The notes under the pieces: generated by a model
Seen by the model: only the letters and a program-made list of their open reading frames with translations
The model's database searches: none
Told to the model about the DNA's origin: nothing
Translations under genes and position numbers: made by a program
Part shown: positions 1 through 43,564 of the stretch, piece after piece
How the letters are laid out: each line of letters begins with the position of its first letter
How positions within the stretch are numbered: the stretch's first letter is position 1
From: a virus
IMG/VR virus record: IMGVR_UViG_3300025645_000142
Span: 1-43,564 of that record
Length of the DNA stretch: 43,564 nt
Direction: 5' to 3' (one strand)

Positions 1-47
1 ATGCGGTTTTAGTCTACCAACTGCGAAAGCGGGTAAAGTTCTTTTTG

Positions 48-75
48 TATAACGTTAAGGCTATGTTTCGTTGCC
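48..75 (+). repeat. attC-like left-arm half-site
   Basis: The stretch TAACGTTAAGGCTATGTTTC resembles the left arms of the inverted repeats at 36468 (TAACGTTTTGGGCTTTGCG) and 37256 (TAACGAGATTCGGCTATGTG). I found no convincing right arm nearby, so it may be a decayed or truncated element. It lies just upstream of the small gene starting at 110. The 5' first 47 bases hold no gene that I can support. Confidence 0.3.
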
Positions 76-109
76 TAAAAGCGAAGCTAATTAATAACTA
101 AAAAAGATT

Positions 110-367
110 ATGAGCAATGATAATGTATCCAATGCCATATGTAAAGCTAATGAATGGGAATTGGCTATTAAGCACAAAAACGCTTTAGAAAAAGAGGATT
201 TTGAAACTTGTTTAGATATCAAACGAGAAATTGATAATCGGATTGATAACGGAACTATAAATCATAGTTTAATGAGCGGATTTATGTACTGGAATCCTAA
301 ATCTAAAAAGTTTGAAGGAGAGCCTAATTATGACAACCTAAACGGCTTGTTTGATAATTACTGCTAA
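110..367 (+). CDS. small protein with UVR-like helical segment
   Basis: 85-residue soluble protein of unknown function. Residues about 18-44 (ALEKEDFETCLDIKREI) look like the UVR-type helical hairpin found in UvrB/UvrC and in many small phage proteins, but the similarity is short and no nuclease domain is present. The stop codon TAA is itself part of the TAAC core of the inverted repeat at 363-416. Integron cassettes often show this kind of gene-attC overlap. The gene appears to be a self-contained cassette between the half-site at 48-75 and that repeat. The start ATG has an A-rich leader and no clear Shine-Dalgarno, as usual in Bacteroidota. Confidence 0.7.
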   Translation: MSNDNVSNAICKANEWELAIKHKNALEKEDFETCLDIKREIDNRIDNGTINHSLMSGFMYWNPKSKKFEGEPNYDNLNGLFDNYC

Positions 368-416
368 CACTTCGCTTGCCGCCTGTACTTGTATGGCGGA
401 TAAGCGGATGTTATGA
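363..416 (+). repeat. attC-like imperfect inverted repeat (54 nt)
   Basis: Left arm GCTAACACTTCGCTTGCCGCC (split here as GCTAAC, then ACTTCGC, then TTGCCGCC) pairs with right arm GGCGGATAAGCGGATGTTATGA. The outer TAACA pairs with TGTTA, and the left arm carries one or two extra bases after TAAC. The loop is TGTACTTGTAT. It begins inside the stop codon of the 85-aa gene. It has the same design as the repeats at 36468, 37256 and 34641. Whether an integrase can recombine it is not shown. Confidence 0.6.
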
Positions 417-444
417 CTTTAAAATAAATAAAGATTAAATAGAT

Positions 445-579
445 ATGTTAGAAATATTAAAATACATTTTAAGTGACATTTGGAGGTTTTGTGGATTCAC
501 TATAATATTAATCATAATACTTGACTATGTAGTAAATCTGGTATTGCAATTAGCCCAACTATTGAAAAATAAAAAGTAA
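445..579 (+). CDS. 44-aa single-pass membrane peptide
   Basis: A short open frame starting MLEILKYILSDIWRF contains one hydrophobic segment (about residues 18-40, with IILIIILDYVVNLV) and a basic end, KNKK. The leader is A-rich and the frame ends just before a hairpin and terminator. It lies between the attC-like repeat at 363-416 and the terminator at 626, so it may be another cassette gene. Function is unknown. Its small size leaves some doubt that it is translated. Confidence 0.5.
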   Translation: MLEILKYILSDIWRFCGFTIILIIILDYVVNLVLQLAQLLKNKK

Positions 580-592
580 TTTTTAAACTCTC

Positions 593-614
593 GACCCTAG
601 CGAGTGTTAGGGTC
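593..614 (+). other. perfect 7-bp hairpin
   Basis: GACCCTA pairs exactly with TAGGGTC across an 8-nt loop. No T-run follows, so it is not a terminator on its own. It stands just upstream of a true terminator and may protect or process the early transcript end. Confidence 0.5.
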
Positions 615-625
615 AAGATTCAATA

Positions 626-654
626 GGGGTGCTAGAGGTGGCATCCCTTTTTTT
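626..654 (+). terminator. rho-independent terminator before the packaging genes
   Basis: GGGGTGC pairs with GCATCCC (7 bp, one G-T wobble) over an 8-nt loop and is followed at once by seven Ts. It separates the early/accessory transcript from the late operon that starts at the promoter at 673. Confidence 0.85.
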
Positions 655-672
655 AATTTAAAAAACTTTTTG

Positions 673-680
673 TATATTTG
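673..680 (+). promoter_or_regulatory. Bacteroidota-type promoter (-7 TATATTTG) for the late genes
   Basis: TATATTTG fits the TAnnTTTG consensus of the primary Bacteroidota sigma factor. It lies about 20 bases before the terS start and right after a terminator. The expected transcription start near 687 gives a short leader. Confidence 0.7.
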
Positions 681-699
681 AACGTAAAAAGTAAAGCGA

Positions 700-1158
700 A
701 TGGCTTATAGTGAAGAAAAACAAAAAGAAATAATAATAGATATTTGCCACAAAGTAGTAGAAAGTAAAGTATCTTTTAATACCGCAATAGAACAATCTGG
801 AATAAGCAGAATGTCTTTTTATTCTTGGTTAATGAAGTTTGAAGATGCCAAAAACTTTTACAACTACGCAAGGGAAATACGCTCAGATGTTATCTTTGAG
901 GAGATTTTAGACATAGCAGACGATTCTAGTAATGACACTATAATTCGTGATGGCGTAGAGGTTTTAAACAACGAAAATATACAAAGGTCAAGACTAAGAG
1001 TTGATTCTAGGAAGTGGGTAGCAGCCAAAATGAGCCCTAAAAAATACGGTGATAAAATAGATGTTACAAGTGATAACCAAAAGATTGAAACAGTAGACCC
1101 ACGACAAGTTGCATTAAACATAAAAGCGATAATAGATGGAAGTGACATTCCTGACTAA
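700..1158 (+). CDS. terS: terminase small subunit
   Basis: The 152-aa protein recognises phage DNA and starts packaging together with TerL. The N-terminal helix-turn-helix region (residues about 10-45, with FNTAIEQSGISRMSFYSWL) is followed by an oligomerisation region. The C-terminal signature is RLRVDSRKWVAAKMSPKKYGDK, cited here by its parts RLRVDSRKW and PKKYGDK, and is typical of Sf6 gp1-like small terminases. It is the first gene after a terminator and promoter, and its end overlaps terL by 23 bases, so translation of the two is probably coupled. Confidence 0.9.
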   Translation: MAYSEEKQKEIIIDICHKVVESKVSFNTAIEQSGISRMSFYSWLMKFEDAKNFYNYAREIRSDVIFEEILDIADDSSNDTIIRDGVEVLNNENIQRSRLRVDSRKWVAAKMSPKKYGDKIDVTSDNQKIETVDPRQVALNIKAIIDGSDIPD

Positions 1159-2518
1159 GGAGCAAGAAAAAAGATTAGATTACAAAAGAGCGATAAAAGT
1201 ATCAGAAGAATACAAGAAGGTTAAATTGATTTTAACTCCGACAGTATTTGAAGATACTTTTTTTGATTTTGAAAGTAAGTTTGTGATATGGTACGGTTCG
1301 AGAGTTTCGGCTAAATCTTACTACAAAGCAATACAGCTTTTATACAAGTGTGTTCACGCTAAATACTTTAGATGCCTGTTTACTCGACAAACACAAAAGG
1401 ACGCACGAGATAGCCAATTTCAACTATTAAAAGACATCATTACAAAGTTTTACCCTTGGCTACAAAATGAATTTCTAATAAAAGAAAGTACAATGATGAT
1501 TGTACATATTAAAACAGGGCATTTTTTAAAAGGTGCAAGTTTTGAAGAGCCTATTAGGTCTTTGGCTGAATATACTGATTTGTGGGTAGAAGAACCTATA
1601 ACCCGAGAGAGTTGCATAGATAGAAGCGATTTACTGGATATTATGGGAACGCTTAGAAATAGTTTTGGCGTAAAGTCTCAGATACATTTAACTTTTAACC
1701 CAATTTCAGACGACACTTTTATCTATTTAGATTTTTTTAGTTCTAAGAAAGTATTTGAATCTACGGTTACTTTGGCGAATTACGGTGACAATCCTTTTTG
1801 CCCTACCGATAAGATAGAAGAGTTTCAATTGATTAAGTTAATAGACCCAGAACGATACGAAGTTGATGCACTTGGTAAGTGGGGTACAATTAAACCAGAT
1901 AAATTATTTTTCTATAATTACGATGCTAAGAAGCACGAGGTAGAGAATATAGAAGTAAACGATAACCTACCTATATGCCTTTCGTTTGACTTTAATGTCA
2001 CTTTATCTTGCTTAGCAGGTCAAGTATCCATACACGACAAATACGTTAGAAAAATAAAAGAATGGCATGATTCTACTTCTAATATGGATATACCCGAATT
2101 GATACAAGATATAGTCACTTACTTCGGGAAAGATAAAGAATACCTAATTACAGGTGACGCATCAGGCAATAATAGAAGTGCATTCACTAAAGGTCATGCA
2201 AGTGGTTTCTCTTTGATTTTTACAGAACTTGAAAAGCATAATATAAGATATGAAGACCATGTGCCAAGTTCTAACCCTTCACATTACAACTCTAAGATAA
2301 TATGTAATTCTATTTTTAAGATAGAACAAGACTTACTATATTCTCAAAGCGGATGCCCTACGTTATTAAAAGACATAAAGAAAATGGAGCAAGATAGCTC
2401 TGGGGGCTATAATAAAAAGTTAGCAGAGGCAAAGAATTACGGACACATGGGAGATTGTGATAGATACTTCAATCATGTTTTTTTATACGACCTTTGGCAA
2501 GAATATGTTTTATTATAA
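1136..2518 (+). CDS. terL: terminase large subunit (ATPase and nuclease)
   Basis: This is the packaging motor of 460 aa. The ATPase half has a degenerate Walker A, GSRVSAKS (residues 54-61), and a Walker B, DLWVEE (148-153). The nuclease half keeps the acidic residues expected of the RNase H-like fold: D285 in SFDFNV, D341 in TGDASG, and D440/D442 in GDCDR. The length is normal for the terminase_3 family. It overlaps terS, and a new promoter follows right after its stop. Unusually, the portal gene is about 18 kb further on rather than next. Confidence 0.95.
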   Translation: MEVTFLTKEQEKRLDYKRAIKVSEEYKKVKLILTPTVFEDTFFDFESKFVIWYGSRVSAKSYYKAIQLLYKCVHAKYFRCLFTRQTQKDARDSQFQLLKDIITKFYPWLQNEFLIKESTMMIVHIKTGHFLKGASFEEPIRSLAEYTDLWVEEPITRESCIDRSDLLDIMGTLRNSFGVKSQIHLTFNPISDDTFIYLDFFSSKKVFESTVTLANYGDNPFCPTDKIEEFQLIKLIDPERYEVDALGKWGTIKPDKLFFYNYDAKKHEVENIEVNDNLPICLSFDFNVTLSCLAGQVSIHDKYVRKIKEWHDSTSNMDIPELIQDIVTYFGKDKEYLITGDASGNNRSAFTKGHASGFSLIFTELEKHNIRYEDHVPSSNPSHYNSKIICNSIFKIEQDLLYSQSGCPTLLKDIKKMEQDSSGGYNKKLAEAKNYGHMGDCDRYFNHVFLYDLWQEYVLL

Positions 2519-2529
2519 AATCTTTTTAT

Positions 2530-2537
2530 TATATTTG
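2530..2537 (+). promoter_or_regulatory. Bacteroidota-type promoter (TATATTTG)
   Basis: TATATTTG lies 14 bases before the ATG at 2552, in a 33-base gap after terL. A preceding T-rich tract could supply the upstream element. The leader would be very short. Confidence 0.65.
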
Positions 2538-2551
2538 GCTAAAAAAAGAAA

Positions 2552-2893
2552 ATGAGTTGTTTAAATACTTGTCATAGTTTCGGGTACATTCCTTTATGCG
2601 AAGATATATTAGAGTTCGCTCTACCTATATTTTACGCTAACAGAGCGATTGAAATTAATATAACTGGTAGAAGTAATAGGATATATAAATTAAGCGTTAC
2701 AGCTAACGAAAACGCAATAGTAAGCCTTATAGTTTCAGATTTGCCAAACGGTTACTTTTCGCAATATACAGTAGGCGAATATAAGATTTGGTTTGTTGAT
2801 GTAGTAAACGATGATGTTATTGAGTTTGAGGAAGTAGACAATTTTTGTGCAGTATTTAAATTTAAAGATATAAAATGGGCGGTTACAGAGTAA
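2552..2893 (+). CDS. hypothetical beta-rich protein upstream of the tail fibre
   Basis: 113 aa, not recognised. It is cysteine-containing at the N-terminus (MSCLNTC) and has alternating hydrophobic strands in the middle. It has its own promoter and overlaps the tail-fibre gene by 19 bases. The tight coupling to a long fibre gene suggests a structural partner, such as a fibre base or chaperone, but that is inference only. Confidence 0.75.
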   Translation: MSCLNTCHSFGYIPLCEDILEFALPIFYANRAIEINITGRSNRIYKLSVTANENAIVSLIVSDLPNGYFSQYTVGEYKIWFVDVVNDDVIEFEEVDNFCAVFKFKDIKWAVTE

Positions 2894-5361
2894 ATACAAG
2901 TGTGGATTCTTTGCCAATAGATGAATGGGAGGCTAATCCTTCTCTAAAAGATAGGACGTATCTTAATATATGGCGTTCTATTGCAGATATTCCACAACCT
3001 TATAAATCAAATGCTATTTACTTTGTACGTAATGAAGTGCAAGGCGAATACGACATGATGATTTTAGAAGCAAATGGAGTGGACTTTGTTACCTACAACC
3101 CTGTTTCTATTCAAAATGCAACGCAAGCATTAAGAGACGAAGTAGAAGGATTTAAAAATACTGTTGAAGCTGATAAAAATACGGTTGCAGCGGATAAGGC
3201 AACAACTTTAGGCTACAAAAACGCTGCGGAAACGGCTAAAACTGCGGCGGAATCTGCTAGGGATTTGGCGATTACAAATGCTGCTTTGGCTGGTAATACT
3301 CGGATACAAGATTGGGCTGCCCAAAGTTATGTGGCAGGGAGTCAGGTTGTGAAGGATGGTATTTGGTGGATATTACCTTCTGGCGTATCTGCGATTAGTA
3401 CGGATGTGCCTGGGGTGTCTTCAAAATGGGTACAGAGGGCAAAATATCTATGTATTGGAGGGTATAATCCTGTTACGAATACACCAGCTTTAAATGCAAC
3501 TCCTAATAGTGCATTGTTGGACGAAAGCTTTTACATGGTTGATACTACTGGTTGTGTGTCTTTTTTAGGGGATAATTTCGTGACTGGTTTTATGTTTCAA
3601 CGTGGAGATAGGCTAATAAAACGTGGGACTACTTGGATAGTTGATACTAACGATAGAGATATATTAGATGGCACTAGTATATCAGCAACATCTACCACAG
3701 CAGGCAAGTATTACCAATTTGACACAGGTGTAATAACTACGCTTTCGGGGTATTCGATATACAAATATCCTGTTTTGGATTCAAAAAAATATATCTTAAG
3801 TGGTGATATTATTGGTGCTTCGACTTGTCTTGCTGTTTTTTTCGATGCTAGTAATAATTTTCTTGGTTATCAGGATAGGGCAACGATTTCGGGACAGACT
3901 TACAAATTTTTACACCGTAAACTTACATTACCTTCAGGAACGGCATTTGTGGGCGTATCAATGAAGGATACTAATATTTTGTCGCTATCGCTCAAGGAAA
4001 TTACAAGTACTGTATCGGTAAGAGATACTGTATTAGCTAACACAAGCGAAATAGTAAGCATTAAAACTACTCAATCTGATAATTCGGCAAAGTTAACAGT
4101 ATTAAATTCTACTTTTTCTGCAATAGTTGATGAAGTTGGATTTACGAATTTTGACAATGAATATTATGATAAAACTACAGGGAATAAAGGCACAAATTCA
4201 TATTATTATTCAAGACTTTATCCTTATTCAAATGTAGATTTATTTATAACTACTAAATTTCAGGGTAGTAATTTAGCGGCTGCTGTTTTTTTTAACTCTA
4301 GTATGGTATATATAGGTAATCAGTTACCTAATTCAGTATCAGGGGTGACAATTTCACATGATTTTGTTAAGGTAGTAGCTCCAGTTGGTACTGCATTTAT
4401 AGGGGTTACATCTCACAAGTCATATTTAGCTACGCCTAAAATATCTAAATATGGGGATATACCTAGCTTGAAAGAGTTGGTGTCGAGTGTTTTTTCTTCG
4501 CCACTATACAATAAGATTATAGGTGCTGTGGGAGATTCCATTACTTACGGAGCTTCGGCGAGTTCTATTACTGATTTGTTTACGCCTTTAACTGGGTCTG
4601 CGTTGAAAAGTTATCCTTATTTTATCGCAAAAAGAACTGGGGCAAAATGGCATAATTACGGAATATCAGGGAGTACTTTAGGTGATATTTTTTGTGAAGG
4701 TGCTGATAGAAATGGATTCTCGAAGGCTTCTGGTAGATATACCTTAATGGCGGATGGTTTAAATTATATCTCTTTAATGTTTGGCACTAATGATGGCCCT
4801 TATGGTCAGAGAATGGTAACTGAAGCATGGGTGCAAGCTACTTATGGCACATATAAGAAGTTTCCAAGAACTAGCGATTTAAAAGATACGGCAGGATATA
4901 TGACTACGGCTGAATATAATGCTGCTTTTGCAAGGTCTGGGACTGTTGGCGGAGTGACTTATAGTAATACTCCGAACTGGGAACTTGATACTAAAACATA
5001 TATCGGAACGATAGACGATACGACCAATAAAACATGGTATGGAGCTTGGAATATTGTTTTGCCGTACTTGATTAATAAATATCCGACTGCGAAAATATTA
5101 ATATGGCTAAATCCGACTAATACTACGTTTGACGATGCTACGATTGCTATTTGTAAAAAGTGGGGAATTCCTTGGCTAGACTTGAGTGAAGACAATATGC
5201 CTTTATTATGGAGGAAAAGAACGGCTACGACTGGCTTAGTTGGTGGTGCGTCTCTGATTACTACTAGGAGAGCTACTTTCATTCCTGATGGTACGCACCC
5301 TAACGATGCAGGATACGAATTTTTGTCTACAATTATGGAAAATGCTTTGTTGAGGATTTGA
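2875..5361 (+). CDS. tail fibre/spike with C-terminal SGNH (GDSL) esterase domain
   Basis: 828 aa. An N-terminal virion-attachment-like part (1-85) leads into an Ala/Lys/Asp-rich helical stretch (about 85-140, repeated ADK/AAE units). Beta-rich middle domains follow, then an SGNH hydrolase at about 545-828. Catalytic blocks are visible: GDSITYG with Ser555, GISGST near 600, FGTND with Asn639, and PDGTHP with Asp805 and His808. Such domains deacetylate or de-esterify surface polysaccharide, so the protein probably binds and trims the host capsule or LPS glycan. Two middle segments (about 295-345 and 430-480) look related, both containing YPxxxxK/V...FFxxS...VGVS/GVT patterns, which suggests an internal duplication. 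Confidence 0.85.
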   Translation: MGGYRVNTSVDSLPIDEWEANPSLKDRTYLNIWRSIADIPQPYKSNAIYFVRNEVQGEYDMMILEANGVDFVTYNPVSIQNATQALRDEVEGFKNTVEADKNTVAADKATTLGYKNAAETAKTAAESARDLAITNAALAGNTRIQDWAAQSYVAGSQVVKDGIWWILPSGVSAISTDVPGVSSKWVQRAKYLCIGGYNPVTNTPALNATPNSALLDESFYMVDTTGCVSFLGDNFVTGFMFQRGDRLIKRGTTWIVDTNDRDILDGTSISATSTTAGKYYQFDTGVITTLSGYSIYKYPVLDSKKYILSGDIIGASTCLAVFFDASNNFLGYQDRATISGQTYKFLHRKLTLPSGTAFVGVSMKDTNILSLSLKEITSTVSVRDTVLANTSEIVSIKTTQSDNSAKLTVLNSTFSAIVDEVGFTNFDNEYYDKTTGNKGTNSYYYSRLYPYSNVDLFITTKFQGSNLAAAVFFNSSMVYIGNQLPNSVSGVTISHDFVKVVAPVGTAFIGVTSHKSYLATPKISKYGDIPSLKELVSSVFSSPLYNKIIGAVGDSITYGASASSITDLFTPLTGSALKSYPYFIAKRTGAKWHNYGISGSTLGDIFCEGADRNGFSKASGRYTLMADGLNYISLMFGTNDGPYGQRMVTEAWVQATYGTYKKFPRTSDLKDTAGYMTTAEYNAAFARSGTVGGVTYSNTPNWELDTKTYIGTIDDTTNKTWYGAWNIVLPYLINKYPTAKILIWLNPTNTTFDDATIAICKKWGIPWLDLSEDNMPLLWRKRTATTGLVGGASLITTRRATFIPDGTHPNDAGYEFLSTIMENALLRI

Positions 5362-5414
5362 TGCAATAAAATGGAACTAAAAATAAACAGACTGTGGATT
5401 GAATGTAGGGTGAT

Positions 5415-5729
5415 ATGATACAAAACATAATACTAATATCTTTATTTTGTTGCGGTTGGTGTAAACTAATCAGCAAAGGTATGTTATTAGAGAAAGTAGG
5501 TTTATATATAAGTACTTTACCTAATTTAATTAAAAAGCCTTTAGGAGATTGTGTACCATGCTCAGCAAGCGTAATAGGCACAATAGGCTATGTTTTATTA
5601 GTCAAATACGAATATAATTTTATAGATAATATTTTTATTTGTATTTGTTGTGTAAATTTGAATATATTAATTTGGTTTTTAACAGAAAAATTAGTTATAA
5701 CAGTAAATAAATTAAGAAATGGCAAATAA
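5415..5729 (+). CDS. small multi-pass membrane protein with CxxC-type cysteines
   Basis: 104 aa with about three hydrophobic segments (4-16, 52-70, 73-92), a CCGWC motif near residue 12 and GDCVPCSAS near 44-52. The cysteine spacing (CxxC) and membrane topology are clear; the function is not. It could be a holin-like or envelope protein of the late operon. It overlaps the next short frame by 11 bases. Confidence 0.7.
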   Translation: MIQNIILISLFCCGWCKLISKGMLLEKVGLYISTLPNLIKKPLGDCVPCSASVIGTIGYVLLVKYEYNFIDNIFICICCVNLNILIWFLTEKLVITVNKLRNGK

Positions 5730-5817
5730 AGTAGTATGGCGTCCTTCAAGTTCGTCAAAACCGAAAACAACGACAGTAACAACTCCGAAAACAAGCGGAT
5801 GTAATTCATGTAAATAA
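5719..5817 (+). CDS. 32-aa Ser/Thr/Lys-rich peptide ending CNSCK
   Basis: The frame starts MANKVVWRPSSSSKPK and ends TSGCNSCK. It overlaps the previous gene by 11 bases, and its stop is one base before the next gene's ATG at 5819. It therefore fills exactly the gap between two genes, which argues that it is translated. It is low-complexity and positively charged, with a CxxC pair at the very end. No function is known. Confidence 0.55.
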   Translation: MANKVVWRPSSSSKPKTTTVTTPKTSGCNSCK

Positions 5818-5818
5818 A

Positions 5819-6889
5819 ATGCAAGACGTATATAGATGTTTTGATAACTTAATAGGTGTTATTGGTTGCAATAATACTGCTACGCTATTGGTAAATGACT
5901 TATCTGGAATAAGTAACGAACTAATTGATAAGATAGCAGATGGCGACAATGAGACCTACTATGATGTGTTTGAAAAGGCGAGAAAATCGGCTATTAATAC
6001 TTTAAAAACTGACATTTTAGATGTACTATTAAGAGACACTAAAAGAGTTAGATTTAATGAGGTGTTATTTAAATCAGAACAAGCACGATTGATTAAGCCC
6101 ACAACAAGTGAATTAATTAATTATAACTACTTAGGTGGTTTGGTTACTACTGCATCAAGCCGATATGTTTTAATTAATGTTAATTCAATATCTGTATATG
6201 TAACAGAATCAGTAACGGTAAAGGCAAAAGTTTACGACTATGAATCAGAGGAATTTATCTTTGAAGGCGAAGACGTAACTTTAGAAGCAAACAAGGTAAA
6301 TCAAATAGAAATTGGCAAGTCTTTGTTATCTAACGATTCGAGAGCCGTTGCGGTTGTTTTAGAGTTACAAGGATTAGATACAGAATACAACGTTTCTAAA
6401 TTAAAACCTTATAGGTTTAAAGGTGAGAAAGTAGAATGTCAATGTGTTGATTCAATAGGCGAAGAAGTAGATTATTCGGAAGTTTTTCAAGCTTTAGATA
6501 TAGACGAAATAAATAACTTTGCTATTTATCCGATTGCGACAAACGACATAAACGATGCTATTAACTTTACAAGCATTGATTCTTATGTAAGCATTGATGT
6601 TGATATTGTTTGCAGTATGGAACAATTTATATGTGAAAATGCACAACGTATTGCACCTGCTTTAGTTTATTTAGTTGGGGCTAACATCTTAAAAACAAAG
6701 TTAGGCGGATACAGATGTAACAACTTTGCAAAAGGTAACTTAGAGTTCACGAAAGAAACAAAAGACGAATTATTATTAGAGTACAGAAGTATTTTAGATA
6801 AGATTGTACCTACTTTGCCTTTAAATGGTGATTCCATGTGTTGGGAATGCGATAAGGAATACGGCATATATTCAAGTTCTTTAATATGA
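5819..6889 (+). CDS. virion structural protein, probable neck/adaptor region
   Basis: 356 aa, mostly alpha/beta, with cysteine pairs near residues 202-204 (CQC) and 340-343 (CWEC). No catalytic motif is seen. Its place before two small neck-type genes and the tape measure suggests a connector or tail-sheath-free neck component. The family is not recognised with certainty. The end overlaps the next gene by 4 bases (ATGA). Confidence 0.7.
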   Translation: MQDVYRCFDNLIGVIGCNNTATLLVNDLSGISNELIDKIADGDNETYYDVFEKARKSAINTLKTDILDVLLRDTKRVRFNEVLFKSEQARLIKPTTSELINYNYLGGLVTTASSRYVLINVNSISVYVTESVTVKAKVYDYESEEFIFEGEDVTLEANKVNQIEIGKSLLSNDSRAVAVVLELQGLDTEYNVSKLKPYRFKGEKVECQCVDSIGEEVDYSEVFQALDIDEINNFAIYPIATNDINDAINFTSIDSYVSIDVDIVCSMEQFICENAQRIAPALVYLVGANILKTKLGGYRCNNFAKGNLEFTKETKDELLLEYRSILDKIVPTLPLNGDSMCWECDKEYGIYSSSLI

Positions 6890-7356
6890 AAATAGAAACC
6901 AATGCAGAAACACAAATAGTTAATTTAATACGTCAGCTTGATAACATAGGGATAAAATCAACTGAAAAGGCATTAAGATTAGCTGGTTTAAATGCTTCTG
7001 AGTTGATTGTAGAAAGAATTGAGATACAAGGCAGAGGTGTTAATAGTTCGCTCGTTACAAAGTCTAAAGATGCTGATGGTGTTTATTCCAAAGGTCACAA
7101 AAAGACAAGAGAGAAAATGGGATACCAAACAACTAAAGTAGACCTAAGAATGAAAGGTGATTTATTGAATAACTTTAAATTAATATCAAGCGATTCAAAG
7201 ACTGCTGAGGTTGGTTTTAACGACCAAATACAATCCGATAAGGCTAACTATTTAGAAGCGTATTACGGTGAATTATGGAGTTTAACAGAAAAAGAAAAGT
7301 CGGTAGTTTTTGATACTTTCGAGGAATCAATTGAAGAAGATATAAGAACAATATGA
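6886..7356 (+). CDS. HK97 gp10/Mu gpG-like neck or tail-completion protein
   Basis: 156 aa. An N-terminal helix (about 9-42) precedes a basic middle region and the segment DLRMKGDLLNNFKL near 84-98, then AEVGFND. The pattern 'helix, R-rich loop, S/D-L-hxxSF/FKL, VGF' is usual for gp10-like proteins that join head and tail. It overlaps both neighbours by 4 bases, so it belongs to a translationally coupled neck set. Confidence 0.5.
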   Translation: MKIETNAETQIVNLIRQLDNIGIKSTEKALRLAGLNASELIVERIEIQGRGVNSSLVTKSKDADGVYSKGHKKTREKMGYQTTKVDLRMKGDLLNNFKLISSDSKTAEVGFNDQIQSDKANYLEAYYGELWSLTEKEKSVVFDTFEESIEEDIRTI

Positions 7357-7796
7357 ATATAGTTGAAATTATAAACGATAGATTCGAGGAACTATACACT
7401 AACATAGACGCACGTTATGGATGGTGTAAACAAATAATAGTGGGTGACGAAGGGTTAAAGGTGGTTTCATTTGATGATTCCGAGCCTAAAGTTTTTGTTC
7501 CTGACGACTTGTATAATATTCAGCTTGCACACATTTTAAATACTGGTAGTTTAGATAAAAGCAACCCTTTTAATAACAGTTTTATATGTGAAGTAGAATT
7601 AGTTGTTATAAGCCCAAAGGTTAAATTTTACCACGTAATAAACGTTTTAAATGAGTTAGGAGTACAATGCAACTCGTTTGATTTAAAGACAAGGAGCGTG
7701 CTTAGAAACACGTTAAACGTACAAGACGATTACCCAGAGACAGAAGCGTACATAATTAAATATCAATTTACATCTAAACTAAACGAGTTTGAATAA
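7353..7796 (+). CDS. probable tail terminator/minor tail protein
   Basis: 147 aa with mixed alpha/beta pattern. Position after a gp10-like gene and before the chaperone and tape measure matches the tail-terminator slot of siphophages. No diagnostic motif is visible, so the call rests on gene order and size. Its last eight bases overlap the next frame, which starts with TTG. Confidence 0.45.
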   Translation: MNIVEIINDRFEELYTNIDARYGWCKQIIVGDEGLKVVSFDDSEPKVFVPDDLYNIQLAHILNTGSLDKSNPFNNSFICEVELVVISPKVKFYHVINVLNELGVQCNSFDLKTRSVLRNTLNVQDDYPETEAYIIKYQFTSKLNEFE

Positions 7797-8481
7797 AAGA
7801 TTTGAAGAAGAAACGGAAAAGGAACTTATATTTGAATGTGATAATATAAAGTACTACCAATTTATAAATGGAGGTACACCGATGTATTATGCACGTTTTA
7901 AGCAATTCCAAGAAACGATGCGTAAGCATGAGGAATGGAGAATTAACGATTCTGTTCTAAGTGAATATATTGATATGGTTTCGTCTTTAACGCAAAATAA
8001 AGGATTAGATTCGGAACGTAGAATAGCGGAGATTGCAAGAGTTACCGAAATGATTAAATGGAGACGTGAGCAGAGTAATGACTTGCAACTAATATATGAA
8101 CTTGCATCTATTTGGTATTTTGACGAAAGCGAAGACCCAAGCAAGTACGATTACAGCCATGCACAAGAAAAAATTAAGTCGTGGATGAAGTCAAACGAAT
8201 GTACAATTGAAGGGGTAAAATATAATTCTCTTTTAAGTTTTTTTTTGCAAACACCTCTAAACAGATACATAAACTTTCGGGATTTGTCGGAAAGTGGTAC
8301 GCTGAAATATTTACAGAAAATGACCGAGACGATGTTAAGCCACTCGATGCACAATTCTTTGCTATTGAGCGAGAAAGAGAAAGGCGAGAGTATGGGCTTA
8401 AATATCAGCTCGTTGATGGAGACATATCAAAACTTGAATTACTTAATCGGTTTAGAATTGGAGAATATTTCGACTACTTGA
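7789..8481 (+). CDS. probable tail assembly chaperone, zero-frame product
   Basis: The open frame begins with TTG at 7789, overlapping the previous gene by 8 bases; an in-frame ATG at 7882 (MYYARF), preceded by GGAGG, is the alternative start. The first ~150 residues look like normal protein. After the T9 run at 8238-8246, the zero frame turns Leu/Ser-rich and out of character, while the -1 frame becomes charged and protein-like up to 8549. This gene lies directly before the tape measure, where siphophage tail chaperones (lambda G/GT type) use a -1 frameshift. The true product is therefore probably residues 1-152 joined to the -1 extension. Confidence 0.65.
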   Translation: MNKRFEEETEKELIFECDNIKYYQFINGGTPMYYARFKQFQETMRKHEEWRINDSVLSEYIDMVSSLTQNKGLDSERRIAEIARVTEMIKWRREQSNDLQLIYELASIWYFDESEDPSKYDYSHAQEKIKSWMKSNECTIEGVKYNSLLSFFLQTPLNRYINFRDLSESGTLKYLQKMTETMLSHSMHNSLLLSEKEKGESMGLNISSLMETYQNLNYLIGLELENISTT

Positions 8482-8549
8482 CAGAAAAGATAAAAGAAAG
8501 CGAAGAAAGAAAGCGAGCGAGTGAAGATATAAAAAAAGGGGGTAAATAG
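8226..8549 (+). CDS. -1 frame extension of the tail chaperone
   Basis: Open in the -1 frame relative to the 7789 gene, from just after a TAA at 8223 to TAG at 8547. Past the T9 run it reads FANTSKQIHKLSG, then WYAEIFTENDRDD, DAQFFAIERERERREYGLKY and a charged tail ending DIKKGGK. This is typical phage protein composition and has no good start codon of its own, so it must be reached from the upstream frame. It ends 68 bases before the tape-measure start. Either ribosomal slippage or a missed T in the homopolymer would connect it. Confidence 0.65.
   Translation, partial: FSFKFFFANTSKQIHKLSGFVGKWYAEIFTENDRDDVKPLDAQFFAIERERERREYGLKYQLVDGDISKLELLNRFRIGEYFDYLTEKIKESEERKRASEDIKKGGK
8238..8247 (+). 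promoter_or_regulatory. putative -1 slippery site (T9 then G)
   Basis: Zero-frame codons read AGT TTT TTT TTG, so T TTT TTG fits the X XXY YYZ slippery heptamer. Slippage by -1 enters the 8226-8549 frame. I did not identify a strong downstream pseudoknot. A 9- versus 10-base homopolymer count error is the rival explanation. Confidence 0.55.
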
Positions 8550-8617
8550 AATCTACCCTCTTTAACCTTAATAAACTAAATAATCAACTATTGCAAATAT
8601 AACAATAAAATATTACA

Positions 8618-11600
8618 ATGGAAGATATTAAGGTTAAGATTATAGCCGAAAGTCAGGTAGACAATGCCAAGGTAGACTTGGGCGAACTTCTTACTATTAC
8701 AAAAGGGCTGATTGACGCTACTAATCAGCTTAATATTACTAATCAAAAAGTTGCTGCGGAATCAAAAAAGGGTAGCACGGAACAGATAGGGTTAATAAAT
8801 AAGTTACAATCTGAAATACAGAACTTAACACGACTTAGAAACGAATCTGATAGCGTTTCGAAGATTGAATCTTACAATTCTAAGCTAAGAGAGCAACAGG
8901 CTGAATTAAATAAACTAACTACAACCCAAGCGAGGTCAAACGTTCTAACTAAAGAACAATCTGATAAGTTAGATTCACTTACTGCAACTACAAAAAAAAC
9001 AAGTTCCGCTTTTTCAAATATGGCGGTTACCTTGGGGGCGTTCTTTGCTGCTGACAGGTTTATTGACATGGCAAAAGGTGCATTTAACTTAGCCATAACG
9101 ACAGATAGTTTAGATGTAGCATTAAAAAACGTTTCAGCAAGTACAAAAGAGTATAATCAAAGTATTAATTTCTTAAATGACATCACTAATCGTTATGGGC
9201 AACAGCTTGTAAACTTAGAAGGTCAATATACACAGTTTATAGCATCAAGTAAGAGTTCTAATTTAACCTTAGTAGAGAGGAACAAAATATTTGAATCGGT
9301 AATTGCGGCAGGTTCTTCTTTGAAGCTATCCAACGACAAGATAGAAGCATCTTTAAGGGCTGTTTCTCAAATGTTTTCAAAAGGAAATGTAGCGGCAGAA
9401 GAGTTGAGAGGGCAACTTGGCGAAGCTTTGCCTGGTGCTTTTGGTATTATGGCAAAGGCTATGGGCGTTTCTGAAACTGGATTAAACAAGCTATTAGAAC
9501 AAGGGAAAGTATTAGCAGCTGATGTATTGCCTAAATTTGCCAACGAGTTAAATAACCTATACGGAGCAACGGCACAAAACAACGTTAATACGTGGACTGG
9601 TGCGTCAAATAGAGCATACAACTCTATGACTGCATGGATAGTTAAGCAAAATGAAAGTTTAGGCATAAGCGACAAAATGGCAAAAATGGCTAATTATGTT
9701 GCAGATAACTTTGAAAAGATAGTAAACGTTGTAAAGTCTGCTATTACTGTTTTTGCTTTATATACTGCAAATAAGATAAGAGCGAATATAGTAGACCAAG
9801 TTAAATTAATAAACCTTGGTAGAGAGATATTAGCAAAACAAGCGGCAACTGCAACTACAATAGAATTAACAGTAGCCGAAAATGCAGCGGCAGCAGCAGC
9901 TACAAGATTTAATGCGGCTTTGGCTGCTTCACCTTGGGGATTACTAATGGTGGCAGGTGTTGCAGCTATTACAATGCTTTTAAATTATAAGGATGCACAA
10001 GATAACTTAATAGAAGCACAAGGTAAACTAAATAAGTTAGTGGCTGATGCTTTACCTGATTTGGTATTAGAAAAGAACGAATTTAATAGTTTAGCTAAGT
10101 CGGTATTAGATACCAACTTGCAAAAAGACGAAAGGATTAAAAAGTTAAACATACTAAAAGACAAATTTCCAGAGCAACTAAAAGGCATTAATAGCTTATC
10201 AGATGCAGAAAGCAACTTAGGTAAAGTAATTAGACTAACTAATCAAGATTTTGTTACAAGGGCTAAGTTATTAGAAAACGAGGTAAAAATTAAGTATAAT
10301 AATGAAATAGCAACAAAGGCTATTAAAGAACAAATATTGTTAGAAAACCAATTAGCAAATGCAAGTACTAATAAGACTTACATGGTGACTGGTACGGCAG
10401 GATATGTGCAAGCATACGATTCAGAAGCGGAGAAGATACAGAAGTTAATAGATAAGAAAAAGTCTTTAGTTATAAACACCCAAAAGGCAAATGAAGATTT
10501 AGCTGCATATTCAGAAAAGCTAACTAAAACTGTTAATTACAATTTAGATAGCCAACTTAAAAAGGTTGAGGTGAAAGAGGAAGGTCAAACCAAGAAAGAA
10601 AAAGCTGAACAAGATAAAAGAGACAAACAATTAGCTAAGGCACTTTTAAAGAATGAGAAAGATATAGAGAAACACTATGAAAACCAATTAAAGATTGCAG
10701 ATAAATCTTTTCGTTCATATTTAAAAGCAATAGAATCTGCTGACGACAATGAAGTAAAAGCAAAAGAGAAACTTTATGCACAACTAAGAAAAGAACTTGA
10801 TGCTCAGTTTTTGTATATAGAATCTTCTAATAAGCTATCTGAAATAAGAAAGGCAAAAAGTTTAGATGAGATTGAAGCTATTGAACAAAAATATGCAAAA
10901 AGGGCATTAGATAGATTAATAAAAAACACGGAGGATAGATTAAGGGTAAAAGAGAGCGAGTATGCAAGATTAAAAAGTGCTGGCATATTAGACTTAGAAT
11001 CAGAATATAGATTAAAAGAAGAAATTTCTGAGTTAAAAGAAGATTTAAACAAGCTGTTAACTAAGTTAAATGACGATAGGATAAAAGACGCATCAGATAC
11101 TTTAAAAGAAGAATCTGATATTAAAAATCAAACTGTAATATTAGAGAATAGAACTTTAGGAGAATTAAAGAAAGCTAGGAATGCTTTTAGAAGCAACGAA
11201 AAGTTATCACAGCAATTATTCGGGAAAGAATTATCGCAATTAAATGCAGATGAATTAAAAGCCTTATCTAAAGCGGTAAAAGACAATCAAGAGTTAATTG
11301 CTAAGTATATAGAATCAGCTTTAAATTTTGTTTCAGATTCATTAGATAAGCTATCATCTATGTTAAATGAAAAACTATCTAACTCAAGTAGTTTAGCGGA
11401 GAAAGAATCATTAGTAGTAGGCGGTAAAATAACAGACGCTTTTAGTTCTAACGTAAAAGGTGCGGCAGCTTTAATGAAAGGTGATTTAGTGGGTGCGGCT
11501 CAAGGTCTTTTTGGCTATTACAAAAACATTTGGGATGTAACAATAGGATTTAATAAAACATTAGATAATATTAAGCGTGAGGACTTTTTGCAGAAGTTTG

Positions 11601-13024
11601 CAGAATCATTTGGGTTAATATCTCAATATTCAGACGCAATAAAAGAATCGTTTGATGGCTTGGTAAACTCTTCTGCTGAATTAAATGATAATACTTTATC
11701 TGGTGCGGAACTTATTATTAAAACTCAAATTGATGCGGCAAATAAGATAAAAGAAAAGTATAATCTATCAGTAAGCGAGGAAAACGACTACCACAGTAAA
11801 GTAATTAGTAATATACAATCTCAATTAGCAGCTGAAATTGATGCAATTAATAGTAAGTATGATTATTTAAATCTAAAAGCAAACTTAAGGTTTACGGCTG
11901 ATTCGTTAGCAATTAGTGAATTAATGAACCAAGATCTGCTATCTTATGTAACAAACGAAGATAGCAAGGCAAGCCTTAATATAGAGTATTTAAATAAAAG
12001 GAAATTTATATATGATACCTACGCAAGCCAGATAAAGCCTATTACAGAAGACATGAGCGAAGCGGAAGTTGCTGGGATAAATGCAGCTATTAAAGCACGT
12101 GACGAGCAATTAGCTAGGGTTGAAAGTTGGCTTACTACTGAATTAGAATTTATATTTTCAAGTGAAGACCAAAAGAGAAAAACTTATTCTGAAACAGATG
12201 CAATAATTCAAAAAGGGAAAGACGATTTAAATGAATTATCTATAAAATATACGGCAGAAGAATTAGCTAGAAATACTTCAAGAAACTTAGAATTACAAAC
12301 GGCTGAAACAAACAAAAACTTATCTTTAGAAGCTGAGAATAAAAGGTATAATGATGTCTTAGTATTATTAGCAACTGAAAAAGATGCAGCTATTGCGGAT
12401 TCATTCAATAAGCTAAAAGACGTAATTACGAATGGATATGCAGAAATGCAAGCCGCTGCAAAAAAAGCCTATGATGATGGGTTAATAACAGCGGCAGAGT
12501 TTGAGGCTGCGATGCAAAGAATAATCTATTTAAAATCTTTAATTGATGGAAGTAAATCGGATGTTGAAATACGAGTAGGTGAAAAGCTAAAAGACAAAGG
12601 AATAAACTTACCTGGTTTTCACTCAGGTACTGAATTTGTGCAAGGCGAAAAGGGTTACGACAAAATACTTGCTAAGATTGAATATGGCGAAGGTATTATA
12701 AATGCACCGTTAAACGCTAAAAAAATAAAAGCAGGGCTAACGAATGAAAGTGCAATCAACTACGCTATTAATTACAAGTCACTTTTAAACGATATGCCAA
12801 GTCTAACGATTAAGCCAAGTATTGCAGGTAAAATAGAAGAGCGAAACGCTATGCAATACCTTTTGAATATGAATGTTAATCCAGTAGTAGACAAACTAGA
12901 TAACTTAGAAAAAGTATTAAGTAAACTACCTATTCAGACATTTAACTTAGATGAAAACGGATTAACAAGATACGAGCAAAAAGGAAACTCTATAACAATA
13001 TTTAAATCTAAAAGGCTAAAATAA
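8618..13024 (+). CDS. tape measure protein
   Basis: 1,468 aa, the longest gene, setting tail length and probably helping DNA entry. The N-terminal domain (about 130-320) carries the tape-measure signature seen in MFSKGNVAAEELRGQLGEA and LPGAFGIMAKAMGVSE, both typical of the TIGR02675-type tape-measure N-terminus. Hydrophobic segments occur near 365-395 and 430-455. Long Lys/Glu-rich coiled-coil stretches follow (about 630-860 and 1220-1330). By the usual 0.15 nm per residue rule the tail would be about 220 nm (inference). The stop overlaps the next start as TAATG. Confidence 0.92.
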   Translation: MEDIKVKIIAESQVDNAKVDLGELLTITKGLIDATNQLNITNQKVAAESKKGSTEQIGLINKLQSEIQNLTRLRNESDSVSKIESYNSKLREQQAELNKLTTTQARSNVLTKEQSDKLDSLTATTKKTSSAFSNMAVTLGAFFAADRFIDMAKGAFNLAITTDSLDVALKNVSASTKEYNQSINFLNDITNRYGQQLVNLEGQYTQFIASSKSSNLTLVERNKIFESVIAAGSSLKLSNDKIEASLRAVSQMFSKGNVAAEELRGQLGEALPGAFGIMAKAMGVSETGLNKLLEQGKVLAADVLPKFANELNNLYGATAQNNVNTWTGASNRAYNSMTAWIVKQNESLGISDKMAKMANYVADNFEKIVNVVKSAITVFALYTANKIRANIVDQVKLINLGREILAKQAATATTIELTVAENAAAAAATRFNAALAASPWGLLMVAGVAAITMLLNYKDAQDNLIEAQGKLNKLVADALPDLVLEKNEFNSLAKSVLDTNLQKDERIKKLNILKDKFPEQLKGINSLSDAESNLGKVIRLTNQDFVTRAKLLENEVKIKYNNEIATKAIKEQILLENQLANASTNKTYMVTGTAGYVQAYDSEAEKIQKLIDKKKSLVINTQKANEDLAAYSEKLTKTVNYNLDSQLKKVEVKEEGQTKKEKAEQDKRDKQLAKALLKNEKDIEKHYENQLKIADKSFRSYLKAIESADDNEVKAKEKLYAQLRKELDAQFLYIESSNKLSEIRKAKSLDEIEAIEQKYAKRALDRLIKNTEDRLRVKESEYARLKSAGILDLESEYRLKEEISELKEDLNKLLTKLNDDRIKDASDTLKEESDIKNQTVILENRTLGELKKARNAFRSNEKLSQQLFGKELSQLNADELKALSKAVKDNQELIAKYIESALNFVSDSLDKLSSMLNEKLSNSSSLAEKESLVVGGKITDAFSSNVKGAAALMKGDLVGAAQGLFGYYKNIWDVTIGFNKTLDNIKREDFLQKFAESFGLISQYSDAIKESFDGLVNSSAELNDNTLSGAELIIKTQIDAANKIKEKYNLSVSEENDYHSKVISNIQSQLAAEIDAINSKYDYLNLKANLRFTADSLAISELMNQDLLSYVTNEDSKASLNIEYLNKRKFIYDTYASQIKPITEDMSEAEVAGINAAIKARDEQLARVESWLTTELEFIFSSEDQKRKTYSETDAIIQKGKDDLNELSIKYTAEELARNTSRNLELQTAETNKNLSLEAENKRYNDVLVLLATEKDAAIADSFNKLKDVITNGYAEMQAAAKKAYDDGLITAAEFEAAMQRIIYLKSLIDGSKSDVEIRVGEKLKDKGINLPGFHSGTEFVQGEKGYDKILAKIEYGEGIINAPLNAKKIKAGLTNESAINYAINYKSLLNDMPSLTIKPSIAGKIEERNAMQYLLNMNVNPVVDKLDNLEKVLSKLPIQTFNLDENGLTRYEQKGNSITIFKSKRLK

Positions 13025-14853
13025 TGTACAGAATATTTTTAAACGGTACGGAGGTAATAGAGCCAGAAGGATTTACAAACCTACAATTCATTAAAGATAG
13101 AAGCGATATTTTTAATGGTTTTGTAGTTGGCGACTATGGTTTAGTACAACAAAAAGGAGGTTTAAGTTTCTTTGATGAAATTTCGCTAAATATAATTAAA
13201 CAAGAGATAATACAAAGGGGAATATTAGGCGAAGTGTTAATAGATATTTACTATCAATCCGACTTAATATTTTCTGGTAAATTAGATTTATCAAGTTATA
13301 TAATTCGTGAAGGTCAATTTATAGAATGTTCGGTTTCAAATGATACTTTAGGCGACATTGTAAACTCTAAACGTGACATTGAATATTCTATTGCACCAAC
13401 AAAAAAAATAAATCTAACAAAAAAAGATTATTCAAGCGGGGGTATTTACGAAATAGGCGATAGAACGCTTTTTAAAACTACTGCATCGGGCGTTCATTTA
13501 AATCTAGGTGTGCCTTTAAACCCAGATAATAAAGTAGAAGGTATGCAAGTTTCAAGTATATCGAATGGAGTGTTTTTTATTGCTACAAAGGCAACAAAAG
13601 TACATATCAGCGGTGTAATTGCATGGAGTGAAAATAGCACTAAAGATTACACTTTTAGAATGATTGTAGAAAGTGGAGGAACTACCACAACGGATTTAGC
13701 AAGCTATGTACATACCGGGAGTTTAATAGATAGACAAATAATAATAAGTAGAACAGTTGAATTAGTAGAGGGGGGAAGTGTTGCATTTTATTTGCATGAT
13801 AGTACATTATCAACAGGTTTTGAATTTAATTTTTCGACATCCTCATATTTACAGATTTACGAAAATCCGAGCGAAGAAATAGAAGATTCAGAATGCTATG
13901 GGATAATGGCTTTTGATGCGTTTAAAAATGTATTAGCAAAAATTGACAGTTCTATTACTTTTGAATCTATTTTTTTAAAAAGTGGGCAAGGGTCAAATGA
14001 TTTTATAACAAACGGTAACAACATAAGAAACTACAATACAGATTTAAATCTAAGTTTAACTTATCTTATTGCGGAATTTAGCAAACTTTATGATTTAGAA
14101 GCTAACTTAATAGGGTCTACTTTTAAAGTAGAAAAAGTTGGATTAAATGGTTTAGATTCGGAAGTATTAGAATCTGATGTAAACGACTATTACGAAAGTG
14201 TGGATATAGATAGGTTATATAGTTCGGTTAAGGTTGGTTATTCTACATGGCAAAGTGAAGGGAAAATAAAAGGGGCTGAATTTAACTCAATAAGAACTTT
14301 TGAAACATCATTAAGTTACGGAAGTAGAGAATTAAATCTAGTTAGTGATTTTATCACAAGCGGTTTTATAGTTGAGGAACAAAGAAGATACCAATTTGAT
14401 AGCGTAGAAAAAACAAAAGACCATAAATTTGACGAGAATTTATTTTTAATTGCGATTGAAAATGATTTACCCGAAAGTAGCCAAAATTATAATCCTATCA
14501 GCAACGTAATTGCAAATGGTGGAGTTAATAATTTCAAATATGCACCTACTAATATATTACTTAACAACGAAAGGAAATTAAGGCATTTAGGGGAAATTAC
14601 TTTTGCAAGCGGTGAAGGTAACTATTCAGCAATAATAAACGGCAATAGCGATTTAGAAGGGTATAATTTAGGGCAAATTATACCAATGAATGTAAATTTT
14701 AATGCTCAATTAAGTTTTAGTGATTTTAAAGATAGAGTTAATGCTTATCTTTATACTTTAGACGAGAATAAAAATATAAGAATTGCAGAAATGACGTTAT
14801 CTTTGCAACAAAATGGACTTGGATTTGTAACGGTTAAAGGCGAATTAATATGA
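13024..14853 (+). CDS. distal tail/baseplate protein
   Basis: 609 aa starting MYRIFLNGTEVIEPEGF. An N-terminal beta domain is followed by a jelly-roll-like middle and a second beta-rich part. The order 'tape measure, then distal tail' and the N-terminal pattern 'hFLNGxEV...L' match baseplate hub or Dit/Tal-type proteins of Bacteroidota siphophages, but no peptidase or lysozyme motif is visible. It overlaps tape measure (1 base) and the next gene (ATGA), indicating coupled translation. Confidence 0.65.
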   Translation: MYRIFLNGTEVIEPEGFTNLQFIKDRSDIFNGFVVGDYGLVQQKGGLSFFDEISLNIIKQEIIQRGILGEVLIDIYYQSDLIFSGKLDLSSYIIREGQFIECSVSNDTLGDIVNSKRDIEYSIAPTKKINLTKKDYSSGGIYEIGDRTLFKTTASGVHLNLGVPLNPDNKVEGMQVSSISNGVFFIATKATKVHISGVIAWSENSTKDYTFRMIVESGGTTTTDLASYVHTGSLIDRQIIISRTVELVEGGSVAFYLHDSTLSTGFEFNFSTSSYLQIYENPSEEIEDSECYGIMAFDAFKNVLAKIDSSITFESIFLKSGQGSNDFITNGNNIRNYNTDLNLSLTYLIAEFSKLYDLEANLIGSTFKVEKVGLNGLDSEVLESDVNDYYESVDIDRLYSSVKVGYSTWQSEGKIKGAEFNSIRTFETSLSYGSRELNLVSDFITSGFIVEEQRRYQFDSVEKTKDHKFDENLFLIAIENDLPESSQNYNPISNVIANGGVNNFKYAPTNILLNNERKLRHLGEITFASGEGNYSAIINGNSDLEGYNLGQIIPMNVNFNAQLSFSDFKDRVNAYLYTLDENKNIRIAEMTLSLQQNGLGFVTVKGELI

Positions 14854-15128
14854 ATTATAAAAAAATAGAAATTAAATGTTTATTCCATAACCCAGAATTA
14901 AGCACAAAAGACAGGGAAGAAATAGGAGATGATTTATTTGAGGAAGACTTATTAGAAAGAATTGTTTATTTTTATGAAATATCAAGTATAAGTCCAAGAG
15001 TTAATAATAAAGGAGAAATAACTGGGACTATAATTTCTACTGGTAGTACAGAGTTTATAACTAGATTAACTATAAAGGAAGTAGATAAAAAAATATTAAA
15101 TAGTAGTGTTTTTATTTTTCAAAATTAG
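14850..15128 (+). CDS. hypothetical small tail-module protein
   Basis: 92 aa, not recognised. It is acidic around residues 20-40 (DREEIGDDLFEEDLLER) with beta strands after that. It starts in an ATGA overlap with the baseplate gene and ends 5 bases before the next, so it is probably a tail component or assembly factor. Confidence 0.65.
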   Translation: MNYKKIEIKCLFHNPELSTKDREEIGDDLFEEDLLERIVYFYEISSISPRVNNKGEITGTIISTGSTEFITRLTIKEVDKKILNSSVFIFQN

Positions 15129-15133
15129 AAAAT

Positions 15134-16945
15134 ATGATAGGTATATTTAAAAAACAAGTAGAAGCAAATAAGTACATATCCAAAGTTGGGGATGTGGTTA
15201 AATATCCTATTCCATATAACGATATATTAATAGATGGTGTTTACAACTTCAAACTTTATAAGGTTGAGAAAAATAGATGCGTACCTATTGAATCAGAAGC
15301 AAACAACGCAAGGATAAGGCCTTATACATCAAATGTAAAAGGTACTTTCTCGTTTAGAATATTAGAATTTGACTCAACTGGGTCTAAACAATTTGCTGTA
15401 TTTGTGGATGGCGAACAAATAGGTAAAACATTTAGAAAATCAGCTAACACTTTGCAAGAATATATTTCTTTAATAGTAGAACATTATTCAAAAATACAAG
15501 GGTGGGAAGTAGAATCTATTGGAAATATTATTAAGTTTACCCAAACAGATGAATGTTTAAGGTGTGGAAAAACTGTAAGTATAGAATTAGGTAAGTACGC
15601 AAAAACAAACACTAATAAGCCATGTATAACAAAAACTTTTGTAGAAACTTTAGAAGTGATTGGACAAACTTGCTATATTTTGAAGTTCAAAAACTTCATG
15701 GCAGGGAACATAATAAAGCTAAACGGCACGAATTACGTTATATCAGAAGGAGAAACACAAGATGATTTAAGAACTAAAATACAAGGTGAAGATTTATATT
15801 ATTGCGTACCAAATACGACTACAATAGATTTAGACTTTGAACTTGGGAATAGAAAAGTAACTAATACCAACAAGCCTAAATTATTGGTTACTTATGATAC
15901 TTCTGACGATACATATGATTATTATATTGTAAATAGTTATGATGTTAGAGCAGGTAATATTTTTAAGATAAACGATACTGAAATAGTAGTTTCTGAAAGT
16001 GACACACAAACAACCGTAGACGCTTTTTTTAATGCTTATAGTGGTAAGTTTAGAACAGAAAAAGGAGCGAATATATATCAAAGCACTTTAGCTGGGTTTA
16101 GAATTGTACCCAATACAAATAGCCCAATTTTTACCTATGAAGCAGCGAAACACACACCTACGCAAGATATGGATAAATATTCTATTACTATCTGTAACGA
16201 TGTAGTGAAAGGCAATAGATACTATTTAAATGGGCTTACCTACGATGCAAGAGATGGCGAAACAAGTTTAGACGTAGCCTACAACTTATACGGAGCAAAT
16301 AGCGATACTTTTGATTATTATATAAAGTCTGGGGCAACATTAGATGCTTATGTAAATGTTGGCTATTTCAGAGATTCAAATAACCTATTAAAAACAAGAT
16401 TAAACAGTAGTACAGTAGTATGTACGAACAAAAAAGGATTAGTATTAGAGTTTGAAGCAAAAAGGCAAGGTAAATATATGGGAGTGTTTACCAATAGTTA
16501 CGGTCAAGATGTTGCATATACTACTTTATTTGAGGTTTTAAGCGATGTAGAAGGCGAAGAAGTTAAATTTTCTAATAATAGTGATGCTTATGGAATTGAG
16601 TTCGACACAAGCGAAGTTTTCCAAATTAGATTACCAATATTTTTAAAAGACAAAGTTCCTTTTATTGTTGAAAATATAAGCGAAAATACAAATGGCGAAA
16701 TAGTAAGAGGTAAAACAGTAATAACGAACAAAAGACAATTTGTAACAAAAGCAATTGAGACTAATTTACATGAGGAAATTGTAAAGATATTAAAGTGCGA
16801 TTTGGTTGTTATTAACGGCAAAAAATATAAATTTGTGGGTGAATACGGAGTAGACCAAAATAGAAACGGAGCAAAAGATTTAAGAGTAGCAAACGGAGAA
16901 TTAACAGAGCAAGAAAACACAATTAGTAATTTATTGTTTTATTAA
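15134..16945 (+). CDS. large beta-rich tail protein
   Basis: 603 aa. At least three similar internal units of about 90-110 residues are visible. Each has a phrase of the kind 'AGNIIKLNGTNYVISEGETQDDL', seen as NIIKLNGTNYVISEGET near 195, NIFKINDTEIVVSESDT near 275 and NRYYLNGLTYDARDGET near 360. An HTPTQDMDKYSITI region and an acidic C-terminus follow. Such repeated beta modules suit a tail-tip or side-fibre protein. It is followed by a promoter. Confidence 0.65.
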   Translation: MIGIFKKQVEANKYISKVGDVVKYPIPYNDILIDGVYNFKLYKVEKNRCVPIESEANNARIRPYTSNVKGTFSFRILEFDSTGSKQFAVFVDGEQIGKTFRKSANTLQEYISLIVEHYSKIQGWEVESIGNIIKFTQTDECLRCGKTVSIELGKYAKTNTNKPCITKTFVETLEVIGQTCYILKFKNFMAGNIIKLNGTNYVISEGETQDDLRTKIQGEDLYYCVPNTTTIDLDFELGNRKVTNTNKPKLLVTYDTSDDTYDYYIVNSYDVRAGNIFKINDTEIVVSESDTQTTVDAFFNAYSGKFRTEKGANIYQSTLAGFRIVPNTNSPIFTYEAAKHTPTQDMDKYSITICNDVVKGNRYYLNGLTYDARDGETSLDVAYNLYGANSDTFDYYIKSGATLDAYVNVGYFRDSNNLLKTRLNSSTVVCTNKKGLVLEFEAKRQGKYMGVFTNSYGQDVAYTTLFEVLSDVEGEEVKFSNNSDAYGIEFDTSEVFQIRLPIFLKDKVPFIVENISENTNGEIVRGKTVITNKRQFVTKAIETNLHEEIVKILKCDLVVINGKKYKFVGEYGVDQNRNGAKDLRVANGELTEQENTISNLLFY

Positions 16946-16957
16946 TATTTTTTTTAT

Positions 16958-16965
16958 TATCTTTG
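16958..16965 (+). promoter_or_regulatory. Bacteroidota-type promoter (TATCTTTG)
   Basis: TATCTTTG fits TAnnTTTG and follows a T-rich tract. The next start codon is at 17054, so the leader would be about 80 bases. That leader contains a GTAAC/GTTAC pair and a GTGC-AATCA-GCAC hairpin (about 17008-17020), which could affect translation. Confidence 0.6.
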
Positions 16966-17053
16966 GCATAGGTAACAGCCTCTAATTGTTACAAATCTTC
17001 AAAAATTGGTGCAATCAGCACAAATCTATTTTCATAATCATAATTTTATTGTA

Positions 17054-17671
17054 ATGAATATTATCGACAAAATAGTCGTAAAGGATGGAATAAATGCAGA
17101 TGTAACTATAGACTTAGGGTATTTTACCAATCAAGTTAGTGAGGTTAATTCCGCAGTATCTTCATTATCGGCAAGTCGTGGGGTGATTAATTATACTATT
17201 AGCGGAGGTAAGCCTACATTTAACTTCACGCCTTTCGGGAATAATGAATTATGGGTTTATGTAGATGGATTAGGCACTAAGGCAAACGGAGTTACGAATA
17301 GTAAACAACCGACACCTTTTTTATTCGCACCTGATAGTATAGGAAATAAAGATTTAGATATACCTTCAGCTACTGGTATTTCTAAAGATATAATTATAAA
17401 AAGGTATAGTAATAATAATGCTTATACTGTATATATTGATAATAGAACATTGCCAGAAAATGAGGTTTATACAATAATAAATGCAAGTAGCCCTTTTGGA
17501 ATATCAGATACAATAAATAGTGTTGAATTAGTATTGGTACATGATGGACAGTTTATTGGTTATCTTTCTGAATATGGAAATATAACTTTAGAGGTAAAAG
17601 ATGGTAATTTTGGGAATCATTCTTATAGTATTAGATTAATGAGAGTAGGCGATAATATTTATATACTATGA
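17054..17671 (+). CDS. tail appendage protein, tandem copy 1
   Basis: 205 aa from the ATG at 17054 (MNIIDKIVVKDGINAD). A longer frame opens at GTG 17006, but this ATG aligns with the start of the next gene's product (MNIIEKVIIKDGVNAD), so it is preferred. The two proteins share phrases throughout: LGYFT, SRG, NNELWVYVDG/NNELWIYVDG, ANG-TN-KQP, and the identical end LMRVGDNIYIL. Beta-rich and probably structural. The stop overlaps the next ATG as ATGA. Confidence 0.7.
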   Translation: MNIIDKIVVKDGINADVTIDLGYFTNQVSEVNSAVSSLSASRGVINYTISGGKPTFNFTPFGNNELWVYVDGLGTKANGVTNSKQPTPFLFAPDSIGNKDLDIPSATGISKDIIIKRYSNNNAYTVYIDNRTLPENEVYTIINASSPFGISDTINSVELVLVHDGQFIGYLSEYGNITLEVKDGNFGNHSYSIRLMRVGDNIYIL

Positions 17672-18306
17672 ACATTATAGAAAAAGTAATAATAAAAGAT
17701 GGCGTTAATGCTGATATTGTAATTGCATTAGGGTATTTTACTGGTCAGGTTGAAGAAATTAATGATTCTTTATATTCTATTCCTTCAAGTCGTGGCATAG
17801 CTAGTTATGAGATTATAGCAGGTAAGCCTACTTTTACATTTGAGCAAAAAAATAACAATGAATTATGGATTTATGTAGATGGTATTGGGTTCAAAGCTAA
17901 TGGAATAACAAACACTAAACAGCCTTCACCGTACTATTTTGCACCAACAAGCGACGGTAATCAGATTGTAACAATACCTAATGATTCAGAAACGGCTAGA
18001 CATATAATTATAAAACAATTTCGTGGGGGTACTGATTCTGTTGTGGAGTTAAAGATAAATATGAGCTTATTCCCAGAAAATGAGATTTTCAAGGTAACGA
18101 ATGCAAGTAACCCTAGTGATGGTGTAGAAGAGTCTACAGCTATATCTATTGATATTTTACAAATACCAGACGAAACTAATTATAAGTTTTTAGGATATGG
18201 CGGAGGTAGTGATGGTATGGCGTTATGGGAATTTAGTAGTTTAACAACTGAAAACGTAGGAAGTGTTGAATTAATGAGAGTAGGCGATAATATTTATATT
18301 TTATAA
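17668..18306 (+). CDS. tail appendage protein, tandem copy 2
   Basis: 212 aa, a diverged tandem duplicate of the preceding gene, with the same start and end sequences but a different loop region (about 115-185). Divergence is largest in the part that would be exposed, as expected of receptor-binding or decoration proteins, though that role is inferred. It overlaps the next gene by one base. Confidence 0.7.
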   Translation: MNIIEKVIIKDGVNADIVIALGYFTGQVEEINDSLYSIPSSRGIASYEIIAGKPTFTFEQKNNNELWIYVDGIGFKANGITNTKQPSPYYFAPTSDGNQIVTIPNDSETARHIIIKQFRGGTDSVVELKINMSLFPENEIFKVTNASNPSDGVEESTAISIDILQIPDETNYKFLGYGGGSDGMALWEFSSLTTENVGSVELMRVGDNIYIL

Positions 18307-18821
18307 TGCTGTATTACGAGATTACACCTTTTGAAGAAGTTACCTTCGAGTTTGAAAACAGTTTCGACCTCGTAGATTTTACTTGCATTAAGCCTGATAT
18401 AATAGCAGGTGGCGAAGAAGGTAGTAATTATCTTTTAGTTTCTGCTATTGGCATACCTGATGGCGTTAAAATATATTCAAGCACAGGAGAGTATGGGAAA
18501 GTAAAAGATTATAAAGCGTTAATAAAGTTAAATGATGCTTTAGTATATAACCAGTTAATAAGCGTTAGAATAGATACAGAACTATGTAAAACAGAATCAT
18601 GTATCTATACGGTTGGCAAATCTTATGCAGGTTATTACGGTTGTGTTTTAGCTGAAAATCATTTGCCAGAAGGAACATTAACAGGTGAGTTTATTTGCGT
18701 TGGAATAGACCTTTATAACTTAGAATTTGATGGATTAGGAAACGAAAGGTTAGGGAGTTTAATTCAAGAGGATTGTATATATTGTGGCGGTGTTTTACCT
18801 AATTGTGAAGAAGTACCTTAA
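18306..18821 (+). CDS. cysteine-rich tail protein, tandem copy 1
   Basis: 171 aa, related to the N-terminal half of the next product. Shared elements are C-xx-P-xII near 23-28, EGSNY/FxLV, the C-xTESC/C-NTRSC pair, and an end motif QEDCIYCGGVLPNC that is identical in both. Eight or so cysteines in paired spacing suggest metal binding or disulphides. It may form an adhesin with its partner. Overlaps the next gene as TAATG. Confidence 0.7.
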   Translation: MLYYEITPFEEVTFEFENSFDLVDFTCIKPDIIAGGEEGSNYLLVSAIGIPDGVKIYSSTGEYGKVKDYKALIKLNDALVYNQLISVRIDTELCKTESCIYTVGKSYAGYYGCVLAENHLPEGTLTGEFICVGIDLYNLEFDGLGNERLGSLIQEDCIYCGGVLPNCEEVP

Positions 18822-19702
18822 TGAGTGAAATACATACATTAACATTAGATTTAGAAGTTTATTCGATTGAATTAGCTAAATGCGTCACGCCTAAAATTAT
18901 AGGTTTTGCCACGGAAGGCTCAAACTTTATTTTAGTAGGAGCGAGCGGAGCTGATGGAATTGAAGTGCGTTTAAATACTGGTGAAGTAGGCACAATAGAA
19001 AACGGAGTTTGTTATATAGAATTAATAGAGCCTTTAGCTTTTGGCGATGAAGTTTGGGCTGAGATTGTTACAGATAACTGTAATACAAGGTCATGTTCTG
19101 TTTATGCTTCGAGAATAGCTAATTATTGCATAGAAAGTGCATATAATAGACCAGCAGGCCAATTAAACGGCAGATTAGTTTGTGTTGAATCTGACTTTTA
19201 TAGACAAGTTTACGATGGAGATGGGGGCGTTTATGCAGGAGTATTAGCACAAGAAGACTGTATCTATTGCGGTGGTGTATTACCTAACTGCATAGAAGAA
19301 CCACCAAGTGAAATTACGACATTTTATAATATTGTAAGTTGTTCAAATGGTTTGACTTACCAAACAGAAACGGTATTAAGTACTTTGAATCAAAGAGTTT
19401 CAGATTCAAGCGGAAATAATTATTACTATAACGGAACAACTCAAACAAGTGCGGTCGCTTATGTTGGTGCTGTTAGTTTGGTAGGTTCTGAAACAGGATG
19501 CCCGACTATTGACAGAAGTTGTAAGACATATACACTTACTGGATTAGTTGGAGGTGGCACGTATAGCTATGTAGATTGTTCGGATGGCATAACTTATGGG
19601 CCATATAGTTTACCACAAGGATTACAAACAACTAGATGTTGTAGAGCAATATCTTATTATAATTGTTCGCAGTCGATAGGTAGTAATTGTGGCACATATT
19701 AA
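18821..19702 (+). CDS. cysteine-rich tail protein, tandem copy 2 with extra C-terminal domains
   Basis: 293 aa. Residues about 1-163 are a diverged copy of the preceding protein and end with the same QEDCIYCGGVLPNC motif. The remaining ~130 residues add two short cysteine-bearing repeats, each with a C-S/D-N/G-G-L/I-T-Y phrase (SCSNGLTYQTE and DCSDGITYGPY), followed by a Cys/Tyr/Ser-rich end. The added repeats look like a separate carbohydrate- or receptor-contact module, which is inference. It ends the tail operon; the next gene has a 54-base AT-rich gap. Confidence 0.7.
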   Translation: MSEIHTLTLDLEVYSIELAKCVTPKIIGFATEGSNFILVGASGADGIEVRLNTGEVGTIENGVCYIELIEPLAFGDEVWAEIVTDNCNTRSCSVYASRIANYCIESAYNRPAGQLNGRLVCVESDFYRQVYDGDGGVYAGVLAQEDCIYCGGVLPNCIEEPPSEITTFYNIVSCSNGLTYQTETVLSTLNQRVSDSSGNNYYYNGTTQTSAVAYVGAVSLVGSETGCPTIDRSCKTYTLTGLVGGGTYSYVDCSDGITYGPYSLPQGLQTTRCCRAISYYNCSQSIGSNCGTY

Positions 19703-19756
19703 AGAGAGTTTTCGGCAAAAAAACTATATATTTTTAAATTTAAAAAAAAGAAAAAA

Positions 19757-20713
19757 ATGAGTACATTAAATCTATTGATGGCTTGTTCTGACGAAGCACC
19801 GTTATTTGAAAGTTTTATTGCAACGCCTAAGAGCGAGAAAAGCAATATAATTGCAGTAGCATTGGTTAATCGTGGAGAACTTGCAGCCGAAGACGTAACA
19901 GAGGCGTTAATTTCGGATGGAACTACTGACCCAAACGATGTAGTAGATATTGTTAGAGCATTACAATTATCTGGAAAAGCATTTTATTTTCCAAAAGGCA
20001 AAATTAATGGAAAGAAAGCTAAGCCAGACGAGAAAGTTTCTTCTCAAACATTTGGACTAGACTTAGACCCTAAACCAACTGGCGAGGTAGGAATTATGTT
20101 AAGCTTCATGTATGAGTATTTTTACTCTACCCAAACTACAAAATGGTTTAACTGGTTAAGAGAAAATAAAGCCAATTACGACTTAGTATATTGGACTGAA
20201 AACTATGTACATATTGTAGAAAACAAATCTTTGATTTTCCATAATGTAGGTTCTGAAATTACAGGAAATGCAGCGGAAATAATCACAGGTGGTTTTGATG
20301 TTAAATATCTTGGTGATGGCGAGCCAGTTCCTTATATTGGGGTTGATGCAAGTAAACTTGAAGGATATACTAAATTGACTATTGCCGACCCTACTATTGA
20401 TACAGACGATTTAGTAAAAGGTACTTGTTCTGCTAACTGTAATGTTTATGCAGCGGTAGCAACAGGAACGCTTACAACTACCTTACAATTTGCGGTCACA
20501 GGTCAAACGTCATGCCTAACATGGCAGTTGCATGCTGATTGTTCAAAAGCAACCGTAGGAGGTTCTGACACGGCACAAATTAACCCTATTACGGGATTAG
20601 TTACCGTTACGGCACAGTTGGCAAATACACGCAAAAAATACAGAGTTGTTGCAATTAGCGATGCTGGTGTACTTGGCGAATATTGTCTTGAATTAGTTAC
20701 TAAAACAGCTTAA
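19757..20713 (+). CDS. probable major tail tube protein with Ig-like end
   Basis: 318 aa. Residues 1-215 are a compact alpha/beta domain (phrases KAFYFPKGK, GEVGIMLSF, NYDLVYWTENYVH). After a linker, residues about 225-318 look like a bacterial Ig-like domain (TCSANCNVY, SCLTWQLHADC, NPITGLVTVTA). Tube proteins often carry such optional Ig domains on the outside of the tail. The call rests on size, fold impression and location beside the portal. It has a weak promoter-like TATATTTT in the gap upstream. Confidence 0.45.
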   Translation: MSTLNLLMACSDEAPLFESFIATPKSEKSNIIAVALVNRGELAAEDVTEALISDGTTDPNDVVDIVRALQLSGKAFYFPKGKINGKKAKPDEKVSSQTFGLDLDPKPTGEVGIMLSFMYEYFYSTQTTKWFNWLRENKANYDLVYWTENYVHIVENKSLIFHNVGSEITGNAAEIITGGFDVKYLGDGEPVPYIGVDASKLEGYTKLTIADPTIDTDDLVKGTCSANCNVYAAVATGTLTTTLQFAVTGQTSCLTWQLHADCSKATVGGSDTAQINPITGLVTVTAQLANTRKKYRVVAISDAGVLGEYCLELVTKTA

Positions 20714-20723
20714 TTAACTTTTA

Positions 20724-22466
20724 ATGTTACAAGAGGACGAAATTAAAGAGATTCTTAAGAAACTTAATGATAAGAATCAAAGACATTTTTACTATGATGA
20801 ATCTGCTATAATAGCGGCTGACATAGCCGAGGTGTTCGGAGATGAATATCCTTCGTTTCTTAAGGTCTTGCGTCCTAATGAAACTAAAAAAGATAAGGAT
20901 TATAGAGAAAAGGTTTATCAAAACCCAGTTAAAGGGCATTTAAGTAGAATAACAGATAAACATACAAAGATAGAGCAATCAGAAGGCTTTAGCGTTAATT
21001 ACCCTACTTCTGAAAACGGAGAAAATAAGCTAAGAGATTATTGTGAAAAAGGATTTAATGGGTACGGTAATTTAATTAATTACGTATTCACATTAGGCGT
21101 TAATAAGTACGTACAAGACCCTAATGCGGTCTTAGTTGTATTAGATAAGAACCCACCACAAAGAACAACAGAAGGATATAAGCCTTATCCTTATATATTC
21201 GATTCAAAAGACGTACTTTTATTTGAAAAAGGTAGATATTGCTTATTACGAGAAAAAAACACGTTACAGACGAATAGGGATATATTTTATTTGGTAGACG
21301 ATACTAATTATTGGATATTCAAGCAAACAGATAAGCTAACACAAGAACTTGAATTTATAGGTGGTATTCCACATTTTTGCGGTGAAATGCCAGCGTTTAA
21401 AATTGGTTTATACATAGAAAAAGAAAACAGCAAAGGGGAGCAGTTATTTAGTTCGGTTGTTACAAATGCTTTGACAGACTTTAAAAAAGCAATTGCAAGA
21501 AGTTCTGATATTGAAATAGAATTAGTACACCATATACATACTTTAGAGTGGAGGATGTCACCTAAAAAATGCAAAAATTGCAAAGGTGAAAAGGTGCTAA
21601 CAACTCTAAACGGCAAAATAGAATGTGACGTTTGCAACGGTAAAGGAGTTACTACTTGGGGTGCTTTAGACATATTAGAAGTAGATATGTTTGAAGATAA
21701 GTTTTTGCAAGGGGCAAAGTCCTTTCCTTTTTCAAGTCCAGGGGGTGTTGTCCAAAGAAGCATTGACGCATTAAAAGAATTAAAATCAAGCTATAACGAA
21801 AATATAGATGCGGCTTATGAAAGTATTGATTTTGGCGTATTAAGAAAACGTGAAATAAATACGGCTGAGAGCGGAATATCTAAGCAATACAATAGATTAG
21901 AATACACACAAAAGATATATTCAGCAGGTAGGCATATAGTAGAAAATATTTGTTTGAATATATATCGCTATATTGATGCTCAATTATTTGGCATTTTTAA
22001 CGACAAAAATAATAGAATACCCGAAATAACAACACCTGTTAATTTCGATGTGATGAGTCCTGAAATGATTTTAGAAGAAATCAAATCGGCTTATGAATCG
22101 GGAGCAAGTAAAGAGACAATAGCAGGGTTAGAGGTTAAATATTCTAAGTTAGTATTCGGTGATAAGTCAAGAGAGACTTTAACACTTATAGACGAAACAA
22201 ATTTAAATCCTTTCTTTGGTAAAACATTTGACGAAATACTAACAGTTTATGGCGGAGGTAGCACAAGCGGATTTAGCTTAGTTTCGGAAGTTGATGCAAT
22301 AATAGGTGCTAACTTTAAAGGATTTATAGACAGGGCAATGCGCGAAGATTCTAAATGGTTTGAACGTGATGAGACATTTAAATTCGAAAAGTTAAAACAA
22401 TATGCAAATGAATTAATTAGTAATAAGCCAAGTTTACCTACTTTGCCAGTTTTAAATAATGCCTAA
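20724..22466 (+). CDS. portal protein with DnaJ-like zinc cluster
   Basis: 580 aa. The N-terminal region (KDKDYREKVYQNPV) and the long C-terminal helical region (YSAGRHIVENICLNIYRYI) match the portal proteins of Bacteroidota phages in size and pattern. Residues 283-304 hold CKNCKGE and CDVCNGKG, i.e. cysteines 283, 286, 301 and 304, as in the DnaJ CxxCxGxG zinc fold. The portal forms the ring through which DNA is packaged and ejected. It overlaps the Mu F-like gene by 8 bases, the usual neighbour of a portal. Confidence 0.75.
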   Translation: MLQEDEIKEILKKLNDKNQRHFYYDESAIIAADIAEVFGDEYPSFLKVLRPNETKKDKDYREKVYQNPVKGHLSRITDKHTKIEQSEGFSVNYPTSENGENKLRDYCEKGFNGYGNLINYVFTLGVNKYVQDPNAVLVVLDKNPPQRTTEGYKPYPYIFDSKDVLLFEKGRYCLLREKNTLQTNRDIFYLVDDTNYWIFKQTDKLTQELEFIGGIPHFCGEMPAFKIGLYIEKENSKGEQLFSSVVTNALTDFKKAIARSSDIEIELVHHIHTLEWRMSPKKCKNCKGEKVLTTLNGKIECDVCNGKGVTTWGALDILEVDMFEDKFLQGAKSFPFSSPGGVVQRSIDALKELKSSYNENIDAAYESIDFGVLRKREINTAESGISKQYNRLEYTQKIYSAGRHIVENICLNIYRYIDAQLFGIFNDKNNRIPEITTPVNFDVMSPEMILEEIKSAYESGASKETIAGLEVKYSKLVFGDKSRETLTLIDETNLNPFFGKTFDEILTVYGGGSTSGFSLVSEVDAIIGANFKGFIDRAMREDSKWFERDETFKFEKLKQYANELISNKPSLPTLPVLNNA

Positions 22467-23298
22467 AAGTGAGATTGAAATATTAGAACAGATTGATTTA
22501 AAGCTTGAAAGTTTAGTAGCTAAGTTTGTTGATTCGTATAAAACAAAAGTAAGCAAAGAAATTGAAGAATTAGTTTTAGATTTTATTGATACCTTAGGTC
22601 GAGAAAATGACTTAACTAAAAGGTTAGAAAGGAATAAGCTGATAAATAAATTTAGGGCAGAATTAGAAAGTAGTATTGTAAAAGGTGTATTGTTTGAAGC
22701 CTATAAAACTTTGATTGTTGAGTATAAAGAATTAGTAACTATATCAAATGAGTATTTTAGTTTGTTAAGCACAAAATACGACAAGTTGCTTTATAAAGAA
22801 ATATACAAAGAATCAATTCTTTTTTTAAAAGAAAGCTTAGTAGGTGCAGGAGTAAGTCAATATATTGTTAATCCGATTGTAGATAAAATATACACTTTAA
22901 ACAATAGCGGAATTTCGCATAAAAAGCTGAAAGAGTTTATAAAAGAATATTTCGAAAAAAATAATATAACGCAAAGATATGTTGAACAAGTAACTACTGA
23001 TTCACTTTATCAAATTACATCTAACTATCAGATGCAAATATCGGCAGACTTGAATATTAAATATTACTATTATTCGGGTACTAAGATGAAAACAAGTAGG
23101 TCTTTTTGTATTGCCAGATATGGGAAAGCGTTTACAAAAGAAGAGGCTCAAAGTTGGGCTGATTTAGTTTGGCAAGGCAAGATAGTTGGAACAGATAAAA
23201 ACAGTATCTTTTATTACAGAGGGGGATATAATTGCAGACATACACTAAGACCGATAAGTAAGTCGGCTTATAACTATTTAAAAGGAAATGAAAAATAA
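22459..23298 (+). CDS. Mu F-like minor head (head morphogenesis) protein
   Basis: 279 aa, helical N-terminal two thirds and a C-terminal signature: RSFCIARYGKAF, WADLVWQGK, then YYRGGYNCRHTLRPIS. The 'RGG-YNCRH-L-P-S' ending is the hallmark of the phage Mu gpF-like family that associates with the portal in early capsids. It follows the portal with an 8-base overlap and overlaps the next small frame by 11 bases. Confidence 0.85.
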   Translation: MPKSEIEILEQIDLKLESLVAKFVDSYKTKVSKEIEELVLDFIDTLGRENDLTKRLERNKLINKFRAELESSIVKGVLFEAYKTLIVEYKELVTISNEYFSLLSTKYDKLLYKEIYKESILFLKESLVGAGVSQYIVNPIVDKIYTLNNSGISHKKLKEFIKEYFEKNNITQRYVEQVTTDSLYQITSNYQMQISADLNIKYYYYSGTKMKTSRSFCIARYGKAFTKEEAQSWADLVWQGKIVGTDKNSIFYYRGGYNCRHTLRPISKSAYNYLKGNEK

Positions 23299-23530
23299 TA
23301 TTATCGCTTGGAATAAGCAAGTTTTAAAGAAAGCCCAAAGGACTTTTTTTATGGTAAATGAAGCATGGGTAAACGAAAATAAATCGTTTATAAAGCAAAA
23401 TGGCATTGAATTAGAATATCCGAAAGTTATCGAAGAAGTTATTGAGGATATTATAGAAGTTGAGGAAGCCAACGAAGAAGAATCTGAACAATTAGAAACA
23501 AAACAAACATTTAAACGTAGAAGAAAATGA
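23288..23530 (+). CDS. small acidic head-module protein
   Basis: 80 aa. Basic N-terminus (NNIIAWNKQVLKKAQ), then a very acidic stretch of Glu/Val/Ile (about 45-68), then a basic tail KRRRK. It overlaps both neighbours (11 and 4 bases). Not recognised; position suggests a head assembly accessory. Confidence 0.6.
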   Translation: MKNNIIAWNKQVLKKAQRTFFMVNEAWVNENKSFIKQNGIELEYPKVIEEVIEDIIEVEEANEEESEQLETKQTFKRRRK

Positions 23531-23838
23531 AAAAAGTAGAAGGATTAGTTATCTGTGAGGACATAATTACAGATGGATACGTAGACGAAGAAACAGGCAA
23601 AGTGATTACACAAGAAACTGTTAAAAAAAGGGTTTTAAATAAAGATTATGCTGAAAGATTAGCCGCTAAGGCAATTAAAGCAAACAAAGCAAAGCCAGCA
23701 TTTAAAATACTTGGAGATGCTTATAAAACTACGGAAAAATACGGTTCTGTAATGAGAACAGTTTACGTTTTGCAAGAAGAAACTAAGAAAGCAGGGAGAC
23801 CAGCAAAAGCAGAAAAAGAAAAAGAAGAAACTATATAA
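23527..23838 (+). CDS. hypothetical head-module protein
   Basis: 103 aa, not recognised. Lys/Ala-rich, with a conserved-looking start MKKVEGLVICEDIITDGYVD and a Lys/Glu-rich end (GRPAKAEKEKEE). The GRP triplet flanked by basic residues resembles an AT-hook but stands alone. Starts in an ATGA overlap with the previous gene; a promoter follows its stop. Confidence 0.6.
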   Translation: MKKVEGLVICEDIITDGYVDEETGKVITQETVKKRVLNKDYAERLAAKAIKANKAKPAFKILGDAYKTTEKYGSVMRTVYVLQEETKKAGRPAKAEKEKEETI

Positions 23839-23869
23839 ATTGAAATATCAATATTTTCAATTATATTTG
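23839..23869 (+). promoter_or_regulatory. promoter with overlapping palindrome (capsid operon)
   Basis: TATATTTG (23862-23869) is the -7 element for scaffold and capsid. Just upstream, TTGAAATAT...ATATTTTCAA (23840-23860) is a near-perfect inverted repeat that would cover the -33 region. It may be an operator or simply AT-rich symmetry. The leader to the scaffold ATG at 23932 is about 60 bases. Confidence 0.6.
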
Positions 23870-23931
23870 AAACATAGGATAGCAATATCAAAACAAACGG
23901 TATTAATTTACAAAACAAAAAATTTAAAACA

Positions 23932-24792
23932 ATGGCTAAAAACTTAGCAAACCTCATGACTGCAATACTAAAACGTGCAAATGTAGACGTAGAGCAGAGA
24001 AAAACAATCAAGGCGGTATTAGATAATGCTGATATTGCAGGAATAGAAATTGACGAAGACGATTATACGGAAGTATTATCTAACCTTCATAATTTAGAAA
24101 CTGCGGAAGCTGAACTAAAACCAAAGATTGCTAAAACCGTAAAGGCAGAATATCTAAACGGTGTAGATGCAATGATTCTTGAGATATTAGGCGAAGGAAT
24201 GGAAGATTCAGAACTTGACCTAATCAAAGGAGAAAAGCAAACAGCACCAAAATTAAGGAAATCAGTAGAAATATTGAAATCTAAATTAAAGACTGCAACT
24301 AAAAACGGTGATGTAGATTTAGAAAAAACGCTAAGAGCGGAAATAACTAAATTAACAAAAGAGTTTAAAGACGCTCAAACTAAGTTTGAGGAAGAGAAAC
24401 AAGGCATTATTGCAAATCATAAAAAACAACTGTTTGAAAAAGATTTAACTTCGAGATTAAAGTCAAGAACTGACATAGCGGAAGAGTTTAAGACGCAAAG
24501 ACATTTTGCCGAAAACTTCAAAGCGGATTTAAATTCATTCTTAAATGAAGGTGGAATTGAAATTGATTTTGAAACTAATGAAGTTTTAAACAAAGATTCT
24601 AAAACGCCATATTTAACTAAAACAAAGGATAAAACAGACTTTGATTGGGTTATTGCAAGCGTTATAGACAAGTACGATTACAAAAAGAAAAGTGAACCAG
24701 CACCTCAGGGTGTTATCGCTGACCCTTCGCAAGTTCAAGGTTTTGACTTAAATGCTGCAATACAAAGAACTAAAGCATTAAACGGGATGTGA
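23932..24792 (+). CDS. capsid scaffolding protein
   Basis: 286 aa, strongly helical and Lys/Glu-rich, with a coiled-coil core at about 95-170 (KSKLKTATKNGD, AQTKFEEEKQG). A small C-terminal basic/hydrophobic part contains the phrases DFDWVIASVIDKY and GFDLNAAIQR. This is the architecture of GP20-like scaffolds. It lies directly before the major capsid gene and shares its promoter, which is the normal setting. Confidence 0.75.
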   Translation: MAKNLANLMTAILKRANVDVEQRKTIKAVLDNADIAGIEIDEDDYTEVLSNLHNLETAEAELKPKIAKTVKAEYLNGVDAMILEILGEGMEDSELDLIKGEKQTAPKLRKSVEILKSKLKTATKNGDVDLEKTLRAEITKLTKEFKDAQTKFEEEKQGIIANHKKQLFEKDLTSRLKSRTDIAEEFKTQRHFAENFKADLNSFLNEGGIEIDFETNEVLNKDSKTPYLTKTKDKTDFDWVIASVIDKYDYKKKSEPAPQGVIADPSQVQGFDLNAAIQRTKALNGM

Positions 24793-24828
24793 TGATATTT
24801 TGAGTTGCTATAATATTAAAAAATTAAA

Positions 24829-26025
24829 ATGGCAACAGAAAAAGCAATAGGAGCTTGCGTTAAAATAGTAAGCGGTTTAGAACCTTCGGTATTAGCAGGA
24901 GGTATAAACATGACCGAAATAGGTCTAATTAAAGCGGCGTTAAGCCCACAAAATGCAAGAATACTAAATGCATTATATCCAGAACGTTCTAACGGAACTG
25001 TATCCCATACAGTAGTAGGAGGTAATACCGTACCTACTGTAAAAATTGAATGGAGAAAACCAGCGGCAGACAATGAGTTGAAAACTTCTCCTTCATGTTC
25101 TGCAACAGGTCAATTAGCTACTAAGTATGAAGATACTTATCTAATTAACAAATATCTTGAAGATGGATTCTCTATCAATGAGGCGTCTATAAATATGATA
25201 TGTGATGAATTAGACGCTATGAATGGTTCTTATGCTGCTACAAGAGGTATTAACTCTCCTGTTAGTGGAAAGTTTAAGAACACTATCAATGGCGAACTTA
25301 CAGACAAGATACGTAATATCTTGGTAGGGGTGGAATCAGTAGCGGCAGATACTTTAATCGCTGGTATTGGTGTTAATAAGATTTACGGAACTGCTGACGC
25401 TCAAGATGTGAAATTGTTTAATATGGACGATGCACAACAAGGTCCGTTAAGATTCTTTAAACAAGAATTAGTAAACCTTACACGTAAAAACAAGATGCAA
25501 GGTAGACCGATTATCATAACAGATTCTACGGATGTATTAAATTGGTTTGAGTTGATGTGTGGTAGTGTATGTTGTTCAGATGCTGGGGTTGATTACTCAA
25601 GATTAATTAACCAACAATATGAAGTTTACTTCTCAGATAAATTGAGCGAAGCTATTGGAGGTGATGACGAAGGCGGTAATATTATAGTATGTTATCCTGA
25701 GACTTTCGTTATGCTTGCCGTTGATAAGTGGAGAAATGTACAGTTAGCAAATGGTTCTTCAAAAATTGCTAATACTGAATTTGGTAAAATTTCAATCGTT
25801 GAGCCTTCTATGAGAATTTCAGATGCAAACTGTATTGCACAAGGAATTAACCCAAGAATGACATTTGATTTTAGAGTAAAAGAGGTTGATTGTGCTGATG
25901 ATGCGTTTTTACCTTCTGTTACTTTCTTGCCTTCTTTACAGTATAATTTCGTAACTGCTCCAGCGGATGCGGATGGAACTACTGGGATATTCCACTACAA
26001 AGTAGATAACGGAGTTACACCATAA
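24829..26025 (+). CDS. major capsid protein
   Basis: 398 aa, HK97-size shell protein. It follows the scaffold and is followed by a strong terminator, as is usual for the most abundant protein. The sequence has several Gly-rich turns and a beta-rich second half (IIVCYPETFVMLAVDKW, GKISIVEPSMRI). Nine or so cysteines, including CGSVCC near 241-246, are unusual for a capsid and might allow covalent links between subunits (inference). Confidence 0.8.
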   Translation: MATEKAIGACVKIVSGLEPSVLAGGINMTEIGLIKAALSPQNARILNALYPERSNGTVSHTVVGGNTVPTVKIEWRKPAADNELKTSPSCSATGQLATKYEDTYLINKYLEDGFSINEASINMICDELDAMNGSYAATRGINSPVSGKFKNTINGELTDKIRNILVGVESVAADTLIAGIGVNKIYGTADAQDVKLFNMDDAQQGPLRFFKQELVNLTRKNKMQGRPIIITDSTDVLNWFELMCGSVCCSDAGVDYSRLINQQYEVYFSDKLSEAIGGDDEGGNIIVCYPETFVMLAVDKWRNVQLANGSSKIANTEFGKISIVEPSMRISDANCIAQGINPRMTFDFRVKEVDCADDAFLPSVTFLPSLQYNFVTAPADADGTTGIFHYKVDNGVTP

Positions 26026-26033
26026 TTTAACTT

Positions 26034-26065
26034 AGGGGTTAAGGTAATCTTAGCCCCTTTTTTTT
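26034..26065 (+). terminator. strong rho-independent terminator after the capsid gene
   Basis: AGGGGTTAAG pairs with CTTAGCCCCT (10 bp, one T-G wobble) over a GTAAT loop and is followed by eight Ts. The endolysin ATG at 26066 is the base right after the T-run, so lysis genes must be expressed by read-through or another promoter. Confidence 0.9.
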
Positions 26066-26617
26066 ATGATAAATAAAGCTATTTTTTTTAAAGAATATCG
26101 GGTAAAACTCGATAAAACATTAACACAAAAAGAAGTTAATGCGATTGATTTATTTATTGACAATTTAAACGGATATTTCCATTACTTTTCTTTGCAAGAA
26201 TGGGCGTATGTTTTAGCTACTGTATACCACGAAACAGCACAAACATTTGAACCTGTTATAGAGGCATTTTGGAAAACAGAAGAGTGGAGAAAGCGTAATT
26301 TTCGCTATTATCCGTTCTTCGGAAGAGGATTTGTCCAACTCACATGGAAGTTTAACTATGAATATTTCTCTAAAAGGTTAGGACTAGACTTAGTTAATAA
26401 ACCTGACTTAGCTTTAGATTATAATACTTCTTTTAAAATACTAATTATAGGATGTAAGGAGGGTATATTTACTAAGAAAAAATTATCTGATTATATCAAA
26501 GATGGAAAAGCAAACTATACTTTAATGAGGTATGTTATAAACGGAAAAGATAAAAGAGAGTTGATAGCGGATTATGCAAAGGAATTTGAAAGAATATTAA
26601 AATTGTCAATAAAATAA
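26066..26617 (+). CDS. GH19-type endolysin
   Basis: 183 aa, lyses the cell wall at the end of infection. The fold signature of glycoside hydrolase family 19 is visible: YHET with the likely catalytic Glu56, EAFWKTEEWRK, and the substrate-loop motif GRGFVQLTWKFNY (about 86-98). The end has YVINGKDKRELI, matching the usual 'INGG-D' helix. There is no signal peptide, so a holin is needed. It begins directly after a terminator. Confidence 0.85.
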   Translation: MINKAIFFKEYRVKLDKTLTQKEVNAIDLFIDNLNGYFHYFSLQEWAYVLATVYHETAQTFEPVIEAFWKTEEWRKRNFRYYPFFGRGFVQLTWKFNYEYFSKRLGLDLVNKPDLALDYNTSFKILIIGCKEGIFTKKKLSDYIKDGKANYTLMRYVINGKDKRELIADYAKEFERILKLSIK

Positions 26618-26648
26618 TTAAATTTGTGTATATGAAAAAAATAATTAT

Positions 26649-27185
26649 ATGAAAACACTATTAAACGACTTAATATCTGATTTTACAGAAGAAATATTTC
26701 CTGATGTAGTTTTATGGGTTGGGAAATTATCACCTTTTTTAGCTACTGTTATATTTACAGAGGTATTTCAAAAATACATATTCTCGGACTTCAACTATCT
26801 TATGTTCTTGGGTGTAGTTGTAGTTTTAGATGTATTATCTAAGTTTTATTATTTATGGGACAATAAAAAACCTTTTGAGTTTAAAAAGTTAGTAGAAAAG
26901 TTTACTTTAAAATTGCTTAAATACTTTATTTTTGTTTCTGCAATGCACGTTTTTTTAAAATTAGAAGTAGAAGGTAGAGTAATGGAGTATGGATTTTATA
27001 TTAAATACTTAGTTTATTCTCTTTTAATTAGTTCAGACGTTAAAAGTATATTAGGTAATTTAGGGATAACTTTACCTAAAGAAATATCTAAATACTTAGA
27101 CAAAGATAAAGAAGAAGATGTAAAAACTGATTTAAAAACATTTGCAGATGGTGGAGATGTAAACAGCGGAGGAGGAGGAAATTGA
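26649..27185 (+). CDS. holin-like membrane protein
   Basis: 178 aa, with hydrophobic segments at about 28-42, 52-66, 94-107 and 116-130, and a soluble, charged, Gly-rich end (GGDVNSGGGGN). The phrase YLMFLGVVVVLDVLSKFYY resembles that of toxin-secretion/phage holin family proteins. It follows the endolysin, as expected for a lysis pair. The assignment is from topology and position. Its stop overlaps the next TTG start. Confidence 0.55.
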   Translation: MKTLLNDLISDFTEEIFPDVVLWVGKLSPFLATVIFTEVFQKYIFSDFNYLMFLGVVVVLDVLSKFYYLWDNKKPFEFKKLVEKFTLKLLKYFIFVSAMHVFLKLEVEGRVMEYGFYIKYLVYSLLISSDVKSILGNLGITLPKEISKYLDKDKEEDVKTDLKTFADGGDVNSGGGGN

Positions 27186-27535
27186 AAACAAGAAAAACCA
27201 TATTAGCAGTATTTTTAATAATATCTATTTTAGAATGGGGTTTACAAGCTACATTTTATAATGGAGAAAAGTATTTTGAGCATATATACCATTTTTCAAG
27301 ATTAATTATAGAGTTTGTTTTAATTACTTACTTATGGTTTTATGAGCGTGATAAATTATTAAAAACTATTCTTTTTTTAGCTTCATTTTCAGTTTGTACA
27401 CGGATATTTTACAGAATTGATAAGTTAGTAAATAACGAGCCTATGTTTACTAATACAAGTGTGTTTTGGATTGGATTGGTATGCTCGTTGTTTGTTATAA
27501 TTATAAATTCACTTATAAAATGGAGATTAAAATAG
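27182..27535 (+). CDS. multi-pass membrane protein of the lysis module
   Basis: 117 aa with TM segments at about 7-25, 37-53, 61-72 and 92-112. The only in-frame start is TTG at 27182, overlapping the previous stop as TTGA, a TTG counterpart of the common ATGA overlap. Function unknown; holin or anti-holin are possible. Confidence 0.6.
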   Translation: MKTRKTILAVFLIISILEWGLQATFYNGEKYFEHIYHFSRLIIEFVLITYLWFYERDKLLKTILFLASFSVCTRIFYRIDKLVNNEPMFTNTSVFWIGLVCSLFVIIINSLIKWRLK

Positions 27536-27726
27536 CCTCTGTATGTTTATATATTTTAAACGCTTTTTTTAATATTTTAGCTTTTTTGCCTTTATTGATA
27601 ATTAACAATAATGTTGATTATTTACCAGTTGTTATTTTTATGTCGCTGTATTATATAACTATGACAATTATACAAGTTTTGAAATATATAAAAAAAAATA
27701 AAGATGATAAAGATGTTATTGAATAA
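27520..27726 (+). CDS. two-TM membrane protein of the lysis module
   Basis: 68 aa, starting at the ATG at 27520 (MEIKIASVCLYILN) and overlapping the previous gene by 16 bases. A frame also opens 54 bases earlier, but it lies wholly inside the other gene and adds a poor sequence. Two hydrophobic segments and a charged end KNKDDKDVIE. Possibly a holin partner. Confidence 0.55.
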   Translation: MEIKIASVCLYILNAFFNILAFLPLLIINNNVDYLPVVIFMSLYYITMTIIQVLKYIKKNKDDKDVIE

Positions 27727-28147
27727 GTATGTTTTAAGGTGGGTAGGTTTGATTATCTTAGCTGGGTTAAGTATTTACTTTGGTAGGAAATTATACTTCG
27801 CCACGTGGGATAAAATAGCGTTTAGTAATAAGGCGGTTATAATGTTACAGAAAGAATATGAAATGGTGGTAGCAGATAATACTTTTATTCAGATTGCAAA
27901 CGATTCATTGAACACACAACTAAACAACGAAAGGATATTAAATAGAGGATTGATAGAAGACTTACAAAAAACAATAGACGAATTAAACAAAAGGAAAATA
28001 ACTTTAGAAAAGGATAACAAAGAATTGAATAGTACGATAGACCATTTTATTGAGGTTGCACCTTGCAAAGCCGAGGTAAGGGATGGATTTTTAAAGAAAA
28101 AGAAATGGCAGCTAATTGACTGCGAAACAAATGAAGTAATAAAATAA
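27704..28147 (+). CDS. spanin-like protein (one TM plus coiled coil)
   Basis: 147 aa. One N-terminal TM (about 12-27) is followed by a long coiled coil (about 50-115, heptads such as LNTQLNNERILNRGLIEDLQ) and a C-terminal cysteine-bearing part. This is the arrangement of inner-membrane spanins (Rz) and it is the fifth gene of the lysis block. No separate lipoprotein Rz1 was found. It overlaps the previous gene by 23 bases. Confidence 0.6.
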   Translation: MIKMLLNKYVLRWVGLIILAGLSIYFGRKLYFATWDKIAFSNKAVIMLQKEYEMVVADNTFIQIANDSLNTQLNNERILNRGLIEDLQKTIDELNKRKITLEKDNKELNSTIDHFIEVAPCKAEVRDGFLKKKKWQLIDCETNEVIK

Positions 28148-28152
28148 AAAAA

Positions 28153-28171
28153 GCCCCGAAATAATCGAGGC
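28153..28171. other. hairpin downstream of lysis genes
   Basis: GCCCCGA pairs with TCGAGGC with one central mismatch. The T-run lies on the minus strand (left side), so as a terminator it would act on leftward transcription; on the plus strand only a weak AT tail follows. The 90-base gap to 28238 holds nothing else that I can support. Confidence 0.4.
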
Positions 28172-28237
28172 GATTTAAATTATAACGTCTAATCCCGAAC
28201 AAATATAATTATATTTTTTAACTTATTTTTTATTATC

Positions 28238-28678
28238 ATGAAAAAACTTTTTAGTTTACTTTTGCTTACATTTGGCTTTTTTAGTTCATTTGCTCAAGCA
28301 CCTACTGGCCCGAAAATTAGATATACCGAAGTTGGTTATCTACTTTCAACACCAACACATTCAAGTACAGATACTTTGACTAACGCTACTGCTAAAAGTC
28401 AATACGGTATCGTACAAGGGTCTAATGTTCACTTGACCGTACAAAGTACACTTACTAAAATAAGTGGAACTGCTGCTGGTACATTAACGCTACAAGGTAG
28501 TATTGATGGCTTAGTATGGTCTACAATTGGGAGTGCTTACACTATTACAGACGTGTCAAGCCAAACGGCTGCATTTGTTGTAGTTCCAAGCACTTACCAA
28601 TATTACAGAATTTTAGCTGCTCCAAGTGGCACACAAAGCACTAAGTTAGTTAGTAAAGTGCTTACAAGACGAAATTGA
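28238..28678 (+). CDS. secreted or surface-exposed protein with signal peptide
   Basis: 146 aa. The first ~20 residues (MKKLFSLLLLTFGFFSSFAQA) form a typical Bacteroidota signal peptide, likely cut after FAQA. The mature part is Thr/Ser-rich beta sandwich-like (LTLQGSIDGLVWSTI; YQYYRILAAPSG), similar in feel to coagulation-factor-type or decoration domains. A signal peptide on a late phage gene is unusual. Possible roles are a host-surface modifier, superinfection block or virion decoration. It is the last gene before the late terminator. Confidence 0.75.
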   Translation: MKKLFSLLLLTFGFFSSFAQAPTGPKIRYTEVGYLLSTPTHSSTDTLTNATAKSQYGIVQGSNVHLTVQSTLTKISGTAAGTLTLQGSIDGLVWSTIGSAYTITDVSSQTAAFVVVPSTYQYYRILAAPSGTQSTKLVSKVLTRRN

Positions 28679-28697
28679 TTGATTGTTTAGTTTAGTA

Positions 28698-29036
28698 TTA
28701 AAGGGTGGACTTATTTGGTCTGCCCTTTTTTTCTTTGTCATGCCTATACTTACTTTCGCTAATAAGAGAAAGTTCATCGAAGTTTTCACAGTTCATTACT
28801 TTATGTGTTTGCTCCTTTATGTAGTCAGTTTGAACGTTCCAAAACTTAGGATTCATAAAGTTATTTTGGCATAGCGTACAAGTGCTATAAAACAGTTCTG
28901 TTGCGTTTTTTTTTGCTTTTTGGAATAATACTACGTCACGTGTCCTTTTCGCCATAAAAACTACGTTAGATAAGTCTGTAAACCTTTTAGATAGACTTCT
29001 AACTGGGTCGATATTGTTTGTAATTGTTTTTTTCAT
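28698..29036 (-). CDS. hypothetical protein with CxxC, last of the minus-strand operon
   Basis: 112 aa. Contains a single CTLC pair near residue 53, Lys/Arg-rich character and a C-terminal KKGRPNKS that resembles an AT-hook. The first residues are MKKTITNNIDPVRSLSKRF. It is preferred to the 63-aa plus-strand frame overlapping it because its composition is better and it continues the minus-strand gene order. DNA binding is suggested but not shown. Confidence 0.65.
   Translation of the reverse strand: MKKTITNNIDPVRSLSKRFTDLSNVVFMAKRTRDVVLFQKAKKNATELFYSTCTLCQNNFMNPKFWNVQTDYIKEQTHKVMNCENFDELSLISESKYRHDKEKKGRPNKSTL
28702..28733 (+). terminator. terminator of the late operon
   Basis: GGGTGGAC pairs with GGTCTGCCC (8 bp with wobbles) over a short AT loop, followed by seven Ts. 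It lies between convergent genes and within the 3' end of the minus-strand gene 28698-29036. Confidence 0.85.
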
Positions 29037-29048
29037 GTTGTTAAATTT

Positions 29049-29076
29049 AGGTGAGACAATTAATATCCCACCTTTT
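29049..29076 (+). terminator. second hairpin terminator facing the late genes
   Basis: AGGTGAGA pairs with TCCCACCT (8 bp, one wobble) over a 9-nt loop and is followed by TTTTT on the plus strand. It would catch plus-strand read-through past 28733 before it invades the helicase gene from its 3' side. The minus-strand side has no T-run. Confidence 0.6.
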
Positions 29077-29081
29077 TAGTT

Positions 29082-31289
29082 TTAAAATAGTTCTAATTGA
29101 TTTAATTTACTTTCAGCATTTTTTAAGTTTTTTACTGATAGTTCGAAATAGCTTTCTTTTAACTCAACACCTAAATACCTTCTATTATTTTCTACTGAAA
29201 CGTACCCTTCAGTGCCTATTCCATTAAAAGGGCTAAATACAAGGTCATTTGGATTTGTATATAATTCTAATAACCTTTTAATTGGTTCTTTTTGAGTTGG
29301 TGTCATGTGCTTTTCATCTTGTTGTGCTTTTGCCTCACGTACGCTTAATACGTCTCCTGCATCAATCTCTCCTTCAAGCCATACGGGTTCAGCTATCTTA
29401 CACCAATATTCAAAAGGTATTCCGTTATTTTGGTGGTTTACTGGTTCTAAATTGTCTCCTAATTTTTTAAATGTTAATAGATAGTCAGGGAAACCCATTC
29501 TATTAATAGTTGAATCTCTTTTTGTTGTAGCGTGCAATAATTGCATATTTTTAGTTCTTTGTGCAATAATTTTTGGGTCTTTCCAAATTACTACTTCTGC
29601 ATGGAATAGCCATCCGTATTTTCTCATAGCAGTAATTAAATCACCTCTAAAATCAATTATTTCTAAAAATCCGTCCTTGCCTTTTGATGTAGATAACTGC
29701 GTACAGTGCATAGATAGTAAACGTCCCTCTTTTGTTATCCTTAATAATTCAGGTATCATATACTCAAAGTGTTTAAAGAAATCTTTATAGCTTGAGTTAT
29801 TGCTCAAATCACGTGAATCATTAGAGAACATATATAAATCTGAGAATGGTGGCGAGAAAAAAGTGTAGTCTATCGAGCTAGTTTTAATATGTTTTATATA
29901 TTCTACGCTATCACCGTTTATTAATTTCCAATTAGTTCCTGATTCTTCTGTAAATGACGTATTTATATCTTTATCATTTTTTTGAACCTCATTCATTGCT
30001 ATTTGCATTTGTTTTTGCATATTTTCGAATTTTGATTGTTTTTCTTTTATTGATTGTATTACATTGCCCATTGTTTCAACTATCACTAATATTATATTTA
30101 CTTTATTCTTTTGCCCAAATCTCCAACTACGTCTTATAGCTTGATATAATCCTTCAAAACTAAAGTCAAAAGATAAAAATATTTGATTGTTGCAATTTTG
30201 AAAGTTTAATCCAAATTGTGCTATTTTAGTTTTTGTTACTAAAACCCTAAAATCACCACTTGCAAAGCCTAGTAATTTACTTTCTTTTTGTTCATTCTTA
30301 TCTTTCCCACTTACTGATATTGCATCTGGGATTAAATCACATATTTCTTTTTGTTCATCATCTGTTTTAACCCAAATTATAAAAGTTTCATTTGAGTTAT
30401 TAACTATTTTGGCTACTTCAATACAACGCTCATTTTGAGTTACACGTAATTCAGAATAAAAGTCGGTAGCACTAACTGAAATATCATTAAACAATTTCCC
30501 GTTTTCTTTTTTATCTACCTCTATTTCTATCTCTTTTATATTTAACTCAGGCAAAATGTAACTATCGCCATTAAATCCAATATCAGAAGGGTTTAATAAC
30601 ATAATTGACCAACTACTCACCCAAGACCAGAAGTCTTTTGTAGCGTGTTTTTTTAGTCTCCATTTACTTATTGTGTGGTCTTTGTTAAAGGCATCATTTA
30701 TGAAAAAAATTGAAACCATTTCTTTTGACCTCATAACGTTTAGAAACTCGGCATGATTACCTAATTCAATGTGGTCATTTGGTGAAGGTGTGGCAGTACA
30801 AGCTAATTTAAAAGGAGTATCTTTAAATTTTCTAAGTATTAATTCTTTTGTAGCTCCATTGTAGTTTTTTAAACAGCTTGATTCATCTAAGACTATACAC
30901 CCAAAAATAGAAGCATCTATATTTGATAACTGGTCATAATTTGTTATATAAATACCGTACCTATCTTTATCTATGTTTTTATTATGTCTTTCAACATTAA
31001 TATTAAATTTTGCTCCTTCTTTTATTGTTTGTCCTGCTACAGCTAAAGGTGCAAGTATTAAGCTTGGCTTATTTGTTTTTTTTGAAGTTTGATGTGCAAA
31101 CTCTAATTGTTGAAAAGTTTTACCAAGCCCACAATCTTCGAATAATGCGTATCGACCTGCTTTTAGTGCTTTTTTTACACAGAACTTTTGAAAAGGAGCT
31201 AATAAATGGTTTAGTTCTGATTCTTCTATATCAAACCCTGATTCTATAAAAGTTTTTTGTTTAGTTTTTAAAAATTCTTCGTATGTCAT
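29082..31289 (-). CDS. SNF2-type helicase fused to beta-class DNA methyltransferase
   Basis: 735 aa. The helicase half has EDCGLGKT (51-58, Walker A), LDESS (134-138), TATPSP (165-170) and QAIRRSWRFGQ (383-393), the SNF2/superfamily 2 set. The methyltransferase half has FFSPPF (477-482, motif IV; SPP[YF] is typical of N4-cytosine enzymes such as PvuII), HMTPTQKEP (661-669, motif X) and FSPFNGIGTEG (685-695, motif I, cofactor site). The order IV then X/I is the beta class. It most likely modifies and remodels phage DNA to resist restriction, as P1 DarB does with the reverse domain order, but a replication role is possible. No cognate endonuclease is nearby. Confidence 0.88.
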   Translation of the reverse strand: MTYEEFLKTKQKTFIESGFDIEESELNHLLAPFQKFCVKKALKAGRYALFEDCGLGKTFQQLEFAHQTSKKTNKPSLILAPLAVAGQTIKEGAKFNINVERHNKNIDKDRYGIYITNYDQLSNIDASIFGCIVLDESSCLKNYNGATKELILRKFKDTPFKLACTATPSPNDHIELGNHAEFLNVMRSKEMVSIFFINDAFNKDHTISKWRLKKHATKDFWSWVSSWSIMLLNPSDIGFNGDSYILPELNIKEIEIEVDKKENGKLFNDISVSATDFYSELRVTQNERCIEVAKIVNNSNETFIIWVKTDDEQKEICDLIPDAISVSGKDKNEQKESKLLGFASGDFRVLVTKTKIAQFGLNFQNCNNQIFLSFDFSFEGLYQAIRRSWRFGQKNKVNIILVIVETMGNVIQSIKEKQSKFENMQKQMQIAMNEVQKNDKDINTSFTEESGTNWKLINGDSVEYIKHIKTSSIDYTFFSPPFSDLYMFSNDSRDLSNNSSYKDFFKHFEYMIPELLRITKEGRLLSMHCTQLSTSKGKDGFLEIIDFRGDLITAMRKYGWLFHAEVVIWKDPKIIAQRTKNMQLLHATTKRDSTINRMGFPDYLLTFKKLGDNLEPVNHQNNGIPFEYWCKIAEPVWLEGEIDAGDVLSVREAKAQQDEKHMTPTQKEPIKRLLELYTNPNDLVFSPFNGIGTEGYVSVENNRRYLGVELKESYFELSVKNLKNAESKLNQLELF

Positions 31290-31363
31290 TTTGATATTAC
31301 GTAAATAGTGTAAATAATTAGGCAGCTAAGCCCATAGATTAGAATGATTGCGTTTTTTTTCAT
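31286..31363 (-). CDS. 25-aa membrane peptide coupled to the helicase gene
   Basis: Encodes MKKNAIILIYGLSCLIIYTI plus a five-residue end, essentially one TM helix. Its start overlaps the stop of the previous gene (ATGA) and its stop overlaps the helicase ATG (ATGA). This exact double coupling is good evidence that it is translated despite its size. Function unknown; it may serve mainly to carry ribosomes into the helicase gene. Confidence 0.55.
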   Translation of the reverse strand: MKKNAIILIYGLSCLIIYTIYVISK

Positions 31364-31515
31364 TTTTCTGTTATTAAGAATACAATCTTTGTTATTAGTG
31401 TTAAAATAAAAAATACAAATATTACGGTTAAAATCAAATCCGAGGTAGTTCCGTGCGGTCTACCTTCTTGCCCATAGTAAGGATTCGTAGTTCCTTTGCT
31501 GTTTCCAACTTTCAT
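31360..31515 (-). CDS. 51-aa single-TM protein
   Basis: From the ATG at 31515 (MKVGNSKGTTNPYYG) it has a soluble N-terminal half rich in Gly/Thr/Tyr and one TM (about 25-45, TSDLILTVIFVFFILTLI). A longer frame starts at 31548 but adds only a basic stretch inside the upstream gene. It overlaps the upstream gene by 56 bases and the downstream peptide by 4. Confidence 0.55.
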   Translation of the reverse strand: MKVGNSKGTTNPYYGQEGRPHGTTSDLILTVIFVFFILTLITKIVFLITEK

Positions 31516-31849
31516 TTTCTGTTTCTTCGTATTTCCTACGTGTTTCATCTTTTTCGATTATTATAAATTTATTTTCGTTAAAAAAGTTATCCAATGTTTG
31601 TTCAAAAGACTTATAGTCTGCATTGTCTTTTGTGATTATCACTTCGCCAATTCTTTCTTCGATGTATTCAAACCTTAATTCGATTCTAAGGTTAGATAGT
31701 TTTTTGATAGTAACTTTTGGTTTATCGAACTCTCCAAAACTATCTAAGTAGTCAGAAAGCACATCTTCTAATCCTTTAAATGTTTCTTCTTCCGCTATTT
31801 CAAACGGCATCTTTTGTGTTAAAAAAAGGTTGTAATCTAATTTGCTCAT
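31460..31849 (-). CDS. hypothetical acidic protein heading the helicase operon
   Basis: 129 aa, not recognised. Mixed alpha/beta with a central region LSNLRIELRFEYIEERIGEVIIT and an acidic/charged tail. It is the first gene after the promoter at 31873-31880 and before the helicase-methyltransferase set. It could be a regulator or partner of the fused enzyme. Confidence 0.7.
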   Translation of the reverse strand: MSKLDYNLFLTQKMPFEIAEEETFKGLEDVLSDYLDSFGEFDKPKVTIKKLSNLRIELRFEYIEERIGEVIITKDNADYKSFEQTLDNFFNENKFIIIEKDETRRKYEETENESWKQQRNYESLLWARR

Positions 31850-31872
31850 TGTTTAATTATTTAATTGCCTTA

Positions 31873-31880
31873 CAAAAGTA
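31873..31880 (-). promoter_or_regulatory. Bacteroidota-type promoter for the helicase operon
   Basis: On the minus strand TACTTTTG (TAnnTTTG) lies 24 bases before the ATG at 31849, following a T-rich tract. The preceding terminator at 31922-31950 isolates this operon from the GH99-like gene upstream. Confidence 0.6.
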
Positions 31881-31921
31881 CAAAGAAGTTTTGAATAAAA
31901 AAACTTTTATCAATAAATAAT

Positions 31922-31950
31922 TAAAAAAAATACCAACACTAAGCTGGTAC
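31922..31950 (-). terminator. terminator after the GH99-like gene
   Basis: On the minus strand ACCAGC pairs with GTTGGT (6 bp, one wobble) over TTAGT, followed by ATTTTTTTT. It follows the stop codon at 31971 by about 20 bases. Confidence 0.75.
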
Positions 31951-31970
31951 TTTAATTTATGGGGGGTTAT

Positions 31971-33470
31971 TTAATACTTTGCAAATTCATCAACCATAGT
32001 AGTATCTATATCACCGTTTACAAGTTTCTTATTCATAAGACAAGTTTTGCCCTGTTCTGAATTTTCGTCTAAATGGCTTACTCTCCAACCTAAATCGGGG
32101 TGTGCTAACTCATTACATAACTCTATCATTTTAGGTAGATTCTGAATTACTGATTCGTGGTCATACCACCAAGTTACGCCAGACTTCCATTGAGCATTAC
32201 GAGCGGAGCGGTCTAATCCTAAAGATACGATAGGTAGGTAATCTAAACCGTTTTCTTTTGCTATTCTGTGTTCTTCTCTAAGGTTTTGAGTTCCATCAAA
32301 AATTGCGTTAGGTCTTTGACTACCTATTTCGCCACTATTATAGTACTTAGTAACACAATCGTAATTGCCTTTAAGCCTATTTACGTTAGATAGTCCTATA
32401 TTTTCATTTGCGATTAAATATACTTCAATTCCGTATTCGGTTTTTAAAATATTCTTGACATCAATACCCTTTTGAAAGTCTGCATTATCCGTAAAGCACT
32501 CTAAGCATGGTTTTCCGTTTACTTTTTTGTACCACTTTGTTTTCATTTTAGATGCAACAAAATCTAAAACGTCTTTTCTGTTTTTGTCAAAAGAAATAGT
32601 AAAGTAGTATTGAAAATCTTTGTCGGCTTTTTCTATGTAATTTATAAATTGGTCTCGCATTGTAACCATACACCCTTCGTTATAGCATAAGAACGTAGCA
32701 TAGTTTATTTTAGCTTTGACAAATTGATGATACAACTCACCTGCTTCTTTTTCTCTAAATATCCATTTTTGGTTTACTGTTGCTAATTCTGTTATATGCT
32801 TGTTATCTTCTGCTAATAACTGGTTATGGTGTGGTACTTGGTAAGGTTCACAATCTGCTGCGTACCAAGGACGTTGATTACGATACGGCAAATCACTTAA
32901 AAACATTCTCTCTTGATTGTAATTAAAAGATAAGTCTGATTGCTCGTCTTTGTAATCTCCAAAACCTCCCCAAATGTTTACACCTCTTTGTATTCCTGTT
33001 TTAATTGGTTCTGGAGTAGGTTCTTCTTTTGGTAAATCACCCATGCTTAAGTTTAATATAGGGTGTCTAAAAGTTTCTCTTGATAACATATTAGGGTCAT
33101 TTTCTAAGTCTTTTAAAAGACCTTTATAAGCAAAATTAACACTATTTAATTCTAATCCTTGCAAACTCCAGTGCGAAACTCCACTATCAAAAGATTCAAA
33201 AATTCTACTATTATTATCTTCAAATACAACTAAGTAAAAGGGGTGATTATCTATAAACGTCCCTATCTTATATATACTTTTAATATCATACTTTCCTACC
33301 TCTAAAAATCCATCTTTTTGAATAGAATCTAGTTTGTCTAAGTAACTCTTTGGCTCAGGCTTTGGGTCTGGCGTAGGTATCACAACCTCTCCTTTCTCTA
33401 ACTTACTTAATCTGCTTTCTACCTCAGCTTTCCACTTTAGGTATTCTTTCTCGAAACTTGTTAAACTCAT
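31971..33470 (-). CDS. GH99/WbsX-like carbohydrate-active protein with coiled-coil N-terminus
   Basis: 499 aa from ATG 33470 (MSLTSFEKEYLKWKAEVE). A longer upstream frame exists but lies within the previous gene and is compositionally poor. A short coiled coil (3-30) and Pro-rich linker (IPTPDPKPEPKS) precede two parts: a ~100-residue beta domain and a ~320-residue catalytic-like domain. The latter has YHQFVKAKINYATFLCYNEG, FQYYFTISFDKN, KTKWYKKVNGKPCLECF and KGNYDCVTKYY, reminiscent of GH99-like/WbsX TIM-barrel domains ('yY-kv-GKP'). It may be an adhesin-associated glycosidase, though it is not next to tail genes. The active-site acids are not confidently assigned. Confidence 0.5.
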   Translation of the reverse strand: MSLTSFEKEYLKWKAEVESRLSKLEKGEVVIPTPDPKPEPKSYLDKLDSIQKDGFLEVGKYDIKSIYKIGTFIDNHPFYLVVFEDNNSRIFESFDSGVSHWSLQGLELNSVNFAYKGLLKDLENDPNMLSRETFRHPILNLSMGDLPKEEPTPEPIKTGIQRGVNIWGGFGDYKDEQSDLSFNYNQERMFLSDLPYRNQRPWYAADCEPYQVPHHNQLLAEDNKHITELATVNQKWIFREKEAGELYHQFVKAKINYATFLCYNEGCMVTMRDQFINYIEKADKDFQYYFTISFDKNRKDVLDFVASKMKTKWYKKVNGKPCLECFTDNADFQKGIDVKNILKTEYGIEVYLIANENIGLSNVNRLKGNYDCVTKYYNSGEIGSQRPNAIFDGTQNLREEHRIAKENGLDYLPIVSLGLDRSARNAQWKSGVTWWYDHESVIQNLPKMIELCNELAHPDLGWRVSHLDENSEQGKTCLMNKKLVNGDIDTTMVDEFAKY

Positions 33471-33649
33471 TTTATTATTGTTTTTATTATTACTATTAAA
33501 GATAATACAACGCCTATGCCGACTAAAAAAGCGACAGGGTACATAAACACTAACCACGATACATTTATAAGTCCTAAAGCTTTAAAAACAGCTAATAAAA
33601 GCATAATTAAAAATATTAGCTTAGTTGTTTCTTTTGTTACTTCTTTCAT
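33467..33649 (-). CDS. 60-aa two-TM membrane protein
   Basis: Two hydrophobic segments (about 11-28 and 33-57) with a short basic/acidic N-terminus KEVTKETTK. The size and topology resemble small class II/III holins. It overlaps the GH99-like gene as ATGA. It sits downstream of the motif at 33656-33677. It could help release or anchor the neighbouring protein. Confidence 0.6.
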   Translation of the reverse strand: MKEVTKETTKLIFLIMLLLAVFKALGLINVSWLVFMYPVAFLVGIGVVLSLIVIIKTIIK

Positions 33650-33655
33650 TTGTTT

Positions 33656-33677
33656 GTTTAGTTTATATCTATGTTAT
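33656..33677 (-). repeat. recurrent motif ATAACATAGATATAAACTAAAC
   Basis: One of four near-identical copies (also 34105, 36797, 37616) of a TAACATANATATAAACGAA-type sequence lying between small genes. It ends 6-7 bases before the ATG at 33649 and so could act as promoter, ribosome-access region or recombination scar. Confidence 0.55.
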
Positions 33678-33689
33678 AAGTAATGAAAA

Positions 33690-33854
33690 TTACTTGCACT
33701 TCTGCTCCAATAATTCTATTCTATGATTGTAGTCTTTGTTTATTTTTCCAATAATCCAAGAAAACATAGTACACCACATTATCGTAGTTAATGCAAATAC
33801 TAATAGTGCATATTCAATTGCTTTTTTTTCTTTCATATTTATTTCAGTTTCCAT
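33690..33854 (-). CDS. 54-aa single-TM protein
   Basis: Starts METEINMKEKKAIEY, has one TM (about 15-36, YALLVFALTTIMWCTMFSW) and a basic/coiled end DYNHRIELLEQKCK. It overlaps the preceding zinc-ribbon-like gene by 11 bases. Its size and 'TM plus short coiled coil' form are like small spanin or accessory lysis peptides. Function unknown. Confidence 0.55.
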   Translation of the reverse strand: METEINMKEKKAIEYALLVFALTTIMWCTMFSWIIGKINKDYNHRIELLEQKCK

Positions 33855-34092
33855 AATTATTTACCCTTTTGTTTCGTTTATTAAATTCGTTTTCATATAA
33901 AAAGCCTAATTTCTCAACTCTTTGTTTCATGTGTTTTTTTGCTATATCTTTTTTCTTTTGCTCGTTCCAACGTGTGAGGTGATAAAATCCGCACTCGTTG
34001 CATTTGTAGTGATACAGTTTTACTTCTGACTTTTCTTTTATCTTGTTTATTTCTAGTTCAGAAGTGAATTTAGTTTTTTCTTCACACTTCAT
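33844..34092 (-). CDS. 82-aa protein with zinc-ribbon-like CxxC
   Basis: Residues 26-40 read LYHYKCNECGFYHLTRW, a half zinc ribbon, followed by a Lys-rich helical tail (EQKKKDIAKKHMKQR). Only one CxxC plus a Cys at position 3 are present, so a complete tetrahedral zinc site is not obvious. Small, probably nucleic acid binding. It follows the motif at 34105-34126 closely. Confidence 0.65.
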   Translation of the reverse strand: MKCEEKTKFTSELEINKIKEKSEVKLYHYKCNECGFYHLTRWNEQKKKDIAKKHMKQRVEKLGFLYENEFNKRNKRVNNYGN

Positions 34093-34104
34093 TTTTTTTA
34101 GTTG

Positions 34105-34126
34105 GTTTCGTTTATATATATGTTAG
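34105..34126 (-). repeat. recurrent motif CTAACATATATATAAACGAAAC
   Basis: Minus-strand copy of the motif, matching the plus-strand copy at 37616-37637 over the full 22 bases. A short hairpin ACGGTC/GACCG just upstream (34127-34147) joins it to the stop of the previous gene. It lies about 13 bases before the next ATG. Confidence 0.6.
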
Positions 34127-34146
34127 CGGTCATGGCTACCGACCGT

Positions 34147-34599
34147 TTAAAATGGCAAATCCTCGTCCGTATGACCATCAGACAAAATATGTTCAACAAG
34201 TTTGCTCACTTCTAAATCTTCAAGTTTGTAATCCAATTCAAAACCAGTAGTTGAATAAAAGACATTTTGCAACTCATGATAGTATTGTATCTTTTTGCTA
34301 ATACTTGCATTTCGGCTGCAATACGACAATCCATTACCATCTGAATCAATTACGAATATTCCCCATTCACCAACCTGTTTTTGCAAAAAGGCATGGTCTC
34401 CATTATCTTCAACCCACCAGCCAAGTTTACCAAGAACAACCCAGTTAATAGGTATCGGCTTAAATATTTCATTGAAACCTTCTGGATTTTCGGATAGCCA
34501 TTTTAAATCCTGCCAATCAATTCTATTTGGAAGCAATCCATCTTCCGAAGATTGGTAGTAAATGACGTTGTCTATTCTTAAATCTGTTTCTTTTATCAT
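34147..34599 (-). CDS. Bacteroidota phage accessory protein with SSB-like acidic tail
   Basis: 150 aa. It resembles a widespread Bacteroidota mobile-element protein of unknown role: TDLRIDNVIYYQ at the start, a middle FKPIPINWVVLGKLGWW, then KIQYYHELQNVFYSTTGFEL. It ends DEDLPF, matching the DDDI/LPF tip with which SSB recruits partners. It is preceded by the attC-like repeat at 34641-34734 and followed by another intergenic element, so it is probably a mobile cassette gene. A link to DNA processing is inferred from the tail only. Confidence 0.7.
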   Translation of the reverse strand: MIKETDLRIDNVIYYQSSEDGLLPNRIDWQDLKWLSENPEGFNEIFKPIPINWVVLGKLGWWVEDNGDHAFLQKQVGEWGIFVIDSDGNGLSYCSRNASISKKIQYYHELQNVFYSTTGFELDYKLEDLEVSKLVEHILSDGHTDEDLPF

Positions 34600-34640
34600 T
34601 TTTTTTTAAATTTTAGTTCTTACTAATTACCCGCCACGAA

Positions 34641-34734
34641 CCGCTAACATGGTATTGCAAAAAGCGACAGGACACATACTGCGGAATCGGGACTTACTAC
34701 TTTGCCGCCTTCGGCAATACCATAACCGTTATAA
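34641..34734 (-). repeat. attC-like imperfect inverted repeat (94 nt)
   Basis: On the minus strand the left arm is TTATAACGGTTATGGTATTG and the right arm is CAATACCATGTTAGCGG. The 10-base core ATGGTATTGC pairs exactly and the pairing extends into a partly matched GC-rich part (AAGGCGGCA with AAAGCGACA). The left arm has three extra bases between TAAC and the stem, as do the other copies. It starts 6 bases after the stop codon of the 56-aa gene at 34740. Confidence 0.65.
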
Positions 34735-34739
34735 AACAT

Positions 34740-34910
34740 TTAAGAGTTGTGCGGTTGGTTACGCCAAATCCATTCAATCTCATTGCCTGTTAATGTGTTG
34801 CAATCTCTACCTTCTACTGAAAATTTTGTTTGTTTTGCAAGTTCAGTTCTTTCCTGAATGGGTTTTCTGTTCCACCATCTTATTGCTAATTCTCTATCTG
34901 TAAGTTCCAT
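34740..34910 (-). CDS. 56-aa cassette-like protein
   Basis: Reads MELTDRELAIRWWNRKPIQE, then a middle with FSVEGRDCNTLTGNEIEWIW and a short polar end. It is soluble with three tryptophans in a compact set. This composition is normal for a real protein and the frame is followed at once by the attC-like repeat at 34641-34734. It is the first gene of the minus-strand region, divergent from the early genes. No family recognised. An 84-residue plus-strand frame over the same DNA is less likely. Confidence 0.6.
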   Translation of the reverse strand: MELTDRELAIRWWNRKPIQERTELAKQTKFSVEGRDCNTLTGNEIEWIWRNQPHNS

Positions 34911-35104
34911 AATAAAAACGTTTTATAAAAATATGTATATGTAATATAGTCAATTAACTAAGTATATAATTTGAAAAGTATGTGCAAGGCTGTACTACAC
35001 ATAAATTCAACGTTATCCTACTTTCTTAACACCTCAAAATTAATACTTAAATTTTAAAAAACAAAATAATTTTTAAAATAATAGTTTTTTAAATCAAAAC
35101 GTTT

Positions 35105-35112
35105 TATATTTG
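35105..35112 (+). promoter_or_regulatory. early promoter (TATATTTG) in the divergent intergenic region
   Basis: The 222-base gap 34911-35132 separates divergent operons and holds no gene. TATATTTGCATAA, preceded by TTTTTAAATCAAAAC, sits 21 bases before the ATG at 35133. The same two blocks recur at 42270-42306. A GGATAACGTTGAATTTATG stretch on the minus strand (about 35006-35024) resembles an attC-like left arm. No clear minus-strand -7 box was identified. Confidence 0.7.
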
Positions 35113-35132
35113 CATAAACAAATAACAATAAT

Positions 35133-35351
35133 ATGACAGAAGACAAAAAAGAGTTCTACGACAGATTTAGTAACTACCTTAAAAAAAGAGGTATTAGTAA
35201 AAAGGTATTTACTAAAGAAATGGGTTTGAATTATATTTATTTTACACAAAGGATAAAGTATAAAGATATGCCAAATAGTTTAAGACAAACAGTAACACTT
35301 AAAATTGATTTAGATGAATGCCGAGGAATTAAAAAAACCAAAAAGCCATAA
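35133..35351 (+). CDS. small HTH-like early protein
   Basis: 72 aa. Residues about 14-45 (YLKKRGISKKVFTKEMGLN, then YIYFTQRIK) have the helix-turn-helix rhythm of Cro/XRE proteins, though short of a full repressor. It is the first gene after the early promoter, the normal place for an early regulator. It overlaps the next gene by 38 bases, in another frame. Confidence 0.6.
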   Translation: MTEDKKEFYDRFSNYLKKRGISKKVFTKEMGLNYIYFTQRIKYKDMPNSLRQTVTLKIDLDECRGIKKTKKP

Positions 35352-35586
35352 GGCGGAAGTGTTATATCACTTATTAGTTCATAAACAAGTCAGTTGCAAA
35401 GACTTTCCTTGGATGTCTGGGTTTAGAACTCGGATAAGTGATTTAAAGTTAGAAAACAGCTTACCTATTGATACAAAAATGCATCATGGGATAAGTAAGT
35501 ACAAAAACGTATATAAGTACGCCGTGCATAAGCTAAAATGCGATTTAGAACAAGCAATTAAAATTTACAATAGAATTAATGGATAG
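35314..35586 (+). CDS. winged-helix-like early protein
   Basis: 90 aa. The pattern SHKAEVLYHLL, VSCKDFPWMSGFRTRISDL is the winged-helix form seen in small phage proteins that bind DNA. The remaining end is basic/helical (KYAVHKLKCDLEQAIKIY). It overlaps both neighbours and is probably translated by coupling. A regulator of early genes or a recombination accessory are possible. Confidence 0.65.
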   Translation: MNAEELKKPKSHKAEVLYHLLVHKQVSCKDFPWMSGFRTRISDLKLENSLPIDTKMHHGISKYKNVYKYAVHKLKCDLEQAIKIYNRING

Positions 35587-35905
35587 AGACGTTTTATACA
35601 TAAGAGAAGCAAGGTTGATAACAATAGCTTGCTGTTGCATGATATTGGCAGACAATACAGATGAATATTTAACTGCGGAAAATTCAGAAATTAAAAGATT
35701 GGCATCTGAATTGAATGTGCATTTAATGAAGGTATTAGACATTGAATACAATAGAGATTCGGTAGCTGATGAATTGGTGGAGATAAGTAAGAATGTGGAG
35801 AAGTACATGATAGTTCAACAAAAATTACGAGTGCTTAGACAATCAACACAGGCAGAATTTTACGACAAGTTTATGTATTTACTAAAAAAATTTAAACTAC
35901 TATAA
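35579..35905 (+). CDS. hypothetical helical early protein
   Basis: 108 aa, mostly helical with three consecutive cysteines near residue 18 (ACCCM). Not recognised. It overlaps the previous gene by 8 bases and the next by one (TAATG), so it sits in a tight operon. Confidence 0.6.
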   Translation: MDRDVLYIREARLITIACCCMILADNTDEYLTAENSEIKRLASELNVHLMKVLDIEYNRDSVADELVEISKNVEKYMIVQQKLRVLRQSTQAEFYDKFMYLLKKFKLL

Positions 35906-36114
35906 TGAACATTAAACACAAGCAGACATCAGACTTAATACATGAGTTTGATGTCGAATTTGAAGGGATAGAGATTAAAGGTATCTTTAGAGTTTATGAG
36001 AAAAAAATCTATAAGTACGACTTGCAACTTTTAGAAGATTTAGATTTTGAAAGTTATTTCAGCGTAAAGGAGATGTGCGTAGACCTTTTAAAAGCAATGA
36101 ATATAATAGAATGA
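35905..36114 (+). CDS. hypothetical 69-aa early protein
   Basis: Beta hairpin at the start (DLIHEFDVEFEGIEIKGIF, then RVYEKKIYKYDLQLL), helix at the end. Not recognised. It overlaps the previous gene by one base and the next gene by 4 (ATGA at 36111). Confidence 0.6.
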   Translation: MNIKHKQTSDLIHEFDVEFEGIEIKGIFRVYEKKIYKYDLQLLEDLDFESYFSVKEMCVDLLKAMNIIE

Positions 36115-36425
36115 AACTACACGAAAACTTAATAGCCGCTTGCTCCGCTTATGTATCGGAGTTTGCAAAAATGTACGAATGGGAAAACGAAAACGAGCAA
36201 AGAGAACCTAATGGAATATATCATTTTGCTGATATGACATTTAGTTTTAATGATATTGTTTATTGTGTGAATAATAACGTACCCAAAGGTATTTTAATTT
36301 CTTGGTATGATGAGAATTTCAGAAATTTTATTCTAGGGAAAGTTAGTATAAGTCTAAAAAACTATGTACTTTACTTTAAAGGAGAAGTGAATAAATCAAT
36401 ATGCATAAAATGCGGAAGTTCTTAG
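36111..36425 (+). CDS. hypothetical 104-aa early protein
   Basis: Start chosen at ATG 36111 (MKLHENLIAACSAYV), which overlaps the previous stop as ATGA; a frame open from GTG 36075 is less likely. The sequence YHFADMTFSFNDIVYCVNNNVPKG and the end SICIKCGSS are seen. Not recognised. It is followed by 42 bases and then the attC-like repeat at 36468. Confidence 0.6.
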   Translation: MKLHENLIAACSAYVSEFAKMYEWENENEQREPNGIYHFADMTFSFNDIVYCVNNNVPKGILISWYDENFRNFILGKVSISLKNYVLYFKGEVNKSICIKCGSS

Positions 36426-36467
36426 CATGGCTTTTATAGAAGACAAATTAAATAAATAGCATTTTTT

Positions 36468-36599
36468 GCTAACGTTTTGGGCTTTGCGTTCGTTGGGAAT
36501 TTCCAGCACTAAAGCCAATAGTAGTAACAATTTAAAAATTAAGTACAATGTTTAATCGAAGCACATCAGCCCCCAATGACGCAAAACCCGTGTTATCGG
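36468..36599 (+). repeat. attC-like inverted repeat with long loop (132 nt)
   Basis: Left arm GCTAACGTTTTGGGCTTTGC then GTTCGTTGGG pairs with right arm CCCCCAATGACGCAAAACCC then GTGTTATCGG. Outer TAAC pairs with GTTA, the left arm has two or three extra bases before GGG, and one more in the middle. The loop is about 72 bases. The 79-aa gene's first ATG is in the loop, so its first ~15 codons lie inside the element. Total length is within the known attC range. Confidence 0.6.
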
Positions 36600-36787
36600 A
36601 AGGGCTTCGTTACTGGGTTCAAATTCAGTTCAAAGGTCAATATGGGATTATACGAACTTGGGATATTACGGAGGAAGTAAAAACGCTGAAAGAAGCACAA
36701 AGCTATAAGTCAATGATTGATAGTAGTGTGAGTAAAGCTCGGATTGTTGATACAGTTACAATGAAAGTTGTCGAACATTGGGTTTAG
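36548..36787 (+). CDS. 79-aa cassette-like protein
   Basis: The frame opens at ATG 36548 inside the inverted repeat, but the body (residues ~18-79: RYWVQIQFKGQYGIIRTWDI, then EEVKTLKEAQSYKSMIDSS) begins beyond it. An in-frame GTG at 36590 (VLSEGLRY), at the end of the right arm, is an alternative start. It is a small alpha/beta protein, not recognised. It ends just before another copy of the AT-rich motif at 36797. Confidence 0.55.
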   Translation: MFNRSTSAPNDAKPVLSEGLRYWVQIQFKGQYGIIRTWDITEEVKTLKEAQSYKSMIDSSVSKARIVDTVTMKVVEHWV

Positions 36788-36796
36788 CCTTTCCGC

Positions 36797-36815
36797 CAAC
36801 ATACATATAAACGAA
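36797..36815 (+). repeat. recurrent motif CAACATACATATAAACGAA
   Basis: Third copy of the TAACATANATATAAACGAA family, 10 bases after the stop of the 79-aa gene and 24 bases before the next ATG at 36839. Orientation is the same as the downstream gene, as in the other copies. Confidence 0.55.
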
Positions 36816-36838
36816 TAATAATATGAAATCGTAAAATT

Positions 36839-37141
36839 ATGATAGAAGAATTAAAGTTTTATTTTAAAAATACGCCAAGAGAACAGATTTTAGCGGATTG
36901 GTATAAAAGCCAAGAATGCGATAATGTTGGCCCAACTGTTGAGTACTTTATAAAAGACAATAGTTTGAGATTTGAACTAGCTGAGTTATACGGATACATT
37001 ATGGGAGCTTTAGAAACAGAAAAAGATTACTTAGTAAAATATAGGTTGCAAGACAAACTAAAAGCAATAGATACTCTTTTATCTCAACTACCATACAACA
37101 CTAAAAACCCGATTGACACATATAAGCAAGCAATAAAATGA
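36839..37141 (+). CDS. hypothetical 100-aa helical protein
   Basis: Reads MIEELKFYFKNTPREQILADW, then a mostly helical body with ELAELYGYIMGALETEKD. Similar small proteins with 'L-NT-PREQILADW' starts are common on Bacteroidota mobile elements, role unknown. The 222 bases after it (37142-37363) hold one copy of a direct repeat and an attC-like element but no gene. Confidence 0.65.
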   Translation: MIEELKFYFKNTPREQILADWYKSQECDNVGPTVEYFIKDNSLRFELAELYGYIMGALETEKDYLVKYRLQDKLKAIDTLLSQLPYNTKNPIDTYKQAIK

Positions 37142-37228
37142 AGAGTAAATCATTTAACAATAAGCGATTAACAATAATATATTAAAAACGGTGCAATGGG
37201 ATAAAAATAAATTCAAGCCAAGTAAGAT

Positions 37229-37251
37229 ATCTAATGTAAAATGGTAGTATT
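37229..37251 (+). repeat. 23-bp direct repeat, left copy
   Basis: Identical to 37673-37695 over all 23 bases (begins ATCTAATGTAAAATGG, ends TAGTATT). The two copies flank the segment holding the attC-like repeat and the 79-aa DUF551-like gene, so the segment looks like a 444-bp insertion or duplication unit. Confidence 0.85.
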
Positions 37252-37255
37252 TTTT

Positions 37256-37349
37256 ACTAACGAGATTCGGCTATGTGTTCGGGCGGCTATCCTGAACAAT
37301 CAAATTAACTACAAATGTTTAACCGCCTGACATATAGCCGATGTTAGGC
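37256..37349 (+). repeat. attC-like imperfect inverted repeat (94 nt)
   Basis: Left arm ACTAACGAGATTCGGCTATG then TGTTCGGGCGGCT pairs with right arm AACCGCCTGACATATAGCCG then ATGTTAGGC. The stem CGGCTATRTG is 10 of 10 with wobble, the outer CTAAC/GTTAG pair is exact, and the left arm carries three extra bases after TAAC. The right end GTTAGGC fits the attC core GTTRRRY. The loop is about 32 bases. Confidence 0.7.
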
Positions 37350-37363
37350 ATCATGTAAAAATT

Positions 37364-37603
37364 ATGGATTGGATTAACGTAAATGACAAATTACCAGAGG
37401 ACTTTGAAGAATTAATAATCAAGCCCACTGATGAATTAGACCCTTTCAAAACAAAGAGAGTATTGGCTCTTACTGATACTGGCTCAATAACTGACAATAT
37501 ACGGTTAAAGATGCAAGTTGGTAATAAGGAATGGAATTGGTTTATGGGATATGAAGGTGAAGAAGTTATTAAGTGGGCGGTGTTTGAAGAACCTACGGAA
37601 TAA
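37364..37603 (+). CDS. DUF551-like small protein
   Basis: 79 aa. The pattern MDWINVNDKLPED ... VLALTDTGSI ... WFMGYEGEEVIKWAVFEEPTE matches the DUF551 family ('W-sV-drLPe ... W ... VthWmpLPepP') found in phages and prophages. Biochemical role unknown. It lies alone between the attC-like repeat at 37256 and the motif at 37616, inside the 23-bp direct repeats. Confidence 0.75.
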   Translation: MDWINVNDKLPEDFEELIIKPTDELDPFKTKRVLALTDTGSITDNIRLKMQVGNKEWNWFMGYEGEEVIKWAVFEEPTE

Positions 37604-37615
37604 TTTTTATTGTGC

Positions 37616-37637
37616 CTAACATATATATAAACGAAAC
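37616..37637 (+). repeat. recurrent motif CTAACATATATATAAACGAAAC
   Basis: Fourth copy, identical to the minus-strand copy at 34105-34126. It starts 12 bases after the stop of the DUF551-like gene, and 36 bases before the right copy of the 23-bp repeat. Confidence 0.6.
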
Positions 37638-37672
37638 AGACATTTTTATAAGTTTATAACCTTTTAATAAGA

Positions 37673-37695
37673 ATCTAATGTAAAATGGTAGTATT
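37673..37695 (+). repeat. 23-bp direct repeat, right copy
   Basis: Exact copy of 37229-37251. It ends 13 bases before the next ATG at 37709, so it may also be part of that gene's leader. Confidence 0.85.
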
Positions 37696-37708
37696 AAAAT
37701 AGAATAAA

Positions 37709-37909
37709 ATGAAAGATTTAATAAGCAAAGATATTTCACGCTGTAATGATACAGATTGTTTAATTAATCGCTTTTGTAGGCGGTTTAAACAGTTGGAAAT
37801 AGACAAAGAAAACGGAAACGATAGAGTGCCTATAACAAACTTTAATTGGGCTACACAACAGGATGGGTGTAGTTTCTTTATAGACCTTTTTAAAATAAAA
37901 ATAAAATGA
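37709..37909 (+). CDS. 66-aa cysteine-containing early protein
   Basis: Cysteines at about 12, 17, 23 and 54 in SRCNDTDCLINRFCRRF and DGCSF suggest a metal site. Similar small phage proteins with 'C-xxx-C-h-xx-C-R-R/F' are common, without known function. The stop overlaps the next ATG as ATGA. Confidence 0.65.
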   Translation: MKDLISKDISRCNDTDCLINRFCRRFKQLEIDKENGNDRVPITNFNWATQQDGCSFFIDLFKIKIK

Positions 37910-38079
37910 AATACGAAATAATAGAAACTTGTTATATAGTTAAAGAAAAGGTAATCGCCTTAGTAGACACAGAGAAATCGGAAGCGATTTGCTCGTTTTA
38001 CATAAATGGGAGTTATTCGAAGACGTTAAAAGTCGCTGAGGATATTTGTAAGATGTTGAATAAAAAAAATGAAAGATAA
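37906..38079 (+). CDS. 57-aa hypothetical early protein
   Basis: Starts MKYEIIETCYIVKEKVIALV, small beta-rich body and helical end (KVAEDICKMLNKKNER). It begins in an ATGA overlap with the 66-aa gene, which supports translation. A promoter follows 25 bases downstream. Not recognised. Confidence 0.6.
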   Translation: MKYEIIETCYIVKEKVIALVDTEKSEAICSFYINGSYSKTLKVAEDICKMLNKKNER

Positions 38080-38103
38080 TTTGTATTAATTAAAAAATTA
38101 TAA

Positions 38104-38111
38104 TATATTTG
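38104..38111 (+). promoter_or_regulatory. promoter (TATATTTG) giving a probably leaderless transcript
   Basis: TATATTTG is only 4 bases before the ATG at 38116. With the usual start point 4-7 bases after the element, transcription would begin on or next to the start codon. AT-rich tract upstream (AATTAAAAAATTATAA). Confidence 0.65.
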
Positions 38112-38115
38112 TAGT

Positions 38116-38271
38116 ATGGATTTGAAAAAAGAAATAAAATCAAGAGGTTTAAAATTTGTTTGGGTAGCAGACCAAATAAACGTTCCAAGAAATTCTTTGA
38201 CTGTTTATTTAAATCACCCTTCATTAATGCCACAGCACGTTGAAGAAAAACTAAAAAAATTTTTAAAGTAG
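38116..38271 (+). CDS. 51-aa XRE/Cro-like HTH protein
   Basis: Reads MDLKKEIKSRGLKFVWVADQ, then INVPRNSLTVYLNHPSLMPQ and a helical end. The 'K-RGL-xxWVAxQIxVPRNSLxxYLN' form is a helix-turn-helix with the recognition helix about residues 24-33. It is a minimal DNA-binding protein with its own promoter and no leader, in the position of a replication-region regulator. Confidence 0.65.
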   Translation: MDLKKEIKSRGLKFVWVADQINVPRNSLTVYLNHPSLMPQHVEEKLKKFLK

Positions 38272-38309
38272 TTTTTTTTGCTTATTAATTAATATAAATA
38301 TTATAATAT

Positions 38310-38663
38310 ATGACATACCAAGAACAATTAAAAAGCCCACTTTGGCAAAGAAAGAGATTAGAGATATTCCAAAGAGATAATTTTACTTGTATTTGTTGTG
38401 AAGATAAAGAATCTACTTTACATATTCATCATGGAGTTTATTTAAAGGGTTTGAAGGCGTGGGAGTATGATAATAAGTACTTGCATACACTTTGCAGTAA
38501 TTGCCATGATTTAGCAGGATTATTTAACGTTGAATTATATAAGCAAATAGGCGAATTAAACCCTAAATTTTTATGGGATTACGAGGTTATTTTTAAATGG
38601 CTAAAAACTACTGATGCAGAAGAATTAAGGGAATGGATAATTAAAAAAGAAAATAAGATATAA
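38310..38663 (+). CDS. HNH endonuclease
   Basis: 117 aa. CICC (Cys27/Cys30), LHIHHGVYLKG (His40-His41), WEYDNKYLHTLC (with Asn55) and CSNCHD (Cys62, Cys65, His66) form an HNH domain with a structural zinc. Free-standing HNH proteins of this size act as homing, packaging or DNA-processing nucleases. Beside the replication genes, a homing or recombination role is likelier than packaging. Three bases separate it from the initiator gene. Confidence 0.85.
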   Translation: MTYQEQLKSPLWQRKRLEIFQRDNFTCICCEDKESTLHIHHGVYLKGLKAWEYDNKYLHTLCSNCHDLAGLFNVELYKQIGELNPKFLWDYEVIFKWLKTTDAEELREWIIKKENKI

Positions 38664-38666
38664 ATA

Positions 38667-39419
38667 ATGCAACAAGATGTAAATTACATAAAACACTTAA
38701 ATACAATAAATGCAAAATTTTATGATGAAACAGAAATTACATCTAGTCATATTGCAATTTATAATTCATTATTTCAATTCTGGAACGATAGCTTTTTTGA
38801 TACCGATTTATCAATCAATAGAGGTAGTGTAATGAAACTTGCAAAAATAGGTTCTGTAAATACTTATCTAAAATGCTTAAAAGACTTAGATAGATTAGGT
38901 TATTTAAAGTATAAACCAAGTCATAACCCTCTTATTGGTAGTATAATAAACTTGTTCAGATTTGATACAAGTAGTGATAAAGTAGTGATAAAGTCTAATA
39001 CAAGTAGTGATACAAGTAGTGATAAAGTAGTGATACCTTATATAAACATAATAAACAATGAAACAATAAAACTAATAAACAATAACGCTACGCTTGTAAA
39101 TGGAAATATTGAAAAGTGGATTAATGAAGAATTAAATCCTAAAACAAATAAATTTGATTTTAAATCAGAATTGATAAAGTTAGGAGTAGATAAGTCAATA
39201 GCATCAGATTATTTATTAGTAAGAAAGAATAAGAAAGCGCCCAACACTAAAACAGCTTTAGATGCAATTATCAGAGAAATATCAAAAACATCTGATTCAG
39301 TTAATGACATAATAAAATTATGTGCCGAACGTGGGTGGGTTGGATTTAAAGCATCATGGAATTATAAGACAGAAGACAGTAATAAATCAGCAGGCATAGA
39401 CATTTCAAATTATTTTTAA
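38667..39419 (+). CDS. replication initiator-like protein with internal iterons
   Basis: 250 aa. N-terminal winged-helix-like part (residues about 20-95, with SIN-GSVMKLAKIGSVNTYLKCLKDLDRLGYLKY); a low-complexity linker (about 100-125) encoded by the DNA repeats at 38969-39035; and a C-terminal helical part similar to primosomal or DnaD-like ends (ELIKLGVDKSIASDYLLVRKNKKAPNTKTALDAI). The layout parallels lambda O, whose gene also contains the origin iterons. The primase-helicase follows 2 bases later. Confidence 0.7.
   Translation: MQQDVNYIKHLNTINAKFYDETEITSSHIAIYNSLFQFWNDSFFDTDLSINRGSVMKLAKIGSVNTYLKCLKDLDRLGYLKYKPSHNPLIGSIINLFRFDTSSDKVVIKSNTSSDTSSDKVVIPYINIINNETIKLINNNATLVNGNIEKWINEELNPKTNKFDFKSELIKLGVDKSIASDYLLVRKNKKAPNTKTALDAIIREISKTSDSVNDIIKLCAERGWVGFKASWNYKTEDSNKSAGIDISNYF
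38969..39035 (+). repeat. iteron-like 11-bp repeats (probable origin)
   Basis: AAGTAGTGATA occurs exactly five times, at 38969, 38980, 39002, 39014 and 39025, with a decayed AAGTCTAATA copy at 38991. Spacing is 11 or 12 bases, i.e. about one helical turn, as for initiator binding sites. The repeats code for the linker of the initiator (units TSSDKVVI). Confidence 0.75.
39037..39086 (+). other. AT-rich stretch next to the iterons (possible unwinding element)
   Basis: About 50 bases with very few G/C and repeated AATAAAC/CAATAAA units follow the iterons directly. This is the usual arrangement of a duplex-unwinding region beside initiator sites. It is also coding (INIINNETIKLINNN), so low complexity of the protein is a rival explanation. 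Confidence 0.45.
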
Positions 39420-39421
39420 AA

Positions 39422-41254
39422 ATGATAATAAGCACATTTAAAAACATAACGTCAGTAAAAGACCCAGTAAACCAAGATATAAATAAAGTTCTTGAATCTT
39501 TTAAAACAGACGTCAGGGGCATTAAAAAAATGCAAGATGATAAAACCATAGCTGAAAAGAAAAAGGAGTTACCATACGCCTGTTTTAATGGTGTATTTGA
39601 ATATCGTTCGTCAAATGGTTTAATACAGTCTAGTGGAATAATGACAATTGACATTGATAAAGTAGATGTTCAATTAGTAAAAAATAAATTTAAAAATAAA
39701 GAATGGGTTTATTCAATGTTCACAAGCCCTAGCGGTAACGGTGTTAAAATATTAGTAAAAATACCAATTGTAAAAAACGACAAAGAATATAAAGAGTATT
39801 ATAGTGCTTTTGAGGAAGAGTTTAAAGAAGTAGACGCATCAGGAAAAGATATTTCAAGGGCTTGTTTTTATTCTTATGACCCAGATATTTATATTAACAC
39901 AAATTGTAAAGAATGGACTAAGAAAAAAGATGAAGTTATCTCATTCAAAAAAATAAACAATGTAAAAACTGATTATTCGATAGCTAACAGAGTATTAAAC
40001 ATAATCAGAAATGCAATTGAAGGCGAGAGACACAATAAAGTTTTAAAAGCATCTATTTTAATGGGTGGATATGTTGCCTCTAAAAAAGTAATATATGAGG
40101 AAGCTATAAGACTTTTAGAACAAGAAGCATACGCCATAGACCCAAGCGACTTTAGAACTAATAAAAAGGCTATTATTGATGGCTTAGAAAATGGGATGCA
40201 GAAACCTATTTTTGATGACCACAAAGAATTAGAAAAAGAAGAAATAGAGTTTAAGCATGGTAAGATTTACTATACATTAAATGATAAGAGAAATGAAATA
40301 GACGAATTGTATTTAAATGGAGTAGTAAAAGGATATGAATTAAGTTTTAATAATTCTAAAGGCATTATTTCTGTAAAAATGGGGTGTTCTACATATATTT
40401 ACGGAAGTCCTGCATCAGGTAAAAGCCAATTTTGGTTTGAATATTTAATAGATTTATCTGTAAATCACGGATTAAGACACGCTATATTTAGTCCAGAGAC
40501 AGGGAAGGCAAGCGATATATTTATTGAATTAATGACGATTTATATTAGAAAAGACTTTTATAAAGACTTTAATAATCAGATGTCAGAAAAAGAAAAAGAC
40601 CAAGCATCTAAATTTATTGATGCACATTTTATTGTTATTGACCCAGATGATGAGGTTTTTACGATTGAGGAGTTTTATGATTATGTTGATATTGTAGAAA
40701 GAGTTTATAATTGCAAAATACATACTACTGTAGCAGACCCTTTTAATGAATTTTCACATGATTTTTCTAAAGATAACGGAAGACAAGATATGTATATTGA
40801 AAGAGTATTAGGCTACATCAGAAGAAATGCAAGAACTAATAATAGACATAATTGCATTATTACTCACGTTGTAGACCAGAAACAAATAACAAAAGATGGA
40901 GTTTCTTTTTACCCTCCAGCTACATACAGAGAAATAGCAGGAGGTCAAGCATGGTCAAGAAAAGGGGAACAAATGATTTGCGTTTGGCGACCTAATAAGG
41001 AATTAAAAGATAATAACGGTATGCCGTATGAGCCTAACCAAACCGTTGTAATAGTTCAGAAGTCAAAACCAAAAGGAGTAGGTAAAGTTGGCAATATTGA
41101 TTTATTTTATGATATAAAAAAACATAGCTATTATGAAATAAGTATTGACGGTGAAATGGTATATCCTGATAGAATTAAAAAAATAGTAGAAGCAGAAAAG
41201 AAATATTTTGATATTGAGATAAATGAAAACGGATATCCTGCAATGTGGGATTAA
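39422..41254 (+). CDS. VirE/BT4734-type primase fused to a DnaB-like helicase
   Basis: 610 aa. The N-terminal domain (about 1-165) has GIMTIDIDKVD (Asp77 and Asp79 in an hhhDhD primase-type site), SPSGNGVKILVK and DISRACFYSYDPDIY, the marks of the VirE N-terminal/BT4734 family. A middle helical domain follows. The helicase has YGSPASGKSQFWFEY (Walker A GSPASGKS at 328-335), AIFSPETGKAS, and ITHVVDQK with the RecA-type core. It probably primes and unwinds phage DNA at the fork. It follows the initiator directly. No DNA polymerase gene is present, so the host polymerase must be used. Confidence 0.82.
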   Translation: MIISTFKNITSVKDPVNQDINKVLESFKTDVRGIKKMQDDKTIAEKKKELPYACFNGVFEYRSSNGLIQSSGIMTIDIDKVDVQLVKNKFKNKEWVYSMFTSPSGNGVKILVKIPIVKNDKEYKEYYSAFEEEFKEVDASGKDISRACFYSYDPDIYINTNCKEWTKKKDEVISFKKINNVKTDYSIANRVLNIIRNAIEGERHNKVLKASILMGGYVASKKVIYEEAIRLLEQEAYAIDPSDFRTNKKAIIDGLENGMQKPIFDDHKELEKEEIEFKHGKIYYTLNDKRNEIDELYLNGVVKGYELSFNNSKGIISVKMGCSTYIYGSPASGKSQFWFEYLIDLSVNHGLRHAIFSPETGKASDIFIELMTIYIRKDFYKDFNNQMSEKEKDQASKFIDAHFIVIDPDDEVFTIEEFYDYVDIVERVYNCKIHTTVADPFNEFSHDFSKDNGRQDMYIERVLGYIRRNARTNNRHNCIITHVVDQKQITKDGVSFYPPATYREIAGGQAWSRKGEQMICVWRPNKELKDNNGMPYEPNQTVVIVQKSKPKGVGKVGNIDLFYDIKKHSYYEISIDGEMVYPDRIKKIVEAEKKYFDIEINENGYPAMWD

Positions 41255-41298
41255 AACTATAGACATTAAAGACGTAAATTTTTAAACTAAATAATATT

Positions 41299-41649
41299 AT
41301 GGAACTAGAAAAATGGGGAATAAAAGAGGGCTGGTGCTGGAATGATGATAAAAAAGAAGCTAAAAAATGTATTCTTATTAAAGAGTATAAAAATAATAGT
41401 ACTTTAAAGTTTTGTTGTAAGATTTTAAATGGTGATGTACTTTCGTGTAGAAACTTCTCCGAAACAGACCCGAACGAAGAAGAGTTAAAAGTAGGCGAGT
41501 TTGCTTACTTTTGGCATGAAGAGTGGTTGAAAGATAAATATTTTGTGTATGGTAAATTAGAACTTATTGACACAAAATCAAACTTTCCTTTTAAAATTAA
41601 AAACTGGGGAGATTTTAAATTCTGCTCACATAAAAACCCACTTTTATAA
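41299..41649 (+). CDS. hypothetical protein upstream of ninG
   Basis: 116 aa with several Trp and Cys residues (EGWCWNDD, FCCKILNGDVLSC, FKFCSHKNP). Not recognised. Its stop overlaps the ninG ATG (TAATG), so the two are likely co-translated. Confidence 0.65.
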   Translation: MELEKWGIKEGWCWNDDKKEAKKCILIKEYKNNSTLKFCCKILNGDVLSCRNFSETDPNEEELKVGEFAYFWHEEWLKDKYFVYGKLELIDTKSNFPFKIKNWGDFKFCSHKNPLL

Positions 41650-42251
41650 TGCCACGGTGTAAAATATGCAAGAATAAGTTCGAGGCAAAGTATTTTCTTC
41701 AAAAGACGTGCTTTGAACCTTCTTGCATAATTTCTTTTAAAGATTTAGTCCAGCAAAAAGAGTGGAACGAAAGGAAGAAAAAACTTAAAATAGAGCTATA
41801 CCCAAAAGAAACAAAAAAAGCCCTACAAATAGAAATAAATAAACTTGTAAGGCTAATAGATGCTAAATTTGGGTATACCTGCATAGACTGTAATAAACCA
41901 TACGGAAAACAAGTAGATGCAGCACATTATACTTCCGTTGGTTCTAACGATACGATAAGGTTTCACTTAGATAATATTCATTCAGCGGATAGTTATTGTA
42001 ACAACTACAAAAACACTCACATATTAGATTATTATGAAGGTCTTATTTCGAGGTACGGAAAAGAATATGCTGAATACGTTAAAAACGAACTGCCACGTCA
42101 CAAAAAAATTAAACTTATGTCTAACGAGGTACATGAGAAAACAACGCTTGTAAGGAAGATTATTAGAGATTTTGACACGTTTAATTTTTCTAATAGTTTG
42201 GAAGCAAGAAGTATATTAAACGGCATTATAGGTATTTACGAAAAAAAATAA
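41649..42251 (+). CDS. ninG: NinG/Rap-like recombination nuclease
   Basis: 200 aa. The N-terminus has CKICKNKFEAKYFLQKTC, a zinc-like knuckle; the core GYTCIDCNKPYGKQVDAAHY, then SVGSNDTIRFHLDNIH and ADSYCNNYKN, is the NinG signature with an HNH-type His site. NinG/Rap of lambda cuts branched recombination intermediates. It lies between the primase-helicase and the SSB-like gene, a typical replication-recombination block. Confidence 0.85.
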   Translation: MPRCKICKNKFEAKYFLQKTCFEPSCIISFKDLVQQKEWNERKKKLKIELYPKETKKALQIEINKLVRLIDAKFGYTCIDCNKPYGKQVDAAHYTSVGSNDTIRFHLDNIHSADSYCNNYKNTHILDYYEGLISRYGKEYAEYVKNELPRHKKIKLMSNEVHEKTTLVRKIIRDFDTFNFSNSLEARSILNGIIGIYEKK

Positions 42252-42293
42252 TAAAAATAAACCTAAAAAGTTTTTTTAATCAAAACAATTAGT

Positions 42294-42301
42294 TATATTT
42301 G
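42294..42301 (+). promoter_or_regulatory. promoter (TATATTTG) for the SSB-like gene set
   Basis: TATATTTGCATAA is preceded by TTTTTTTAATCAAAAC, the same blocks as at the first early promoter (35085-35117) but with three more spacer bases. It is 26 bases before the ATG at 42327. Confidence 0.7.
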
Positions 42302-42326
42302 CATAACATTAAAACAATCAAATAAA

Positions 42327-42482
42327 ATGATAACAATAGTAAAAAACAATCAATTAGAAATGTATAAACTAGGTAACAGATTTTTCATAGTAGAAAATGA
42401 TGGAACTTGTATCTTTGCAAGTTCTTCACAAGTAAAAGTTAAAAACTTTTTTTACAAAACATCTTATAGTAGAGGACTTTAA
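42327..42482 (+). CDS. 51-aa hypothetical protein
   Basis: Reads MITIVKNNQLEMYKLGNRFF, with a beta-rich body and a basic end (KVKNFFYKTSYSRGL). It is the first frame after the promoter and ends 20 bases before the SSB-like gene. Small size; unrecognised. It could be a small regulator. Confidence 0.55.
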   Translation: MITIVKNNQLEMYKLGNRFFIVENDGTCIFASSSQVKVKNFFYKTSYSRGL

Positions 42483-42502
42483 ACAAAATAAAATAAAAAA
42501 AA

Positions 42503-43117
42503 ATGGCAATAATCGCAAAAAACAATGGGAGTGGAGTAAATTTTGAACCACTACCGGCAGGTTCTTATGCTGCAAGGTGTGTATCTATGATACATATTGG
42601 CACGATAGAAGAAAATATATTAGGAACAGTAAAAAAACTAAACAAGGTTAGGCTTTCATGGGAGTTGCCTACTGAGTTAAAAGTATTTAAAGAGGAAAAC
42701 GGTGAACAACCATATATATTGTCTAAAGAGTTTACTTTATCAATGCATGAAAAATCAACTTTAAGAAAGTTCTTAGAATCATGGAGAGGCAAAAACTTTA
42801 CAGAAGAACAAACTATATCTTTTGATATAACAGTCCTTTTAGGAAAGCCATGTTTATTGTCTGTAAAACATAAAGAAGCTAAAAATGGCAATATTTATGC
42901 TGAAATATCAGGGGTAAGCTTAATGCCTAAAGGCATGGAGTGTCCTTTACAGATTAATGAAACACAAGAGTTGTCTTATGATAATTGGAACCAGTCATTA
43001 TTTGTTTCATTACCAGATTTTTTAAAAGATAAAATAATGTCAAGTGATGAATATAAACAAATGGAAACGCCAAACCATATAGAGTCAAATGAGGTAGAAG
43101 ATGAGATTCCTTTTTAA
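42503..43117 (+). CDS. SSB-like protein (DUF669-type) with acidic tail
   Basis: 204 aa. An OB-like beta-rich core (PLPAGSYAARCVSMIHIG; NKVRLSWELPTE; QTISFDITVLLGKPCLLSV; AEISGVSLMPKGM) matches phage DUF669-type single-strand binding proteins. The end ESNEVEDEIPF mimics the SSB partner-binding tip. It would coat ssDNA at forks and recombination intermediates and recruit nucleases or helicase. It follows NinG and is the penultimate gene of the window. Confidence 0.7.
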   Translation: MAIIAKNNGSGVNFEPLPAGSYAARCVSMIHIGTIEENILGTVKKLNKVRLSWELPTELKVFKEENGEQPYILSKEFTLSMHEKSTLRKFLESWRGKNFTEEQTISFDITVLLGKPCLLSVKHKEAKNGNIYAEISGVSLMPKGMECPLQINETQELSYDNWNQSLFVSLPDFLKDKIMSSDEYKQMETPNHIESNEVEDEIPF

Positions 43118-43123
43118 AATAAA

Positions 43124-43558
43124 ATGAGCGAACTAAGTAAAATATACGAAAACATAAAAATATCTAATTTATCCAAAAAAGATATTTCAAAAATCGCAGA
43201 ATCTGAGAGTGAATTTATAAAAGAAAATGGGGGGGCATTAGAAGCCTTCTCATTTCTTAAAAAAGTTGAACACTTAGTAAAAACAACTTTAGACAAAATA
43301 AAGGATAACGCTTTAAACGATGTTTTAAAGGGCATAGACTATGCTCATGGCGTTAAATGTAGTGCAAGCGGTAAAACTACATATTACTACGATAATGACC
43401 GAGTATGGTGCGAATTAAGAGACAAGTTAAAAGAACGTGAGAAGCTACTAAGTGGGATAAAATACAGCTTAGAAGTTATAAACGAAGAAACAGGAGAGAT
43501 AGAAACACTTTACCCTCCTTACTCAAAAGTTAGTGAATACGTAAAGACAGAGTTTTGA
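43124..43558 (+). CDS. hypothetical helical early protein, last gene of the window
   Basis: 144 aa: N-terminal helices (IYENIKISNLSKKDISKIA), a middle ALEAFSFLKKVEHLVKTTLDKI and a C-terminal part with SASGKTTYYYDNDRVWCELRDKLKERE. Similar proteins often follow SSB-like genes in phages, possibly as recombination or ssDNA accessory factors. It begins 6 bases after the SSB-like stop. The window ends 6 bases after its stop; if circular, the next gene is at 110. Confidence 0.65.
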   Translation: MSELSKIYENIKISNLSKKDISKIAESESEFIKENGGALEAFSFLKKVEHLVKTTLDKIKDNALNDVLKGIDYAHGVKCSASGKTTYYYDNDRVWCELRDKLKEREKLLSGIKYSLEVINEETGEIETLYPPYSKVSEYVKTEF

Positions 43559-43564
43559 AATAAC

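Follow-up and report, generated by a model that had tools for sequence, protein, structure and literature searches.

Probable -1 recoding at a nine-T tract before the tape measure gene in an uncatalogued family of phage proteins

In the lambda G/GT system, two products with a common N-terminus are made from one start by a -1 shift. The slippery sequence is G GGA AAG, and the zero frame ends 6 codons further on, stop included. The E/E+E' products of P2 (Peduoviridae) also share a start and arise by a -1 shift, in this case on T TTT TTG, from a locus directly before the tape measure gene (PMC3091744, PMC3931495), and no 3' RNA hairpin has been reported in P2-like phages (PMC3091744). The P2 run consists of six Ts, and its zero frame ends 7 codons past the heptamer, stop included. 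Frameshifts of the G/GT type are a conserved feature even of phages with little sequence similarity (PMC5009743). Trans-frame products can also arise during transcription: in vivo, a run of 9 As or Ts is enough for efficient slippage by bacterial RNA polymerase, whose hybrid spans 9-10 bp, as at the nine-base homopolymer of dnaX (PMC5009743).

We analyzed a stretch of viral DNA of 43,564 nucleotides (IMG/VR record IMGVR_UViG_3300025645_000142; hereafter the window), in which a candidate gene of this kind, on the plus strand, adjoins the tape measure gene. Its zero frame (7789-8481) runs from a TTG start to a TGA at 8479-8481 and encodes 230 aa, the putative short form of a chaperone; the TTG start and the N-terminus line up in alignment with the ATG start of a related locus, L008. 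The N-terminal domain that would be common to both products (7789-8247) was delimited by alignments and carries a conserved ...FDxxExPxxY...EKIKxW motif. As a sequence-only reading of this DNA had stated, a run of nine Ts (T9) lies at 8238-8246 and provides a valid in-phase T TTT TTG; this heptamer occupies 8241-8247, with its G at 8247, and the zero-frame codons across the run are AGT TTT TTT TTG CAA. The -1 frame is open over 8226-8549, after a TAA at 8223-8225 and up to a TAG at 8547-8549. The extension proper (8247-8549) comprises 100 codons past the heptamer without a usable start codon and, joined to the N-terminal domain, gives a predicted fusion of ~253 aa. The zero frame itself continues past the slip site for 77 sense codons and a stop, so that its tail overlaps the extension at 8248-8481, and 8482-8549 would be read in the -1 frame alone. 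A family motif, LTxYEYxxxL, aligns with RIGEYFDYL of the window, which spans the zero-frame stop. The tape measure gene follows after 68 bases (8618-13024, plus strand, ATG at 8618; PHROG tail length tape measure, E = 6.3e-46). The open -1 frame of ~100 codons, the long continuation of the zero frame and the G/GT location, all proposed in that reading, are thus confirmed.

The window genes just upstream, at 6886 and 7353, had no clear family match that would mark either as the major tail protein gene, which precedes the chaperone gene in lambda G/GT-type systems. The gene order from 1136 to 26025 is unusual, with terminase, tail genes including the tape measure gene, portal (20724) and a possible capsid gene (24829), the last without a family match. 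Between the terminase and the tail genes, 2875-5361 encodes a protein of 828 aa with a C-terminal GDSL lipase/acylhydrolase domain (Pfam). Pairs of similar proteins at 17006-17671 and 17668-18306, and at 18306-18821 and 18821-19702, are by eye probably tandem duplications. On the minus strand, 29082-31289 encodes 735 aa in which a SNF2/ResIII-type helicase is joined to an N6/N4 DNA methylase (Pfam).

Single-protein searches found no relative; the first relatives were reached via the tape measure protein, and then through profiles of the shared N-terminal domain. L008 carries relatives of both frames (zero-frame tail, 39% identity over 76 aa; -1 frame, 34% over 92 aa), and its T9-G occupies the position equivalent to that in the window. 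Three other loci (L006, L007 and L009; ~25% identical) display the same two-frame layout, but on A AAA AAA. The profile search yielded 215 relatives in viral contigs, of which the best 80 were examined, and 11 relatives in bacterial assemblies, all labelled Bacteroidota and including Dysgonomonas sp. 216, D. alginatilytica and Proteiniphilum sp. X52. As far as hosts are known, most or all phages of this family infect Bacteroidota. Two samplings of nearly 400 genomes each, one from the order and one from the phylum of Dysgonomonas, provided no further case. In other phages of flavobacterial type (L002-L004, L010, L015-L021), related tape measure genes are preceded by a single ORF of ~200 aa in which no -1 extension was seen. 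We considered these ORFs as in-frame fusion versions of the gene, and profile comparison showed no relation; two groups among them are mutually related (hhalign probability 97), but not detectably to the window's family.

Enough sequence was available for 94 loci, the viral relatives being limited to the best 80 of 215. All but two of these loci had both frames and an in-phase heptamer; the 92 that did, two Dysgonomonas isolates (L117 and L121) among them, formed 50 clusters at 80% amino acid identity; the search of related phages for the two-frame layout that the sequence-only reading had proposed therefore found it. Across the 50 clusters, zero-frame tails extend 38-81 codons past the slip (median 54) and -1 extensions 84-112 codons. 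An ORF of at least 500 aa begins within about 420 bases downstream in 44 of 50 clusters, with tape measure identity confirmed for that of the window. In many loci (e.g. L006, L007, L009, L028, L037 and L062), a -1 stop lies directly before the run, which pins the position of the junction. The two exceptions to the layout are one sequence, a Proteiniphilum sp. X52 prophage (L124/L076). Its run (~5373-5382 in L124) is T10, and the extension is in one frame with the shared domain, so that the DNA encodes the fusion directly; the +1 frame preserves the usual zero-type tail in full. This T10 is either a natural variant or a homopolymer error, and a search with the L124 -1 domain returned the T10 case again and nothing else.

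We then asked how far each frame is constrained when the other is held fixed. When synonymous codons of the window were redrawn with the zero-frame protein fixed, the -1 frame stayed open in 0 of 500 draws; with the -1 protein fixed, the zero frame stayed open in 0.2%. Across clusters, the zero-frame tail was conserved with the -1 protein fixed (median z 6.0, or 5.7 with -1 alignment columns), and the -1 frame was conserved with the zero-frame protein fixed (median z 4.7, or 4.1 with columns likewise swapped). The unused +1 frame also gave z values of 3.2-4.0 here, since a double constraint on DNA conserves all of its frames. The -1 values are thus modestly above the control and by themselves no proof, and the -1 frame is better supported by the lack of stops and by the conservation beyond the zero-frame stop. 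Stops in the overlaps numbered 0 in the zero and -1 frames compared with 11.3 per 100 codons in the +1 frame, where a stop-free zero/-1 overlap had also served as the criterion for accepting a locus (92 of 94 accepted). Conservation in the -1 frame runs up to and beyond the zero-frame stop. The zero-frame tail has a family consensus (q.PL.eLIPfL..se.DL..Ys....kln..HLe.Ls..lS) and is 33-39% identical between clades in a five-member alignment. Between the window and L008, conservation follows the zero frame in the first part of the overlap (TPLNRxIxF..LS..G...YL.K..ET.LSHSM) and the -1 frame in the later part (LVDGDI..L..L...RI..Y.D.L..KI.E.EE). Judged from sequence, the overlap of 38-81 codons is dual-coding in every cluster.

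The initial proposal of a -1 frameshift in a tail chaperone gene accordingly stands as to a shift on T9 at the G/GT position, but not as to a zero frame that loses its protein-like character after the run, given the similarity of the tail to L008 and its consensus. The same proposal had taken a conserved zero-frame end in homologues as evidence against frameshifting; such an end is indeed seen, but with the -1 frame conserved alongside it, the frameshift is not refuted.

The slippery sequence varies between clades while the layout is constant. By cluster (n = 50), the heptamers are TTTTTTG (29), TTTTTTT (9), TTTTTTA (6), TTTTTTC (4) and AAAAAAA (2). The tract reaches at least nine bases in 42 of 50 clusters (T9 in 39, A9 in 2 and T10 in 1); the other 8 have T6, T7 or T8 and retain the two-frame layout, and the heptamer of the T6 and T7 clades is in phase though the run is shorter than nine. 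On a tree of the shared domain, run type requires seven changes, with T6, T7 and A9 forming one clade each. The probability of a slippery heptamer, calculated from amino acids and codon usage, has a median of 0.15 per cluster and a product of 10^-43 over 50 clusters, a product that overstates significance because the clusters are related. At sites encoding F-F, the preceding codon ends in T in 37 of 40 clusters compared with 20.7 expected (P about 5e-11, uncorrected for relatedness), and the remaining three attain nine Ts by another route. Runs of at least nine Ts number 74 in 967 kb of loci, about 60 of which are these junction sites. Comparison of downstream RNA structure with shuffled sequences gave no signal (mean z 0.0 and -0.4), and an upstream SD-like motif occurred in 13 of 50 clusters, not consistently.

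From these data, programmed -1 recoding at the window's T9 is almost certain, and three other accounts of the two frames can be weighed against it. The sequence-only reading had asked that a homopolymer error be excluded, namely a true run of 10 Ts and a single-frame gene. Homopolymers are error-prone, and L124/L076 does combine T10 with a single-frame fusion; however, 50 diverged clusters from many metagenomes agree with the Dysgonomonas isolates L117 and L121, the runs of the T6 and T7 clades are short, and an error cannot yield a conserved zero-tail protein. The two-frame layout of the homologues rules out a missing T; sequence comparison refutes error as a general explanation, and for the window we give it hardly any credence. 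Scarcely more credible is a separate overlapping -1 gene with its own start, even though overlaps are common among phage genes and, in ten clusters, the short open segment ahead of the run contains a start codon. In the window, the first ATG, GTG or TTG of the -1 ORF is a TTG 77 codons into its 100; a start codon falls within the first 20 codons past the slip in 1 of 50 clusters; and conservation in the -1 frame starts at the run itself (FFxxAxxxxxxLFxxxRxRFxxLF). It is also improbable, though somewhat less so, that the fusion alone matters and that the overlap produces the zero-frame tail incidentally and without harm. The tails of lambda and P2, merely 6-7 codons long, would fit that account, whereas here the tail is open in 50 of 50 clusters, is conserved across clades and with the -1 protein fixed, and is predicted to be helical.

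The remaining choice concerns the machine that slips. In the window the ribosome is likely to slip on T TTT TTG, and we regard a ribosomal event there as the better-supported reading over a transcriptional one; this identification is unsettled because the tract is kept at nine Ts and not at six plus one. Alternatively, RNA polymerase might slip on T9 (template A9) and generate mRNAs with 10 Us from which the extension is read unshifted, giving the same two proteins. We consider this unlikely for the window phage but worth serious attention. T9 is kept though the heptamer needs the last six Ts, as the excess of preceding T-ending codons indicates; one clade has A9; most long T-runs of the loci are junction sites; nine bases is the length of efficient bacterial RNA polymerase slippage (PMC5009743); and the zero-type tail of L124 could be reached by an mRNA losing one U, but not by a -1 ribosomal slip. 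However, the T6, T7 and T8 clades retain the layout, the phage G/GT cases described in the cited literature are ribosomal, and tandem in-phase heptamers (T TTT TTT and then T TTT TTG) could also select for the extra T. Open-access titles and abstracts contained no report of transcriptional slippage as a source of tail chaperones. We therefore hold that ribosomal slip is the common mechanism, with polymerase slippage as a strong rival in T9 members, the window phage included. Still less likely is that RNA polymerase sets the chaperone ratio in most members and the ribosome does so in sister clades whose runs are shorter, the machine having been switched with both endings functional.

The shared N-terminal domain (loci L038-L127) defines a large phage protein family that is uncatalogued in Pfam, PHROGs and NCBIfam. 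Neither this domain, the zero-frame tail nor the -1 extension had a convincing match in Pfam, PHROGs, NCBIfam, PDB or BFVD, and no sequence or fold relation to a known tail chaperone was found; these chaperones are a very diverse group, which such a relation does not strictly define. Against annotated phages, the window, L037 and L062 had no relative, and L028 one weak partial match (E = 0.06). AlphaFold predicted the zero-frame form with a mean pLDDT of 77, with a tail of two long helices (168-196 and 200-229) and an N-terminal domain whose ten-residue blocks ranged from 57 to 95, central helices being best; the -1 extension, modelled alone and apart from the shared domain, was all-helical (pLDDT 81). 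Structure searches with both models found nothing. The product is nevertheless probably a tail assembly chaperone, because of the gene position and the G/GT pattern. Within the open-access literature, we found no paper that describes frameshifted tail chaperones from phages of Bacteroidota.

We propose that one gene yields two proteins that begin alike and end differently. Most readings would keep the zero frame and produce a 230-aa chaperone with a helical tail, while a minority would shift -1 on T9, most simply by a tandem ribosomal slip on U UUU UUG, and produce a ~253-aa form whose last 100 residues differ and are likewise helical. By analogy with gpG/gpGT of lambda and E/E+E' of P2, the shared domain may bind the tape measure protein and the extended form may recruit the tail tube protein, the slip rate setting the ratio of forms. 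Within this scheme we infer the slip in cells, its rate, the minority form and the chaperone role. Taken as a whole, G/GT-like -1 recoding that yields a 230-aa chaperone and a ~253-aa extended form is a highly probable reading of the sequences. A large uncatalogued chaperone family, from Bacteroidota phages as far as hosts are known, would thereby join the frameshift story, and a gene caller without a frameshift model would report the short form alone. The conserved nine-base tract makes a ribosomal or transcriptional origin of the chaperone ratio open to direct test.

Compared with known systems, the proposed scheme is of the lambda G/GT type: two products from one start, with a common N-terminus and a -1 shift, from a gene directly before the tape measure gene, in which an XXXYYYZ heptamer ends the shared domain and the -1 extension lacks its own start. 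The window differs from lambda in its T-run and its long dual-coding overlap. It resembles P2 in the heptamer T TTT TTG, the direction of the shift, the common start and the position (PMC3091744, PMC3931495), but has nine Ts and a conserved 77-codon zero-frame tail, and no sequence relation was detected. With bacterial transcriptional slippage on 9 As or Ts, the window's T9 shares the nine-base homopolymer and the trans-frame products (PMC5009743), although some clades of its family have shorter tracts. The zero-frame tail, of 77 codons in the window and 38-81 in the family compared with 6-7 in lambda and P2, is a point of departure, though a short tail does not strictly define the type: a long overlap with both ends conserved is unlike either phage and implies a role for the unshifted product's own tail.

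Follow-up and report, generated by a model that had tools for sequence, protein, structure and literature searches.

The window analyzed here, 43,564 nucleotides of viral DNA (IMG/VR record IMGVR_UViG_3300025645_000142), contains four hairpins that a sequence-only reading had placed in one attC-like family. All four were found within a few bases of the positions it gave. The first, E1 (365-413, plus strand), is a short hairpin of similar layout. E2 (34645-34731, minus strand) stands at the 5′ end of a putative cassette and is followed on the same strand by a gene of 150 aa (34147-34599) without a Pfam match; hairpin, gene and the end ACCGCTAAC together occupy 34122-34731. E3 (36470-36595, plus strand) opens a unit at 36470-36800, the ORF of which (36548-36787, plus strand, no Pfam match) has an uncertain start, since its first ATG lies inside the hairpin loop. 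E4 (37258-37346, plus strand) precedes a gene of 79 aa (37364-37603, plus strand) that is DUF551-like at E 0.0055, under the curated cut-off, in a unit at 37258-37620. A phage-borne CALIN would comprise at least two attC sites within 3 kb and no integrase; of the present attC-like sites, E3 lies 0.7 kb from E4 and 1.7 kb from E2. All three units end in YAAC followed by the same attI-like motif: an exact copy of the right half AACATATATATAAACGAA at 34107-34124 (minus strand), which resembles the attI of phage integrase loci, and motif matches AACATACATATAAACGAA at 36798-36815 and AACATATATATAAACGAA at 37618-37635 (both plus strand).

Membership of the hairpins in a family was analyzed with a covariance model (R1) for which 65 elements from other phage contigs served as the training set; the window and its near relative L007, which has the same three hairpins E2, E3 and E4, were excluded. 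Three of the four were recovered: E3 with 88 bits (E 6e-17), E4 with 51 bits (E 1e-8) and E2 with 39 bits (E 4e-6). E1 reached only 12.4 bits (E 2.9), which gives no support for its membership. The high score of E3 is partly expected because the training contigs had been retrieved by its loop sequence; E2 and E4 were never used as bait. The observation of four such elements is confirmed in part, and taken by itself the window offers thin evidence. Compared with dinucleotide shuffles, single strands of 355-424 (z -3.9 and -4.5 for the two strands) and 37248-37357 (z -4.3 and -2.4) folded clearly better and 34633-34742 weakly better (z -2.1 and -1.4), while 36460-36607, the E3 region, did no better (z +0.5 and +0.3). 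A crude TAAC/GTTA detector found three elements in the window against a shuffle mean of 1.8, no clear excess; with stems weighted for G-C pairs it found three against a mean of 0.08 and a maximum of 1 in 40 shuffles. Rfam gave no match in the window at gathering thresholds. It is homology that settles the reality of these hairpins.

The ends of the E2 unit are complementary at 9 of 10 bases, a value matched by 3 of the 759 YAAC 10-mers of the window, and the flanks of its own hairpin pair at 4 of 10. For E4 the ends agree at 8 of 10 (8 of 759 as good; own flanks 6 of 10). The ends of E3 pair at 8 of 10, which 22 of the 759 equal, and at 11 of 14, and the contrast is weak since its own flanks pair at 7 of 10. 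When the empty sites were rebuilt, those of E3 and E4 had 18 of 27 left bases in common (P 1.5e-4), including 12 of the nearest 14 (P 5e-5); the left flank of E2 matched neither (10 and 11 of 27, mean 8.3). In the absence of E3 or E4, an uninterrupted TTTTTTRCTAACATAYATATAAACGAA is predicted. No relative free of the window cassettes was found, and a search with the attI-like motif gave, besides L007, only coding-looking sequence. From the unit termini and the two matching empty sites we infer exact gain or loss of cassettes in the window itself.

The family extends well beyond the window. It was opened up by a longer loop pattern; the loop pattern TTAANTACAAATGTTTAA, tried as a probe of genome contigs, gave mostly chance matches as judged by eye and was rejected. 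Members are present in 52 of the 60 Flavobacteriaceae genomes and 57 of the 118 Bacteroidota genomes sampled, where the largest array has 74 sites, and also in many phages. In these arrays gene cassettes are separated by hairpins conserved in structure and variable in sequence. The hairpin of a phage cassette begins with YAAC and some 5 bases that stay unpaired; a long stem with imperfect pairing and a variable loop follow, then mostly 1-2 bases and GTTR. In the stem of A1, 15 of 21 pairs have changes on both sides, although the pairing is partly due to construction since the detector demanded a stem. The right side reads GTTR at 132 of 134 sites of phage integrase loci and at 206 of 208 in a mostly bacterial set. 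The GTTRRRY-like right side claimed in the sequence-only reading fits one of the four window hairpins; GTTRRRY is present on the right at 17 of 134 sites in the first set and at 12 of 208 in the second, and RYYYAAC on the left at 13 sites in each. BLAST of the region and of a cassette head against named phages gave no match.

Complementary ends are shared by most units. At least 5 of 6 bases were complementary in 43 of 61 units of phage contigs (flanks of one hairpin, 5 of 119), in 155 of 181 of the mostly bacterial set (18 of 208) and in 89 of 110 at phage integrase loci (5 of 134); shuffled pairing of unit ends gave 2.0-2.4 of 6. The counts are not all independent, since several contigs are near-copies of each other. 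The test at phage integrase loci used 134 of 141 sites, without two sites of L211 (downstream of its integrase), two of L212 and one each of L206, L208 and L227. Because breaks fall after YAAC on the left, and not at the right-hand GTT where exchange had been proposed, the phage unit consists of a hairpin and the gene downstream of it. As had been noted, the TAAC side points to the 3′ end of the gene before the hairpin, yet the hairpin moves together with the gene that follows it. A general rule that the gene follows its own hairpin was rejected: genes of the bacterial arrays lie on the other strand, so that each stands before its own hairpin, the order found in integrons, and the phages have the inverted arrangement. 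Across all loci, 11 of 207 ends of homology blocks lay within 5 bases of the predicted GTTA-side crossover, against 1 of 207 control points; no block had both ends at crossovers, and near-identical contigs muddied the test. Several blocks listed by hand start at TAAC.

Evidence of exchange came from Polaribacter phage isolates, which differ by whole units inserted directly after YAAC. All 15 pairs of six Freya isolates diverge right after YAAC, at three distinct places; the sample comprised six whole isolates and part of one, out of ten, without _3, _4 and _7, the lengths of which are as those of _2 and _6. Freya_10 has one extra 307-base unit relative to Freya_9, located at attI and adjoining the integrase. 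Danklef_1 and _5 contain a unit of 781 bases that encodes a DNA methylase and is absent from _2, _3 and _4. In these relatives cassettes come and go with base precision at the core site. R1 performed poorly on Freya hairpins, with three matches at E <= 1 in 12 stretches, two of them the same Freya_10 stretch, and a best match of 33 bits (E 3e-4), even though Freya provides the best exchange evidence.

The window record has no match to TIGR02249 or A2, in agreement with the earlier view that it carries no integron integrase; the record may be a fragment. Many arrays elsewhere adjoin tyrosine recombinases that are relatives of the integron integrases but lack the IntI-specific insert. The span from KGxKxR to HxxRH is 53-59 residues in 44 of 47 array recombinases, compared to 94-109 in patch-bearing IntI; of the others, L227 has 94 residues, and L211 and L287 gave no usable measure. 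Opposite residues 180-246 of the solved Vibrio IntI the array integrases have a gap, and in 39 genomes or records none scored above the TIGR02249 cut-off. The IntI-specific domain is therefore absent from them, L227 excepted. In a tree that omitted 20 viral rows, mostly patch-bearing IntI, array-type recombinases branch apart from patch-bearing IntI. XerA, XerC, XerD and NF040815 ("site-specific tyrosine recombinase/integron integrase") belong to the same recombinase family; NF040815 was the best or second-best match for the six array-type integrases tested, above the cut-off in one. The flavobacterial Xer proteins, in contrast, form a separate branch (support 97). Proximity to sites was counted for 57 strong and 61 weak matches against the best 150 R1 sites: 39 of the 57 array-type integrases, some at contig ends, had none of these within 20 kb, and none of the 61 Xer-type matches lay within 20 kb of one. 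Among 32 further matches counted separately, three weaker ones were within 20 kb of a site, two with internal stops and the third partial.

A phage locus can hold the array, an attI-like site and the integrase together. At 22 of 24 patchless loci with sites (L198 and L222 left out), attI-like halves with TATAT were found at 18 of the 22, compared to 40 of 2958 YAAC sites in the same loci. The attI-like site lies beside the integrase in phage loci, and it is there that addition is seen in the Freya isolates.

It could be argued that these are ordinary integron cassettes (CALIN) moved by standard IntI with its specific domain. Qi et al. 2023 (PMC9892861) described integron attC sites in one Bacteroidota phage, Polaribacter phage P12002L, and reported that IntI1 used one of the two they tested. 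R1 finds elements of the family in P12002L (best E 4e-5), which may include the tested sites, and R1-like sites also occur at one patch-bearing IntI locus, L227, where four score between 28.5 and 16.2 bits. Against this stand the short spans and other branches of the array recombinases and the rarity of GTTRRRY, and R1 did not recognize class 1 attC sites (best 9.4 bits). We regard this explanation as improbable. If the units were transposon-like and a transposase acted on terminal inverted repeats, the unit termini would be accounted for, since they form inverted repeats (in one Freya unit, at 26 of 30 bases). But breaks fall after YAAC, arrays end beside a tyrosine recombinase, the inverted repeats do not enclose the hairpin, and no transposase is found among the eight Pfam families of 107 phage cassette ORFs (107 of 109 used; for PHROG, among the 25 of 56 families listed), which makes a transposon very unlikely. 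That the hairpins are immobile terminators or regulatory RNAs beside small genes, as their position and the clear folding of two might suggest, is already hard to hold and scarcely credible, since no T-run follows E2, E3 or E4 on inspection by eye, a terminator does not predict unit ends complementary across a gene, and in related systems whole units are gained and lost at exact sites.

We consider it highly probable that the window phage carries three solitary cassettes belonging to an integron-like system that is native both to Bacteroidota and to their phages. Comparison of sequences establishes the family, the termini, the neighbouring integrases, the attI-like sites and the whole-unit isolate differences, and the following mechanism is proposed. 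A phage cassette runs from the hairpin through a small gene to a terminus that is complementary to the bases directly following GTTR. In a circular form both termini would flank the hairpin and add some 10 base pairs to its stem, around a single conserved mismatch. A tyrosine recombinase, related to IntI and without the IntI-specific insert, would recombine the folded single strand and put the circle into the YAAC of an attI-like site, in which YAAC precedes an A+T-rich half, for example TACTATATGTA. The array-associated integrases are the presumed agents. As the window record is without such an integrase (it may be a fragment), its cassettes were probably moved in trans, by the integrase of the host or of a co-infecting phage. 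The R1 family, complementary ends, integrases, attI-like sites and isolate differences lend strong support to the view that attC-like sites mark movable genes as part of a cassette system in Bacteroidota phages; the sequence-only reading was right in essence and wrong on GTTRRRY and on the assignment of hairpins to genes.

Like integrons and sedentary chromosomal integrons, the system has single-gene arrays split by hairpins and reaching tens of sites, complementary cassette ends, an attI-like site beside a tyrosine recombinase and addition at the attI end (Freya). It differs in its integrases, in GTTR rather than GTTRRRY, in a bulge of about 5 bases versus 1-2 beside the outer pairs, in the transcription of the integrase toward the array in most bacterial cases seen here, and in the strand of the phage genes, which is inverted with respect to the hairpin. 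By its integrases it is not a standard integron. The CALIN of P12002L shares the element family, found there by R1 and by our detector, with methylase genes nearby and no integrase among the annotated features; its published account (PMC9892861), in the text available, gives no description of the family or its integrases, nor of attI or isolate exchange. Freya and Danklef carry the system or its units. They are said to encode an integrase and may hence be temperate, in the available text of Bartlau et al. 2021 (PMC8776804), the main text of which contains the word "integron" 0 times. For Bacteroidetes proper, the available part of the IntegronFinder 2.0 paper gives a single complete integron, that of Salinibacter (PMC9024848), and the parts of two reviews available merely list Bacteroidota among integron-bearing phyla (PMC8618304, PMC9668308). 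Apart from the known attC sites of the relative P12002L, we found no description of the system or of its integrases in the literature.

It is likely that these elements represent Bacteroidota's own integron lineage, complete in phages and present in about half of the sampled genomes, with recombinases devoid of the IntI-specific domain; that it swaps small counter-defence genes, DNA methylases among them, between phages otherwise alike; and that the "lysogeny" integrase of Freya type is a cassette integrase. Among the 107 phage cassette ORFs, 7 match N6/N4, 2 C5 and 1 a Dam methylase family (overlaps possible), which hints at a role against restriction. On this proposal the lineage was mostly missed because searches demand the IntI-specific domain; recombinases without the part sought by standard integron searches may be the reason for the oversight. 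If this is correct, a large share of a major phylum, together with its phages, would have a cassette-swapping engine, through which phages would be shown to change gene content between isolates. The system would also make it possible to ask directly whether recombination at hairpin sites needs the IntI-specific domain.

The four hairpins claimed by the sequence-only reading are all present in the window, a 43.6 kb virus record with genes for terminase, portal and tape measure. Compared with shuffled sequences, two of them folded clearly better, one slightly better and the longest no better, and their count was above chance only when G-C pairs were weighted. Judged alone, they are weak evidence. 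A search of named phages with 1 kb of the window cassette region gave no match. AATGTTTAATCGAAGCAC, a loop sequence of the element at 36470, was found in at least 60 stretches of viral contigs. By eye, most of these fall within or next to TAAC...GTTA hairpins, which belong to several stem classes. Across 508 kb of chosen AATGTTTAATCGAAGCAC loci a detector picked up 127 elements, about eleven per window length; shuffled versions of the window gave 0.08. Sixty-five of these elements, all from contigs other than the window, were aligned (A1) and a covariance model, R1, was built on the alignment. For 15 of the 21 predicted pairs both sides were changed in some A1 sequences, a covariation that is partly by construction because the detector had required a stem. 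In the window, R1 recognized E3 (36470-36595, E 6e-17), E4 (37258-37346, E 1e-8) and E2 (34645-34731, minus strand, E 4e-6); the fourth proposed member, at 365-413, scored as background.

R1 also found sites in Polaribacter phage P12002L (E 4e-5 and weaker), 52 of 60 Flavobacteriaceae genomes (E 1e-4) and 57 of 118 Bacteroidota genomes (E 1e-5). The longest single example (G090) is an array of 74 sites across 76 kb, and a Chryseobacterium plasmid carries an integrase and six sites. At E 0.01 only one of 18 control genomes gave matches; there were three, all strong and all from a Neisseriaceae metagenome bin, where they share a single contig (G247:C345) that may be misplaced and belong to Bacteroidota or a phage. 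The control genomes from Prevotellaceae and Ignavibacteriae (one each) gave no R1 match, nor did the attC sites of a class 1 integron. R1 barely detects the hairpins of the Polaribacter phage Freya; the family therefore extends beyond what R1 captures. An Empedobacter genome (G009; L166, L180, L181) has sites of a longer class, measuring 187-190 bases. Another hairpin family, approximately TAACTCGTTTATAA...TTATAAACGAGTTA, is common to five Bacteroidales contigs (L017, L026, L027, L047, L048).

Cassettes predict that the ends of one gene segment match each other, and not that the flanks of one hairpin do. This was tested by comparing the six bases that follow GTTA in one hairpin with the six that precede TAAC in the next. 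On phage contigs, segment ends were complementary at five or more of the six positions in 43 of 61 cases, as against 5 of 119 for same-hairpin flanks; shuffled pairing of segment ends averages 2.4 of 6. With R1-defined hairpins the corresponding figures were 155/181 and 18/208 in a mostly bacterial set, and 89/110 and 5/134 in phage integrase loci. Position 7 after GTTR matched in 2 and 3 percent only, as against 66 to 93 percent for neighbouring positions, and is thus a conserved mismatch in the lengthened arm, in the examples listed mostly a G facing a T.

Bacterial arrays offered 57 homologous segment pairs, mostly of one 438-base gene and covering about eight gene families. With the segment read in the direction of the hairpins, 56 pairs had kept the preceding hairpin and 2 the following one, so the crossover lies on the YAAC side; exchange at the right-hand GTT, as had been supposed, was not borne out. 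Bacterial genes were mostly opposite to the hairpin strand as read by R1 (143 opposite, 12 same and 25 unclear in one set, with 10 of the 12 coming from phage record locus L179 and from L169; 54, 0 and 8 in a second set). In the gene sense, therefore, a bacterial gene precedes its own site, as genes of integrons likewise do. Phage genes were on the hairpin strand (54 same, 0 opposite, 2 unclear; in phage integrase loci 94, 5 and 10), so that the hairpin stands ahead of its own gene. The window has this phage layout.

Isolates of the Polaribacter phages Freya and Danklef serve as a natural experiment on unit exchange. In Freya_1, TTGTTTACAAC is followed by ACCCCTATAAC and then by the integrase. 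Between gp64 and the integrase, where the bases were compared (elsewhere the gene lists appear alike), extra bases are present at the TTGTTTACAAC/ACCCCTATAAC point: 842 in Freya_2, 1744 in Freya_5, 2216 in Freya_6, 4040 in Freya_8 and 4942 in Freya_10. Any two of these six isolates (15 pairs) diverge at one of three positions, each immediately following a YAAC. The Freya_2 array forms the start of those in Freya_5, _6, _8 and _10, and the Freya_5 array the start of those in Freya_6 and _10; this nesting indicates that units were added adjoining the integrase. A 902-base unit is present in Freya_10 and absent from Freya_8; between Freya_9 and Freya_10 the difference is a single unit of 307 bases at the attI-like site, made up of a hairpin and a gene. 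In Danklef, an adenine methylase gene sits on a 781-base unit, bounded YAAC to YAAC and about 4 kb from an integrase remnant, that is present in Danklef_1 and _5 and absent from _2, _3 and _4. The expected gain and loss of whole units among related phages was thus seen, with breaks after YAAC and not at GTT. The Danklef integrase (L306, L313-L316) is annotated with 43 codons, is matched over its later part only and looks shortened, although the isolates differ by a cassette. The paper on these phages mentions an integrase and a possible temperate life (PMC8776804).

Past the last hairpin, 21 of 22 phage integrase loci have a best YAAC end that departs from the start of the same unit at no more than one position; the exception (L221) has 2 mismatches. 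In most of the 22 this YAAC end is followed by TA[CT]TATAT[AG]TA or similar, and in 18 it lies 25 to 92 bases ahead of the integrase match. TATAT occurs at positions 3-10 in 18 of 22 phage attI-like halves, as against 40 of 2958 YAAC sites in those loci; the bacterial counterparts are less strict, with TATA in 12 of 20.

Earlier loci led to 17 genomes, 14 of which contained R1 matches at E 0.01. The best integron-integrase-like genes there, several of which adjoin arrays, match the integron-integrase model TIGR02249 mostly in two pieces, approximately 4-179 and 238-315. These matches prove nothing alone, because 13 of 14 control genomes also match and none of the genes exceeds the cut-off. A profile, A2, was built from nine of these integrase-like proteins; in the 60 Flavobacteriaceae genomes it gave 57 strong matches and many weaker Xer-type ones. 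Among the sites listed, at least 18 of the 57 strong matches have one within 20 kb, in 15 cases on the 3' side of the integrase and on the opposite strand, as against none of 61 Xer-type matches. Three of 32 further weak matches lie within 20 kb of a site, two with internal stops and one partial. Sixteen of 18 integrase neighbourhoods examined had sites at E 0.1; 13 had been picked for a known nearby site, and three of the other five also had sites.

On viral contigs, the best 80 A2 relatives yielded 25 loci with 141 sites; every site shares the strand of its integrase and, apart from two in L211, lies upstream of it. Terminase (PHROG 2) was matched in 10 of 23 viral records holding integrase and sites, so at least those ten are phages. 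In 23 of the 25 loci the integrase has 53-58 residues where IntI proteins bearing the IntI-specific insert have 94-109; L227 has 94, and L211 gave no measure. A quick tree, with several forks open, grouped 21 integrases of phage arrays in one branch (support 99) with nine relatives that lack a listed site, apart from insert-bearing IntI (99, L227 included) and from Xer (97); the integrases of L179, L184, L211 and L222 fell outside the main phage branch. Upstream of the insert-bearing IntI of locus L227 (633-1943), and on the same strand, lie four R1 sites that score weakly (28.5 to 16.2 bits); the locus is a possible link between insert-bearing IntI and array-type integrases.

In the window, each of the three hairpins has a gene behind it and then a unit terminus, to which the right flank of the hairpin is complementary at 9 of 10 bases for E2 and 8 of 10 for E3 and E4; equally good are 3, 22 and 8, respectively, of the window's 759 YAAC-ending 10-mers. 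The hairpin's own two flanks are complementary at 4, 7 and 6 of 10, which leaves little contrast in the case of E3. Exact copies of AACATAYATATAAACGAA, which is similar to attI halves of phage integrase loci, occur in the window only at the ends of the E2, E3 and E4 units; with up to three mismatches there are 5 matches as against 0.5 expected. Once rebuilt, the empty sites of E3 and E4 agree on their left side at 18 of 27 bases (P 1.5e-4), and there at 12 of the 14 nearest ones (P 5e-5); their right sides agree at 19 of 26. E2 has only the right half in common with them. The two cassettes E3 and E4 therefore seem to occupy two copies of a single target. A direct repeat, TCTAATGTAAAATGGTAGTATT, at 37230-37251 and about 37677-37698, before the gene at 37709, encloses the E4 unit together with the attI-like half. 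In the E3 open reading frame the first ATG (36548; MFNRST...) falls within the hairpin loop, as in many relatives, and is an annotation trap or a real start. At 50-100, ahead of a gene at 110, TAACGTTAAGGCTATGTTTCGTTGCC resembles a left hairpin half without the right one. A 735-aa gene at 29082-31289 (minus strand) matches PHROGs 16 and 67, phage DNA helicase and DNA methyltransferase, and apparently encodes a fused protein. In line with the reading that the window has no integron integrase, neither TIGR02249 nor A2 matched in the record; the integrase would have acted in trans, have been lost or lie outside the record.

Integrons in phages, one Bacteroidota phage included, are already known (PMC9892861), and another paper names one complete integron in Bacteroidetes (PMC9024848). 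A paper describing the present cassette system was not found in the open PMC literature; preprints or subscription papers may hold one. IntegronFinder is stated to require the IntI-specific domain (PMC9668308). The system departs from integrons in two of the features tested here, this integrase domain and the core-site consensus, the latter including the GTTRRRY signature that had been read into the window elements; for this reason the elements are not filed as integron members. Judged from their sequences, the elements of the E2-E4 family nevertheless appear to work like the attC sites of integrons.
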